Assembly (NCBI RefSeq): GCF_000143535.2
Contig: NC_037323.1
Location: 434,001-498,000, forward strand
DNA from: Botrytis cinerea B05.10
Taxonomy: Eukaryota > Ascomycota > Leotiomycetes > Helotiales > Sclerotiniaceae
Length of the DNA: 64,000 nucleotides
Direction of reading: 5' to 3'
How positions within the stretch are numbered: the stretch's first letter is position 1; each line of letters opens with the position of its first letter. The notes beneath the pieces were generated by a model. The model was not told where the DNA came from, searched no databases, and was given only the letters and a program-made list of their open reading frames with translations. A program made the position numbers and the translations under genes. Below are positions 1 to 64,000 of the stretch, piece after piece.

Positions 1-211
1 GTTTCATTATTATTCTCATTATTCTCATTAATTAGTACATTAAAATGTAGAATGTAAAACGATATAATATACGGATCCCAATTTGAGATCTTCGTATTAC
101 TAAATTATATATTCGTCGAATGTTAGTCAGTTGGTTGGTTGGTATAAATGTCTTCACCATTATCCAATCCGTACTCGCATGCTAACTCAAATGCTTCCCA
201 AATCCACCCCC

Positions 212-2968
212 CTAATAATCCTGCCAATTCCCTCTCCACGGTTCACTCTCCGCCTTCTTATTCTGACCATGCAAATACCTCGCACTCAACTCCTCCTCGT
301 CAACCCCACAATGCATTTCGCCATCTCTGCCTTTAAACCAACCCAGCCCGTATTTCTTACCAATCCCCACCAATCTCTCTTCCATCTCGCGATTATTGAG
401 TTTTTCCGTCCCTACAAAATCATACAGCATATTCGATTGATAGATAAACGCCAGGATGGATGCGATGGAGCTGGGTTGACGAGGGAGAAAGGGATGGCGG
501 CGACGTGCGTAGGAAAGGATGGAGATGCAGATTAGGAAGACGAGGATAGCGAGCGCGAGGAAGAATGAGGCCCAGAAGGATGCGAATGTTTCTTCGCCGG
601 CGTCGACACCGTTGGAGGGGCTGTTGGGAGAGGAGGATGAGGAGCGAGAAGTAAAATCGTTGCCGGTGACGGTGCTGAAACTGGTGACGCATACTGTGAG
701 GATTTCGGCGAGGACGGAGCCGAGTCCTACGACGGCGACGAGGTAGTGACCATTGAGGAAGGCGCGGATGGGGAGCCAGCCGAATGCCATGGCGGTGTAG
801 TCGAGGGTGAGGGCAGTGGGGGAGGCGTGCCGGCGAGAGAGGATGTAGAAGGGTTCGATCATGCGGATGGCGGTTTCGAGACTTCCCCAGCAGAGTTTGA
901 TGGAGACGGCGCCGAGGGTGAGGAGCCAGGGGGCTTTGTCGGTGATGGTGTTGGCGGGGGTGAAGAGGATGATGGGGACGAGAAGAGTGAAGAGGAACAT
1001 GGAGATTATAAAGGGGATGCCGGCAATGAGACGCAGGAACAGGGGATGGGGATTTTGAGAGGCGTGGGAGTGGGCATCGTATTTATCTTTATCGGCTTGC
1101 GTGAGAACTTGGTCAGAGGGGGCAAGAGAAGAATTGCGCAGGGTGTAGTGATGTGCTTTCAATTTTTGATGAATCATGTCCGGAGTCGCGGTATCCATAT
1201 CTTTGAAATCCATCAGGATGTGTGAGCGGTTTGCCATGGCAGCAATACCAGCTACGCCTTTGACATCGGCTACGAGACCTGAAGGACGGCGCTCGAGCTG
1301 CCAGAGTAGAATACACCCGAAGATAGCACAGAGCCAGAGCGAAAGACTGAGTGATCGGGACCAGGCACCACTAATCACGATTCCTTTGAGTATCGTTGGA
1401 TCCGCTCTTCTAATTTCTCGACTAGGGATTAATATCACGCTTGCAGATTGCAGCGTTGGAACTAGAGAAACGGCTAACAAAGTCGCGATGGAAGAAACGG
1501 CCACAGCGTAATGTTTAAACTGCAACGCGCGAAAAGGACGCAAGACGTTAAAAAAGGTAATATAATCCACATTAATTGATTCCGCAGCCAACGCACCGCC
1601 TTCTCTGGAAAGTTGATAATAGGCTTCTAGACGCTTGACTTCAAAATCGGTGATTTGCCATAAAACGCCAAAGATAACGGCGACGAGAGTAGGGAGATAT
1701 TTGAAACAAAAATAATCCCATGTTTTCATCGCAGACGCGGATGTGAATGAATAGAGAGGACTTTTGCGCGATTTCTGATAGAGGTATTCTTCTGCGGCGC
1801 CGAGGACCACAGAAATAATGATGAGTGCGGTTAGGTAGGGGGCGCGCATGGAAAAGGGCTTCCAGTTTGCTTGGGGGTAGAATACTTCCACGTTGGCGCT
1901 TTTGAACGTGGCTTTTTTATTGATGGTCGAGGGGAGAGAATCCATACTCTTGAAATCGAAATTCGATTCGTGGACTCCAGTATGGCCAGCAAAAGAACTG
2001 ATATCGACAGGTGCATCAATGGGTTCTTGCACGATGACTTCGATCACTTCGCCGCGTCTGTTGGCTTCGTTTTGAGCGAGATCTTTGAGTGTGGGGGCTC
2101 GGGTGAGACCATTTCGTAGAGTTAGACGGCGAGAGAGACGAGAGGCTGCGGTGCTGGGTTGAGAATTCTCAACCATCAAATCGCGGCTGGTAATCGTACT
2201 ATCTGGAACAAAACCAGCGCCGAGTCCGCCGGTAAGTATCCCTGCCGCTTCTTGGCGATTGATCTGCTCGCGCATCGCGGGGGTTAGTGAGGAGTGGTGG
2301 ATGGGTTCGTGAAACATGGAGAGATCGAACGGGATGGCCATGGGGGATACCATGGGTGCATCTTCATATTCGGTTTCTGCGCTAGCGGTTTTGTCGATGG
2401 TCTTTCCTTGGTATGCCATGGGCATTGCGGCACTGAGGAGATTGAGATCAAATTCTTCTTCGGGGATAGATGCATCTCGAGAATGGTGGAGGAGTGATTT
2501 TCTTTGGGAAAATCGTTTAGGGGCAAGCTTTCCCTTCGTTGGATCTTTGCTGGAGTCTGCATCTGTTTTTGCGGTTGGTGGGTTATACGAACTAGCACGT
2601 TTCGAGAACAGTTTGAAAGATTTTTGAGTGGGAGAAGCAAGTTCTGTTTTGAAAGTTTCTGGTAAAAATAATGATCTTCGATGGTATTTTTTGGATGCAT
2701 TCATTGGACCCGATGGTGTTAATGTATGCGCAGATAAGGGCACATGACTGATATCAGTCTCATCAGTTTGACTAGATAGAAAAGAGGCTTCTGATGTAGG
2801 CGAAAGGGTTGATGCTAACGAAGATTGATTGCTATTGTGATGCTGCGTATGTGTATTGGGAGGCCTCTGATTTCCAATTGAGTTGATGTGATGTTTGGAG
2901 CTCGGATTTGAGGAAGGTGATGCAGATTGGTTGGATGGAGGGTTCTCCCCAAATTCATGCTCTGCCAT
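212..2968 (-). CDS. DUF3433-family multispan membrane protein
   Basis: A 918-residue protein in a single uninterrupted reading frame. I place the start at the ATG at 2968 (MAEHEF); the frame stays open a few codons upstream but has no earlier ATG. The first ~370 residues are Ser/Pro/Thr-rich, basic and probably cytosolic and disordered. The rest holds about eight hydrophobic spans, near residues 377-395, 423-441, 485-507, 540-557, 644-670, 680-698, 740-762 and 798-820. Two internal copies of the DUF3433 signature are visible: LEAYYQLSREGG near 447 and IEPFYILSRR near 704, each followed by a Leu/Asp-Tyr segment and a hydrophobic pair. This two-copy layout is characteristic of fungal DUF3433 proteins. 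Their biochemical role is unknown to me; I infer an integral membrane protein of the plasma membrane or an endomembrane. The next gene upstream is wetA on the same strand, 2 kb away, with no sign of co-transcription. Confidence 0.88.
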   Translation of the reverse strand: MAEHEFGENPPSNQSASPSSNPSSKHHINSIGNQRPPNTHTQHHNSNQSSLASTLSPTSEASFLSSQTDETDISHVPLSAHTLTPSGPMNASKKYHRRSLFLPETFKTELASPTQKSFKLFSKRASSYNPPTAKTDADSSKDPTKGKLAPKRFSQRKSLLHHSRDASIPEEEFDLNLLSAAMPMAYQGKTIDKTASAETEYEDAPMVSPMAIPFDLSMFHEPIHHSSLTPAMREQINRQEAAGILTGGLGAGFVPDSTITSRDLMVENSQPSTAASRLSRRLTLRNGLTRAPTLKDLAQNEANRRGEVIEVIVQEPIDAPVDISSFAGHTGVHESNFDFKSMDSLPSTINKKATFKSANVEVFYPQANWKPFSMRAPYLTALIIISVVLGAAEEYLYQKSRKSPLYSFTSASAMKTWDYFCFKYLPTLVAVIFGVLWQITDFEVKRLEAYYQLSREGGALAAESINVDYITFFNVLRPFRALQFKHYAVAVSSIATLLAVSLVPTLQSASVILIPSREIRRADPTILKGIVISGAWSRSLSLSLWLCAIFGCILLWQLERRPSGLVADVKGVAGIAAMANRSHILMDFKDMDTATPDMIHQKLKAHHYTLRNSSLAPSDQVLTQADKDKYDAHSHASQNPHPLFLRLIAGIPFIISMFLFTLLVPIILFTPANTITDKAPWLLTLGAVSIKLCWGSLETAIRMIEPFYILSRRHASPTALTLDYTAMAFGWLPIRAFLNGHYLVAVVGLGSVLAEILTVCVTSFSTVTGNDFTSRSSSSSPNSPSNGVDAGEETFASFWASFFLALAILVFLICISILSYARRRHPFLPRQPSSIASILAFIYQSNMLYDFVGTEKLNNREMEERLVGIGKKYGLGWFKGRDGEMHCGVDEEELSARYLHGQNKKAESEPWRGNWQDY

Positions 2969-5035
2969 AACCAAATTCTTCAATTATTCCAAACCGCTAT
3001 GTATATATCGAATATCAAGCTCGAACGAAAAGGCTGCGAGGAAATTGTTAGAACCAACGCTTTCTTTCATATACAGAGTGAGATATACCTGGAAGAATAA
3101 TAAAGTGGGTCTAGAAGCACTCGCCCCTAGTAATTGGTTATTTCCACACTTTTGGCGGAAGCCTAAAAGCTTCAAAACGATCGTGGTAGAGTACCAAACT
3201 CTAATTGAACGAATGCGAAAGATGTAACGTTTTTCGAATATGTGTTTTGGTGGGCTTTCCTGCGGGCGGCACAGCCTTTTCGTGCGTTGCGATAAGCTTC
3301 ACAGCTTGTGATATGTATGTAGATGGGCTGTGCTGCTCGTGACCTTTGCTGAAGTTTGTATATGCGAGATGTAAGATAGAAGTTGCACAGAATATGAAGA
3401 TAGGATATACAAGCCATTCAAGACACCAACAGAGAAAACAAAGAAAATGAAGTTAGAAGAAGATAGCTATTCATAGATACAAACACAAACATAGCTATCA
3501 TCAACCCGAGCTAAGAATCCTGGTCGGAAGTCATCACTTTCCTCCCAACGTTGTATCACGACCCGTCCCTTCAGACGAACCGTACCTTTCATCTGAAAGT
3601 ATCCCAAGAGCTGGGGATGGATTGCCAAGAGCGCTTTGGAGCCTAGACGCCCCCAATAAAAGACGTGGTAGATAATACAACAAACCAATCACGTCTCCTC
3701 ATTCTAGCCACATCTAATCTCAAAATAGATCAAATTAGGAAAGGTGGAAGCGAATCGAACGCATATGCACAGAAATAACTTCTGGATAAGCGCGTACTGA
3801 ATCTCTGTTCATATATACCCTTGTAGGTTGGCGAGCGTTTCAGATATCGCGAATAGATTGTTGTGATTGGGGGTTGGAATTGGGATGGGAAAGGAGAAGA
3901 TGTGTATTTCTGGTAGAGAAGAATGCAATGGAATTTGAGGTGCTCAAAGAGAATTCAATAGTAAAACATCAAAATCCTCTCCTTTGAAGCTTAGCTTTGA
4001 CATATGCAAGAGTCTGGTGGTAGGGCTGAAATCCACCAAAAAGTGTCGATATAGTCCTCGTGGCATGTTTCGCCAATGTACACTGTACAAGGGTTGAGAC
4101 ATTCATCGTAAACAACACCAATGATATTGAATTGAAAAAAGTGTGATAGACATGGTCTCGAAACGTGATTAATAGCAGAAGCTAAGAGGGTCTGGAATCA
4201 TTCTTTAAGAACGGAAAAAATAATCTGTCATACTTATGTACAGCCTTTTCTCAATCGTTTCCCCATTGAACAGGTGGTGTTTGAGTAGTTTCAACATTCC
4301 TGATTGTGACGGGCAAACCTCCCAAGTCTCCGCCCGCCTTCAAATTCTTCATGATAACCAATTGCGGTAATATCATCAACTTCCCTCGCTCAAATATGTT
4401 CCTGTCTCTGTCACTTCGCCGCATTATTTCTGCTTGTCTTGAATCATAAATAATTCATGATGCTCCATCTTGTTGTGCTGGTTGATTATATTGGAGATTG
4501 AAAATTTCTTTTGTTGTCTAGATTTTGTACTCAGATTGCAAAACTAACTATCGTCCGAACTACGAGTGTACAAAGACTAGTTAGCTATAACTAGATACCT
4601 GACCAATGAATGGTGTCTACAGGTTCAAATAGATTCAATTCATCAATTCTGTTTGTTTTACACTATTGATTGCTTAATTTCTCTTTATACATTTCTCTAG
4701 CTCTTTAATTCGCCGCGAAATTGATTGCCTTTGAATACTTATTAGGTACACGCTGGCATTGCCAGACAATATCGAACATCACAACTTATTATTATTCGAA
4801 GGCAATCACGAATGACATCGGGAAGAACGATTGATAACCAGCGACGGTGTTCAATTTATATAGGTATCTAGGTCTATGTATATTCTCAAGCTACGTGGAT
4901 ACAGTTTATTATAATAAGTAAAGTTCCCTTGACCCAAACACCAAAGCTAATCAAAAAAAATTGATCCAACTCACGCAAAAAAACAATTGAACCATAAAAA
5001 AGAAAAAAGAAAAAAAGAGAAAGAAAATTAGGAGA
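2969..5035. other. Intergenic: DUF3433 promoter side and wetA 3' flank
   Basis: About 2.1 kb between two minus-strand genes. It should contain the 5' region of the DUF3433 gene (right of 2968) and the 3' UTR of wetA (left of 5036). The segment next to wetA is very A/T-rich, with A-runs at about 4957-5030. I see no convincing coding exon or RNA gene. Confidence 0.6.
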
Positions 5036-6793
5036 TTAAACAAACAACCCCTCTTCAACCAAACTGCCCACATCTCCTCCCGCCGCTCTAATAGCTTTCA
5101 GCGCCGCTTGCGACAATTTTCTCCTCTTCTCCATCGCTTCTTTTTCTCGTCTCGCTTTCGTCTTACTTGATCCACTGGGTGCTACTCCGGTCAATATTTT
5201 GCGACTATCATCTGGAGTATAATTAACAAAATCCACCATTCCGCGTCCAGAAGTAGGAGTTCGCGGGGATGTATTTCGATTTTTTGATTTCCGCTGTTTT
5301 CGCACGTGGAACGTGGGCGAGGATTTGGGAGAGGGCGATTCGGATCCGCTGGATCCAGTGCGAGTTTTGCGGGGTCGCGGATTAGGGTAATGATGGGAAT
5401 GGGAATGGGAATGGGAATGTTGATGTGATTTGCGGGATGAGGGGGTGTGATGAGAGTAGTGTGAATGCGAGTGTGTTCTAGATGCTCCATTATGAGTGTG
5501 GTATGGTGTATGAGGTTGGGGTCCTCCTCCGTTGCCACCAGTGCTGAAATATCCTTGTGGAAGCATAGGTGAAGATTCTACAACGAATGGTTGTTGGGGT
5601 GTGTTTTCTGGCATGGATATCATTAATCCTTGAGCCATATTCATTTCATTGCTATTATATGAAAGTTCATTTTGTATATGGAAAGCAAGGTTTTTGGTAG
5701 CCCTTTGAGAATTTCGGTGAAGTGTATTCGGTGAAGGTTGTGCCATTGGTGTTGTTGCTGCGTGGCTCCACCAGAGAGAATTTCCGTCAGCTTCTACCTC
5801 AACAGGGTATCCAGATGAGGCTCCAATTGAGCTGAAATTTGACCCTGGTAGATGCGTCCATGAGGCTGATACTTGTTGGGATTTGGGCGTTATAGGATAC
5901 ATTGATCCATTTGATCCACTTGATGATGATTGACGATATCTCATTTCTGGTGTATGTTTATTATCTAGGTTGGGTGTTGATAGTGGTGTGTTGTAATCCG
6001 TAGGTATGGATGGGAATTGTAAGTCTTGCGGCATGCCAGTCCATGATTCTTCAGAAGTATCTGTCTTCTGAATTTTCTTCAACGATGAAGTATGTTCGGA
6101 CGCATTGGTCATTCTAGCTGATTGTGGAGGTGACATTGGTGATTGATGTTGAGGATTGAAACTAAACTTCGAAGAATCCAAAGTCAATTTTCGTTTCATT
6201 GTTTCCCGGCTCATTTTTCCAAGACTCGTTGAGCCTCGTGGCATGTTTGAAGAACTTGTGTGCGATTTTCGGATAGGACTTCGGAGAGATTTCTCCGATT
6301 TTGTGCTCACTTTCTTCAAAGTGTTGGCAAGTGCTTCAACACGACTCTTCTTTCTTGTTGAAGCAGTAGGTGCTGGTGTTGCTGGAAGAGATGGGTGAGA
6401 CCATGCTTCTATTTGAGGTGGTTGCAAAGAGATATCTTCAAGGCTGAGAAGATCGGAGTCAGATATTGCGGCTCTGCCAGAAAGTTCTGCGTAGAAAAGA
6501 TTATCTTGTGTGCCGTCTGGTGAGGCTGAATCTTGGGCGAAAACCCATGGATCCCCTTGCCAATTGGCTTCAATATCTAGGGCATCAGCATGATTTAGAG
6601 ATCCTAGTAATGTCTCCGAATCTTGATCTTTGCTATCCGATGATTCTTCTGAGGATTTAGGCTGGGGAAGCTCATCATCAGCATCATTGGACGGACTGAA
6701 TGTAATAAATTCGTCGAAAAATGCGTTATCTAATTCGTCAAAGTTATTTGTGAATAATTCCGATGACTTTCCAACATTCGTCGGAGGAGACAT
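5036..6793 (-). CDS. wetA: WetA, conidial maturation regulator
   Basis: A 585-residue intronless protein starting at the ATG at 6793. The C-terminal ~68 residues (518-585) are the conserved WetA block: a FVNYTPDDSRKILTGVAPSG segment, then a SSKTKARREKEA basic stretch, MEKRRKLSQAALKA and an acidic end. The N-terminus has the short acidic/aromatic segment DELDNAFFDEFITFSPS (about 19-35) that is also typical of WetA. Between them lies a low-complexity Ser/Pro/Thr region and a His-Ser repeat (about 460-480) encoded by a GGGAAT-type tract. In Aspergillus, WetA acts last in the BrlA-AbaA-WetA cascade and controls spore-wall maturation and spore metabolism; the same nuclear role is inferred here. 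Its promoter is the 1.2-kb space shared with a divergent small gene. Confidence 0.95.
   Translation of the reverse strand: MSPPTNVGKSSELFTNNFDELDNAFFDEFITFSPSNDADDELPQPKSSEESSDSKDQDSETLLGSLNHADALDIEANWQGDPWVFAQDSASPDGTQDNLFYAELSGRAAISDSDLLSLEDISLQPPQIEAWSHPSLPATPAPTASTRKKSRVEALANTLKKVSTKSEKSLRSPIRKSHTSSSNMPRGSTSLGKMSRETMKRKLTLDSSKFSFNPQHQSPMSPPQSARMTNASEHTSSLKKIQKTDTSEESWTGMPQDLQFPSIPTDYNTPLSTPNLDNKHTPEMRYRQSSSSGSNGSMYPITPKSQQVSASWTHLPGSNFSSIGASSGYPVEVEADGNSLWWSHAATTPMAQPSPNTLHRNSQRATKNLAFHIQNELSYNSNEMNMAQGLMISMPENTPQQPFVVESSPMLPQGYFSTGGNGGGPQPHTPYHTHNGASRTHSHSHYSHHTPSSRKSHQHSHSHSHSHHYPNPRPRKTRTGSSGSESPSPKSSPTFHVRKQRKSKNRNTSPRTPTSGRGMVDFVNYTPDDSRKILTGVAPSGSSKTKARREKEAMEKRRKLSQAALKAIRAAGGDVGSLVEEGLFV
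5389..5422. repeat. GGGAAT hexamer tract inside wetA
   Basis: About five tandem copies of a six-base unit in the coding region. On the minus strand it encodes alternating His-Ser. The length is probably polymorphic and always in frame, because the unit is a multiple of three. Confidence 0.85.
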
Positions 6794-7972
6794 ATTGGAT
6801 TTGGTAGGAAGAGGCTGAGGAGTAAGATATGAACGTGCCTGAGTATACAGGTAAGGTTAGAAGGGTACTTGTATGATAGGCTGGAGGAAGAAGCAGAATA
6901 TGCAAGTCAAATGCCAGATGTACGATGATGTAGGTGATGAAGCAAAAATAACAAAAATGTCCAGGAGGGGATATTTATGAACGGGTCAGGTGTCTACCAG
7001 CCTTCTTCATTATATTATACACTGTGCTCATTGGAATGAAGTATATTTGCGTGACATACACGTGATTGTGCACTCTGCACCGTCCTTAAACATCGTCTCG
7101 AATTCCCCGGGATGGCGATACGTGCCGACACTAGCCATTTCGTACCGTTCTGCGCATGTGTTTGCCGATGCGGAGCTATCTCGTTAGGTGTGGGAATGCA
7201 GTACATTCTTGGAGATGGATAGGCGAAAAATCCTCGCCTCGGTTTTGGATAGAAGAGAAAGCGATGCAAACGTTTAAGAAATTAAATATAGACGGAAAAG
7301 AGCTTGCAAAAGCAATTGGAGAAATTACAGCATATTATAGCTACCCCCCCATAGCTCCTTGAAAAGTTTTTCTCTTTGATCAACTTGGTTTCCTTTGCGA
7401 AGATGGAGCTGTCAAGTTTCTCAAAGAAACCCACATGGCTTGAGGGAATTCTCTCAAAGAATAAAGAAATGCAAACCTGTAAGATACACAATTTTGCATC
7501 GGCTACAAACACATTGTGACCGAGGAATGTATGGCGTCGATCATTTCCCTTCGTGATTGGCTGCTGAGATCTCTGGAAATATTTCTTTGTTGGCAGATTT
7601 GGGGAGGGGGTTGATTTTACATTCCAGAGCAGTTTTCGCGAATTCTTCGAGATGGCGCCATGAACTTTTTGCAGTTTTCTTACATTTTTATATCCAGCCT
7701 TTGGGACTTTTGTAGCTTGGTTGCAGAAAATGAAGAAGTTGAGGGAGGGAAGAGGTAGTTATAAGAAGGGGCGATGTAAAAATAGAGAGGAATTTGTTAT
7801 GACATCTACCTGCATGATCTCTGAGATCCACTTCCAATTCATTCTTCGGGAGTCTCATATCTGATTGTACCTGCATATGCATATGCAAGTCTGACTTTCC
7901 CCACGTACCCCTCACTACTTACCCCTCTATAACCCACATACATACATACATACACACCATCTCAGTTCCCAC
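6794..7972. promoter_or_regulatory. wetA: Divergent promoter region of wetA and the 7973 gene
   Basis: A 1.18-kb space between two divergently transcribed genes. AbaA-type CATTCY hexamers occur at 7033-7038 (reverse), 7193-7198 (reverse) and 7204-7209 (forward), the last two facing each other across five bases. AbaA activates wetA in Aspergillus through such sites, but the hexamer is short and chance hits are expected. A CATA tandem repeat lies at about 7936-7953, just upstream of the 7973 start. No other coding region is evident. Confidence 0.4.
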
Positions 7973-8386
7973 ATGAGCGCCCCGCAAACCCAAATCGAGC
8001 TCTCGCACGCTTTCGAAAGACTTCTCCAAGAACGTCTAGAAGCCGAACGTCTCCGTCGCGATCTGATTTTCTACTGGCACACTCTCATTCTCGAGTGTAA
8101 AAAGCGCGGGAAAGAAATCGAGCGATCTTTCTACCAGGCGGACAATTGTGGTGAGACGCCTTTCTCGAGCGAAGAAACTATTGTGCCCGGAAGCGAAACG
8201 CCTGATACGCTGACTGAGATATCGGGATTGGAGAGATTGCCGAGTCCGTTGAGTCCGGTGGTTAGTGCTGGAAAAACGAACTTAAGGGCGGAATTTGGCA
8301 CGGAGAGAATTTCGAGGAGGTTGGAAGGTTTGCTGAAAAGATACCAGGGGCTTATTGGTGTCAACGTTTTGAAAGGAAAGGAATAA
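7973..8386 (+). CDS. Hypothetical 137-aa protein, helical N-terminus
   Basis: A complete ORF from ATG (ACATGAG context) to TAA. I do not recognise the family. Residues 8-45 look strongly helical and charged (LLQERLEAERLRRDLIF), consistent with a short coiled coil. The middle (55-95) is Ser/Pro/Thr-rich and probably disordered. The end (105-130) is again a basic amphipathic segment (RRLEGLLKRYQGL). There is no signal peptide or membrane span. It is divergent from wetA and shares the 1.2-kb promoter, so co-regulation during sporulation is possible but unproven. The regular helical pattern and clean start and stop favour a real gene. Confidence 0.6.
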   Translation: MSAPQTQIELSHAFERLLQERLEAERLRRDLIFYWHTLILECKKRGKEIERSFYQADNCGETPFSSEETIVPGSETPDTLTEISGLERLPSPLSPVVSAGKTNLRAEFGTERISRRLEGLLKRYQGLIGVNVLKGKE

Positions 8387-8780
8387 ACAAAAGAAACAGA
8401 TAGTGGGAATGAGTAGAGAAGGGTTTTATTGGCAATCTGTCTCTTCTTGTTATACGTTGGGTGCAGGGAGAGGGCGAGGCGAAACGGAATTATTGAAGAG
8501 TGAAAAAGAGCTATTGAGAAAGAGTAAGGAATTTGTTGTGAGAAAGTGGAGGGCGAGGGAGAAAGTCCTAAAAGTGGTTTTTAGAAGTGGTCTATGATTT
8601 TATTTTGGGAGAAGGGAGTTTCTCTTTGCTTTGAAATCGTTGGATTGCATTCATTTCGTCACCTAATTAGTTTTTCACGAGCGCTCTCTATCATACCGGA
8701 TAACTACTCTCGCTACACTATATTTTCAGATTACTCGCATTTATTTCGCATCACCTATCATACACAGACACCGAGTCATC

Positions 8781-8942
8781 ATGTCTAACATTTTTTCACT
8801 TCCCCAAAAAAGCATCGCCCTGATTTTGTACACCATCATTCAATATCCAGTACAAATACGAACATGGTTATTTGCCCAATGCACACTCTTGAGTCTCGGG
8901 CTAGGAGATTTTGCTGAAGGACATGTTGGAGCTGGTATGTAA
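8781..8942 (+). CDS. Candidate 53-aa hydrophobic micro-protein
   Basis: A short ORF beginning MSNIFSLPQKSIALILY. It contains a hydrophobic stretch (residues about 11-22) interrupted by QYP, then LFAQCTLLSLGLGDF. It starts with a good context (GTCATCATGTCT) after a 5' flank rich in short pyrimidine tracts. The last codons run into GGTATGTAA, where GTATGT is a perfect fungal 5' splice donor, so this may be a first exon and not a complete protein. I could not identify a convincing following exon. Function is unknown; a small membrane-associated protein is possible. Confidence 0.35.
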   Translation: MSNIFSLPQKSIALILYTIIQYPVQIRTWLFAQCTLLSLGLGDFAEGHVGAGM

Positions 8943-9371
8943 TAGTTGTGAAAGGTCAGACTTGGGTCTGCGTTCAAGATTTGCATTGTCGGCAAGGGAA
9001 AGAAAAAGAGATCAGTTTTAGGGGGTGGATTATTTTGCCGAGGCGGGGACTAATTTTTGTATTGTCGGATGAGAGCCGTAGTGTGTAATTGGAGTGTGAA
9101 GTCTTTAGGGATGTATTTAGATGGTTTAGACAGAGACTAGACAAGAATTGAGATAGAAGATAGATGTGGTTATTAACGGTATGAATAACTATGGTTCGTG
9201 GTCTGAAGTATTTTGAGGTCAGAAAATATATGATGAATATAGAATGTTTTAATGATATATCATACCCGTCCATCATTAACTAATATCATACATGAATGGT
9301 ATCCCGACTTACAGTGAACAGGTCAATATAATTTCCTTTTTCAATATAATTACAATCCTTTAAATTCCATC
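8943..9371. other. Intergenic, nothing recognised
   Basis: AT-rich spacer between the 53-aa ORF and the 3' end of the SDH assembly factor gene on the opposite strand. It probably holds both 3' UTRs. No coding signal or repeat seen. Confidence 0.5.
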
Positions 9372-10454
9372 TTATGATCGCTTCTGATCAGTCTGAAAGA
9401 TAGGTGGCATGAAAGCCATTCCCTTACCGGATACACTATTGTCACCTAATTCTACATCATGCACACCTCCTGCTGATCTCGAGATAACATGTTTCCTCAA
9501 CATGGCCAAAATTTCACTGTTTTGCCATCTTCTTGGTACCGGTCTATAAGCAGGTTTGAAAGTTCCAATCGTTTGCGCCCATTCCCCGCTTCTTGGAGCG
9601 CCATTTCTCCATGCATCTGTCTCTAGTTCAGGACCAGTTTGTTTGCCAGGATCTGTACCTTGTGCTACTGGTGATTTCTTTTGGTCAGTACCCATAGCAT
9701 TAGTTGTGGCTCCTTCTGAACCAAAGCCAGCTCCTTCAGCTGTTTCGCGAGATGTTGGGGATGGTTCTTGGGTGACCCAGTAATAGATGTCCCAATCATT
9801 TTCATCGAGGAATTGATCATATTGTACCATTTGTGCAGCGGTCATGTTAGGGAGGTGAGCATCGGCAAAAGTGGACATTAATAGATCGGATTCGAGAGTT
9901 CCTCGTTTGCGGGATTGATCTGTGGAATATTTTGTTAGCAGAGTTCTAGATCTCATGGAAAGACGGCATCAAGATAGATTTCGTGGCGAAATGTCGAAAA
10001 ACATACACAATAGTCTCGCTCTCATCTTTTCCTCATGCTCTCCATCCCTTCTCAATGGCTCTACTCGGAACTGTGCCCCCTCCATTTCCCCAACAGCCAT
10101 TTCCCTATTAGCACCACTTCCATGCCCATCTTGAGTACCGCCAGTCATTCTCTCCGTGTTCTCCGGAACACTGTCCTTTGGAGTGAAATCCCCATCCGCA
10201 CTTGTTATGAACTCTGGTGGAACCTTTCCCGCACCGGCACTAGGCATTTCGTTTACAATAGTAGAGTTGGTATTCGTCATATGTGGATTTAATGGCTTTT
10301 CTGTTTGATGTTTGCGGTACTCTTCAGTACCATCATGCTCTCTTGCATTACCGGGATTGGCATTTGCAAAACGGAAGGTTGTACTGGAAAATGGTCGAGA
10401 AGTGTTAAGCATTGAGGCACGAAAAGCCCGACGGGCAATGCGTAAAGATGTCAT
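9372..10454 (-). CDS. sdh5: Succinate dehydrogenase assembly factor 2, mitochondrial
   Basis: Two exons, complement 10007-10454 and 9372-9919, separated by an 87-nt intron (GTATGT donor, CACAG acceptor) that splits the Tyr codon of LLYQSRKRG. The spliced protein is 331 aa. It begins at ATG 10454 with an Arg/Ser-rich, acid-free presequence ([16 protein letters not shown]), typical of mitochondrial import. The core [20 protein letters not shown], then [20 protein letters not shown] and [10 protein letters not shown], is the Sdh5/SDHAF2 domain. The family promotes covalent FAD attachment to Sdh1 in the mitochondrial matrix. The C-terminal extension after the domain (about 90 residues, Gly/Ser/Thr-rich then [15 protein letters not shown]) is longer than in yeast but common in Pezizomycotina. 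Reading through the intron would truncate both halves, so splicing is well supported. Confidence 0.95.
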
Positions 10455-12251
10455 TTTGATCTGAATTGACTCGTGAATGTGTTCTCCTCGAAGCTTGTTA
10501 AGGAATTGGGAAGATCTCAAGCTGTGGAGGATATTATTATGCGCGGCGTGGGGAAGTAAATATGGACGTCATGGACTTTTAACATGCGGCCGCATCATGT
10601 GATACGCCGAGGTTAGAGCTTCAGGTGCGATTCTTCCCGACTGGCAATTCCAATTTCGAATTCGTAATTATTAAGAGAATAAAGCAGTTGATATACTCGC
10701 ATTATATTAATGTCAGGTGTTCCTATTTTCATGATACTGTGACCAAGTGGAGAATATCAATGCTCACTCTGGGCTTTGGACCAGGAGATGAGATATGAAA
10801 TTCAGCATTTGAAAACAATTCGACTTTCAAAATGAATTTAATATGTTAAGTAATTTGAGGACTACTTCTTTTGTCACAAATCACAATTAGTATTCTCAAG
10901 TCTGTGGAGGAGCCAGGGCTTAAGACCGTTTTGAGACTGCAACCAATGTCTTTCAATACAGAATGTTAAGCTTTGAAATTCCAAGCAGGGAGGAATACCA
11001 AGTGGCTTTCTATATTTGCCCTCAACGCCCTCGCTTTTACCCTAGTATGAGCAGGGGCATTCCTACTGTGATGAATTCATCTACCTTGATCGGTTTCGAA
11101 AGGGCCTTTGGGTGTTCAAAATGCCCACATGCAAGAACATTCGTTCCTGTCAATTATAAAATAGTAATACTTTACTTTTGTTTTCGGGGGTTCCTCGTAT
11201 CTACGCATGAAATCTCTTCATCAATAGCATCAGATAATCTAAAATCTGAGAGATATGATTCAGTATTCGTGCCGTGCACTTTTGGTGAATAATTGCTGTA
11301 TGTTCTACATGTTTGTATTATTGCGTATAGTTTTTTCCTCTGGGATATATTAAGGATGTCAACATTTGATGACTTGTCCATCGCTTGAGCTCAGTTCGCA
11401 CACCAACACCATATTACGTATGAAGGAGCCATGTAGTGGCCTTCAAAAGCAAGAAAAGATGAATTTGTCCATTAAAGAATGCTAAAACTTGTGCCCTATT
11501 TCATTGATATACAATCAAATTGTCTCTAGCCTAGAGTTTTTTCCCCAGTGGTGCTTTAGCACTCAGCTTGATTATACAAGTAGTTTTGACCTGACACATT
11601 GTATACCAAAAGAAACTTCAATATCTCTGCTTCTCCGATGACAGCAGTTTGAGTCTGCAAACTTCGCACCAGAAACAAATTTTTAAATTTTAACCTCATT
11701 GACCATAATAGCGAGGCGAGCCACTCAAACTTTGAATCATATTTGAATATTTGTCACTTTTAAGGCACCACGAGCTTAACATTTGGTCGGGATATAGGAA
11801 ATCTTGTTACTTTGTGGTTCTAGACGATTCAGCACGGAACTTAGATTTCGAGAGTATCTGCTCGCTTATGACTCCCGACTTTTACTAAACCCCTTTCGAC
11901 TCTATTAATCATTTATTCACACTTTACCTTCCGTGTAGAGTTACTGCTATAATTAATGATAGAAGCAGGCATCACGTGCCTCTTTAAAAGTAATGATGGT
12001 ATTGGGAGGGAGCTATGAGTTAAGCTTAGCTTGCCTACAAAAATAATTGACCGATGAGTGGTTTCACTGATCTGGATTTCTACATCATTCATAACTATCT
12101 TGCTCCCGTTGTAAATTCTACTACGTGAAACCTCGTGGGAATACTCGGTAGCTTTAACCATAGCTCATAGTTCGTTAATATACATGTAAGATCCATGTCG
12201 ATATTCCCAAACCCCTCCCTAATATTGGATACTTCACTTCCGGTCACAAAC
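10455..12251. other. Intergenic, nothing recognised
   Basis: About 1.8 kb of AT-rich sequence upstream of the SDH assembly factor. Only short, compositionally random ORFs are present. The proximal 150 bases should contain the sdh5 promoter. A NotI-like GCGGCCGC at about 10586 is the only notable local GC-rich spot. Confidence 0.5.
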
Positions 12252-12861
12252 ATGTGTCGACTCACCAAACCCATCACATACTATTGTGATGACAACCAAT
12301 CATCGCCACCACAATATCTATCTCAACCCAAAACCAGAGCAATAGGAAGGATGCCTAAGCCACCACAATGTAAAGCTTCGCGGGCGAAGATTCTCATCGC
12401 CAGAGAGAACATGTTGCGATGCACCTGATCAAGTACTACTCGCGAATTCGATCTGTTCTGATTGCCAATCACAATGGGGAACCGAACGTACCGCCATCAT
12501 AAATGCGCATATGAAGACTATTCTACAACGCATGGATGATCTATGTGGACTCTTTTACAATCCCATAAAACTCAGAGCGGAAATGCCTTCCTCGTGTCAC
12601 TTAGTTTTAGATTTTGCTATACATATAGATATGCCCACCCCGAACGAAACGTGTACTGAATATCCGTTGTCGCGAAAAGGCGTTGGGTATCGGAACAAAA
12701 CAATATCCAATGGTACCAAGTACTCTGATCAACTTCTCCGTGTAGAAATTCCGCGGTTGCGGAAATTGACGGATATGATAGGTCATACGGATAGCGAGGC
12801 GAAACACAAACCGCTCGCGGAGATATTTGGTCAGCTTGCTCGTTGCCAGATTAAGTTTTAA
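12252..12861 (+). pseudogene. Possible decayed relative of the 13526 gene
   Basis: An ORF of 58 codons starts at 12252 with MCRLTKPITYYCDDNQ and stops at 12428. Broken reading frames continue to 12861, including an open stretch from 12511. The opening resembles that of the intact gene at 13526 (MCFPANVARYYCDNR): Met-Cys, eight residues, then Tyr-Tyr-Cys-Asp. This suggests a paralogue that has lost its frame, but the match is short and no longer alignment is obvious by eye. Treat it as a weak call. Confidence 0.2.
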
Positions 12862-13525
12862 GTACTATATACGTTGAAAGGATCATGCTCGCGTGTAGAG
12901 ACATGAAATTCGAGGATTCTCGGTAGGCAGAGCATGATTGACGGTGCAACATCACATGATACTCGAAGATGGTCATGTTGTCCCGCACGCTTCGGTGGTT
13001 GCATCATTCTAGGCTGTTTGGCGTATTATTGTAATCCAAGCTCAGCATTTTCAGGATATGGAATTTGAGATTTCATTTCTATTTTCCGTGATTTGATTTT
13101 AGTATTGTCACTCTACTTTGACTCTCAAGACCAAAACCTACATGTAGTTATGTGGTGGCGCTTGAGATGGGTCGAAACTACAATATGAGTCTTCTAGCTT
13201 GCTTCTAGAAAGGATTCATCGTGATGAATCATGTTTCTCTGATGACTGGGAGGGTTTTGAATTCCATACCTAATACCCAGAAGTTTCCCTCTCAGTTCGC
13301 TCTTTTTTGTTCTTCAGTACAACCAAGCACTTGCTCAGATATCAACGCTGAAATCTTCAATAATTCGACGATCAAAAATCAAACATAATACAACAATCGA
13401 ATACAAAGTGTCTCTGCTATCATATCTCAGAGACCGTTCTTCCATTACAGGTAATGTGAACATTCTACTTCAGGTAAATGAGCCGTCGCTGACTCTATCC
13501 CAAGAAGAAACACTCAACTGCAATT

Positions 13526-14173
13526 ATGTGTTTTCCCGCCAACGTCGCTAGATACTACTGCGATAATCGCATGGATGATCGTAGATATCAGCGCCAACAA
13601 TTATGGAATGGATGTCATAATCACCGGGATCCGGAACTTCGAAACCGACAATTCATAGAAGATGAGAATAGACGGCCGTGCTATACTAGCCTTAATCCCC
13701 CTTTGCCTACTGACATTTGTCCCGATCACCGGGCTGAACTTGGTAATGATGATAGCAATATCATACAAAACAACGTCAGGGTACTCCTCGAACGGCTGAG
13801 AGAAGCTAGCAATTACCGCGAACTTGCTACAGGCGCCCCTGACATAAGGGAGCACGCTTATTTCGACGTCTTGTACTATTCTGACTGGCTCGATGCACAT
13901 CCCAGGGAAAATGAGCAATTCGCAGAGTATGGAGACCATCCACAACATCCACGGCCTCCGAGGAATTGGGGAGACAGAACAAGTGTGTACACTTATTGGC
14001 GGGTGCTACAGGACCTAGAATTGGTTACTATCCGCAATGAAATAAATGCTGAGGAGGGGGGCCAGGCCAGACCGAATGTGATGAGGCGTCTATTGTTTCA
14101 ACTTTATCGCGCAAAGATCGAGTATCAAAGGGCGTGGACGATATTGAACCAACCTCTTCCTCCAGATATTTAG
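13526..14173 (+). CDS. Hypothetical 215-aa polar protein
   Basis: A complete single-exon ORF from ATG to TAG. I do not recognise it. The N-terminal ~75 residues contain spaced cysteines (positions 2, 12, 31, 53, 66) in an Asn/Arg-rich context. This is reminiscent of the short Cys/His-bearing N-termini of many uncharacterised fungal proteins, but no standard zinc-binding pattern is clear. Residues 80-215 are charged and probably helical (NVRVLLERLREASNYRELA; LRRLLFQ-like end). There is no signal peptide or membrane segment. It lies isolated, with over 1 kb of spacer on each side. Length and composition favour a real gene. Confidence 0.55.
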   Translation: MCFPANVARYYCDNRMDDRRYQRQQLWNGCHNHRDPELRNRQFIEDENRRPCYTSLNPPLPTDICPDHRAELGNDDSNIIQNNVRVLLERLREASNYRELATGAPDIREHAYFDVLYYSDWLDAHPRENEQFAEYGDHPQHPRPPRNWGDRTSVYTYWRVLQDLELVTIRNEINAEEGGQARPNVMRRLLFQLYRAKIEYQRAWTILNQPLPPDI

Positions 14174-17100
14174 CTGCATCACCGCAGCTATATGGGGAGC
14201 CAGAGTACACTCACTACAAAAGACTCATTGTACAATGAATTAAGCTACTAAAGCAACGCATGGTTTTGGATGGCAGGTAGAAAATAAGTTCCCTCATCCG
14301 CAAAACCTAGTTCCAAGTTCCAACTGCGTATGCACCATCGTGAGACTGTGAACAATATGCACTTGTGATACAGCACGCAGTATCCTAATGATTAACGAGA
14401 ATAGAAATCTCTTACTTTTTTCGAAGCAGGAAGTTTCTGTATGTTTTAATAATATCTCGATGAGTTAACCCAAAATCTCAACTGGATAGCACTCCATACC
14501 CCAACCCTCGAATTATTCACACAAAAATACCCTTTACCCATTAATTAATTTTCTTTTTCATTTTCTTTTCCACCCCAAAAACCACTCATCTATCTCCCTC
14601 TCCAATTCCCCGAAGAAAGAAGAAAAGAGTCAGAGAGAGCATGATCCATCCATCCGAATTTCGTCTGTGTAGTTATAATTTTTGAGACTTTGAAATTGGA
14701 AAGATGAAAACAGGAAGAAAAGGGACTTTGAAGATGAGATACGTGTTCGATTCCTATACGCAATCTAATTATTTCCCACTTGATGAAATATACGAGACAG
14801 TGAAAGGAAAATTGGTTTAGGAATATAAGCTGGAATAGAGGAGATCCGCTTTCTTGGGGGATAATAATAATAAAAAGTATACCGCAAGAATATGTGTAAG
14901 AATATGAGAATGTGATGAAGTAGATGAAATGGGATAGAAAGAGGGAAAGAGACGGAGAGCGTTCTCTTCTTGATTTTCTGGTAACTCTGGCGGAGTGCGA
15001 ATCCTATAAATACTAGAGGTTTCTAACTGCTGAATCTATATACTGTTTGGTATCCATAGATTCGTCTTCTCGGTATTCCTCGCCACTACTCCTCCGACTT
15101 AACCTCCTACCCTTTCCTAGAAATCTCTTTGAAGAAAAGTGACATGTGTGACTCCTTATTACTACTTCTCCATTCCCACTTCCAACTACAACACACAACC
15201 TACTATGAAACTCTCAAATATCAAGACCCAAAGCAGGTATCTATACCGGACTCTCCACCCAGTGTAAAATTTCTTAACGTGATTCCAATGCAAAATGCAT
15301 GGCCGAGTCGAACCCAATATTCAATAATCAGTTCGGACACTAGCCCTTTCTTTCATTACCAAATCCATTCCTTTGTACACTGAACCACAAGCCGAGACTG
15401 AAAACTGGCAAAGCTTGAACACTGTCAAAACTCGGAGACAACATCGTGTATATTCTCTCGCCGAGATAGTCGAGTGTCGAGTACTTTGCTGTAGACTGGA
15501 AGGCGTGGGTGTACGAAAAGTGCTTGATGAAGGGCTTTGGCCATGGATGGCAGGCGGAGAAAAAAGATATGAGGAAGGGAAAGATTTTGAGGAAAGAGTT
15601 CCAATGATGCGTGATAGATTTGTGAAATTGATATTCTGAAGAATTGTCTTTGAGCAGGATACTGCAGTGAATATTCGATTAGAATATCTGAACTATAGCA
15701 TTGTTTGACTTTTTGAAAATATCGCGCGGGAGGCGCAGAGCGAGAACCTGTGAAGAATTAACCAGAGTTGCAGTTTTCACCGCTGTAGTGAAAATATGGT
15801 TAAAAGAACCTCTCAACAGAAGCACAAAAAGCTGGCATCAATGTTCTTCGATCGCTGGCACATCATGGTGTGCTTTGATTGAAAGCTGAAGCTACCCGAA
15901 AGATAGTAATTCAAGAACCATTAGAGATGTCAAATTAATTTATTCCACAGCTACACAAATATGCATACGAGGATAAACCTTTCAACGCCACTGTTCAGGA
16001 CTGGCCTTGAAAATGTCTCCGAGGAAACAAAGTCATTGTCACAAGAAGCCTTATGCCAATATTTGAGGGGAACTGTTTTACATCATGTTCAGGGCGAGAA
16101 TAAAATTGGTTACTGTGAACCCAGTCAACGCAATTAAATTTGAGACGATAATGAGGTGAAGCCTTCCGAGGTCTCAATTCGCCCCAGATGCAATGACACA
16201 GTCGAGAGCAGGGGTGAGGGAAGAGGTTTATCTCAAAAGGTGAGGCATCAAAAGGAATCATCCATAAGTACCAATCGGTAAGGTCGAATGGAACAAATGA
16301 GATGAGTTTTTGAAGTCGGGGTAAAATGTTTGTGGTTTTGAGTTGCTTGTCGCTTTGCTTTGCTCGAGTTTAACTCTCTGCAGCTGATTGATTCCGAGAA
16401 GATTGATGAACACCGGGGCCAAGTAATATCAATACCACCGGCCCCGCGAGGTGATATAGTATTGTACCAGTCTGTGGAAAGAATCTCCAAAGTTGCCGTG
16501 AACAATCATATGAGTTCCCACCAAGAACACAAAGCTCCAAAAGCACAAAATACCTCGAAGCCTTTCAGCCATGTCAAGATCATTCCGATCTCAAGGCAAC
16601 AAACAATATGAAGACCATGGCTCAGATAACTCCCGTCAAGAAACCTATCTACATGCTATGAGAAGCGCGATAGATATAGATGTCTCAAATCGGATGAGCA
16701 AAGTAATGTGCGATATAGACTGACGGCTAGGTCGAATGGGAATGTAATACTCACAAACCAGTGGTTGTGTCGAAGAAAGAAAGAAATCACGACCACGCCG
16801 ACCCTCGTGTCGTTGGGGAAAAGGAAGCAACATCACAAGTATCAAGAAATTTGGTTTTATGTTTTGATATGCTCGTCGCTCGTCGCTCAAAGGTGAGTTC
16901 GAGGACAGTCACGTGATATCTACTTTCTTCTTTTCACCATGGGGCATATTATGCAGAGCATCGGGATGAGACTTTGTATTTCTTATTGCTGAAAAGTCTT
17001 AAGAATCTAGTATGAAATGGAGATACTTATTTCCAATTACAGATATCCGAATCACGAGTGTGGATTTGGTAATTGAGCCTTCTTGTGCTTTGAAACCTAT

Positions 17101-19008
17101 TGTCCTTCCACGGACCAGCGGTACAAGATCAAGCAATGGTTACAAGGTGAACCATAACTTCAAGAGATGAGCAATTGGCCAGATCACTTGCAGACCAGCA
17201 CTATCCCATCGCACTTTCTCCGACTCATCGGAACAATCAATGTCAATAATGACAACACTTCCAATAATTTCCTGACGTCAATTGTTCTTCCATGTTCTTA
17301 TGCCAGAGGAGTTCTAAGGGCAGGGAAATCTATAGACCGACCCAGGTCCTAGAAATCTCGTGCTTCCTCCTCATGTATCCGCCTCGCCCCTTGCCTGCTA
17401 TTTTACCACCACCTTGGAAAAACAACGGGGAAACCAATGGAAAATTATACATGATTTTCGTCACTGGTAGGGATAGTATTTGGTTAATTTCCGGTTTATT
17501 GACGAATCATATTGTGGGTTTTCGGATCTTGTAGTTTATGAAAATCGCTGGAATGGAAGGTCTCAAGGAAGGCATGGAAGCTATGGATTGACGAATCAAG
17601 TCTCAATTCGAAATGAGATATTTCGCATTGGAATTGAATGTTGTGAAGTTGTCGAAAGATTGTTGTGCGCGAATGCATTTTTTTGGGTGAGGGGTCAATC
17701 AAGGGGTTAGGGGGATTGTGATGAACCCGTTGAGCTTGCAGGTTTGAATGCATGTTTGGTGATACAGTACAGTAACAGCGATCACCAAATCCGGAGCAGT
17801 CTTGACCGGATTCGGGTTGTGCGAGGATGCATTAGGAAGGAGAGATCCGAAGTGTGTTACAATCCGGAAAGGTCGTTGGAAAGTGGAAGAGAAGGATTGA
17901 GCGTCGACAGAAACGTCTTGATACACTCTTTGCCAAAGGATCAAGGCTCGTGAATCGTGAAGACTCAATTGCTATGCATTATTTTATTTAGTTCGACGAA
18001 CGAACTGCGCTGGTGAGGTGAGGTAGGCGCAATGCGATTGAGGCGTAAGAAGTAATAAAGAGACAATCATTTGACCGACGCCGTCACGATGCAGCCGTTT
18101 ATTAATATGCTGAGATTTCTTGCTTACATCAAAGACACAGCCACCAATGAAACGGCCGTTTTCTTGCTTCGTACGTTCGTACATTCGTATTTTCGACGAT
18201 GGCATCACTTCTGATTCGTGGGGACATCACGATTGACATTGCATGCTTTAGAGAGACAGCTAATGATTGTGCTTCCGAAAGCCCTTTTTTCTGGTCACCC
18301 AGGCGCAGTTGCAGGCGATATTATACAAGAATAGACCCTGAAGTTGGGGAAGTTTAGATGATTTGGTAGACGGGAGTTTGTGAATCTTAGATTGGAGACT
18401 ATCGATGTTAGTTTTTTAAGATACCGTCTGATCGACATCGTATCTCATTTCCACGAGAAATACCAAGAGACATGGTGAACAAGGCGAACAAGGCAAGATG
18501 GCAAGATCACAACAATAACAACAACAATAACAAACAATAAGGATACAAAATTGTTCAACTAGGAAAGATAGACTTTTGTAGAAATTCTATGCTTCAGGAG
18601 TATATTTAAAGTTATTATAGAAATAGTCACGCGGGAGGATAGGATTAGGAAAACATCAACTCAAATGTCAAAAATGTTCCGATTCATGGTGATGAGATGG
18701 TCATCGATGAACTCACACAGCTGGTGTGAAGGGATACAGTTTGGTAAATATGAATTTGCATTTCCTATCTAGGTCGTAGCGACACATTAGAGCAGGAACA
18801 AACTTATTCTTCCTATCTACCTAGGACCGACCCGTAAAACTTTCAGTGCCCACAGATGCCGCACAAGCTTCCTCTCTTCCGATTCCAACCTTGTTCCGAG
18901 GTTTATATCGACCAAACAAATCCATCCATTCACCGCAATGTATTTGTTTTGATCGATTCTTATACTACACTACGAATAACGTCAATTCTTCTCAGCGAGC
19001 CCGTCGAT
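14174..19008. other. Gene-poor spacer
   Basis: About 4.8 kb with only short overlapping ORFs on both strands, none with recognisable similarity or a convincing splice pattern. Composition is AT-leaning with frequent GATC/CGA-type stretches at 15.9-17.0 kb. I see no tRNA, rRNA or mobile element. Confidence 0.5.
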
Positions 19009-20494
19009 GGGAGCACAGAGCACACCCTTCAGAACTCACCCCCCAAAGAAGACGACGACGACGGCAACAGCAACAGCAGCAACCAGAACAACAGCTCCTA
19101 CCACTACCTCCCGCGCACTCTACTCTTATCGATATAACCCATCAATCAAATCAAATCAAATCAAATCAAATCAAATCAAATCAATCAAGCAAGCCACGAG
19201 CGAGTCCTCCGTCTCCCCCCAAATTCCGATATCACGGTCATAGCCATCCCATCCCGCTGCCAGCTAAGAAAATCTAATTTCGTAGCACGTTGGCTCGGGC
19301 TGAGGAGAGACCTTGAACCCTGGCCAGGAAAAAGTAAAAACGACAGAGTTACAGAGTGCATACTAGGAGTCTTAGAACCTCATCAGTGGTTCGTGAAGAC
19401 TGAGTGGGCTGCGTGAGTGGAGTTTGCATTTTGAGAGAAGTTAGAAGCAGAAGAAAAGGGAAAGAGAAGGGAAAAATCTTTGTCTGAGGGTGTCACTGGC
19501 TGTCTCACATAACCAGACCGGCACAAAACATTGGAAATTATACGTCAATACAGTACATAATCGAAAATAGCCAAGGAGGTATCGACCGAACGCAATTCGA
19601 TCGAAAGCGATTTCCTCTCGTTCATTTTTCTTCTCGATTGTCGGTTTTCTGTTCTTCCTCGTACTGCGACGGCCACTGTCACTATCACTGCCACGCTCAC
19701 GCTCACGCTCACTCTCACTACTGAACGCCTCCATTTCCACTCCCACCACACATTCATTTTCCGTTGCCGATTTGGGCATTCTGGTATCTCGTATTTCATT
19801 CGTCTAAAACGATAAAACAACCAAAAAATAAAAAATAGTAACCTGCCTACCTACCGATTGCAACCCTTTCCAATTTTACCCCTTCGTTCATTACCTGCGT
19901 CTTCGCAACCCAAACAAACCTCTTCTTGTCGGCCCCAAGTCTTAAATCTTAAACTCTAACGCCGTATTAATCGACCTTTCGAAGACGCATTCGATTGCAG
20001 CCTTCTCTTATTATACATAGCACACATCTTGTTAACAGCCATCTATTTCCCAACATCTGCGACGTGTCGAAACCCTCTGTCCCCGGCAGGAAAATAATAA
20101 TAATCAAAGCGTTCGTAACCATTGTACGAGAACCACTCAAGCACACCACACCAAAGCCAATAGCTCGACCTGACCCCCAAATCGATCTTCGTCCGGTCAT
20201 TTCGAAGCACCTCTCGTTTGTGCTTGAATACGTCGAATCCCCTCTTCAACCAATTCGAAACTGCATCGCATTGTAATTCTCCACCGCTCAACAACACATA
20301 CAGTTGGTGGCTCTATTGTTCAGGAAAGGGAAAGATTGGCTGAGGGTAAGATATTTCCAAGATATTATATCAATTGCTCGATTTCTGCATTTTGCCTGAA
20401 TGTTCGATGTAGAGTGGCTGAATGCAATTGGAGATTGGTGACTAATATGGCTACATATAGGAAGCCCAGAAAATTTGTCGTCAGACAATTCACG
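19009..20494 (+). promoter_or_regulatory. ATG-free 5' leader with a leader intron
   Basis: From 19009 to 20399 there is not a single ATG on the plus strand (about 1.39 kb; roughly 20 expected by chance). The next ATGs (20400, 20407, about 20421, 20447) all fall inside a predicted intron, 20346-20460, with a GTAAGA donor, a TGACTAAT branch site and a TAG acceptor. After its removal the first AUG is the start codon at 20495. I infer a long transcribed leader kept free of upstream start codons. The true transcription start is not visible in the sequence. Confidence 0.6.
19145..19195. repeat. TCAAA pentamer microsatellite in the leader
   Basis: About seven tandem copies of TCAAA, followed by TCAATCAAGCAAGCC. 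The same 15-base tail follows a TCAAG pentamer tract at 52774-52814. Confidence 0.85.
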
Positions 20495-21835
20495 ATGTCT
20501 TCTAACAGTACAAGTATGGCAACCAGTGCGCCTGTAACTACTTCTTCTGAAGTCCCTTCGGCGACTTCAGAGTCTTTAACATCCACATCATCCACCGTTG
20601 CTGCTTCATCAAGTGCAATTGCTAACACAACTCCATCGACCACAGTCACAAGTGCTGATCCTGCAAATACTACCCCTACAGTATTACCAACTACACAGTC
20701 TTCGATAGAAACAACTCCAACACCGACAACTACAGCCCCGACAACTCCAGTGTCAATCCCAACAACTCCCACAACTTCGGCTCCTGTTACTCAGCCTACA
20801 ACTCAACAAACCACAGAAGCCGCCACAACTCCTGCCACAACTCCCACCACAACTCCCGCCACAACTCCCGCAACGACTGTCGACCCTACGCAATCTTCTT
20901 CGGTTGTCGTATCAGTCGTTACTGTAACTCCAACGGATGGGATATCGTCTGGACAAGTCACAACCGAATACATCACATCTACTCAGGCCGTTACATCTAG
21001 AGCATCTTCCACATCGTCAACTTCATCTTCTTCAACGGCTTCCGGAACAGCCGGTCTTAGCAACGCAGGATCAAGTAACTCGGGTAGTAAGGGTATTTCA
21101 AGTGGAGGAACAATTGCTATCGCCGTAGTTGTACCTATCGTCGCAGTCGCTGCTTTAATTGCCGCTGGGTTATTCTTCTGGAGAAGACGCAAGCAACGTA
21201 AGGATGCCGAAGAAATGAGAAGAAAGGAAGTTGAGGAATACGGATACAACCCCAACAATGATCCAACTATTCCAGCCGTAGGATCAGGTGGAAGTGATGG
21301 ACCATTCGAAATGCGCGAAGAAGAAGGATCTGGATATCGTGGATGGGGAACTACAGCCGTAGCATCATCGGGAAGAAAAGCCTCGACAACCTTGTCTGGT
21401 GGTCAATCAGCAGGTGGAATTGGTATGGCTTATTCGGATGGATCGCCGACTCATGCACTTTCCGATACTCGATCTGACAATCCTTTAGTTGATCACCATG
21501 AAGAAGAAGGTATGGGCGTTATGGGACCAGCTACAGCGGGAAATCGTGATATCAATCGTGGACCATCGAATGCTTCCTCATCATACAGTGCAGCTGGTCG
21601 ATCAGATGGATCAGGTGAAGCTGGATATAATGGAGGTGGACAATATTATGATCAATACGGAGGCGTTGGAGGAAACCCATATACCGACGCAACACCATAT
21701 GGAAGCCCACAAAATCGAGCTGAAGCTGCGGGACAACCAATTATACGTGATGTATCGGCGAGAAGAAACACACGAATCGAAAACCCATCACATTACCCAG
21801 GTCAACAAAGCGCCGGTATTTCACAAAACTTTTAA
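20495..21835 (+). CDS. Ser/Thr-rich single-pass membrane protein, Mid2/WSC-like
   Basis: A 446-aa protein starting at ATG 20495, the first AUG after the predicted leader intron. Residues 1-200 are almost entirely Ser, Thr, Pro and Ala with TTPTTTPATT-type repeats, the composition of a heavily O-mannosylated ectodomain. A single membrane span (about 205-228, IAIAVVVPIVAVAALIAAGL) is followed by a stop-transfer cluster (WRRRKQRK) and a 215-residue Gly/Ser/Asn/Tyr-rich cytoplasmic tail. This layout matches fungal cell-wall stress sensors of the Mid2/Wsc type and similar uncharacterised proteins. The WSC cysteine domain is absent and no cleavable signal peptide is visible, so it would insert by its single span. 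A role in cell-wall sensing is inference from architecture only. Confidence 0.75.
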   Translation: MSSNSTSMATSAPVTTSSEVPSATSESLTSTSSTVAASSSAIANTTPSTTVTSADPANTTPTVLPTTQSSIETTPTPTTTAPTTPVSIPTTPTTSAPVTQPTTQQTTEAATTPATTPTTTPATTPATTVDPTQSSSVVVSVVTVTPTDGISSGQVTTEYITSTQAVTSRASSTSSTSSSSTASGTAGLSNAGSSNSGSKGISSGGTIAIAVVVPIVAVAALIAAGLFFWRRRKQRKDAEEMRRKEVEEYGYNPNNDPTIPAVGSGGSDGPFEMREEEGSGYRGWGTTAVASSGRKASTTLSGGQSAGGIGMAYSDGSPTHALSDTRSDNPLVDHHEEEGMGVMGPATAGNRDINRGPSNASSSYSAAGRSDGSGEAGYNGGGQYYDQYGGVGGNPYTDATPYGSPQNRAEAAGQPIIRDVSARRNTRIENPSHYPGQQSAGISQNF

Positions 21836-22830
21836 TTCGGATAGGATGGGGTTTAAATTGTTACGATCTTTTTCATCCATCTATGCTATGCACACACGCG
21901 TTCTCATCAAAAGTTTCATTTCGGAAGCCGTGCTCCTTTTCTTAATATGTGGTGGGAATGAATGAAAAGGGAATCTGAGGGGCACAGCTTTGTAGTCATA
22001 TTATATCACAAATACCATTATGGGGGAGTGGAATGGCGTTTTTTCTTCTTCTTTCTTTTTTGAGTCTTGATGAATGGCTTCTTTTCTCTCCTTTTTTCTT
22101 TCTTTCTTTCTTTGGAGGCCAGCTAGCATACGATAAACTAGTTTGAGGTGTAGTGGCTTTCTTTTGTTTGATATTGTGGCGGATTGGTGGATGAGTGGGG
22201 GGGAGGTGAGAGCAGTGTTCTATGAAAGTACCTGGCGCGTTGGAGACGAGCGAGGGAGATAGAGAGATTGCGGGGCGAAGGATTATGGAGCGCGCAGAGT
22301 GGCTCTCGGCATCAGTATCAGCGAGGGTGATGATGGTGTATCTCTGGTAGTGGACGATACAAAGAGCGAACAATGAGTGGAAGATATCTACCTAGCGCAA
22401 GAATACCTAGTGGAGAGTGGCATATACAAAATGAAATAATACATTTTGAACCAGTATTTATTGATTTTTAGTTTGGTGATGTATTGTGATATCATTTGTG
22501 CACGCGTGAACCGCATTACATGTGTGTATGAGTATATTCGATCTGGCTAGCAGTAGAAATGATGATAGATGAGATTTGAGATAGGAGGGTGTGATATGCA
22601 GATGGAGGAATGGGTGGGCAGTAGGAAGTCATGAGAGTTTCGAGTTTGGTCGAGGGCAGAAAGGAGTAGGAATTGAGAAGGGGGGTTAGAGAGAAGTTGA
22701 GATTGAGATTGGGAGTGAGACTGAGATTTGGATTGTATATCGTTGGTTTGTTGACGAGGTTAAATATTTGGGGATATGTTTTGAGAAAGGGAATGGGTAT
22801 TGGATGGAGGATAGAGGATGGGGTGTGGGA

Positions 22831-22919
22831 GGTAGAGAGGTAGAGAGGTAGAGAGGTAGAGAGGTAGAGAGGTAGAGAGGTAGAGAGGTAGAGAGGTAGA
22901 GAGGTAGAGAGGTAGAGAG
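22831..22919. repeat. GTAGAGAG octamer tandem repeat
   Basis: About eleven near-perfect copies of an eight-base unit. The minus strand reads as alternating Leu-Tyr-Leu-Ser-Thr-Ser-like peptide, which is why a spurious ORF covers it. Confidence 0.9.
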
Positions 22920-23468
22920 AGAAATGTGGATTTGTGAATGAGGATGAGTATGAGGTGTTATTGATACGTAGATATATTGACATGTAAATGTAGATTTGTA
23001 GATGCGTAGGTATGAAAATGATTATAGAAATGGATATATACACATATATATTAGCTCTTACTTGGATGGGTGTTGATTGAGAAGCGGTTGCGGAGATTAT
23101 TCCATAGATGGTGGGCTCTAGATATTAGATAGATGTCTAGTATACTGACTGATTGGTCTTGGATTGGATTGGATTGGATTGGATTGTGAATGCTGAGAAA
23201 GGATATGGATGCAGAATTGAGAAGAGAGGGTTGAGAATTGGATTGGGTTGGTCGTGAGAGGGGTAGTTGGGTTTGGAATGAACTCAGAGCATGAGGGGTT
23301 GAATTAGAGAGACGAGGGCCAAGAAGTATGATGCGGATACGGTCGTATGACCTTGGATAGAGAGTTATTGTAGATGGATGCAGAGAGAATCATACTGTAG
23401 TCTCCGAATTGCGAGGGTTTCGGCATCTGTAGATCTGCTGGGTGGTTGGGTGGTAGATGATCTTGGTT

Positions 23469-23571
23469 TCTTGGTAAGAGGAGAGAGGAGGGGAGAGGAG
23501 GGGAGACGAGGGGAGACGAGGAGATGGAAGGGAAGGGAAGAGAGGGGAAGGGGAAGGGGAGGGGGGTTATA
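23469..23571. repeat. Purine-rich GAGGGGA tract
   Basis: About 100 bases of almost pure purine on the plus strand made of imperfect GAGGGGAGAC/GAGG units. Such polypurine-polypyrimidine tracts can form triplex DNA; here it is only a compositional observation. Confidence 0.7.
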
Positions 23572-24332
23572 ATGTAGAAATTTATGGATATTGGTATATG
23601 GCACTGGGCACTGGGCGTGTGTAGATAAGTCTCGAGGAAATCTTGAGAGCATATAGGATCCAGAGTCTGGATTCAGTCGTCCTTGGTGAATCTTGCTTGG
23701 GACCACTGGCGGACGCGAAAAAGTGTTACTCGATGTGGATAAAAGATCCCGAGGTGGGGAGATGGAGTGATGCCGATGAGCTCCGACCTCATATTCACGC
23801 TTCCGTCTCTGTATCAATATGCAAAGTCTTGTCTACTCCTGGAGGAAGATTGTGCTATCTGATCAGCACAATCTCGCCGTGTGAGTCAAAACACTCTCTG
23901 TCCCGTCGCTGTTGTATCGTAATACCTGGTTAGGAAACCGCATGGAATGGAATCGTAGATGAAATATTCACAACGGGTGGATAAAGTTTTACCTGATCTG
24001 TAACTTGCCCCTCATTTACCTTCCCTTAGCAAGTAGCTAGCTGTCCGAAAGAAGTCCGATACAGAATACCTGACGAATACATGACAAAACCTTACACACA
24101 CCTCCATTCAACCTTAAAGCTTAACGAAAGATCGTTTACTTACCCCTCATTTGTAACCAACGGACGGCTATTTACTTGCTTTACCTTCTCCTCGAACGAA
24201 ACGAAACGAAACGAAACACAAGAAATAGCACGACGCATTCTGTACACCTTGAGAGCTTTCGAATACCTTGAGAGCTTGACTTCACACACGAGCAGGGACG
24301 AATTAAAAGAAAGAAGATCGAAATAAGACAAC

Positions 24333-26325
<1,993 letters not shown>

Positions 26326-27876
26326 CTACCGGGCACGAAGGAAAATGAAAAGGCAAGGCTGTGAGATATGTATAGTGGAAAATACTAGGTTGTGATGATA
26401 TGACAGAAATGAAAATTGTATATGAAAGGATCATTGAGGTTTGGGGTGCGATTTTGTGATGTTGAGTTGTTCAATTGTTTGATTGTGTGGGTGTGTGGAT
26501 ATGCGAACGAGTTTTTGTCGGATTCGAATTTGGATTTGGTTTCAGCGTGTTCAATGTACTTACTTGATATTAGGATTATGTTGTATATGGAATGCGCATT
26601 TCCGGAAATAAATTCTGTCTGGAATGAGATTCTATGGGTACCCATCTACTGTTTTACAATGTGAATCTACGATTGAAGAGTGCTTTGTCTATCTGACTGA
26701 CTGACTGGCCGACCGACTGACTCTGGTAAGGGAAATCCATATATGCACCTTTTGTGCGAGTGGGCTGGGCTGGGCTGGGCTCGACTGGGCTGAGTGTTGA
26801 GTGTTAAGTAACACTTATTTTTTTATCTTTTTTATTATGGTGTACGTGGTATATTAGTGTTATTGGTGGTTGCAAAGTCCTTTAAGATATGGTTCGAATT
26901 ATGGTTGTAGCATGTTTTGGAATCGGATTTGCAATTTGTGATGACTTTGAGCGGAATGGAATGGGGGTTTGTTGTTTTGTCATGTCATCGTATGTAATCT
27001 CATGTATGGGTTTGGGTTGAGTATGGGTATGGGTATGAGTATGAGTATTTTTTGTTCAAGTAGAGTAGAGTGATGTGATGTTTGAGGATGGGGATAGGGA
27101 CGGGGGGGAGGAGGATGTGATTCATTTATGAGGGAGGAGAAGTAATGCTTGGTTCTCATGGTGTGTTTTTTTTAGTAAGCAGGACTGTTGGAGGTGTGTA
27201 TGGTTGAATATCTAGGTGTGTAGATTGGGGTTTCTAAACTACCTATGTGGGTAGATGGCTGGGAGCATGATAGTGTATGAATGATTTCATGCGAGGGCGA
27301 AGTCAGCCTCGAGAAACATTCTAGAGAATCGGTAAGTTTTGATTCGTTACACAAGAAACAGATGCGGCTAGTTTTGGTTGGGAATCTCTCCTGCAAGCAC
27401 ACGCATCTCTTCATTCGAGCTAGGGTGTGAGAAGACTGTCTTTTTAAGGCGTAGTGTTGTTTTTATGTCATGTTAGTGGGAGGTCTCCATATCAGCGTCC
27501 TTCTCGTGAATTTGGATATAGAACTTCATAATCTCGTCTTGAAAATCGTATGTATACAGGTGTATCGCTCGATATTATCCAGAGGTTATGTGATCGAGTT
27601 GACTGTGGAGCTTTACCACTTCGTCGATCACGTAAGTCTTTTCTTATCTTTTTCCTTGATTGTTCTTTCAAGTTTCCATCGTTAATTCGTGTGAAAAAGG
27701 GAATTCATTATTTGATTATGTGTGTCTCTTTTACCGTAAAGTGGTTTTCGAGATTCTATGTGAGAGAGTGCCTGCTAGTGTATTGTTCGCCTCCAGGGTA
27801 AAAACAGCCTCTGAAAAACACTTGGTCACATCCAACCTGAAAGTAGATGTTAGGAATCCTTATATTCCATCGCTTG
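26326..27876. other. Intergenic, 3' flank of fdh1
   Basis: About 1.55 kb with no supported gene. It holds short tandem repeats: CTGA units at about 26692-26720, GGGCT pentamers at about 26760-26785 and GGGTATGA-like units at about 27020-27050. The first 100-200 bases should be the fdh1 3' UTR. Confidence 0.55.
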
Positions 27877-28223
27877 CTATTTCTGCGGGAGTTTCTGGCG
27901 AGCAGAGAAAAGTTAGTGCGGTTTATGTTTGATTATATTTGAGCGAATGAGAGAGTTGGTTTACTTACTTCTGACGGCTTCGGGGATGAGGATTCGAGAG
28001 CCTCCGGTACGCACTTCGAAGGATGTTTTGGAGGTGCCCCTACTATCTGTGAATCCGGATTCTTCGACTCGGAACTAGATCTCGCACTGCCGATTTTGCT
28101 AAGAAATTGGGTTGGTGGCGGTTGGGATGGCGAGTCGTGCATGGGGCCTTCGATGAATTTGCTTGTATGTGTTTTCATAGCTGGTGATGAGTTTTCATCT
28201 TGATGCGTGGATAAGGATGGCAT
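27877..28223 (-). CDS. Small hypothetical protein with SKFIEG motif
   Basis: Predicted exons complement 27969-28223 and 27877-27894, joined across a 74-nt phase-0 intron (GTAAGT donor, CACTAAC branch, CCAG acceptor), giving 90 aa. The start is in a strong context (AAAATGCC). The visible segment KTHTSKFIEGPMHD followed by SQPPPTQFL resembles a motif I associate with uncharacterised small proteins of Helotiales and related fungi, but I cannot name a family. The rest is Ser/Pro/Lys-rich and disordered. It shares SKFIE, the MP- start and the short terminal exon with the next gene (29008-29274), suggesting a divergent paralogue. Its last exon encodes only five residues and has no CaaX box. It could also continue without splicing to 27933. 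Confidence 0.5.
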
Positions 28224-29007
28224 TTTGATTTGGAATTTGGATCTTAGGGCTGTGTGGGCTGGGTGGGATGGGATATTTGGAGTCTGGAGTCTGGAGTTTT
28301 TTTGCGCGGAGTGGAGTGGATGTTTTGGGTTTGGAAGATAAGCGGAGATGGTTTCTTGTGCGTTTGTAAGGAGATGATTTCGAGCTTGGAGCTTCTCCTT
28401 TTGGTTTTTGGTTTGGATCTTTTCATTATTTGGGAGAGAAATGGAGAGGGAAGGAGAATATATATGAATGGAAATGAGAGTGGGATGTGAAAACTATATG
28501 TTCATAGTAGGTTGTGAGTTGGTGACTGTTTGCGAGTGTGTAGTCGGTCATATTACTAGTGATATGATCATATGGATCTTGTGACTTCTAGAGTGAATGA
28601 AGGCGAGGCATGACTGAGAGAATAAATGACAGTTTGGGAAATGTTTTTATGGGGGTTTCTTTCTTTGAAATCGCATTGTTATACGGTGATGAATGGGATT
28701 TAGCTGTGTGCTGTGTAGCAAATTGTTTGAGGGAGATTTTGAGATGGTTTGGGTGTTGAATTGAAGTGCGGTTTGATATTCTTCGTGTTATATGAGGGGA
28801 TTTCATGATATTGGTAGTTTCATTAGTCTAGTTGCAAATACTAGGTGTTTGAATTTTCTAAATACTAGCGGTTTCTAATAGACCGTTTCTAGAATATCAT
28901 CTTCAATGACATCATATCCAGTAAAACCATCTCAAGTTACTTCATATCTAATAATCTCCATCCTTCCTAAATACCCCTAAGTATCTACCCAGTATATCAT
29001 ACACATC
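28224..29007. other. Intergenic, nothing recognised
   Basis: About 780 bases between two small minus-strand genes. It is G/T-rich on the plus strand near 28250-28480. It should contain the promoter of the 27877-28223 gene and the 3' UTR of the next. Confidence 0.5.
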
Positions 29008-29274
29008 CTACATAATCACACAACCGCAACCCGAACCTTCTCCCACTTTTACCTTCGGCTAGAAGAGGAATATGTTAGTAATTTATCTATACATCGACAC
29101 TGAAGTAACCGAGGATAACTCTATTTATCTACATACTTTGACAATCACAGGTTTTCGATTAGCAGGACGAAGGTGCTGGGTATAAACAGGTATTGGTGAT
29201 GATTCCTCGAAGCTTTCGATGAATTTACTGGGACGGAATTCTTGCCTTCGACGTGCGGCCTGGGAGGGTGGCAT
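29008..29274 (-). CDS. Candidate prenylated mini-protein ending CVIM
   Basis: Predicted exons complement 29137-29274 and 29008-29058, joined across a 78-nt phase-0 intron with textbook signals (GTATGT donor, TTACTAAC branch, polypyrimidine, TCTAG acceptor). The 62-aa product starts MPPSQAARRRQEF, contains SKFIE at 17-21, and ends GEGSGCGCVIM. CVIM is a canonical CaaX farnesylation box (it is the C-terminus of K-Ras4B); the cysteine two residues upstream could be palmitoylated. The preceding KPKVKV is basic, as in many prenylated membrane anchors. Without the intron the frame ends three codons later and the CaaX box is missed. A role at a membrane is inferred. A lipopeptide mating-pheromone precursor is an alternative, but the length and lack of the usual core make it less likely. 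Confidence 0.55.
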
Positions 29275-30486
29275 TGTGTAGTGTGGTGCGAGGCTGGAGT
29301 TGTAAGGTGTGAGTGGTTAGCCTTTGGTAATGTGGTAAATGTTAGATGGTCTGAGATGATTGAGTGAGGTGTTTGAATTTGAAAATTGTAAACCACTTTG
29401 ATATCGGTCAGTTTTTTTACAAAATTGAAAGTAACTTCGAATCTGGGATGTTGTGTTCTGAGTTGAGGAAGATTCGTCAAGATCTCGAGGTGTAGCATTA
29501 TATAATACATATTACTCGGGCTCTGATATGAGTCTTTGAGTTTTATGGATTTACAGTCATAGTGTTGGGGAGATGGTTATGAGTCCTAGATTATTGGGGG
29601 AATGAGTGGTAAGAGTGACTAGAGAGATGGTGTATGATTTTCTATGAGAGCGGATGGAGTTTCAAAGGAAGTTTTTTTTTTTTTTTGTTAGAGGAGTTTA
29701 TGAAGAGGCAGCAATTTCGTTCTTTTGTTGATTTTCACACCTAGTGGTCTGGCCGATTAACATTTAATATAGGCAAGAGCTGTTCTAGGAATGTACACTA
29801 CCACATATTTGCAACATTTACTGTATTTCTGACAAAGTTCGACACCGTTCCTGGCTTTCTTGCACACTCAGGATAAGGAAGTATGGTAGAGTAGAAAGGG
29901 TAAATGGGAGTATTTGAAGCAAATTATCCAGAATATAGAGTGCTCAAGTAGAGCGTCGTTTGAATCTCAAAGATAAGCTCAGTGAAGTTTGATGAATTTA
30001 AGTGTAGACTACCATGTTTTGCCTTGTGAAAGAGGATGAAGAAATAGGCGAGAATATAGAATGAAGAAATCTTATAAGTTGTGGAGACTTCTAAACACTT
30101 ATATTTCGTTAATAGGATCTTCAAATTTACAAATTCTGGAAAGGAAGAAATACAATATTTGTAAGAATATAAATTGAGATACATTGAAATCCCTTTTTAA
30201 TCAGATTAGATTAACATGAAAAGATCTATTTGCGCTGTAGAAATATATTAGTTAAAAATACGATTGCTTATTATACAGATCATTCATATCCAAATTACTG
30301 ATGCTAAAGTCTAGTGACATTGGCAATTTCAATTTACTAACACCTCTCAAAGTGGGCAATTAGAGGATCTCAAAAAGATTCCATTGATACCCCTATCCCG
30401 GCCAACGCCTACCCGCAGGCCTTTAACGACAATGAAATATTAATTGTACTCAAACAACTATTAGCGAATGGCTTCAGAAATAATAC
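29275..30486. other. Intergenic, nothing recognised
   Basis: About 1.2 kb, very AT-rich from 29.9 to 30.35 kb, with a T-run at about 29671-29688. Only short ORFs without family resemblance. The left part should hold the promoter of the CVIM gene. Confidence 0.5.
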
Positions 30487-31922
30487 TTACATCATCCACC
30501 AGCGACGTTTCTTCTTAGTCTCCTTCCCGTGTCCGATGAAGTTAGCACACTTCTAATCTCATGGTGAATTGAGAATGATGATTTACTCACAGAAGATGGT
30601 ACAGGCGGACGCGGCTTAGATAATTTCAGAGGACGCTCTCTTCTTCTCGGGCGCGTGTTTAGAACAGGCGGCGAGGGTCTTGCTTCTAACTGGTTAGTGT
30701 TCTCTGATGGTTTGGGAACAGTTTGTGTTCGAGGTTTGTGAGGTCTTGTTGATATTTGATATGGTATTGGTATCCGTGTTAGAGGTCTTGCTTCTAAATG
30801 ACTGATGTTCTCTGGTGATCTAGGATAAATTGGTACTCGCGGTGGACATCTTGTTTCTAATTGATTATTGTTTTCTGATGATATAGGATTGACTGATGCT
30901 CGAGATCTGTTAGGTTCTACTGATGAATGAGTAGGTATTGCTGATTTTTGATGTGGTATTGGCATCCGTTGTAAGATTATTGGTTCTAATTGCCTGGTGC
31001 GTTCTGATGGTTTGGGAATAGTTTGTGTTTGAGGTTTGTATGATCTTGCCGATGAACGAACAGATATTTCTGATAGCTGATGTGGCGGCGGTGTTGGCGG
31101 CAAAGGCCTTGCTTCAACACGGCGAGTTCTTTCAGGTGACTGAGAAGTAGCTGCTGGCCTTGACTTATGAGATCTTGCTTCCGATCCAAGAGGTGTTGCT
31201 GATGATTGGTGTTTTGCCATTTGACCATCATGCGCTGCTAGATGATGATATTCTTCTTCTAACATCTTGGATTCCAAATCTTGTGTTTTGAATTGTTCAG
31301 CTAGCGAATGCGTGCTGCTGGATCCGAAGCTTGATGATATGCGCGGTGATTTATGATAAATTGAGCCTTTGGTGGAATTGCATCTTTGCGCTCCGCCCGC
31401 TATTACTTTTTTTGGTCGAGCATGCTTGATTTCCTTCACAATTATTTGTGACTTGGGATGTTCTTTTCTTGGCGGGAAGTGATCAAAGTCGGAGAACTCC
31501 CCCGTATACCTTTCGCTTTTCATTGCCAAAGGGGTTCGAGGTGGTCCTGAGCAGGTACTGCTTCGCGAGGAAGATGGTCTTGCTCGTGATTTACTCCATG
31601 GCTGCATTTGTATTCTGAATTCAGATGTTGATTTCACTAATTCAGCTCTCGCGGTCGGCTCCGGTTGGGGAGACTGAAAGTATCTTCCACCTGGTGACCC
31701 GGAAGTCCGGGATTTTCTCGTTCGCGAAGGCGTCTTTCTCGACTCAGGGACTTCATGTAACCAACTTTCAACAAGCTTGTCCTGGGGCTTGGGATACCTT
31801 TTCAGATTATGTTCAGGTAGTTGGAAGTAGAGTTTGGTGTGTAGCCATGCTCGTTTGATTGTCCTATCATTTAGAGTTGGCTTATTTGTCAGCTTGGATT
31901 TTTGCATCTTAGTGAGCGGCAT
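30487..31922 (-). CDS. Basic Pro/Ser/Arg-rich protein with internal repeats
   Basis: The main exon is complement 30591-31922 (444 codons), from the ATG at 31922 (MPLTKMQKSK). A GTGAGT donor at 30590 and a TGCTAAC branch site suggest a short last exon. With an acceptor near 30520 (or 30514) the protein ends in (T)KKKRRWWMM with stop at 30487. The acceptors are GAG/AAG and not the preferred YAG, so this end is uncertain; unspliced, the frame ends at 30492. The protein is unstructured and highly basic. Residues about 262-432 carry five imperfect repeats of the form SExxxQLEARPxPxxPIPxQ, with two full units of 43 residues and shorter later ones. No domain is recognised. It sits in a row with the small CaaX genes and shares the phase-0 terminal-exon layout. 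Confidence 0.6.
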
Positions 31923-32739
31923 GACTTGAAATTGGCAGGTAGCGAGAACGACATGAAATATCAAAGGTAGTGTAAGTATGTGGATCTCGTGAATTATTTG
32001 TCGTAAGATAGGTGTGTATGACGATCTCGATACTGGTAGAAACGTTGGGATTATTTTTGAACTCAATTATTATGTGAGATGTGAGAAAGTTCTTCAATCG
32101 ATGGAGATGGAAACTGTACATATATTCGTAGGTAGGAACTATGAATTGCTAGATCTTGGGGGTGCGTAGTCACAAGAGACCGCACGGGGCTCAAAATAAT
32201 GTCGCTTATGACTCCTGAGTTTATGACCCATCATCAGTACTATGGAGCTCTGCAGTATTCCTATAATTGAGAATTTTGAAGAATGAAGCCTTTTTGACAT
32301 GATTTATATATGAATCATGTATTGTGTGGAACTGAACAGCCATAAGTATTACACTGATGAGTGCCGAAGAAGTGATTGAAAGAATGACTCGGATTACTGA
32401 AAGATAAGAGAGAATGTATCAGATGACACAAGAATAAAATGCTTGTGGCCTGTGACTTTGAGGTTTTAAATATAGTCACATCGAGGCTTTAGGTGCGGAA
32501 TTCGCAAACAGAGTTTTAAAGTCAAGGAGGATAGTCTGGGCCTTTGATAGAAGAGGCGTTTGAAGAGATGTTAAAAGCAACGATTATGTATTGTACAGTT
32601 ATTCTATATCCCAAATCTATATGCCAAAATACCACACCATTAGGAAACCCTCACAATTCCCTTGAGAAGCTACATCCTCCGAGAAAATACAGCATCGATA
32701 CCATGCCAAAACAGCCAGACGTAAAACTCCATCTTCAGC
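31923..32739. other. Intergenic, nothing recognised
   Basis: About 820 bases that should contain the promoter of the 31922 gene and the 3' UTR of the CSVM gene. No further coding signal seen. Confidence 0.5.
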
Positions 32740-33025
32740 CTACATTACCGAACAACATCCACCTTCTTTCTAACAAAATGTTAGTGTACTTATCCTATTT
32801 GAATAAACAATTGATATATTACCTCTACAGGAACTTTTTTAAGGATACAATTTGGTGCAATTCCTCTTGCCTCCATGTCTTCGAAGGTGTCACCGTTTCG
32901 ACCAAATTTTTTTTTTCGACGGACTTTGTATTGCGTGCGATATTAGATGTTGTAACCTTTGTATGTCTGATATCAGGACCACCCCCAATTCTGGAGAGGT
33001 CGGCGAAAGGATAATCCGGCGCCAT
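32740..33025 (-). CDS. Candidate prenylated mini-protein ending CSVM
   Basis: Predicted exons complement 32849-33025 and 32740-32769, joined across a 79-nt phase-0 intron (GTATCC donor, weaker than consensus; CACTAAC branch; TTAG acceptor). The 68-aa product starts MAPDYPFADLSRIGGG and ends KEGGCCSVM. CSVM is a CaaX box with Met at the last position, which favours farnesyltransferase, and the adjacent Cys is a possible palmitoylation site. The rest is polar and basic with no domain that I recognise. The unspliced frame would instead end in LKKFL and lose the cysteines. The terminal exon aligns with that of the CLVM gene at 33659 (17 of 22 bases through the stop codon), which supports both gene models. 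Confidence 0.5.
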
Positions 33026-33658
33026 TCTTGCCCTTGGAGTTGGCAAGGTTACTGGATTTTGAGACTTCAGGGATTGGATTGTGTATCGAAAGATGAGGAC
33101 AGGGTGGCGATGACGACACGAAGTTTTGTGGTTGACTTTAATAAGTGCTTCAAGCAAAAATATCGTGAGACAGATATATGAGAGTACTAATACTGATCAA
33201 TGTATGCAGTGTTGAACTTGAAAAATATTTGGAATTTGAATGGATGTTCTGTTTTGGTTTCTTGAGTACATGTGCAGCAGAAGCAGAACTATTTATCTTA
33301 AGAGTTCTATTCCTATGAGTCTCATTAGGGTTTACTGATATGAATCATAGACATGACTACTATTTTTGTTGTGAGTAATGGGAGAAGATGACTGGAAAAA
33401 ATGACTGTTCATGAAATAGCTTTCAATTGAAAGATAAAAGAGCAATAAGAGTATTGAGAAGGCATGAAGCCAATTCGTTTGAATAAGCAGTGAAGCGACC
33501 CCCTTGGACTGCTCGGAGTTCTCTAAAGTAACAATTGCATATTATGCTGTCTAATAGTATCCGAAACTCCAGTGATAACAACACCCCATTACACTATTGA
33601 GCAAGAACCTGAGTAAAATACAGCAACGAGCTATGCTCATAACACCATTCCCAGCACC
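33026..33658. other. Intergenic, nothing recognised
   Basis: About 630 bases between the CSVM and CLVM genes. It should hold the CSVM promoter and the CLVM 3' UTR. No other feature seen. Confidence 0.5.
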
Positions 33659-34207
33659 CTACATCACCAAGCAGCAGCCTACATCTTCACTGCTAGTTTT
33701 CTACCAAAACGGTTAGCATAATTCCTGTATGTACGAAAAGAATAACCAAATTCTCCTTACCTTCTGAGGCGTTGGTTTAGAAATAGGTGCTTTGTGATGA
33801 GCCCATACTGGCGGTCCCAAATCTCCTCTCGCAGCTCGATAACCTTGAGCATAACGATGCGAATCCTCCCCCAAATGAGGTGCTTCACACATGGGTTTTC
33901 GTCCATATGTCGAACAAAGACTGACCGATGGAGAAAGCGGTGATGGCTTCGGTCGTTGCCGCTGTTCTTGCTGTTTTTGTACGCGGTGATATTCATAAGC
34001 ACTAGGAACGTCATCTATAGCACATCTATAATTGTAACGCGGTGAGTCGACGGCAGGTTGCACGTAATTACGCGAGGCCTTCTTGTGTGAGGGGAACATA
34101 GATACCTCGTAGAATTGAGGGAAGGCAAAGGTAGGGTCTAGTTCTTCCCGCGTCAGGGCGCCTTCAGTATCCCAGCCACTACTGAGTTTTGAGGGTGGCA
34201 TTTTCAT
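33659..34207 (-). CDS. Candidate prenylated protein ending CLVM
   Basis: Predicted exons complement 33761-34207 and 33659-33700, joined across a 60-nt phase-0 intron (GTAAGG donor, TGCTAAC branch, GGTAG acceptor), giving 162 aa. Two nearby ATGs are possible. The second (34201) would start MPPSKL and matches the start region of the CVIM gene over 11 bases. The spliced end is SSEDVGCCLVM: a CaaX box (CLVM) with an adjacent Cys. The body is polar, Pro/Ser/His/Arg-rich (SYEYHRVQKQQEQRQ-like), with no recognised domain. Unspliced, the frame runs to 33713 and ends in LFFSYIQELC, which lacks a CaaX box. Membrane anchoring by prenylation and palmitoylation is inferred from the terminus alone. Confidence 0.55.
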
Positions 34208-35731
34208 TAGATTTGAGACTTCGTGGGTTGGATGTCAAGAATGGAAATATAGACTATGAGGTCAACGGTAGTTATGGTGTGAGTTCTAGTGCCTAATTCG
34301 AAGTGCTTTGAGTAAGGTTGGGGGGATATTCTTGAATGTATGTTTGCTTGATGAATTTGAATGTTTTGCTGTGGAAGTTGTACTTTTGATTTGTTCCCAA
34401 GAAGATGGAAATAAGTTTGTTTCTATATACTCCTTAAATATGAGCTTTGAATTAATTTAGTTACGGTCATAAATTCGATAGTCATACAAACAAGAAATTC
34501 TAGTCATGTAAAGAGGAAACGACTTGAGAGAATGATTAGTTCATTTGTAAATCTCACGCAAATTTTGGAGCCGTAGCAAAATGGTTGAAATTTGTAATAA
34601 ATGGTACGAGACTACGAGTCTATTCACGTTATAAAAACCGTAGACTATTTTAAGCTCCTGGAGGAAAAAGGAACGCCTATTGCCAAAAATATAGTAAAAT
34701 CAGTAACTTCATCATCGGAATCATACCCAAGATGCCACATTTACCACTATTTGTGTCGTACCACTTGAGCCATACCTTTCATCGCGGCAGAACATCGCCG
34801 CAGAACACCCTCTCTTTCAAGAAAAGGCTAGCTTTTTTCCGCATCAACCAAATCAAAAATAGAAGGGAATAAAACTAACATTTCCTCATCGTTCCACTCA
34901 AAGGAACAATGGAAACTCTCGTCCGTGACAATCGTACTTTAAGTGAAGACGGACTATCCTCAGTTTAAGACTAAACTTATTTTCCTTAGGAAACCCTGGT
35001 ATTTTTCGTATGGGATTCCCTTTAGAAGGTGGTATGATGAATGATTCTTGGATTAAATTTCGATGAGATAGTGATGGTGATCAGGTGGGTGATGATGCAG
35101 CAGATTCAGATATCAATAGCAAGTCCGAGTTGACGTGTGCAAAAGGGAATGACTGTAGATAAGTATTTGAAGCAAAATCAAAAATGATTTGGAAATCCTA
35201 AAAATGCGCTTTGAAAATGTGACTTGCATCCTGGAGTAACTGTAAATCATAATAGAAAGATATGTATGGTACATGTGGCAATTGAACGGGCCTACCAGTC
35301 GCCGTATCGATGTTCATAGGAGATGTATAGAGAACGAGTGAGGCAATGAGTGAACTTGAAAGATGAGCTGTTATTAGGAGTCGTTATATAGGATGAAAGG
35401 ACAAATAGCCGTCAGTAGTTAACTCCTATCGAATTGATGATAACAAAACAAATTCGCGGAAACTGTGCTATGAAAAGAGCGCGCCTTGCGAATTTCTTGA
35501 TGCTCTCCCCGAATTTCTGCCCTTAGAATACATATATTACAATGCGCCTCATGAATTCTTCTCCATAGTCCGCGCCGGGTCACTATCGGTATCTCTTTGT
35601 AGCTCGCTTTTGCCTCCTTTCCCATACGCCGACTATCTGCCCATTAGCCGCTTCGACAATGGAACTATTGCCTTCTCTCACAAAAAATATCACATCTCAA
35701 TTTCGTCAAGTTCCTTATTCCACGGCTTCGA
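34208..35731. other. Intergenic, nothing firm
   Basis: About 1.5 kb with the promoter of the CLVM gene on the left and the 3' flank of the Zn2Cys6 regulator on the right. A 68-codon ATG ORF on the minus strand (35419-35625) is present but has no recognisable features. Confidence 0.45.
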
Positions 35732-37928
35732 CTAGAAGTACCAATTTCCTTCCAAATCTGTATTTAACAAACTGTCAAAAAACATGGTATTATCCACTTG
35801 TAGATTTGACCAATCATCAATTTGTTGTTCCGGCTCCAACGGTGGCAACTGACAACTCTTAAAGGAAACAATAGGTTGAGCAGCAGCCCATGGGCAATTA
35901 AGTGAATTGTCGAATTCATTCTCTGCATGCTGTGAATCTCCCGAGGACATATTTTGCATGAGAGACTGAGTAGTATCCAAAGATTGAGTGTCGATAGAGG
36001 GAGTTGATTCGGTGATATTTGTAGCGGGTGTACGTGCTATTGAAACTGTACCGAAATAAGGAATTGTGAGACGCAGATTTCCACTTGTGCTAGTTGATGC
36101 GAGAAGGGTTTTGATAACTTGAACACTTTGAATGGCCATTACATCATTTTCTGAGGCACATTCGTCCATGGCACCTAAGACGGTTTCAACGAGCTCTCTG
36201 TCAGATCTTTTTTGATCTTGGACTGCGATTGTGTCGCCGCCTACTGGAGGAATTTCCAGTATACTCAAGAGAAGAGTCACGCTTGCCGTGAAAGCCGCAA
36301 AATCTACCACCTTGCAACAAAAAGACTTTGTGCCTGAGCGTCTGATGGTAAGATAGCGGGAGATGATTTCTCGAGATGATCTGAGACAGGTAAATTTACT
36401 ATATTCGTAACGACGTTCGGTAGCAGCTCGAATCATAAATGGTAAGTGTAAGAATGATTCTAGTTGAAAGTAGTAGATTTGTGACATGATTCGATCAAAT
36501 TTTGCGGCGGAGTTTGGATCTTTACTGACGGTCTCAATGTAACTTGGCACTTCCCACCAAGATTCAGGCATTCCCCTACCAGTATTCTCGAGTTTCTCGT
36601 CAAGCTCTTGAGTACTGGCAAATGCATGAATATAGTCGGATTGATTTCTCTCGATAATCCCCCCAGCCAAATTTGTAAGTTTTCTGATGAATAAAATGTC
36701 ATGATCGATGTTAGGATTGCTAAACGTTTCGTGCGATAAGATCACACTATCCTCCGCTCCAGCAGGCATGCCTAATAGTAAACTCAAATATCTGTCTCCC
36801 TGCATCAAACTTCTCCAAAGGTTGACTCCACCAGGTGGTAAAGGTGTAGTACTAATAAGCTCCTCGCGTTTATGGAGACCCATAAGCTGACCGATATTCA
36901 TAGCTCGGCGGAATGTGAGCCATGCGCGACGTAAATTTCCCGCATTCATATGAAACAATCCTTGGAGTAACAAACATTCCAGTCCTTGGACAGAAGCTAC
37001 AAGTTCGTCATCTGAGGTCACGAGCCCTGAAACTGTCGATACAATCTTGTCTATTCGAACTTCAATACTACTGGTGATTCCTAATTGGCTTGCGTCGTAT
37101 CCATGAGGTAATTGCTGTAAACATACAGCTACGTAAATAAGTATTTGTGCTATCATTGCGGGACTTTCTTTTCCAATGCTGGGAATGTCTAATGAATGAT
37201 TCGGATTGAACGCTGATGGCCCTAGCATAATATGAGCTGAGTGGTTTGTCAAAGAATGCATCAACAGCCAGCAATCAGAGAAAGTGCAAAGTATATTCGT
37301 GGCTTCCTGTGATGGAAGAAGCTCTATTAGAACATCTTTGATCCTTTCAATCTTTGTTGGTATGCAACATTGCTTGGTTGTCTTTTCACCACCTGCCTGA
37401 GATTTTGGGGTTGTGATCTCGGATTGAGTTTCCCTTTCTCGGCGACCTAGCTTTAGAGGATGTGAGCAAATATATTATGTGGGATTTGGAACGACTCACA
37501 ACAGGATTATCAAAAAGAGACAGAATAGGTACAGCTGTAGCACTATCATATCCATTCGAGGTGGTATTTGTAAATGGTGCAAGAACATCACCAGTGCCCA
37601 TACTTTCCGGTGTATGAATTTTAGTCGCATTATCTTGCTCTTCATACTGTTCCATTTTGGACATCAATTTATCAAGAACAAGCTCTATACGACCGAGGCG
37701 TTCACCAATCTGAGGACCACCTGAAGAATCATGTTCCTCTGGATATTCTTGACTTATACAAGTCGTTCCACGTGATAAGCAACCAGAACAAACGCTGACG
37801 TTCTCGGAACTCAGTTGGCACTTGACTTTTCTTCTTTTGCATTCCCAACAACTTTTGGTCCCCTTTCTAACGCGTTTCTTACGATGTTCATCTTCCCCTA
37901 GAGCTATTGAAGCTGGCCGAACAGACAT
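35732..37928 (-). CDS. Zn2Cys6 fungal transcription factor
   Basis: Two exons, complement 37500-37928 and 35732-37450, with a 49-nt phase-0 intron (GTGAGT donor, AAAG acceptor), give 715 aa. The ATG at 37928 (MSVRPASIAL) precedes the DNA-binding domain. The cysteines at 27, 30, 37, 47, 50 and 57 follow C-X2-C-X6-C-X9-C-X2-C-X6-C, with the basic KRRKVK between them, which is a complete binuclear zinc cluster. A short heptad-like linker (RLGRIELVLDKLMSKMEQYEEQ) is a probable dimerisation coil. The rest matches the fungal_trans middle homology region, for example RRAWLTFRRAMNIGQLMGLH and DRYLSLLLGMPAG. It is a nuclear transcription regulator whose target pathway cannot be read from the sequence. 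It lies head-to-head with a decayed regulator of the same class. Confidence 0.92.
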
Positions 37929-38654
37929 TTTGGATAGTGCGTAATGAATAGTTCCAAGAAACTTGAACGTCCTTCGAAGTTTGGCAACGAGCACAGGGGT
38001 CGATAGCTAGTAGTGGAGATGACAAGCTATCTCCAGTTGCCGGGGTCGGTGGATCTGTACTTTTGCGCTATCAACCGCAACTTTAAAAGTATGTTTGATC
38101 GCCGCGATACAATTGTGTGATTAGTATTTTGGTGTATAACACGAAGAGAAGAGGGGATTTTCTGAGCATCGGAAGTCTGTTGAAAGTTTTGAGGGTTTCA
38201 CGTAAAGCAGAGACGTTCAATGCGATTTCCCCTTGTTTCCACCGCCGCATTCCGCCGAGCGAAAGTTTCACGTGACTTATCTTCCAACACGCCAAATTCT
38301 GTCGACACCGCAGCCAATAACGTTTCACCCAATCCTCAACCACTATTCAACAGCTGAACTGCAACGTGCTGACTTGCTCGAGCTTGCTTACATATCACGA
38401 CATATCTTACATGATTAGGAGTCAGTCGGCCGGTTGGAAGAGCCGAATGTCTGTATCTAGATTTGATGATCATGATCAAACAACATTTCAGGCTTGTCTT
38501 TTGGTGTACCAATCATCCCGTACAATACGTAAATGCTCTATTCCGACGACTCGTTTACTCATTGTTTCTGTCTCAGTTCTGTATCAGAGTTGTTAGTAAT
38601 CAATCATGGATAACACAAAACTTTCCGTGCCAGGAGAGTGTGGAGAGCGGGTTA
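37929..38654. other. Divergent spacer between two Zn2Cys6 regulators
   Basis: About 0.7 kb holding the promoter of the intact regulator. Presumably it once held the promoter of the decayed one as well. No further feature seen. Confidence 0.5.
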
Positions 38655-41145
38655 ATGGTCAAATCAAACTCACGAGCTTGTAGGGTCAGAAAGTTAAAAT
38701 GTGATAGAAAAACCATGTCAAAGTTTTGTAGTAAGGGGAGATATAGCCATCACTCCTTGCTCATATGCCGACAAGAACGATGCTCATTTACCGGGGCTCT
38801 ACTTTGCAACAAGAGCAAGAGGATGTGAGAGCAGGAATCATTCGATTAGAAAGCTCAATTCTATCGATCATTTCTAAGGATAAGAAGAGTAACATCCCCC
38901 CTCTCTCTTGAAATCTTGAAAAGAATAATGATGACCATGTCGGCCAAGCAGGTGGTCAAAAATCTTCTGTCGGTACAAAGAGTACACATTGGGATTTGAT
39001 TCTCAACAATGTGAGCACGACAACAACCTACCATAAATGCCTCTTTGTTGAAACTTCAAAATAGCTCGGAGCAATGGAAGATGTATGCGTTGACGACTAC
39101 GATCAATTCGAGACATCATTGCCACCAGCAACAACTTCTTATCGACCAAGTTTATTAGATGGCCTTACTAAATCACCTAGTCATGCAGAGCTACTTGCAT
39201 CTTTACCTTCCAGAAAAGATGCAGATAGGCTTATTGAACGATTCTTTGAAAGTTACAATCCTTCCATACCAGCGTGTTGTAAGTGGCCACTGACTAGGAC
39301 TATTTCTATACCGGATTTGTGTGTCACGAAAGCTCACGAATGATAAAGATTTGTTCCACAATACAACTCATATGAAGCAGGTGAATTCCCCCACACTATG
39401 TAAAGTGGCCAGTAGCGTGGACAAATAGGTCTGATACGGAGGAGTTTCTTTTCGAATACCGTTGCATTCTTCAAAGAGAATTCTGTCACGAATTCCTCGT
39501 TATTCAACTAAATTTCGACAATTGGAACCTCAATTACGTGAAAGCCATCAGCTGACCTATCCCATAGATCGAAAGTTTCTAGGAAGAGCCTCACAAAGCT
39601 CGAATCATCTGGATTAGCCTGTAATTCTCAAAAATGTGTTTGGCCCTGCAATCCTTTGCCCATAACAATGACATACCTCCTGAATATCAAGATACATTAA
39701 TAACACTCTTAGATCTTTATCGCAGCGCATAGCCCAGTGCCTAATAATAGCTGATATCACAAAGTCTGTTTACTTGATGATAGAAATAATGCTATGTTAC
39801 GCTTTATTGAGTATGCATATGGACGAGATAGTCATATTGGTACTTAGCTTTTATCCGGGACTACTATGCGTCTAGCCCTACAACAGGGATATCATCGTGA
39901 TCCAGATCAGCATGCTGGTCTCAGTACTTATGAGGATTAAATGAGACGTCGTGTTTGGCTGGTTGTTACATAGCATGAGTAAGTGATTTTTATAGGAAGA
40001 TTTTTAAATCAAACAATGCTCTGCTGGCCCCGCAACCTACGCGAAGATGAATTCTCCGATGATATAACCATTCTCTCCCAACCCGACCTGATACTGAAAA
40101 CACGCACAATTGTTACCAGCGCGTCAATTTTCGGATTATGCGTGCCTACAGCTACGTCATCGAATTCCTCTACATAGTCGAACCCCAAACTTATACAGAA
40201 GTAATGAAACTCGACGAAATGCTCAAAAAATACCACAATCGAATTCCGGCGCATCTCCAACCCGGTACTCTTTATCAAATAGCCTACAAGACCCCAGCTA
40301 CTATGATGGAAAGCTGTTCCTCCAAAAGTTTTACTATAAAACCACCCTTCTTCTTCATCGCAAATATTGGTACGCCACACTGCCCAGAAACCCAAATGTA
40401 TTTCGTTTATTTTCAAGACGTATATGTGTACTATCCTCCATGGCCCTTCTCAAAATCCAAGTCAGCATGTACAAAGCGAGTCAACAGGGTGGAATACTAC
40501 AGGACTTAATGGTGGCATTTCCCATGACGAATCATGGTTTCCTATTCGCGACTGTGACTATTTGTCTAGATCTGAATACAAATCAAAGAACGGACCCAAA
40601 GAGTGGGGTATGAGTTATTGTGCTGTTGCTGAAAAAAAAAGAGAAATTGGAGGCGTTGATCAGAGCGAGAGATATTTGGAAGGAGGTTGAGGGGAAGCGT
40701 AAAGATGCCAAAAGAGTTTGAGGGATCTTAGAGAGTTTGATCAAGAGGTTGATGGTAAAGGTATAGTATAGTATTGTGTTGAATGTAAATCCGGATTGTG
40801 CTAAATAGCCTCCTGTTGTTGCGACTATAAATCAGGCGGATGCGGAATTGCTTAGTAATTCAATACCAATGAATACAGATATTTTTTTGCAGACAATTTC
40901 TGCGAATCAAGACGGCAGCTTCAATGTTATAAGCATGATTCCAGAAGATATGTTCGATACAGGAGGTATTTTTGGAGCCTTTGGGTAACAAGTCGATATA
41001 CCGGGAGATTTTGATTGGGTGAGTTGTATGCCTCTCATACTACTACTTCATACATGGCTGACCGATAATCCAGGATGTGTGGAATCAAATTACTATAGAT
41101 CCGCAGGCGTTGGGACAAGAAAGAGGTCTGGAACTGCGCAATTAG
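38655..41145 (+). pseudogene. Decayed Zn2Cys6 fungal transcription factor
   Basis: Fragments of a second zinc-cluster regulator can be followed across 2.5 kb in several frames. They are a degenerate binuclear-cluster start (CRVRKLKCDRK, later cysteines displaced), a linker piece (PSHAELLASLPSRKDADRL...SYNPSIPA, 39.2 kb), the fungal_trans signature LALQQGYHRDPDQHAGLSTY (39.9 kb), a later helix (FLQKFYYKTTLLLHRKYW, 40.3 kb) and an acidic end. In-frame stops interrupt conserved segments, for example two within the MRRRVWLVVT region at 39.94-39.97 kb, and frameshifts separate pieces. Two introns still have usable signals (39979-39995 region; GTGAGT at about 41018 to CCAG before GATGTGTGG). Not functional as a full protein, in my reading. 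Confidence 0.85.
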
Positions 41146-44100
41146 TATTTTTGATATTAGATTTTACTGCTTTAGCCGACAGCGAACCTAATGGCTGTAA
41201 TAACAATAACCATATAATTGCTAGGTCAGCAATGCAATCGCAAATTTGGAAGGATTGTGTGGAATTCTTTTTTTTAATAGGAATCTTTATCAATATAGAG
41301 TTTCTTGAAATTTCCCGAAATTCTCGTTCTTTGTGCTTTTCCTATAAATCCCGCACGCTCAAATCGAATGCGTCTCTTATTTTCTCCAACGACATACAAG
41401 ATTCTGGATTGTGGCTTACATGTTATCCGAGTGATGGTGTTGGTTACGATCAATCTTTTAGGAAAAACATGATTCTTGGGTCTTTGTGTGGATAAACGAG
41501 AGGGAGATGGGAAAATAGCGACGTTGAGTGATCTAAGGAATCGGCAATGACAAAGGTTTCTGGCAATGAAGTTCACGAAAATATCGATGAGGATTCGATT
41601 TGAAGATGGTATTAACTCTTGAACTCTCAATCAGACCTTGTCATTGCAGTCCGTGTAGGAAGTTTTACGGACTATATGTAATAGACCCCTAGCACTTGGG
41701 AACTTGCATCGCGGATTGCCACAGGAGAAAAACTCGAATGAGGACTCATGGCGGGCTGAGAAGATATCTAGATCTGGGAACGTAAAGGAAAGCAATTCTG
41801 CTTGTGTGATCGCAAACATACGTATACGGTATGACTGACACCGACGAGAAGCGTCATTGACGACGAGCAAAATAAAGCGATGAGAATAGTGATAAGTGAT
41901 CCATACTTTCTTTCAGAATCAAACGCATGTTATTCTCTAGGGGTTTCTTATATTTTCCCTATTAGGAATTGGGTCCAGAAATCTTGGAGTTGGGAACAGC
42001 TGTAATTTCGCGCACTGTCTGTTTCAGACTTCTACGAAAGGAAGGTTCCAATGCTCATTCTTGACGACCTCTCTCTCTCTCGGTGCAAAACCACGAATAG
42101 TGTATTTGATACTAGCTAGGAATCTGGAGTCTTTAAAGATGCATGCTTTGAAAAAATTTGTGGCTGTTGAGTATATAAAACACGATGCCTTCCCCTTATT
42201 TTCTCCGTATCCATAATTTCTTTCGAAGAGTATCTCGCAAGGAATACAAGTATTGTGCCAACATCGAGCAATTGACTTGTGTTCCATTTTCTGCATTTTT
42301 GCGAGATTTACAGTAATAAATCAAATTTATTCTAGCATATCTTTGTTGGATGTGGATCAAGTATATGCTATCAGGTTGTAGATTAGTACGGGTGAACCAT
42401 ACGACAATCTTGACCATAAATTCACGCCATCGCTGCGTCATTGACAACATCAATATCGGTCTCTACTCTCATTCTTATATGACCAAATCTGCAAATGGAA
42501 TCATGACAATAAAAAGCTAACGTTGTCTGCCCATACCAACAACAACTTTCTATCTCTTCGGATTGTTTTGTAAGCAACAAAATAACACATCGTCGCAATC
42601 AAAACTCGTCCCTGTCCTTTTCCGTTTGTTTCAATTGATGACACTAAATATAGAATGACTTGTGAAAAAACTTAATAAAATTCGATTCTTGACCTCGACC
42701 TCACGAGGACTGGTGAGCCTCAGCTTACGAAGCTTGCAGATGAAGATGTATTACTGATGATATGTAATCCACTCGAACATTCCGGGAGACTCAAACACGA
42801 AGATTTCCACTTCATTTTTCAGCCGTTTAGCTTTCAGTCTCAGCCTCAACTTCGCTCGAAGTTCCAAAGTATAGAGTTCCCAACCCCCACGGCTTCGCTA
42901 TACGGCATGACTTTCTGCAGACTATGTCACAGCATAGGAAGCGCAAAATAACCATTAGTCAGACTTCCACGAGAAACTTTTCCCTAATTCGCGATCGACT
43001 TTGCTCAATCAATTGGTTCTCTACCCTTTTTTGGATTCACATTGCGCTTGAAGATTTGACAGCAGTGAAGAAGCAATGGTAGTCATGGCCTAATAATGGT
43101 AGTTAATTTGAATCTTTTGAAAGACAACACAATTAAACTGCTACTACCGTCTGTCAAATCCCACACGGCTTCCAATCTTTAACGCCCCATGTTATTTTTC
43201 ACCACATGACATGCCTGATCAACACTAGTCGAAATAATATCTATTCGCCCACCGGACAGATGAATTCTCAAGAACCGCAATTTATTTCATCAAGGTTAAC
43301 ATTCCACCGGGATAGAATCAAAAATTCTGCTAATGGCCTGTCGTCGACATCTGTCATCAAAAGCCAGTCGAGCAAACGGCTAAACGGGTATCGGCACAGG
43401 AAGTCCCCACAGAATTACCGATGAATACCCTTTAGCTCGCCAAGCGTCGGATGACACAGCGCTGGTGAAACTGACGGCAGTCATGACGATTGTGGACCCC
43501 ATTGGCTGCATGTCGATGGAGTTTCTGCCTGCTTGGTTAATTGAGTGAGGGGATCGCATCGCATTTCACTTTTCTATCGGGATTAGTCTTAGCAGATGGG
43601 GAAAATGAGAGAAAATTCTGACATGCTTTCGAAATGGATTTGCATGGATATGTGGAACTCATACAACTGCTTGGTCTTTCATGACGATTGCTAAAAGAGC
43701 ACAACGATATTGAAGGTTATAAAATCACAGTTAACTTACTAGTTTTGTAGAAAGCTGCATGCAGAGTGGGGGATTGAAGAATCGAAGAATTAAGGTTAAA
43801 AAAAAGGCTGTTCGACAGCATATTGAAAATCCTAAAAACGGCTCTGATTACTGATTACTATACCTCTTTCAAAATGTAAGTCGAGTTAGTGCCTTGGCAT
43901 GCAGAATTAGGGTTGGAAATACTCCGATACTTCGATTTGGATCGATCGACTTTCGAGTTTTAGATAGTCCTATATCCGAGCAGGCCTGGGCTGCTATGTG
44001 TCTTCGGAGTCCGCAAAAGTGTCCGGACGGTGGCATGATCATAAGTCGACAGTCGTCGACGACGGTGGGACTGATGTGTATATAAGAGTAACTCACAACA

Positions 44101-44214
44101 AATCTACTAATCCATTTTCCATACCTATCTTTCATCTCAATCGCATCACCAGATTCTCTACAAACAAATCAGTCTCGCCCACTCCAAAACTCCAGTCTAA
44201 AATCCTTCTCAATC
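41146..44214. other. Gene-poor spacer
   Basis: About 3.1 kb with scattered short ORFs and no family resemblance. The last few hundred bases hold the promoter and leader of the dehydrogenase gene, including a TATATAAGAG-like element at about 44079. Confidence 0.5.
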
Positions 44215-45386
44215 ATGACCGGTATGAGAGTTGCTCATTTGGTGGAGCAAGGAAAGCCTTTGAAAGTAACGACAATTGAGAAGCCAACTCCAGGACCAAA
44301 AGATGTTCTCGTCAAAGTCGAGGCCGCTTGTCTTGTTCCAAACAGTGCCAACATTGTAACAAAAGGCCCAGGTCAACATTACGTATTGCCAAAGTTGCCA
44401 TCTGCTTTTGGTTTGGATGCCGCCGGTGTTATTGAAGCAGTGGGAGAAAACGTCATTGGACTAAAAGTTGGGGATCGAGTTTATGTTGACCCATACATAA
44501 CTTGTGGCACCTGTCACCAATGTCGAAGGGGTAGGTTGAACGGCATGTCGAGAAACTTTGTAGGGTTTGCTAACGAAGGACAGGGAGGAAGGACTTGTGC
44601 CACCCGTCATGCCTGCGTGCGTACTTCGGTGTTGGAACCCCAGAAGGAAAGGCAGTGCTTGAACAGTATCCCATTGGTTCACTCTCACAATATTTGCTGT
44701 CACCTGATGCAAATATCGCAGTGATTCCTCCCTCGATTGACATTAACACCGCAGCTCGATTCGGGTACATCGGCACTTCATATGCAGGTCTCAAAATATG
44801 CGGAATGGGACCTGGAAAGACTCTTGTAATCAATGGTGTGACAGGCACACTAGGATATTCCGCCGTAGCGATTGCTCTCGGTTTTGGCTGCACGAAAATC
44901 TTGGGAATTGGACGTAATAAAGAACGTCTGGCTGAGATCGAGAAAATGGCCACGAAGGGACGTATTGTTGTTCGTTCCAGTGAAGATGAAGGGGACCTTA
45001 TTGAGTGGATTAAGGAACAAACAAATGGACTAGGCCCCGATGGCTTTTACGATTGTCTTGGTAATGGAGGTAATTCAGACGGTACCTCCAAATTGATCAG
45101 CTCTTTGAAACGTGGTGGAAGAGCAGCATTAGCTGCTGGCGGAGTTCCTGGTGACATCACTCATTCTTACAACGAAGTCATGGGACACGATGTCAGTGTT
45201 AACGGGGTACTATGGTTTAATAGTGCGCATCTAGACGAGCTCATCGAGTTGATTGATGCAGGAGTCATTGACTTCTCGTTCCTTCAACACAAATTTTTCG
45301 CATTGGATGAGGTTAATGATGCTTTCAAATTCGTAGGAGATCGTCCTGGTGGAGCTATCAATGTTATTGTGCAACCACAGGTATAG
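44215..45386 (+). CDS. Medium-chain zinc-type dehydrogenase, catalytic zinc ligands lost
   Basis: Two exons, 44215-44530 and 44584-45386, with a 53-nt intron (GTAGGT donor, GCTAAC branch, ACAG acceptor) that restores the structural-zinc loop; 372 aa. The N-terminal GroES-like domain includes EKPTPGPKDVLVKVEAA and FGLDAAGVIEAVGE. The structural-zinc motif is intact: Cys97, 100, 103 and 111 (CGTCHQCRRGRKDLC). The catalytic-zinc positions are not: the usual GHE is GLD (66-68) and the CH(S/T)D motif is replaced by ACLVPNSAN. The Rossmann segment VINGVTGTLGYSAVAIALGFG carries a GxxGxxG dinucleotide-binding motif. It is therefore a medium-chain dehydrogenase/reductase, perhaps a zinc-independent quinone- or enone-reductase type. 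The substrate is unknown. The nearest upstream coding feature is the transcription-factor pseudogene, 3 kb away. Confidence 0.88.
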
Positions 45387-46466
45387 GACCAAATTGATGT
45401 AAGATTAGCTTTAGATAGAAAATTACACAGCGCCTTCAAGCCTCACTTAACATCCACCCTGAATTAACAAAATTGTGTCTGTCAGACTTAAACCTCTTAG
45501 GGGTGCTTAGTCAGAGCTCAAAATCAACCTCATCCCAACATTCATTCGCCTCCCATACTTTGATACACGAAAGATGCCTCATAGGAAAGCGTCTTCGTGC
45601 CACCAAATTATGAGAGAACTTCTCAACACGAAGATGTGAGAACACCCATTTTCGATTCGCTAACCGAGGAAACGATATAGTTCCCAACACATACATACCC
45701 CACATATCCATTCATTACTACATGAATTATCACCTATTCGCATAAAGAACCTAGAACCTTCTAAGTAGAAACGAAACTAAAACCATTCCTATCACTTAGA
45801 TACCTCACTCCATCTAGGGTTCCCTCTTCAATTGCTTTCTGCTTGTGAATCCAGGCCAATCACTAGGAATGTACGAACCTTAAGTTCGGCTGTATTGACA
45901 AGCACTAGCAATGTGTTAAATGCTTCATTCGTGGCTTGAAGTTGTTATTACTTAATCTAGACTACGTCTACAGAGAAGAAATTCCGAACAGCGGCTTGCA
46001 AACATATCAAAGGGTCTTCAATAATACTTGTGCTAGATTATCTAACACTGAAGGCCGCAGAGATGAAGAAAATGTATGTGAGCCGGATAGACGTAATCAT
46101 TGAGATATGCTCTAGACTAAATGTCTAGCTCGAATATAGCTTATTGTCATTGGATGCTACCAGGGTCTCATTGGTAATTCAAGTATGCAATATATACCAT
46201 GTTACTGCAATTCTCATCACTCATGAAAATTATTCACAGGGCGAGTATGTTCTCATAGATCCGAGAATTAACCGTGGCGATATCAATACAACTTGTTATA
46301 TAAGCTGTGTGAGGGTCCCCTCTACAGACAAAACATGATCATCAACGCCATGATACTTACTCCCTACATCAACGCTACTTTGAGTCCTCTAACCATTCCA
46401 GTGCTTCCGAGTATCATAAAATATTGTAAAGTTCTCTTTTGCAAACGAAAGAATATCACCAACACG
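45387..46466. other. Intergenic, nothing recognised
   Basis: About 1.1 kb of spacer, including the 3' flank of the dehydrogenase gene. The frame of the next gene stays open upstream to 46293, so its 5' limit is uncertain. Confidence 0.45.
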
Positions 46467-46973
46467 ATGAATTCTCGAAGTGTTCCTTCCCTTAGCTTCC
46501 CGAAATTCCCCCTCTTCCCCAGGAGATTCAACTTAAAGAGATGGTTCCACGCCCTTCCAGAAGGACAAATATTTTATGCAAGTAATTATGAAATATTTCT
46601 GCCTTCACAGCGTCATGCACTATATGATACGAGTTTCGATTATCGAGAAGTGTTTCTCAAACATTGTCAAAAGCTCCGTAGTCATACCGCAAGTTGTGAT
46701 TACGGCGAATCGAGGGAAATTCTCGTCTTTCACAATCCGTTAAAGAATATAGTTGTTTTTGAAGATGATATGTCATTCAACCGCCGGCTATCTTGTTTCA
46801 GATACAAACTTCTCTGCAGAAGCCTACTTTGTTGCGACGAGAAGCAAAAGTTTTTTGCCCAGCTTCGTCATATAGCCATTCTAGTAAATCGCCAACAGTA
46901 TGTTATCGAGTTTGAGACCTACTTTGTCAGGGCTATAATCAGTGCTTTGACGTTTAGACGTTTAGACATTTAG
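46467..46973 (+). CDS. 2EXR-like domain protein, probably truncated
   Basis: A 168-aa product from the ATG at 46467 (MNSRSVPSLSF). An earlier in-frame ATG at 46335 would add 44 residues without obvious function. The start FPKFPLFPRRFNLKRWFHALPEG matches the 2EXR pattern (Phe-x-x-Phe, Leu-Pro, Leu-Arg-x-x-Ile-Trp, Ala-Leu-Pro), although the central Glu-Leu-Arg is degenerate. Later, SREILVFHNPLKNIVVFEDD corresponds to the NPxxDxxxF segment of these proteins, and EKQKFFAQLRHIAIL to the conserved LRHLA helix. 2EXR proteins are a large, uncharacterised fungal family, usually about 250-400 aa, so this copy looks C-terminally shortened. It ends in a small GTTTAGAC repeat (46950-46978). It may be a decaying member. 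Confidence 0.5.
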   Translation: MNSRSVPSLSFPKFPLFPRRFNLKRWFHALPEGQIFYASNYEIFLPSQRHALYDTSFDYREVFLKHCQKLRSHTASCDYGESREILVFHNPLKNIVVFEDDMSFNRRLSCFRYKLLCRSLLCCDEKQKFFAQLRHIAILVNRQQYVIEFETYFVRAIISALTFRRLDI

Positions 46974-48403
46974 ACATTAAGATGTGTTTCTATACGAAGA
47001 ACACTCCACAACCTTTCCAATCCTTGGGCCTTATAGGCTTGTGATTGGGTCCGACACGGTCCAAAATACAGGTAAAAGTTTTCCGGGAGTTCGATTAGTG
47101 AAGAGGAATCTCTCAAGAGATGTAAAAGTAGAGGGGTTCTATCACAAAAAAAAAAAAAAAAAACGAAGAAATACACGATAGTTTTGAAAAGTGGAAAAAT
47201 ATGCATCCTGAAGTAAACATCCCTCTGATTGAGATAGTTTACGCTGCCTCCAACGTATGATCAAGCTTACTATTACGTTGAGATAATGAGAATATGGTAG
47301 TTCTTCAAGGGAGATTGTTACCAGAGATTCTATTCGAGTTTCTTGAGGAGGTATTGAGACGAATCTGTGAAGTGAGAGGGAAGTCAATTATGGCGATGGT
47401 GGTTTTGCATGAGAGTGACAGGTCTCATCGGGAATTGTAGATATTAATTTAGGGAACTACTTACGAAGAAAATCACAATATAAACACTATCTTTTCAGAA
47501 ATCCGTGGTGAGCCTTATGAAAGCCCTCTTTTCAAAATAGCCTCTCGTGATATTCATGATGACTTCTGGAGCCCGTGATCATTCAAATATTTGTATAGTC
47601 TTAAGTCAAGTGAGTGATTTGACAATCTATATCTACAATCAAGCCTATCCGACCCCTCAGGCTTCTCACATGTTCCGTCAGGTCATCTAAAAGTTGGTAA
47701 ATCTAGCATTACAAGGGATCTGCCAGCCAGCAGATATGACTTTATAAGCCATTAAAAACCCCCAGCCCTGCGAAAAATTTCCTTACACTAGGCATTAAAC
47801 GGCATCTCAAAACCCCAAGATAATCGTGATGCTAATCTCACATCAAATCTACCGCAAAGTTCAAACATGGTGAAATACAAATCCAGCCCGGGAAGTACAT
47901 CATTCATGAACAGGAAAGGAAGTCGAGTTGTTGGTTTTCCACTCTTTTCTCCAGTCATCTTCGGGACTGGGAGCGGGTGTCCACTTCTTGTCTTCAAGGG
48001 ACTTAAATTACACGAGAAGCATATGACAACAACAAGGAAAGGTCAGCAAGTGAATGATTCCGGAACATGAAGTTTCTTCTGTGCTGAGATTTCACTCATA
48101 CTCTACCCCCTTCTTTTCTTTTAGACGTTTACTTGTATTTTGTCTCGGTGTCTTAATCTTGTTGATATAAAAGAAGCCTCCATGCTTTAAAGTAGTGTTC
48201 TTCAGATGCAGAATATTCAAATGTGGAGAAGAAAAGTGAAATATATAGTAACCCTCAAATCAGATGATAGCCCGTCACACCGTATTCACCGCCATCGAAT
48301 ATCAATATATCTCAACTTAACTCAACAAGGCCAGATAGCAATGCCAGTAAAACGGCGACACTCAGATTCTATAAGAAAAGTTTATAGAAATGACAATACT
48401 CAC
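46974..48403. other. Intergenic, nothing recognised
   Basis: About 1.4 kb with an A-run at about 47147-47163. Short ORFs on both strands around 47.8-48.0 kb overlap one another and show no family features. Confidence 0.45.
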
Positions 48404-48536
48404 AGCTACCTCGACCATGTAAAAAAGATCTATCTCCCCAATTAAAGTTCAACATATCACTAGCTCTCAACTGTTTACCTCTATTCTCGGCCCTCCTATT
48501 AGATTCATGATCCACAGATTTAATGAGACCGCCCAT
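48404..48536 (-). other. Possible first exon of a small gene
   Basis: From ATG 48536 the frame reads MGGLIKSVDHESNRR, then LRASDMLNFNWGDRSFLHGRG, running into a perfect GTGAGT donor at 48403. A TATAG acceptor lies about 35 bases further, but splicing to it gives an immediate stop. Upstream and downstream partners are unclear, so I record only the exon-like segment. Confidence 0.25.
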
Positions 48537-51500
48537 GAATTCTCGAGAGGTTGAATACACTTTATGGCGAGATACGAGTTGGAAAGTTGCGGTATTTATA
48601 TACCCCTCCCTATTCAAGATCATTCCTTTTCTGAGTTCTGGAATACTGTACAAGAGTCTGCGATACAACTATAGGACAGAAGACTATTATACAGACCCGA
48701 TCACTGCTTGATTATCCGTTATCCGTGTGTCCCTCAAAGTTTCAAAAATCCTATTATATGAAGCCTTCCAATCTCTCCCAGATCTCATTCCCAAACTCAA
48801 ATTCATAACAATGGAAAGAATTCAAGGGACTATTGCCACAGGGGTTCCAACCCAGATCGTGAGAATATAGAACTTATGATACACATTTCGTGGAAAAACA
48901 ACGGTCAGACTCGGTAAATCTGGATATGAAAGACGGGAAAGAATGAAAGACGGGAAAGAATGAATGAGGGTGAAACAAAATGCTAGTAACAATAACTATA
49001 ATACTTGACGACGGGAGTGCCATTCCCCCCCTTCAAAAAAATAAATAGAGCAAGTAATCAGTAACAAGATGGCGAATAACAACACTCTTTTCTCACCTCT
49101 TGTAATATTGTCATCGATGCTTGTTTATTCATTCATTTAGAACGTAGCGCTCTACATAAGCCCCTCATATCCAACATTACATTTCTATCTCATCCAATTG
49201 CAATTTTTATCACCGAGGTACCATATATTCGCCCTCACTCGCAGCCACATTAGGATGATACCAAAAACATACAGACAAGAGAAAATCGCGAGGAGAAGAA
49301 AACACGATGTGCACACCCAAGTTTCTCCTCCATCTCCTCCCCTCTTCTTGTTCCCGACCCCAAACTTGCAAAAGAATCTTTCCACCTCCAAAGCCTTCAT
49401 CTTCACATCCCCAAATCAAGATGATCTAGATGAATAAAGAATCAACATACACACACTGCAAAACTCCTCCTCTCCTTTCCCGTAGTGTTTATCACAATTT
49501 CTAAAAATATCATGACATATGTCGAAAGATTTTCAATACATACAAAACCAAAACTACCCCCCCTTTTTACTAGCCCAAAAAACAATAACCACATCAAGAC
49601 ACGCAACCTAAATCAACGACAACACTAAGACACGCATAAAAAACAATATCTGACAATAAAACTAAACAGCTCAAGCGTCATTGCTCCAATATCTCTCCTC
49701 TCCCCCATCTTATTCCACCACCCATCGTTCTCTACTGCCTAGATCCAAAACTCCCCATCCCCATTCCACGTACTGACAATACCCTTCACCTCCCTATAAA
49801 TAATCCAAACCCATCAATTCAAAGAATCTTTCATATACACAGATATTACTCTAGTATTGCCAAAATGTTAAATCACATCAATCTATTAATATAACATAGG
49901 AGAGATCCTCATGATCAATCGATTACTCATCGATTCACTTACTGACTTCTCTCGAATCCCACTCAAGATTCCACATCCGAAACCTAATTCGACCTCATCC
50001 CTATATATAAACCCTCTTCACTCTTCTTCTCAAGTTGTTACTACGGGCATCAAATGTCGTAATTTCCATTATAAAGACTCATCAAATCCACACCTCTACA
50101 AACCTTCAGGCCCACATCATTCTTCACTTCCCCTCCTCACAACTATATTGAGAATGGCAACAATAATATCGATAGCCCTAATAGTACCGAGAATATTAAA
50201 ATCCAGGAACTCAATCTATACTCAAAGCTAGCTGCCTAAACTGACACGAAGTAAAACTCTTCTGTCTCTAGGCCCTGATTACGAGGTAGCAAAGAAACAC
50301 CCATCAATTCCCACAACTGCTCTTCGTGGCCTTTGAATAGATTCTCCACATTTACTCTCTTGTGATAGTTGCAATAGTGGTTGTGCACTCTCATATCAAG
50401 CCTTTGAACTACATCTATAGAGATGCCACAGATTTGCAGGGTCTGAATTGCAGAGGACAGAACAGAAGGAATTGGAATGAGCTGCTTGAAGAACAGATGG
50501 GGATCAGCTCCGAATCGTCAACAAGCTCTCTATGAAATCCGTCCGTGAGACTAAAAATGATCTTCTCCAAAGTACACAGATGTGTGGGCAGCATGATATT
50601 CTAGGAAGAGATAGAGAGGACCAAACAAATTCTTCATTCGAACTACAGCATTTGAGGAAGGCTGGAAGTAATGGCGTGGACGAGATTCTACTGTGATGGA
50701 AAGAGGGGGATATATAATTGGGAATTGCTTGGTGATGAAGAGAATGGCGATAAGAATACTAGTTGTAACTCGTTTGACGAGGAAACATACAGGCCTAGGG
50801 TCATCACGGTCTGAAATCTACAACATTACGAAATCCCCATTGAGAGAATAAAGAATAAAATGGAATCATCCTGCGAGAAATTTAATGTAGACCATCGATC
50901 GACTTGTCGCCTCGCAGCCAACCACGTATCTAGCTGGTGCTTGGAGTCGCCGGCATCCCGGAACACGATAGTCTTTAATATATGTGGTTTGTGATGATGA
51001 AAAAAGTATGGTAATAATTTCCATACTCTCAAGAACACCACACTTGCGCAAATTCAAACTGAGGAATGCTGGTGCTCCGCCCTGCCAATTCCAGAGAACG
51101 ACCCGCACTCTTCTTACCCTGCCGTCTTTTCACTCACCCCTTTCCGAGTCAATCCTCAAGTATAAAACCCGCATCGCATTCTTTCTCTTTCTGAATCGCA
51201 TACCAAAAACCCCCGAATAACCAATGGCCAATCATGCACCAAACACCGGGAAGTCAAGGCCGTAACATTGCTACCTCAATTTCGCGGAAGGAATAGCAAA
51301 TGCCGAGTATTTTCTTCCCTCCTGATACATTCTCGACTTCGAATTTGCAATTGCACGCACGCAAGACGCGCGTAAGAAATGCGATCAACACACGATGACA
51401 CCGAGTGACCGGAAGGAAAAATTGCTTCATGGAATGCTAGAATTCCACACAACCTTTAATGAGATCGTAGCACTTGCTTTTTTCCGGCCTCCAACCATGA

Positions 51501-52169
51501 TATCGGAAGGAAGTTTGCTGGATCACATCCACCGCGTGAAATATCGGGTATACTGTGACTCGGAATCCCCATGGAGATGATAGGATGGTGTGTGGAAGAA
51601 CTCCCCGTGCATATATATATACTCTACGTCCTCGATTCGATACGCCGTCTCGAGACCTAATCGCGGGAATCAGATATCTATCTGGTAACGATGATCTGAA
51701 ATCCGTAGATGTGATTCTCACGTCTTCACGTATACTCCGAGAATGATAGACTTGGCATACACAGGCGTGGACAATACAATACTACCCGTGCACATACATA
51801 CATGATCAGGCCGGCCAGGACCCCAATCCAACGACATTAATTGTCTCCGCCCATGGCCAGTAATCTTCTGAAAGAAAGCTAGCTAGCCTTACCACGAAAT
51901 ACCCGTTACCGTTGAACCACAATAAGATTACCGTCCAGACAGCTTCCGGCACTCTCATTAGATTCCATACCATACTTCGAGAAAGTATCTAGAACCCTTC
52001 TTCTCTTCCGATCGACCCACCGTCACCACTACAACAACAACATCATCATCATCACTATGAGTATCAAAACCCATCATCGATCTATAAATAACCATATCAA
52101 ATGAAGATCACCTCCAAGCCATCCATGGAATAATCTACCAAGAATTCTCATTCCACAATTGTGAACCCC
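48537..52169. other. Gene-poor spacer
   Basis: About 3.6 kb of AT-rich sequence, C/T-rich on the plus strand at 49.3-50.1 kb. A 106-codon ATG ORF at 49911-50231 is low in complexity (Ser/Pro/His/Ile) and lacks recognisable features. I see no RNA gene or mobile element. Confidence 0.45.
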
Positions 52170-54295
52170 TAGAGAAAGAAAGAAAGAAAGAAAGAAAGAA
52201 AAAGAGGAGCCACCAAGCCTCCTATCATTTTCAAATCTTGTATAAAAAATAAAAATAAATCCCCCCCTCACCCCACGATACTCATGATACCAGCAATCTA
52301 TATATACCGATACATATTTCCTCTCAACATAGAATAGAATGTGATATAAATAATTATAAAAAAATAAAAAAAATAAGGTAAATTAAGCCATAAAAAACAG
52401 CCAGCAACCCCAATTCCTCCCACCCGCGCATCCCAATTTCCCAATCCCAATCCCAATCCTCGCTTCCCAATTTTTCGCCTCTCTCTCTCTCTCCAATTTC
52501 CTTCACTCCCTCCCCCAGAACCGCAGATCCTCATATCGATAATGCCAGATCGACGTTATCGGTTCGTATACTACTTTGATTTCTTTCCACTTACTCACAT
52601 TTCCTCACGAGACAAGCGCATCCCTGTTTTATTTCTTTCTCGAAACCCTTGTTTATGGTATGGTATGGTGTGGTATGGTATGGTATCTCGATTTCGTACT
52701 CTTGCAGGTCGACAGACCGTGCCGAATATTCTCGAACATTTCATCTAAACTTTATCACTCCACCTCCCCTCCTGTCAAGTCAAGTCAAGTCAAGTCAAGT
52801 CAATCAAGCAAGCCCAGTGCAAATTCTCAAACCCTCTCTCACCATGAAACTCCCTCGATTCGCAAGCTCCCCAAACAACCCAGCGCGTCACGCCAAAATC
52901 AAAGGACACATAACGCATCCCCACACCCCCCGCCGCCGAATCCAGACCCCGAAAGGATGCGGATAAGGCTGGGTGTCTCCTCCGTATGATAATATCAATA
53001 GCCTAATGTAGTAATGTCCGCGCAACCCATTCATTCATTCATTCATTCATTCATTCATTCACTCACTCACTCACTCACTCATGAATTAACTCCTTCATGC
53101 GAAGCGAAGAGAAATCGTCGAGGGAGGGAGGGAAGGGGGGCGCCATGTTTCGCATTTCTCGAACGGCATACACAGATGTGAATACCACGGTACCTTATTA
53201 CATACCTTCTCAAACGATGCTGGATAAGCACAGACGGAAGAACAGGGAGGGGATTGGTAAGTGAAAACTGGAAAGTATCTTGAGAGAATTGAGGAAGATA
53301 AAAAAAAACTCTCCTCGGATTAATCTGAAGATTGATGCCCGTGTTTTGGATTTCGAGGGAAGGGGGGTTTGATGTGTGGTGTGATGGAGATCTTGCTTGC
53401 AGCTTGGAATTTGTTTCGGATTTCGATTGTCGATTGTCGATTCCGTTTTGTGAATTGATTTGAATTGATTTGAATTCCCACGTTTCGTTTGAAATAAACA
53501 ATGATACGTAGGTACGCATCACAGAGTTTAATATTCGATAGAGGAGGAATGAAATACGGGAACGAACAAGATTGCGTGGTGTTTTTGATATAATAATAAT
53601 TATGATAACTTATATGATATGAGCAATCCATCCATCCATCCATCCATCTATCTATTTATAGAATCCTCCTTCTTTTATAAATAAACAAAGACAAAAACAA
53701 AGACAAACCCGAAGTTTTCTCCTCCTCCTCATCATCATCACGACACACGCCACGATACGATACGATACAATACAATACACACATACGTCGACTCACCCAC
53801 AACGCGTTTCGCGTATTAGATTAAGCAATAAAATATGTGACTCTGTCTTCCCATTTCTGTTTCTGTTCCTGTCTCTCTTCAATCTACACTCCCTCCACGC
53901 AGCAAAATCCCATGCCACGCCACGCCATTCTATGCTTGCGATATGATGAAGTAAAGACAAACCATAGCACGGGGGGGGGGGCAATCCAATCCAATCAATG
54001 ATAATTAGAAGATAATTAGATATAAATAAACACACACTCGTGTGCGCAGGCAGGACGTGCATCCATCCATCCATCCAGGCATTCTTTTGGCAGGGAACCC
54101 GAAGGACGAGGGGAGGGGCGATCGCTGTCATTCTGTCTAAGACGGGGAGAAGATCAGGGTCTCTCATTTGAGTGTCCCGGACTACTCGTAGCGCTTGGCT
54201 TGAGGGTTAGTCGGTAAGTCGGTCGGTGTTCAGGAGGAGAGTAGAGTAGAGTAGAGCAGAGTAGAGTAGAGTAGAGTAGAGTAGAGTCAGTGGTA
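52170..54295. repeat. Microsatellite-dense block
   Basis: A run of unrelated simple repeats within 2.1 kb. They include GAAA at about 52175-52203, TCAAG pentamers at about 52774-52800, CATT then CACT tetramers at about 53028-53080, and TCCA tetramers at about 53627-53648. They also include CGATA pentamers at about 53754-53772, a G-run at about 53971-53980, CATC tetramers at about 54059-54077 and AGAGT pentamers at about 54236-54290. No supported gene lies among them. Confidence 0.85.
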
Positions 54296-57200
54296 GGGGA
54301 GGGAAGGGGGAAAGGTACTCGGGGCAGGCGGGTGAAAAAATTGTGAAAATTTGGTGGTTGCGAGGGATTTCTCAGGCTTGGGGAGTAGCTCGAAGAGGAA
54401 ATCAAACGATAGGTCTTGGGATACTTATTTACCTGTACCGGTGGGTAGATGAGTGTGTGTCTTTGTGAAGGGTTTTATTTTATACATGCGACCATACTAT
54501 ATAGCTAGCTACGATAAGAAAATGAAGAATTTCTTTTCGGGTGTGTGTGTCTCTACATAAATCATACGATATACATACACAAGGGACCTACGGAAAGAAT
54601 TCCACACGACCTACATACATGCGACCATCCAATAATCAATAAAAGTCGTTCGTCACAAGCAGAGCTCCCAAAAGTGCATGTTCAAATACCGAATAAGCAC
54701 ACTAAGCGTGATACCCGAGGAGCATTTCCCATCCCGGATTGGAGGCTCTAAGCGCTGGTGGATGGGTAAATGCAAGTGGAATGGACGAGGAAAAGCATGT
54801 CAGCGGGATTGATTGGACACGAAGCATTGCTGTTCGCGGAAGATTGGCTGCGGGAATATGAGGTGGTGCTACCCCCTGATGAGATGCATTGGCCTCGCGC
54901 TTTTTGATGCACTTGCTGAGGAATCGATGGGGGGGGATGATTTGATGGGACACTTTGGTTCGTAGACGCGGGACGCAAGATTGGATTGCGCAGCGAGAGG
55001 CGATGGTCGATGATGAATGCAATCGGTGGATCGGCAAATACGAGGTCTAGAGTGGTTTCTTGCCGGATGATGCTCTGGATGCACATCGATCGTTGCTCGG
55101 GAAGCGAGAAACTTGGTTATTTCGGAAGGGTTCACGGCGTGCATAGGTAGTGAGTGAGGAAGGTTGTTCGTGAGCATAGATAGCTGGTGCTTAGGTAACT
55201 TTCACCTCTGTTCAATGCAATGGACGATGGCGAGATGCATGTGCATAAAATCTGAACGATTGGCATTGGTAAGAACGCTTCAGCCCTGAGAGGATTGCGG
55301 CATCCAATGAAACGATGTGCTTCTTCATTGCTCTGCATGGATAACAGATGGATTGAACAGCCGGAGGATTGGGGACTGTCATTGGTGTCTAGGAAGTCGA
55401 TATTGTCCCTGGTGGCTGCGTGCGCTTGGCGCTGTTTGCGAATCCAGATATGTAATGCGAAGAATATCGAGAACATCCTAGATCCAATCTACAATCGAGG
55501 GTGTGATGAGAAAAGGGGACACCGGGCGAGGTCGCAGTTGTCAAGGAAGAGTGATAACCTTAATTCGCATAATTTCCTGCCGACATACCATTTGAATTTA
55601 TCCCGAACAAAGTTATTATTGCCCAGATGGCTACCAAGATGTGCCATGTAAGAGCGAGCATTGATTAGAAATTCACTAGACAAATACCTACATAGCATGC
55701 ACGACTAACTTAGGGCGAGAACATGGATGAGATTAGATGTTTTGAAACATCTCCCTCAAATCGCTGATCACATGCGTCGGCGTGATGCTTCGTGTACATT
55801 GTGAATGTGGAGAAGGGGACCAGCTTTTCAGGCTCGCCGGACTCTTTAGGCTTTATTACAGGCGTTAGTCTTTTGATGCTCCGTTCGCTGTCTCCTTGTT
55901 TTTACTCAGATAGATTGCATTGGCGCGAGGTGCACGACGTTGCAGGACGTTGCCAATATACATGCTCCAGCACTGCTCAATTCTAGGCTCCACGCTGGAT
56001 GATCCGGAGATGCTGAGCAAGATACGGGCAGCATCGTGTGCATCGTAATGATAGAGAGATATTAATTTGAGAGAGCGATGAGATTGGCTGATCGGGGCCA
56101 GAGATACGAAGCATCAATGACATGTACCGGTGGTGAGACTTTTTACAAAGCAATGCCGTGTACGAAAGAGAGGATCCTCTTCCTTCCCAGCTATCAATCC
56201 AGGCCTTTTCGTGTTCCCCTTCACAGCCAGGAAAGTGTTCAAAAAGATGACTCCCAAGATGTGTGTGGACCCACCATCAAGCAAGAATGAGGCACAGTGC
56301 TCCGAACAGTGTAATAAAAACTGCCAGTCGCAGGTCGGGGTGGATGTACGGACCAGTTTAAAAATTGGCGAGATTTATGGATGGAGAGACTTATGAGCCA
56401 CGCGATATGTACGCGTTTTGGTTGTCCCGGAGTGGAGATTCGGAGTGGTGGTATTGCTTTTGATATGCACCATGTACACACACATAAATGATTAGGTGAG
56501 ATGGGATATTGAGCGTCCTGGGAGGGACAAGTCTTGCTTGAAGTGATAATTTAGCTAGGGGAAGCTTGTGTTTGAGAGCGTTCCGTGGCTAGAAATAGTT
56601 GAGATTTAGGTTCATCACAAGTTCAAGCAGCATTTGAAATTTATGCAATAGGCTTCGTCCCCTTGATCCCACTTCATCGGTCCCGTCAAACGGTCGAAGG
56701 GCTCGAAGGATTTTCCCTTCCAACCTTGAAACTATGCTACCCTTTTTTAAATCATCTACTTCGTACCCGTTGTACCCGTACGTGCGTGCGGTGCCCTCTC
56801 TCGTCGTCATTAGTCACATCTGGTGCGCGGTTCTTTGCACTATGCTATTGAACCCCTCTGCGGTATCTTCGGCTTGTGCTCTCGTTTCTCTTCGTGTCTT
56901 TCCTCGCCGTGAAAAGTTGGCTCTGGAACTTTGAAAACCCAACGCAAGCTGCAAGAAAGAAACTATTGTCCAGGAACCAATTAATAGAAGTGGAACCTGT
57001 CAATATGGTTTTCGTGGCACCAGGTATCTTAGATGATCATGTCAACAAAAAAGTCTCTTAATGATTCCCTTTTCGTGTCTAGTCCCTTTAAATTGGATGT
57101 CTAGCAAGCTACCAGCACACCTAATTTTCTTAGCTAAAGTTAGCTCAACGAGGCTTTTCCCTCCCTCGCTCATCGAACACCAATCTCCATGCCAATCAAA

Positions 57201-58458
57201 CCTTCGAGACTCGGTTTGTGAAATGGATGGTCGAATGTCGAGTCGCTTTTCCCTTACGTCTCACCACACCGCCCTTTGCATCATTCTTCGCCATGGAGAA
57301 TTCGAATCCACGTTTCTTCCCAGTCCTCCCATCTACCCAACACCAGCTCGATCACAGAGAGACGAACAAGAGATTGATAAGACTTTCATCACGCACACTA
57401 ACAGAATCTGCGACAAAGAGCACACGGAAGATTCCCCCACATCAGCTCTTTTTTTAAATTAAAACCCAGAGTGGTCCCTTTGAGGAATCCCTAGGTATGA
57501 CAAGGAATCTTTGTTGATCAAACCTACTAAGTGATCATCCATGCTCACGCTCGAGCAAAGACTTTTTCGCTACTTTCGGATATGCTGGGTAGCTTGCATG
57601 GCCCAATGAGGAAGAGTGGATGTAAGCAACACGATCAAGATGTAACCAGAGCCTACCCTGTTGCACCATCTTTAACTTTGGTGAAGGGGGACCTGTCGAG
57701 CGTTCATTGGGATATGCTATGTGCGAAGGACAGAGGCGATGGATGCAAGTTTTAAGCAGAGGGCGAAACCTAGTCTCATTGGAACGCCTCTTTTTGCCTT
57801 CGACATGCAGCGGACTAATTCGTTAATCTCATTCGCTCCGTGGAGACGATCTCATTCATGGCTGGTCGAGGAAGAGTCAATCTCATTCCTTTCCTGGAAT
57901 TGGGTATTGGACCTTGGACTCTGGGATTGCAATCTTCAGATGCTTTTTGCAGTTGGCATGCAGTATGTACCGTTAGGATCGTTTCTCCAGCACTCTCGAT
58001 CGATGTCGATACCTATGTAGATGAGGACGTGAGAAGAACAAACCAATATCAACTTGACCAGGATGGGTGGGTGGGTGGATTGAGTTCTTTCTTTCCTTTC
58101 TTGCTTAGTTGATTAGTTGATGAGTTGCTTAGTTGATTAGTTGATTAGTTAGTGAGTTAGTGAGTTAGTTCTTGATATTGCAATGCATCCTCGATTCTTT
58201 TCTTTCCCCCCCCCCCGTTCGTTCCATTCCACTCACCTCTTTCGTCTCCTGCTCCTTATGTGCCTGCCCTTTTCACGCGTGTCAAGTAGTTACCACATGG
58301 AGACTAGAAAGGACCGTTCTGGGATACTCTTTATTGTTGAGTGATAGAGCCCGTCTTGTTTCCTGGTGGAAATCCAGCTTCTTTAAGGCATTATTTTGGA
58401 TGGACGGTGGACGCAATTCGATTGGCTCAGCCATTCCCTCTTTCTCCATAAAAGTATG
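54296..58458. other. Gene-poor spacer
   Basis: About 4.2 kb with many short overlapping ORFs on both strands and no recognisable protein. A TTAGTTGA-type repeat lies at about 58106-58170 and a C-run at about 58207-58217. The 12-base word ACATGCGACCAT occurs twice (about 54484 and 54617). Confidence 0.45.
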
Positions 58459-59800
58459 CTCCCTGGGTATTTCCATTGTACATCCTGATTATACTTTTCT
58501 GCTCTCGCTCTGCTTGCCCTCGACCACCCTTGACCCCAAGTAGCAAAAGCAGCTAGCGACTTCACACTTCACTCTTTTCTCTTTTCTCTTCACTCTTCAC
58601 TCGCACCGCAAGCACAACCACGAGCACAATAATTGATCCCAACGCTACTGTACGCACCGACGCACCTGCCTTCACCTCGCCCATTCACTTAAACCCACCC
58701 ACCTTCTCTCTTTCCACTCATCATCATCCACCCAGACCTTAGACCTTTTCTTTCTCCACACTCGAACTCTTATTCACTCACGCACACGCACAAACACGCA
58801 TCAATTTCATTTTCATTTTTTATTCTTCCTCTTTTCTTTCGTTTACCCCCCCCAAAAAGAATTTAAAGTCCGTCGACAATCCTTCCAAGTTGAAAAAAAA
58901 AAAACCTTACTTGCTTTTTATTTCTTCTCATTCGAGACTTCCTTCTGTATCACATCTTTTTGTTGTCGTCGTTGTCTTCGTCGTCGTCGTCCGCGTCGTC
59001 TTTTGACTTTACTTTGAGATATCGCTTCCTTCTCCACATCTTCTTCCCACCAAATAGAGATACCACACACAACACCACATCCAATCCCCAAACGCTGTAA
59101 TATTCCCATCAAAAGCGACCTCAACTCGTCATCGTCATCGTCACCGTCACCGAAATCAGAAGAAAGAGAATTCAAAACTCCAGTGTGAGAAGGCCACGCC
59201 ATTTTTATCAGTCCGCGACCGAGAAAATACAAACTTATTTACATCCATTGTTCGGACTTTTCGGGTTTCTGTTGTTTATATTGAAGAACCATCAACTCTT
59301 TTCTTGCATTCACCCATCAAAAAGTTATCTCTTCAATCATCCCAATCCCTTTACATCTTGGAGAAGAATCGTTTCGATCAACCTTCGTTCTCATTCTCTC
59401 GCACACATTTCATCACTCATTACGACGATTTGTTTGTTGCCCGTGTTAAAAGAAAAGGCTTGCCTCTTTTTTTCCATCACCACCTCATCTCACCACACCA
59501 CATTCGAGCTTCTTTTTACAGAATTACATTTTACAAAGCAGAACAATTAATTACATCGAAACTCCTTCGACTTTGCGTACAGCACGCATTCGATAATATC
59601 CCTTTTCGAATCATCTTAATTTATCTAATACAATTCTCGTCCCCTCCTCAGGTCGACCTGACAATCATTGCACCACCACATCATCGACACGAATACATTC
59701 TCTTCGATAATCGATCCTTCACGAATCTACGAATCGAACGATTCCTACCTTGAGACCCCAACCCACAATACCACCTACAATTGTATAAAAAAACATCAAA
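58459..59800 (+). promoter_or_regulatory. ATG-free, pyrimidine-rich 5' leader
   Basis: There is no ATG on the plus strand between 58459 and 59800 (1.34 kb, where about 20 would be expected). The first ATG is the start codon of the 544-aa protein at 59801. The stretch is rich in CT and CAC tracts and short A-runs. I infer a long transcribed leader selected against upstream start codons, plus the core promoter at its distal end. No intron signal is compelling. Confidence 0.6.
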
Positions 59801-61435
59801 ATGGACGCAGGCGGTCTTGCTCAGATGTCTTACAACAACTTCCCTTCCGGCAATGGTTTGGGTATGCCAGTTACTGGTTTCGCTGCCAGAAGAGCTGCTA
59901 ATGGTTCCAACATCAAACGTCTTTCATTTGAACCCACTGCCAAGACTCTCGACTCTCAGGACAACGGGGCACCAACTCCAAGAACATCTCGCTCTCACTT
60001 ACTTGCAGGTTTGAGAACTGCACCAAAGTCTGCTACTTCTGCAAACTTTCCATCAACTGCTCCACCAACCCAAGTTCAACACAACACCGGTAACAACGGA
60101 ATGAACTCGAGCAGATATGCCGATAATGGACCAAAGACTTCAGGATATGCTTCATTCAATCAACAAAACCATCAAATGAATCAACAACAGATGTACTCTG
60201 TCCCCGAACAAGTTCTTTCAACTCCCGAGATTCGACTCGATGATGGACATGATGGAATGGATCCAAATTTGTATGCTCAGCTTGTTGCTACCAACCTGTA
60301 CCTCGCAGAACAACAACAACGTCTTCAACAACAATTGATGAATGTTCAAGCTGCCGCTCAACAGATGAGTTTGAATGGACAGTACGCAACTCCACCAATC
60401 ACCCCACAAAACATGGGAATGTATCAACAACAGCAAATGAAGCAGAACATGCAACCAATCATTACACCTGTTCCCGGAGCTCAACCTGGTGTTTACTCTT
60501 ACTACAACCCCATGACTGGACAACAATCCTATTTCATGGATAACAGTCAACAGTATGCCGAGTCACCAATTGATCAAAGAGTCAGCTATTCTCCACCACA
60601 ACAACCTGGTACACCGAGGTTCCAGGTTTCTCCACCACCACAATCGGATGCACCATCTTTCACCAGATCCATCAGTCCACCAAAAAAATCTGCATCCCCA
60701 CCACAGGATCATGCTCCTTTACCTCCACCATCTGCTGGTGCTTTCCGTAGAGGACATCGTAGCTCAAAGTCTATGGCTATGTCTATGTCTGGCGAGCTTC
60801 CTTTGGATGGTCCAAAAACGGCTGGATTGCCAAAATCTACTTTCCCAGGTACTCCAACCCAAACAGGATTTGGTCCCGGGGCAGGACGTGCTGGTGAACA
60901 TCCAGTAAGACAACCACGGGGTCCACCTCCCATTGAAGAATTGAAATCCAAACCAACTGCCAAGTTTGAGGGTTCCAAGAACTTTGCTACTCGTACTCGT
61001 CGAAGTGCTGTTCACAATCTCGTTCGTGCTGGAATGGAACGCCGAAGAGCACCAGGTAGTGCATCAGGTAGCATGTCACCTGTATCTGAAGATGGTGAGA
61101 TGTCATTTTCAGCTGATGATAATGATTCGGATTCTGGCCGTAGTGGAAGTGGAAGTCTTTCAGGTCGTCCAAGTCCACCAAGCTCTCGTACATCTCAACA
61201 TGGTGCCATTGGTTCTAACCGCCCCACTTCAAGACAAAACTCTTTTGAGATCAAGTCAGTCGTGTCAGTTGATTCATTCACTGCTGAGAGTGTTTCTGGC
61301 GATGAACAAATTGGTGGTAGCTTTGCTGCTGTCTTTAAGAATGCTGGAAAGAAGCCTGAAGTAGCTGCTATTCAAAAGAAAGCACCAATGCTTGTTCTTA
61401 CTAGCGCCGAGAAACGCAAGAGCTCCATCGTTTAA
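59801..61435 (+). CDS. Gln/Pro/Ser-rich conserved fungal protein of unknown function
   Basis: A single-exon gene encoding 544 aa, starting at ATG 59801 in an excellent context (ATCAAAATGGAC) right after the ATG-free leader. Residues about 120-250 are Gln/Asn/Met-rich with one likely coiled coil (LYLAEQQQRLQQQLMNVQAA). Residues 260-350 are Pro/Ser-rich with SPPKK-like motifs. The block at about 366-415 (RQPRGPPPIEELKSKP, then GSKNFATRTRRSAVHNLVRA) looks like a conserved element seen in uncharacterised ascomycete proteins; I cannot name it. A Ser/Asp-rich stretch and a basic end (SAEKRKSSIV) follow. There is no membrane span or signal peptide. The composition suggests a regulatory or RNA-granule-type protein, but this is inference only. 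Confidence 0.85.
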   Translation: MDAGGLAQMSYNNFPSGNGLGMPVTGFAARRAANGSNIKRLSFEPTAKTLDSQDNGAPTPRTSRSHLLAGLRTAPKSATSANFPSTAPPTQVQHNTGNNGMNSSRYADNGPKTSGYASFNQQNHQMNQQQMYSVPEQVLSTPEIRLDDGHDGMDPNLYAQLVATNLYLAEQQQRLQQQLMNVQAAAQQMSLNGQYATPPITPQNMGMYQQQQMKQNMQPIITPVPGAQPGVYSYYNPMTGQQSYFMDNSQQYAESPIDQRVSYSPPQQPGTPRFQVSPPPQSDAPSFTRSISPPKKSASPPQDHAPLPPPSAGAFRRGHRSSKSMAMSMSGELPLDGPKTAGLPKSTFPGTPTQTGFGPGAGRAGEHPVRQPRGPPPIEELKSKPTAKFEGSKNFATRTRRSAVHNLVRAGMERRRAPGSASGSMSPVSEDGEMSFSADDNDSDSGRSGSGSLSGRPSPPSSRTSQHGAIGSNRPTSRQNSFEIKSVVSVDSFTAESVSGDEQIGGSFAAVFKNAGKKPEVAAIQKKAPMLVLTSAEKRKSSIV

Positions 61436-62649
61436 GATGTTTGAGCAAATCATTCAATGGGTAGATCCTATTTTTTTGATTATCCGATCTCTACTTTAAC
61501 TTGTCGAACAAAAAGAACAATTTGATATTGCATTCGACATTGTGCATATTTCGACGCAGGAATCGGTTTCTTGCAATTGCTAGTTTTATTGACGAAGATG
61601 ATGAATACTTTTCGAGAAACAAACTTCTTAATTAATTTTGGAGGAACTTTTTGAGCTTTCAGTCTCAATGTTGACCTTCATTCGCTATAACAATTTCCTT
61701 TATTTTTCTTTCGTTTTGGGGGTTTCTGACTTCTTTCGTGAATGGCATCCGGGGATATTTCCTACATTCAAAGCTCTGGAATTGTTTTGACTTTGATGAT
61801 GCTTATCAGTTTTTGTCACAATTCCAAAGTTGTCGAGTGAGATTGAAAACTGGATGCTCGCACGAATGAAAGGGAGGGATTTTCGATGGATCAGGGGGAA
61901 TGCAATGGATTGGGGATATATGTTTGGACTTCTTTGCTGTTTGTTCTGATACTGGGGATGGAATGGTTAAATGGAAATTGTGATATGATTATATGCCTGG
62001 GTTTACTTTTCTTTTTTTCTCTTTCTAGTTTGGGGGATATAAGAATATGAACCTGTTGATCAGATTTGGAGGAAATACCAGGCTGGAATATGGGGGATAC
62101 GGATTGTGGGTAGTGAGGGAAAGAATAAGGAAATTCTTGAAATGTGCGAATAGGTGAGGTGGATGAGATAGGATAGGGGAGATGGGATTAAGTGAGGATA
62201 TATTTGTAGCAATATGAAATACCATTCTTTTTAAGATTATTCTTTGGACTTTTGCTTCGCATGTTTTTTGTGATGAATTAATTGTGGTTGGTTGTGAATA
62301 TGTGACGGATGTGAGGAGGGAATGTAATGTGAGTGGCGGAGTCAATGAATGATGGATGTGATGAATAAGTAAGTAATAAAGAAGGGAGGGCAAGTCAATT
62401 CCTATTCCCTCCACCTTCCGTTATATTTTCATTCTCCTTTTCTTCTCTCGCGTACAGCTCTATTTTGGAATCCTGCAATGGAATGAAGTTATTGCTGTTT
62501 TTTTTGTTTTTTTTTTTCTGGAAGAAGGAAGAGAGAAGAGGGGAGGGAAGTTGATTAAGGCCTGTGATATTGGGGGTTTCTATTACTTCTATTACTTATA
62601 TTACTTACTTGTTGATTGCTATATGTGTTCTTGACTGGTGGGTGGCGGC
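61436..62649. other. 3' flank of the 544-aa gene
   Basis: T-rich 3' UTR-like sequence, then G/A-rich spacer. Short minus-strand ORFs (for example around 62.0-62.4 kb) are low in complexity. Nothing further recognised. Confidence 0.5.
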
Positions 62650-62753
62650 TAGAGAGAAGAGGAGAGAAGAGGAGAGAAGAGGAGAGAAGAGGAGAGAAGA
62701 GGAGAGAAGAGAGAATGTTAGGTGTGTGTATGTAAATATATATGTCTTTCTAT

Positions 62754-62788
<35 letters not shown>

Positions 62789-63156
62789 TTTGTGTTTTGC
62801 TTTATTGTGTTTTATTTTGTTATTTTGTTATATCTTTAGGTGGGTGGTAAGGAGTAGGTAAGGAGTAAGGAGATAGTGATGATGTTGATGTTGATGTTGA
62901 TCTCTGGGAGGAGGAGTGGAAGTGGAAGTGGGAGATTTTTTTTTTTTTTTTTTTTGCTTTGCTTTGCTTTGCTTTGCTGGTGTAGGGTCGTCGTCGGTTG
63001 TTTTCTGGATGTGGAGTTGTGAAGTTGTAGATTGTGGGATGTGGTAGATTTATTTTATTGTTGAATTTTGAATTTTGAATTTTGAATTTTGAATTTTGAA
63101 TTTTGAATTTTGAATTTTGAATTTTGAATTTTGAATTTTATTCATCGATTTGTTAT

Positions 63157-63210
<54 letters not shown>

Positions 63211-63211
63211 A
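62650..63211. repeat. Stacked microsatellites
   Basis: In order: GAGAAGAG-type units (about 62652-62712), TATT tetramers (about 62751-62791), a T-run of about 18 (about 62937-62955), GCTTT pentamers (about 62956-62978), about eleven copies of the heptamer TTGAATT (about 63061-63139), and about seventeen GTT triplets (about 63160-63210). The ORFs reading through are repeat translations (for example a poly-Val stretch). Confidence 0.9.
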
Positions 63212-64000
63212 CTTTTAATTTAGGTCTTGGGTGGGATTTTTTCCCATTCGCTTCGGTACATGTCGTTGCGGAATACAGGATACGCTCGCTGTGCAGAATG
63301 AGATGTGAGGGTTTGGTGTAAGTAGGGAAAGTAGGGAAGGAGGGAATTCTATATCGAAATATTGAGAAAGTAGTGGGTTGGTATAGTAGGGTTTAATATC
63401 GCATGCATGTAAGATCTTACTTCCTGTGGTAAAGTGATTTGTTGTGTATGCTATATATATATGTACTTTGAAGTTTTGGGGCATGGAGAACTTGTATAGT
63501 TGGGTTTGACGCTGTGAAGGGATGTTCTTGTGTGTGTGATGGATCTTTTGGGTTGGAGGTTGAGGTTTGGAGAATGTTGGATTGTGATGAGTGGTATATG
63601 GAGGGGGGGAGGGGTATTTTTGTATAAGTTTCATGTCGTCTACTCGTTTTTTTTCGCTGTGTTTTTCATGAATCTGCGCTTCGCTGCTGTCTTTCTTTTC
63701 TGGTTCCTAATTTCGAAAGTCGGAGAGGAGGTGCGAACGAAAACTTTCTTTTTCTTGAATACCTGATAACAACTACCTTAATATAGGGAATTCTGCTTCG
63801 ATCTCATCAAGTCTTATGTTAGTCAGCTTGGGCTCAAATTTTAAATGTGCATACAGACTGATCTGATGCCATCTCGTTCGATATCTAAACTCTTTAAATC
63901 GCGCAATAAACAGATTGTGTTTAAGAGAGATTTGTATCGCGGGAAATTTCATTGTCAATATAACATTTTTATGTTGGTAGACTCGTTAAGTTCTCTGGTT
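63212..64000. other. Window-end spacer, nothing supported
   Basis: About 0.8 kb with no recognised gene. A short minus-strand ORF at 63773-63958 could be part of a gene continuing past the window, but I see no family features. Confidence 0.4.

Follow-up and report, generated by a model that had tools for sequence, protein, structure and literature searches.

What unites five neighboring minus-strand genes of Botrytis cinerea B05.10, three of which, once spliced, end in a CaaX box? Coordinates are those of the window analyzed, a 64,000-nt stretch of NC_037323.1 (434,001–498,000, forward strand). By coordinate, the row comprises genes E (27877–28223), A (29008–29274), D (30487–31922), B (32740–33025) and C (33659–34207). 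A preliminary description had reported CaaX boxes on the last mini-exons of this row, an observation that is partly confirmed, and had proposed an expanded family of farnesylated, possibly palmitoylated mini-proteins, an interpretation that is partly supported. The reading that we favor, with modest confidence, is a Botrytis-specific, partly syntenic row of fast-evolving, probably disordered proteins that carry a membrane tail on a tiny last exon, the tail being of CaaM type in A, B and C and polybasic in D.

Splicing at the last introns originally proposed yields the termini EGSGCGCVIM in A, KEGGCCSVM in B and DVGCCLVM in C, each followed by a stop codon. All three introns are of phase 0 with a CTAAC branch site, the terminal exons measure 51, 30 and 42 nt, respectively, and reading without splicing loses the cysteines in each frame, as first described. 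In gene A, exon 1 (29137–29274), a 78-nt intron (29059–29136) and the terminal mini-exon (29008–29058; PKVKVGEGSGCGCVIM) give a 62-aa product identical over its full length, letter for letter, to annotated B. cinerea QC760_008155 (P0003), which ends in CGCVIM. In gene C, exon 1 (33761–34207), a 60-nt intron (33701–33760) and the mini-exon (33659–33700; KTSSEDVGCCLVM) likewise give the 162-aa product annotated as BCIN_14g01050 (P0001), which ends in CCLVM; both annotations are themselves predictions. Another B. cinerea protein of gene C, P0002, switches frame half-way and ends in RRKLAVKM, without a CaaX box; this end is also consistent with removal of intron 33701–33760, in a different frame.

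Gene B requires a different model. The donor of the intron first proposed (32770–32848) is weak. A Botryotinia convoluta relative, P0007, matches the locus in frame −1 at 33073–32909, then in frame −3 at 32915–32862, and then in the tail exon, and frame −3 remains open as far as a phase-0 GTAATA donor at 32822. The supported last intron is thus the 53 nt at 32770–32822. It separates the terminal mini-exon (32740–32769) from a body of two parts, one in the frame of the gene's own ATG (32909–33025) and one in a frame that differs from it (32823–32915; KKKFGRNGDTFEDMEARGIAPNCILKKVPVE). The earlier donor and body frame are probably wrong, as is the model that gave B a length of 68 aa. Because the supported intron is the shorter one and the P0007 match switches frame within the body, B looks frame-disrupted in this assembly. 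Its tail agrees with that of B. convoluta at 7 of 9 residues (KEGGCCSVM versus KESGCCSV), little better than one stretch of the body (12 of 18). The C-a-a-X sequence stands at the end of annotated proteins for A and C, and for B is read from the tail exon only.

The preliminary description held the convergence of A, B and C on one terminus to be unlikely by chance, and scans of the window bear this out. A strict scan for CaaM mini-exons returned three sites, namely A, B and C, compared with one match in 150 dinucleotide-shuffled windows and none when the 7.4-kb minus strand was shuffled 1000 times, a control that is lenient because shuffling also destroys real reading frames. The same scan of 139.9 kb of other B. 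cinerea stretches, a small control in which two stretches overlap by ~2.9 kb, found one site, in a Ykt6-like SNARE gene (L002). A loose scan of both strands, whose donor rule excluded C's own donor, gave 59 mini-exon models; eight had Cys at position −4. Five of the eight also have a terminal Met: A, B and three splicings that lead to the C tail. The possibility that splicing of these frames into CaaM is fortuitous gains something from the weak and probably wrong first donor of B, but the exact annotated A and C proteins, the scan result and the presence of the B tail in B. convoluta make it most improbable.

Genome-wide, the pattern TGYTGYNNNNNNATGTAR matched at 62 places, compared with 35 for the reversed control. 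Thirty were modelled, and only Ykt6 among them carries the motif on a mini-exon; three further matches are G-gamma, B and C, and 29 were seen in translation only. Ykt6 is a doubly lipidated type of protein. In this genome it resembles the tails of A, B and C in placing CCVAM on a terminal mini-exon of 41 nt (35 nt with another acceptor), but its last intron, unlike theirs, is not of phase 0. G-gamma ends in CCLVM, exactly as gene C does, but its last exon lies within a 43-codon frame, unlike the mini-exons of the row, and was rejected on that ground as their source. The G-gamma domain (PF00631) occurs in the genome only at C10:1470021–1470310 (two exon matches) and is absent from A to E, in which SNARE and Longin domains were not detected either.

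A small protein with a terminal CaaX box could also be the precursor of an a-factor-like lipopeptide pheromone or of another secreted farnesylated peptide, the main alternative of the preliminary description. According to PMC10569646, Leotiomycete a-factor precursors measure 45–64 aa, their genes are small and frequently unannotated, and CSVM is among the published ends; A, at 62 aa, is of the right size, and its CVIM end is similar. However, the published Leotiomycete candidate, BCIN_13g03330, which like A, B and C is small with a terminal CaaX box, lies on a different chromosome, and this weakens the alternative; that article finds it in no fewer than 111 species and reports an identical sequence for 19 of 20 Botrytis species. 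A GY motif near the C terminus marks 87 of the putative a-factors, a set that covers at least 111 species (PMC10569646). This motif and the Ser/Thr-rich N terminus of the a-factor type are absent from the row, which is thereby set apart from BCIN_13g03330 as described: A, B, C and E contain no GYC string, GY is missing from A and in C stands 40 residues ahead of the end, and Ser plus Thr make up 14 to 18% of the N-terminal half in A, B and C and 27% in E. CTVM-type ends were sought by pattern twice, with 0 matches in one search and 3 in the other, and none of these lay on C13. C is 162 aa long, and the presence of a second Cys points to double lipidation of the kind seen in Ykt6 and G-gamma. 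A pheromone role for A, B and C therefore appears improbable.

The two further genes were said to share the layout. They do share a phase-0 mini-exon, but neither ends in a CaaX box. In gene E, a predicted exon 1 (27969–28223) is followed by a 74-nt phase-0 intron with a CTAAC branch site (27895–27968) and a mini-exon encoding KLPQK (27877–27894). In gene D, exon 1 (30591–31922) encodes a long Pro/Ser/Arg-rich protein conserved in Botrytis (P0004–P0010), and a 68-nt phase-0 intron (30523–30590), with a CTAAC branch site and, in this genome, a weak AAG acceptor, leads to a mini-exon (30487–30522) encoding ETKKKRRWWMM, a polybasic di-Trp tail. Six other species have a relative of D. In four of these models the protein ends in KKRRWWK[IT], also on a mini-exon and with two additional residues (GK) opening the tail; the tail is absent from the other two (P0006 and P0009) and from B. 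cinerea P0004. The RRWWK[IT] end in other species does not indicate a CaaX ancestor of the D tail, and RWWMM was rejected as a former CaaX box. Over the last 12 residues, the 10 pairs formed by the five tail-holding sequences are 58 to 92% identical, against 46 to 81% in the body; tail identity exceeds body identity in all 10 pairs, by less than 5 points in four. A KRRWW-coding pattern was not enriched genome-wide (18 matches versus 32 in the control).

The claim of an expanded family is not supported. No paralogs of A, B, C or D were found elsewhere in the genome (E-values up to 10 for A, B and D and 0.001 for C); a D match on C8 (E-value 1.02) sits in an unrelated long frame and looks like chance. 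A, B, C and E do not resemble one another convincingly in the body: the scores of the six protein pairs were reached by 9 to 487 of 500 shuffles, and the best pair, B–C, owes its score to the tail. The 3′ flanks of D (30251–30308) and B (32570–32628), both on the minus strand, are similar, with a score of 36 that was reached by 0 of 200 shuffles and by none of 976 background segments; for the 3′ flanks of B and C, 4 of 976 reach the score. A protein search with A and C found no relatives outside B. cinerea among candidates of 0.55 to 1.75 times the query length, a restriction that explains why it missed P0007, which contains a relative of the C body. This one B. convoluta gene model joins C, B and D in that order, indicating that this part of the row is conserved.

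Decaying or newborn orphan genes, with real transcripts, little function and tails that are relics, would account for the frame break in B, the frame-changed protein P0002, the only 94% identity over 94% between D and the B. cinerea protein P0004, and the lack of a CaaX box in E. We regard this as somewhat unlikely, since D with its tail is retained in several species and the B tail is present in B. convoluta. A CaaX box works in any eukaryotic cell, and with fast evolution in a plant pathogen this could point to proteins that act outside the fungus and are lipidated by the host farnesyltransferase. The residues at the start of A to E, however, are hydrophilic, so that by eye there is no signal peptide, and a host-directed role is very unlikely.

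No Pfam domain above cut-off was found in A, B, C, unspliced D or exon 1 of E, nor in the relatives P0005, P0007 and P0010; C gave two sub-threshold matches (E-values 0.042 and 0.057). An AlphaFold2 model of C has a mean pLDDT of 47.8, which is weak and uninformative evidence because the model was predicted from a single sequence. Rfam and tRNA scans of the 64-kb window gave no matches. A literature search with six BCIN_14g010xx names returned matches for 01020 only, a predicted small-RNA target in PMC13136243, and not for BCIN_14g01050. We give little credence to the further proposal of a clade-specific locus in which unrelated or saturated disordered bodies are kept mainly for their membrane tail, in which splicing versus retention of the small phase-0 intron switches each protein between an anchored form, dual-lipid or polybasic di-Trp, and a soluble one, and in which the bodies diversify like recognition or conflict genes. 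Literature searches on CaaX proteins with heterokaryon incompatibility, or with terminal exons or intron retention, did not bring up the genes of the row.

Under the reading of a Botrytis-specific row with membrane tails, the tails of A, B and C would be CaaM farnesylation boxes whose second Cys lies one or two positions further upstream. The CaaX Cys would receive a farnesyl group from farnesyltransferase, the last three residues would be removed and the new end methylated; the second Cys may be palmitoylated, and the body would be held at a fungal membrane. In D, the K-K-R-R-W-W tail may bind acidic membrane through charge and aromatic insertion in place of a lipid. The annotated CaaX termini of A and C, the B tail in B. 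convoluta and the classic box with a second Cys are consistent with farnesylated, possibly palmitoylated mini-proteins, whereas the polybasic tail of D falls outside that description. We infer that the genes may share an origin and may encode membrane-tethered scaffold or bait peptides.

If this reading is right, short last exons conceal membrane-anchor signals from gene finders: the D relatives P0004, P0006 and P0009 are annotated without the tail, and three neighbors are fused in B. convoluta. The row would also offer a tractable set of orphan genes in which the tail predicts location, at the membrane, and, for A to C, modification by farnesyl. In the accessible portion of PMC10569646, annotated CaaX/CPaX proteins of ≤100 aa number 4 in B. 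cinerea, 5 in B. sinoallii, 11 in S. sclerotiorum and 12 in M. fructicola, and only the a-factor candidate is given a role; A and B are the same kind of product, whereas C, at 162 aa, exceeds that size limit. On the reading favored here, the row would bear on why small CaaX proteins are numerous in some Sclerotiniaceae.

Removal of the last intron from three small minus-strand genes, A (29008-29274), B (32740-33025) and C (33659-34207), yields the C termini CGCVIM, GGCCSVM and VGCCLVM, respectively, bearing out the CaaX prenylation boxes that the preliminary description had placed on terminal mini-exons. As it had also claimed, the introns (78, 79 and 60 nt in A, B and C, with B as originally modeled) are in phase 0 with a CTAAC sequence in all three, and the cysteines are absent from the unspliced frames. 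Two annotated gene models have these ends: P0001 (162 aa; 11 member sequences) is identical to spliced C, publicly named BCIN_14g01050 in Botrytis cinerea B05.10, and P0003 (62 aa; single member QC760_008155) is identical to spliced A. The public name of C assigns the window to contig 14 of B. cinerea. RNA-seq was reportedly used in the B05.10 annotation. P0002 (H4I96_08998, from a B. cinerea strain) agrees with C over its first two thirds and then changes frame, losing the CaaX box; its end, LRRKLAVKM, is encoded by the same two exons of C in another frame with the same last intron removed, and a second annotation thus uses that intron. The name Bcin14g01050 was not found in the literature text searched.

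The window was scanned strictly for terminal exons of ≤54 nt ending in C-a-a-M and having a donor, CTRAY and a YAG acceptor, preceded by an ATG frame spanning ≥40 codons. Three sites were returned, A, B and C; because one model was kept per site, an alternative donor was printed for C. Under the same scan, one hit was obtained in 1 of 150 shuffled windows and none in 1000 shuffles of the 7.4-kb minus strand. Across 139.9 kb of other stretches of the genome (37 loci, 30 of them picked for holding TGYTGYNNNNNNATGTAR and two overlapping by about 2.9 kb), the sole scoring locus was Ykt6 (Synaptobrevin and Longin in Pfam, YKT6 in PDB), which resembles A, B and C in carrying its CCVAM on a 41-nt terminal exon. 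This Ykt6-like SNARE gene ends at 215,321 of G000:C1. That a well-known prenylated protein of this genome shows the same layout adds to the credibility of A, B and C and renders the layout itself less exotic.

The annotated 725-aa protein P0007 (Botryotinia convoluta BCON_0111g00210) looks, by its sequence matches, like a false fusion of three neighboring genes. Residues 1-94 match C (71% identity), 92-145 the first part of B plus the stretch directly before its ATG (49%), 144-161 B in another frame (67%) and 176-184 (KESGCCSVI) the tail exon of B (7/9), and from residue 191 the match is to the lead-in and body of gene D (30487-31922). This second frame of B is open as far as a phase-0 GTAATA donor at 32822, so the donor at 32848 proposed previously is probably wrong. 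B looks disrupted in this assembly by a frame change in an A-rich stretch, whether genuine or an assembly error. The P0007 model continues beyond CCSV; a GT donor within ATG-T would account for its I and imply Met there. The feature of this row is real and non-random, with one wrong gene model.

Seven relatives of D were found by protein search, one in B. cinerea and six in other species. P0005, P0007, P0008 and P0010 end in GKE..KKRRWWK[IT], P0009 stops where exon 1 ends, and P0004 (B. cinerea) and P0006 read through into the intron of D. The tail in this genome, ETKKKRRWWMM, follows an AAG acceptor. Among the five tail-bearing sequences, K-K-R-R-W-W is unchanged in all five, 7-11 of the last 12 residues are identical, and the body is 46-81% identical.

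PMC10569646 picks BCIN_13g03330 as the a-factor and gives the number of annotated proteins of ≤100 aa with CaaX or CPaX as 4 for B. cinerea, 11 for S. sclerotiorum and 12 for M. fructicola.

No paralog of C, D, A or B, the four genes searched, was found elsewhere in the assembly (18 contigs, 42.63 Mb; window at G000:C14:434001-498000). Pairwise protein comparisons within the set A, B, C and E (27877-28223) gave scores inseparable from those of shuffles, except weakly for B-C, where 9 of 500 shuffles reached the score and similarity runs through the tail, and for A-C (13 of 500). At the DNA level, the D-B pair of 3′ flanks scored above all 976 background segments; the B-C pair was equaled or beaten by 4 of 976, and the 5′ flanks by 9-10 (B-C) and 10-11 (A-C). 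Since 20 flank pairs were tried, D-B alone is firm. A shared origin of the row genes through tandem duplication is possible.

On the minus strand nearby, a Zn2Cys6 domain (37386-37928) and a Fungal_trans-like frame under the curated cut-off (35732-37261) are probably a single intron-split transcription factor gene. Two plus-strand zinc-binding dehydrogenase genes (25488-26081 and 44805-45386) flank the row on both sides at some distance. GC skew in 2-kb steps of the window is highest at 22001-24000 (0.51) and 62001-64000 (0.49).

Met at the X position favors farnesyltransferase, which would act on the tails of A, B and C. A second Cys lies one residue upstream of the CaaX Cys in B and C and two in A; a Cys at that spacing is commonly palmitoylated, Ykt6 and yeast Ste18 being examples, and is a putative palmitoylation site here. 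The probably disordered, domain-free bodies so tethered would serve at the membrane as scaffolds, baits or regulators, and D could tether by charge and tryptophans instead. The row most likely comprises Botrytis orphan proteins with predicted membrane tails, at least partly conserved.
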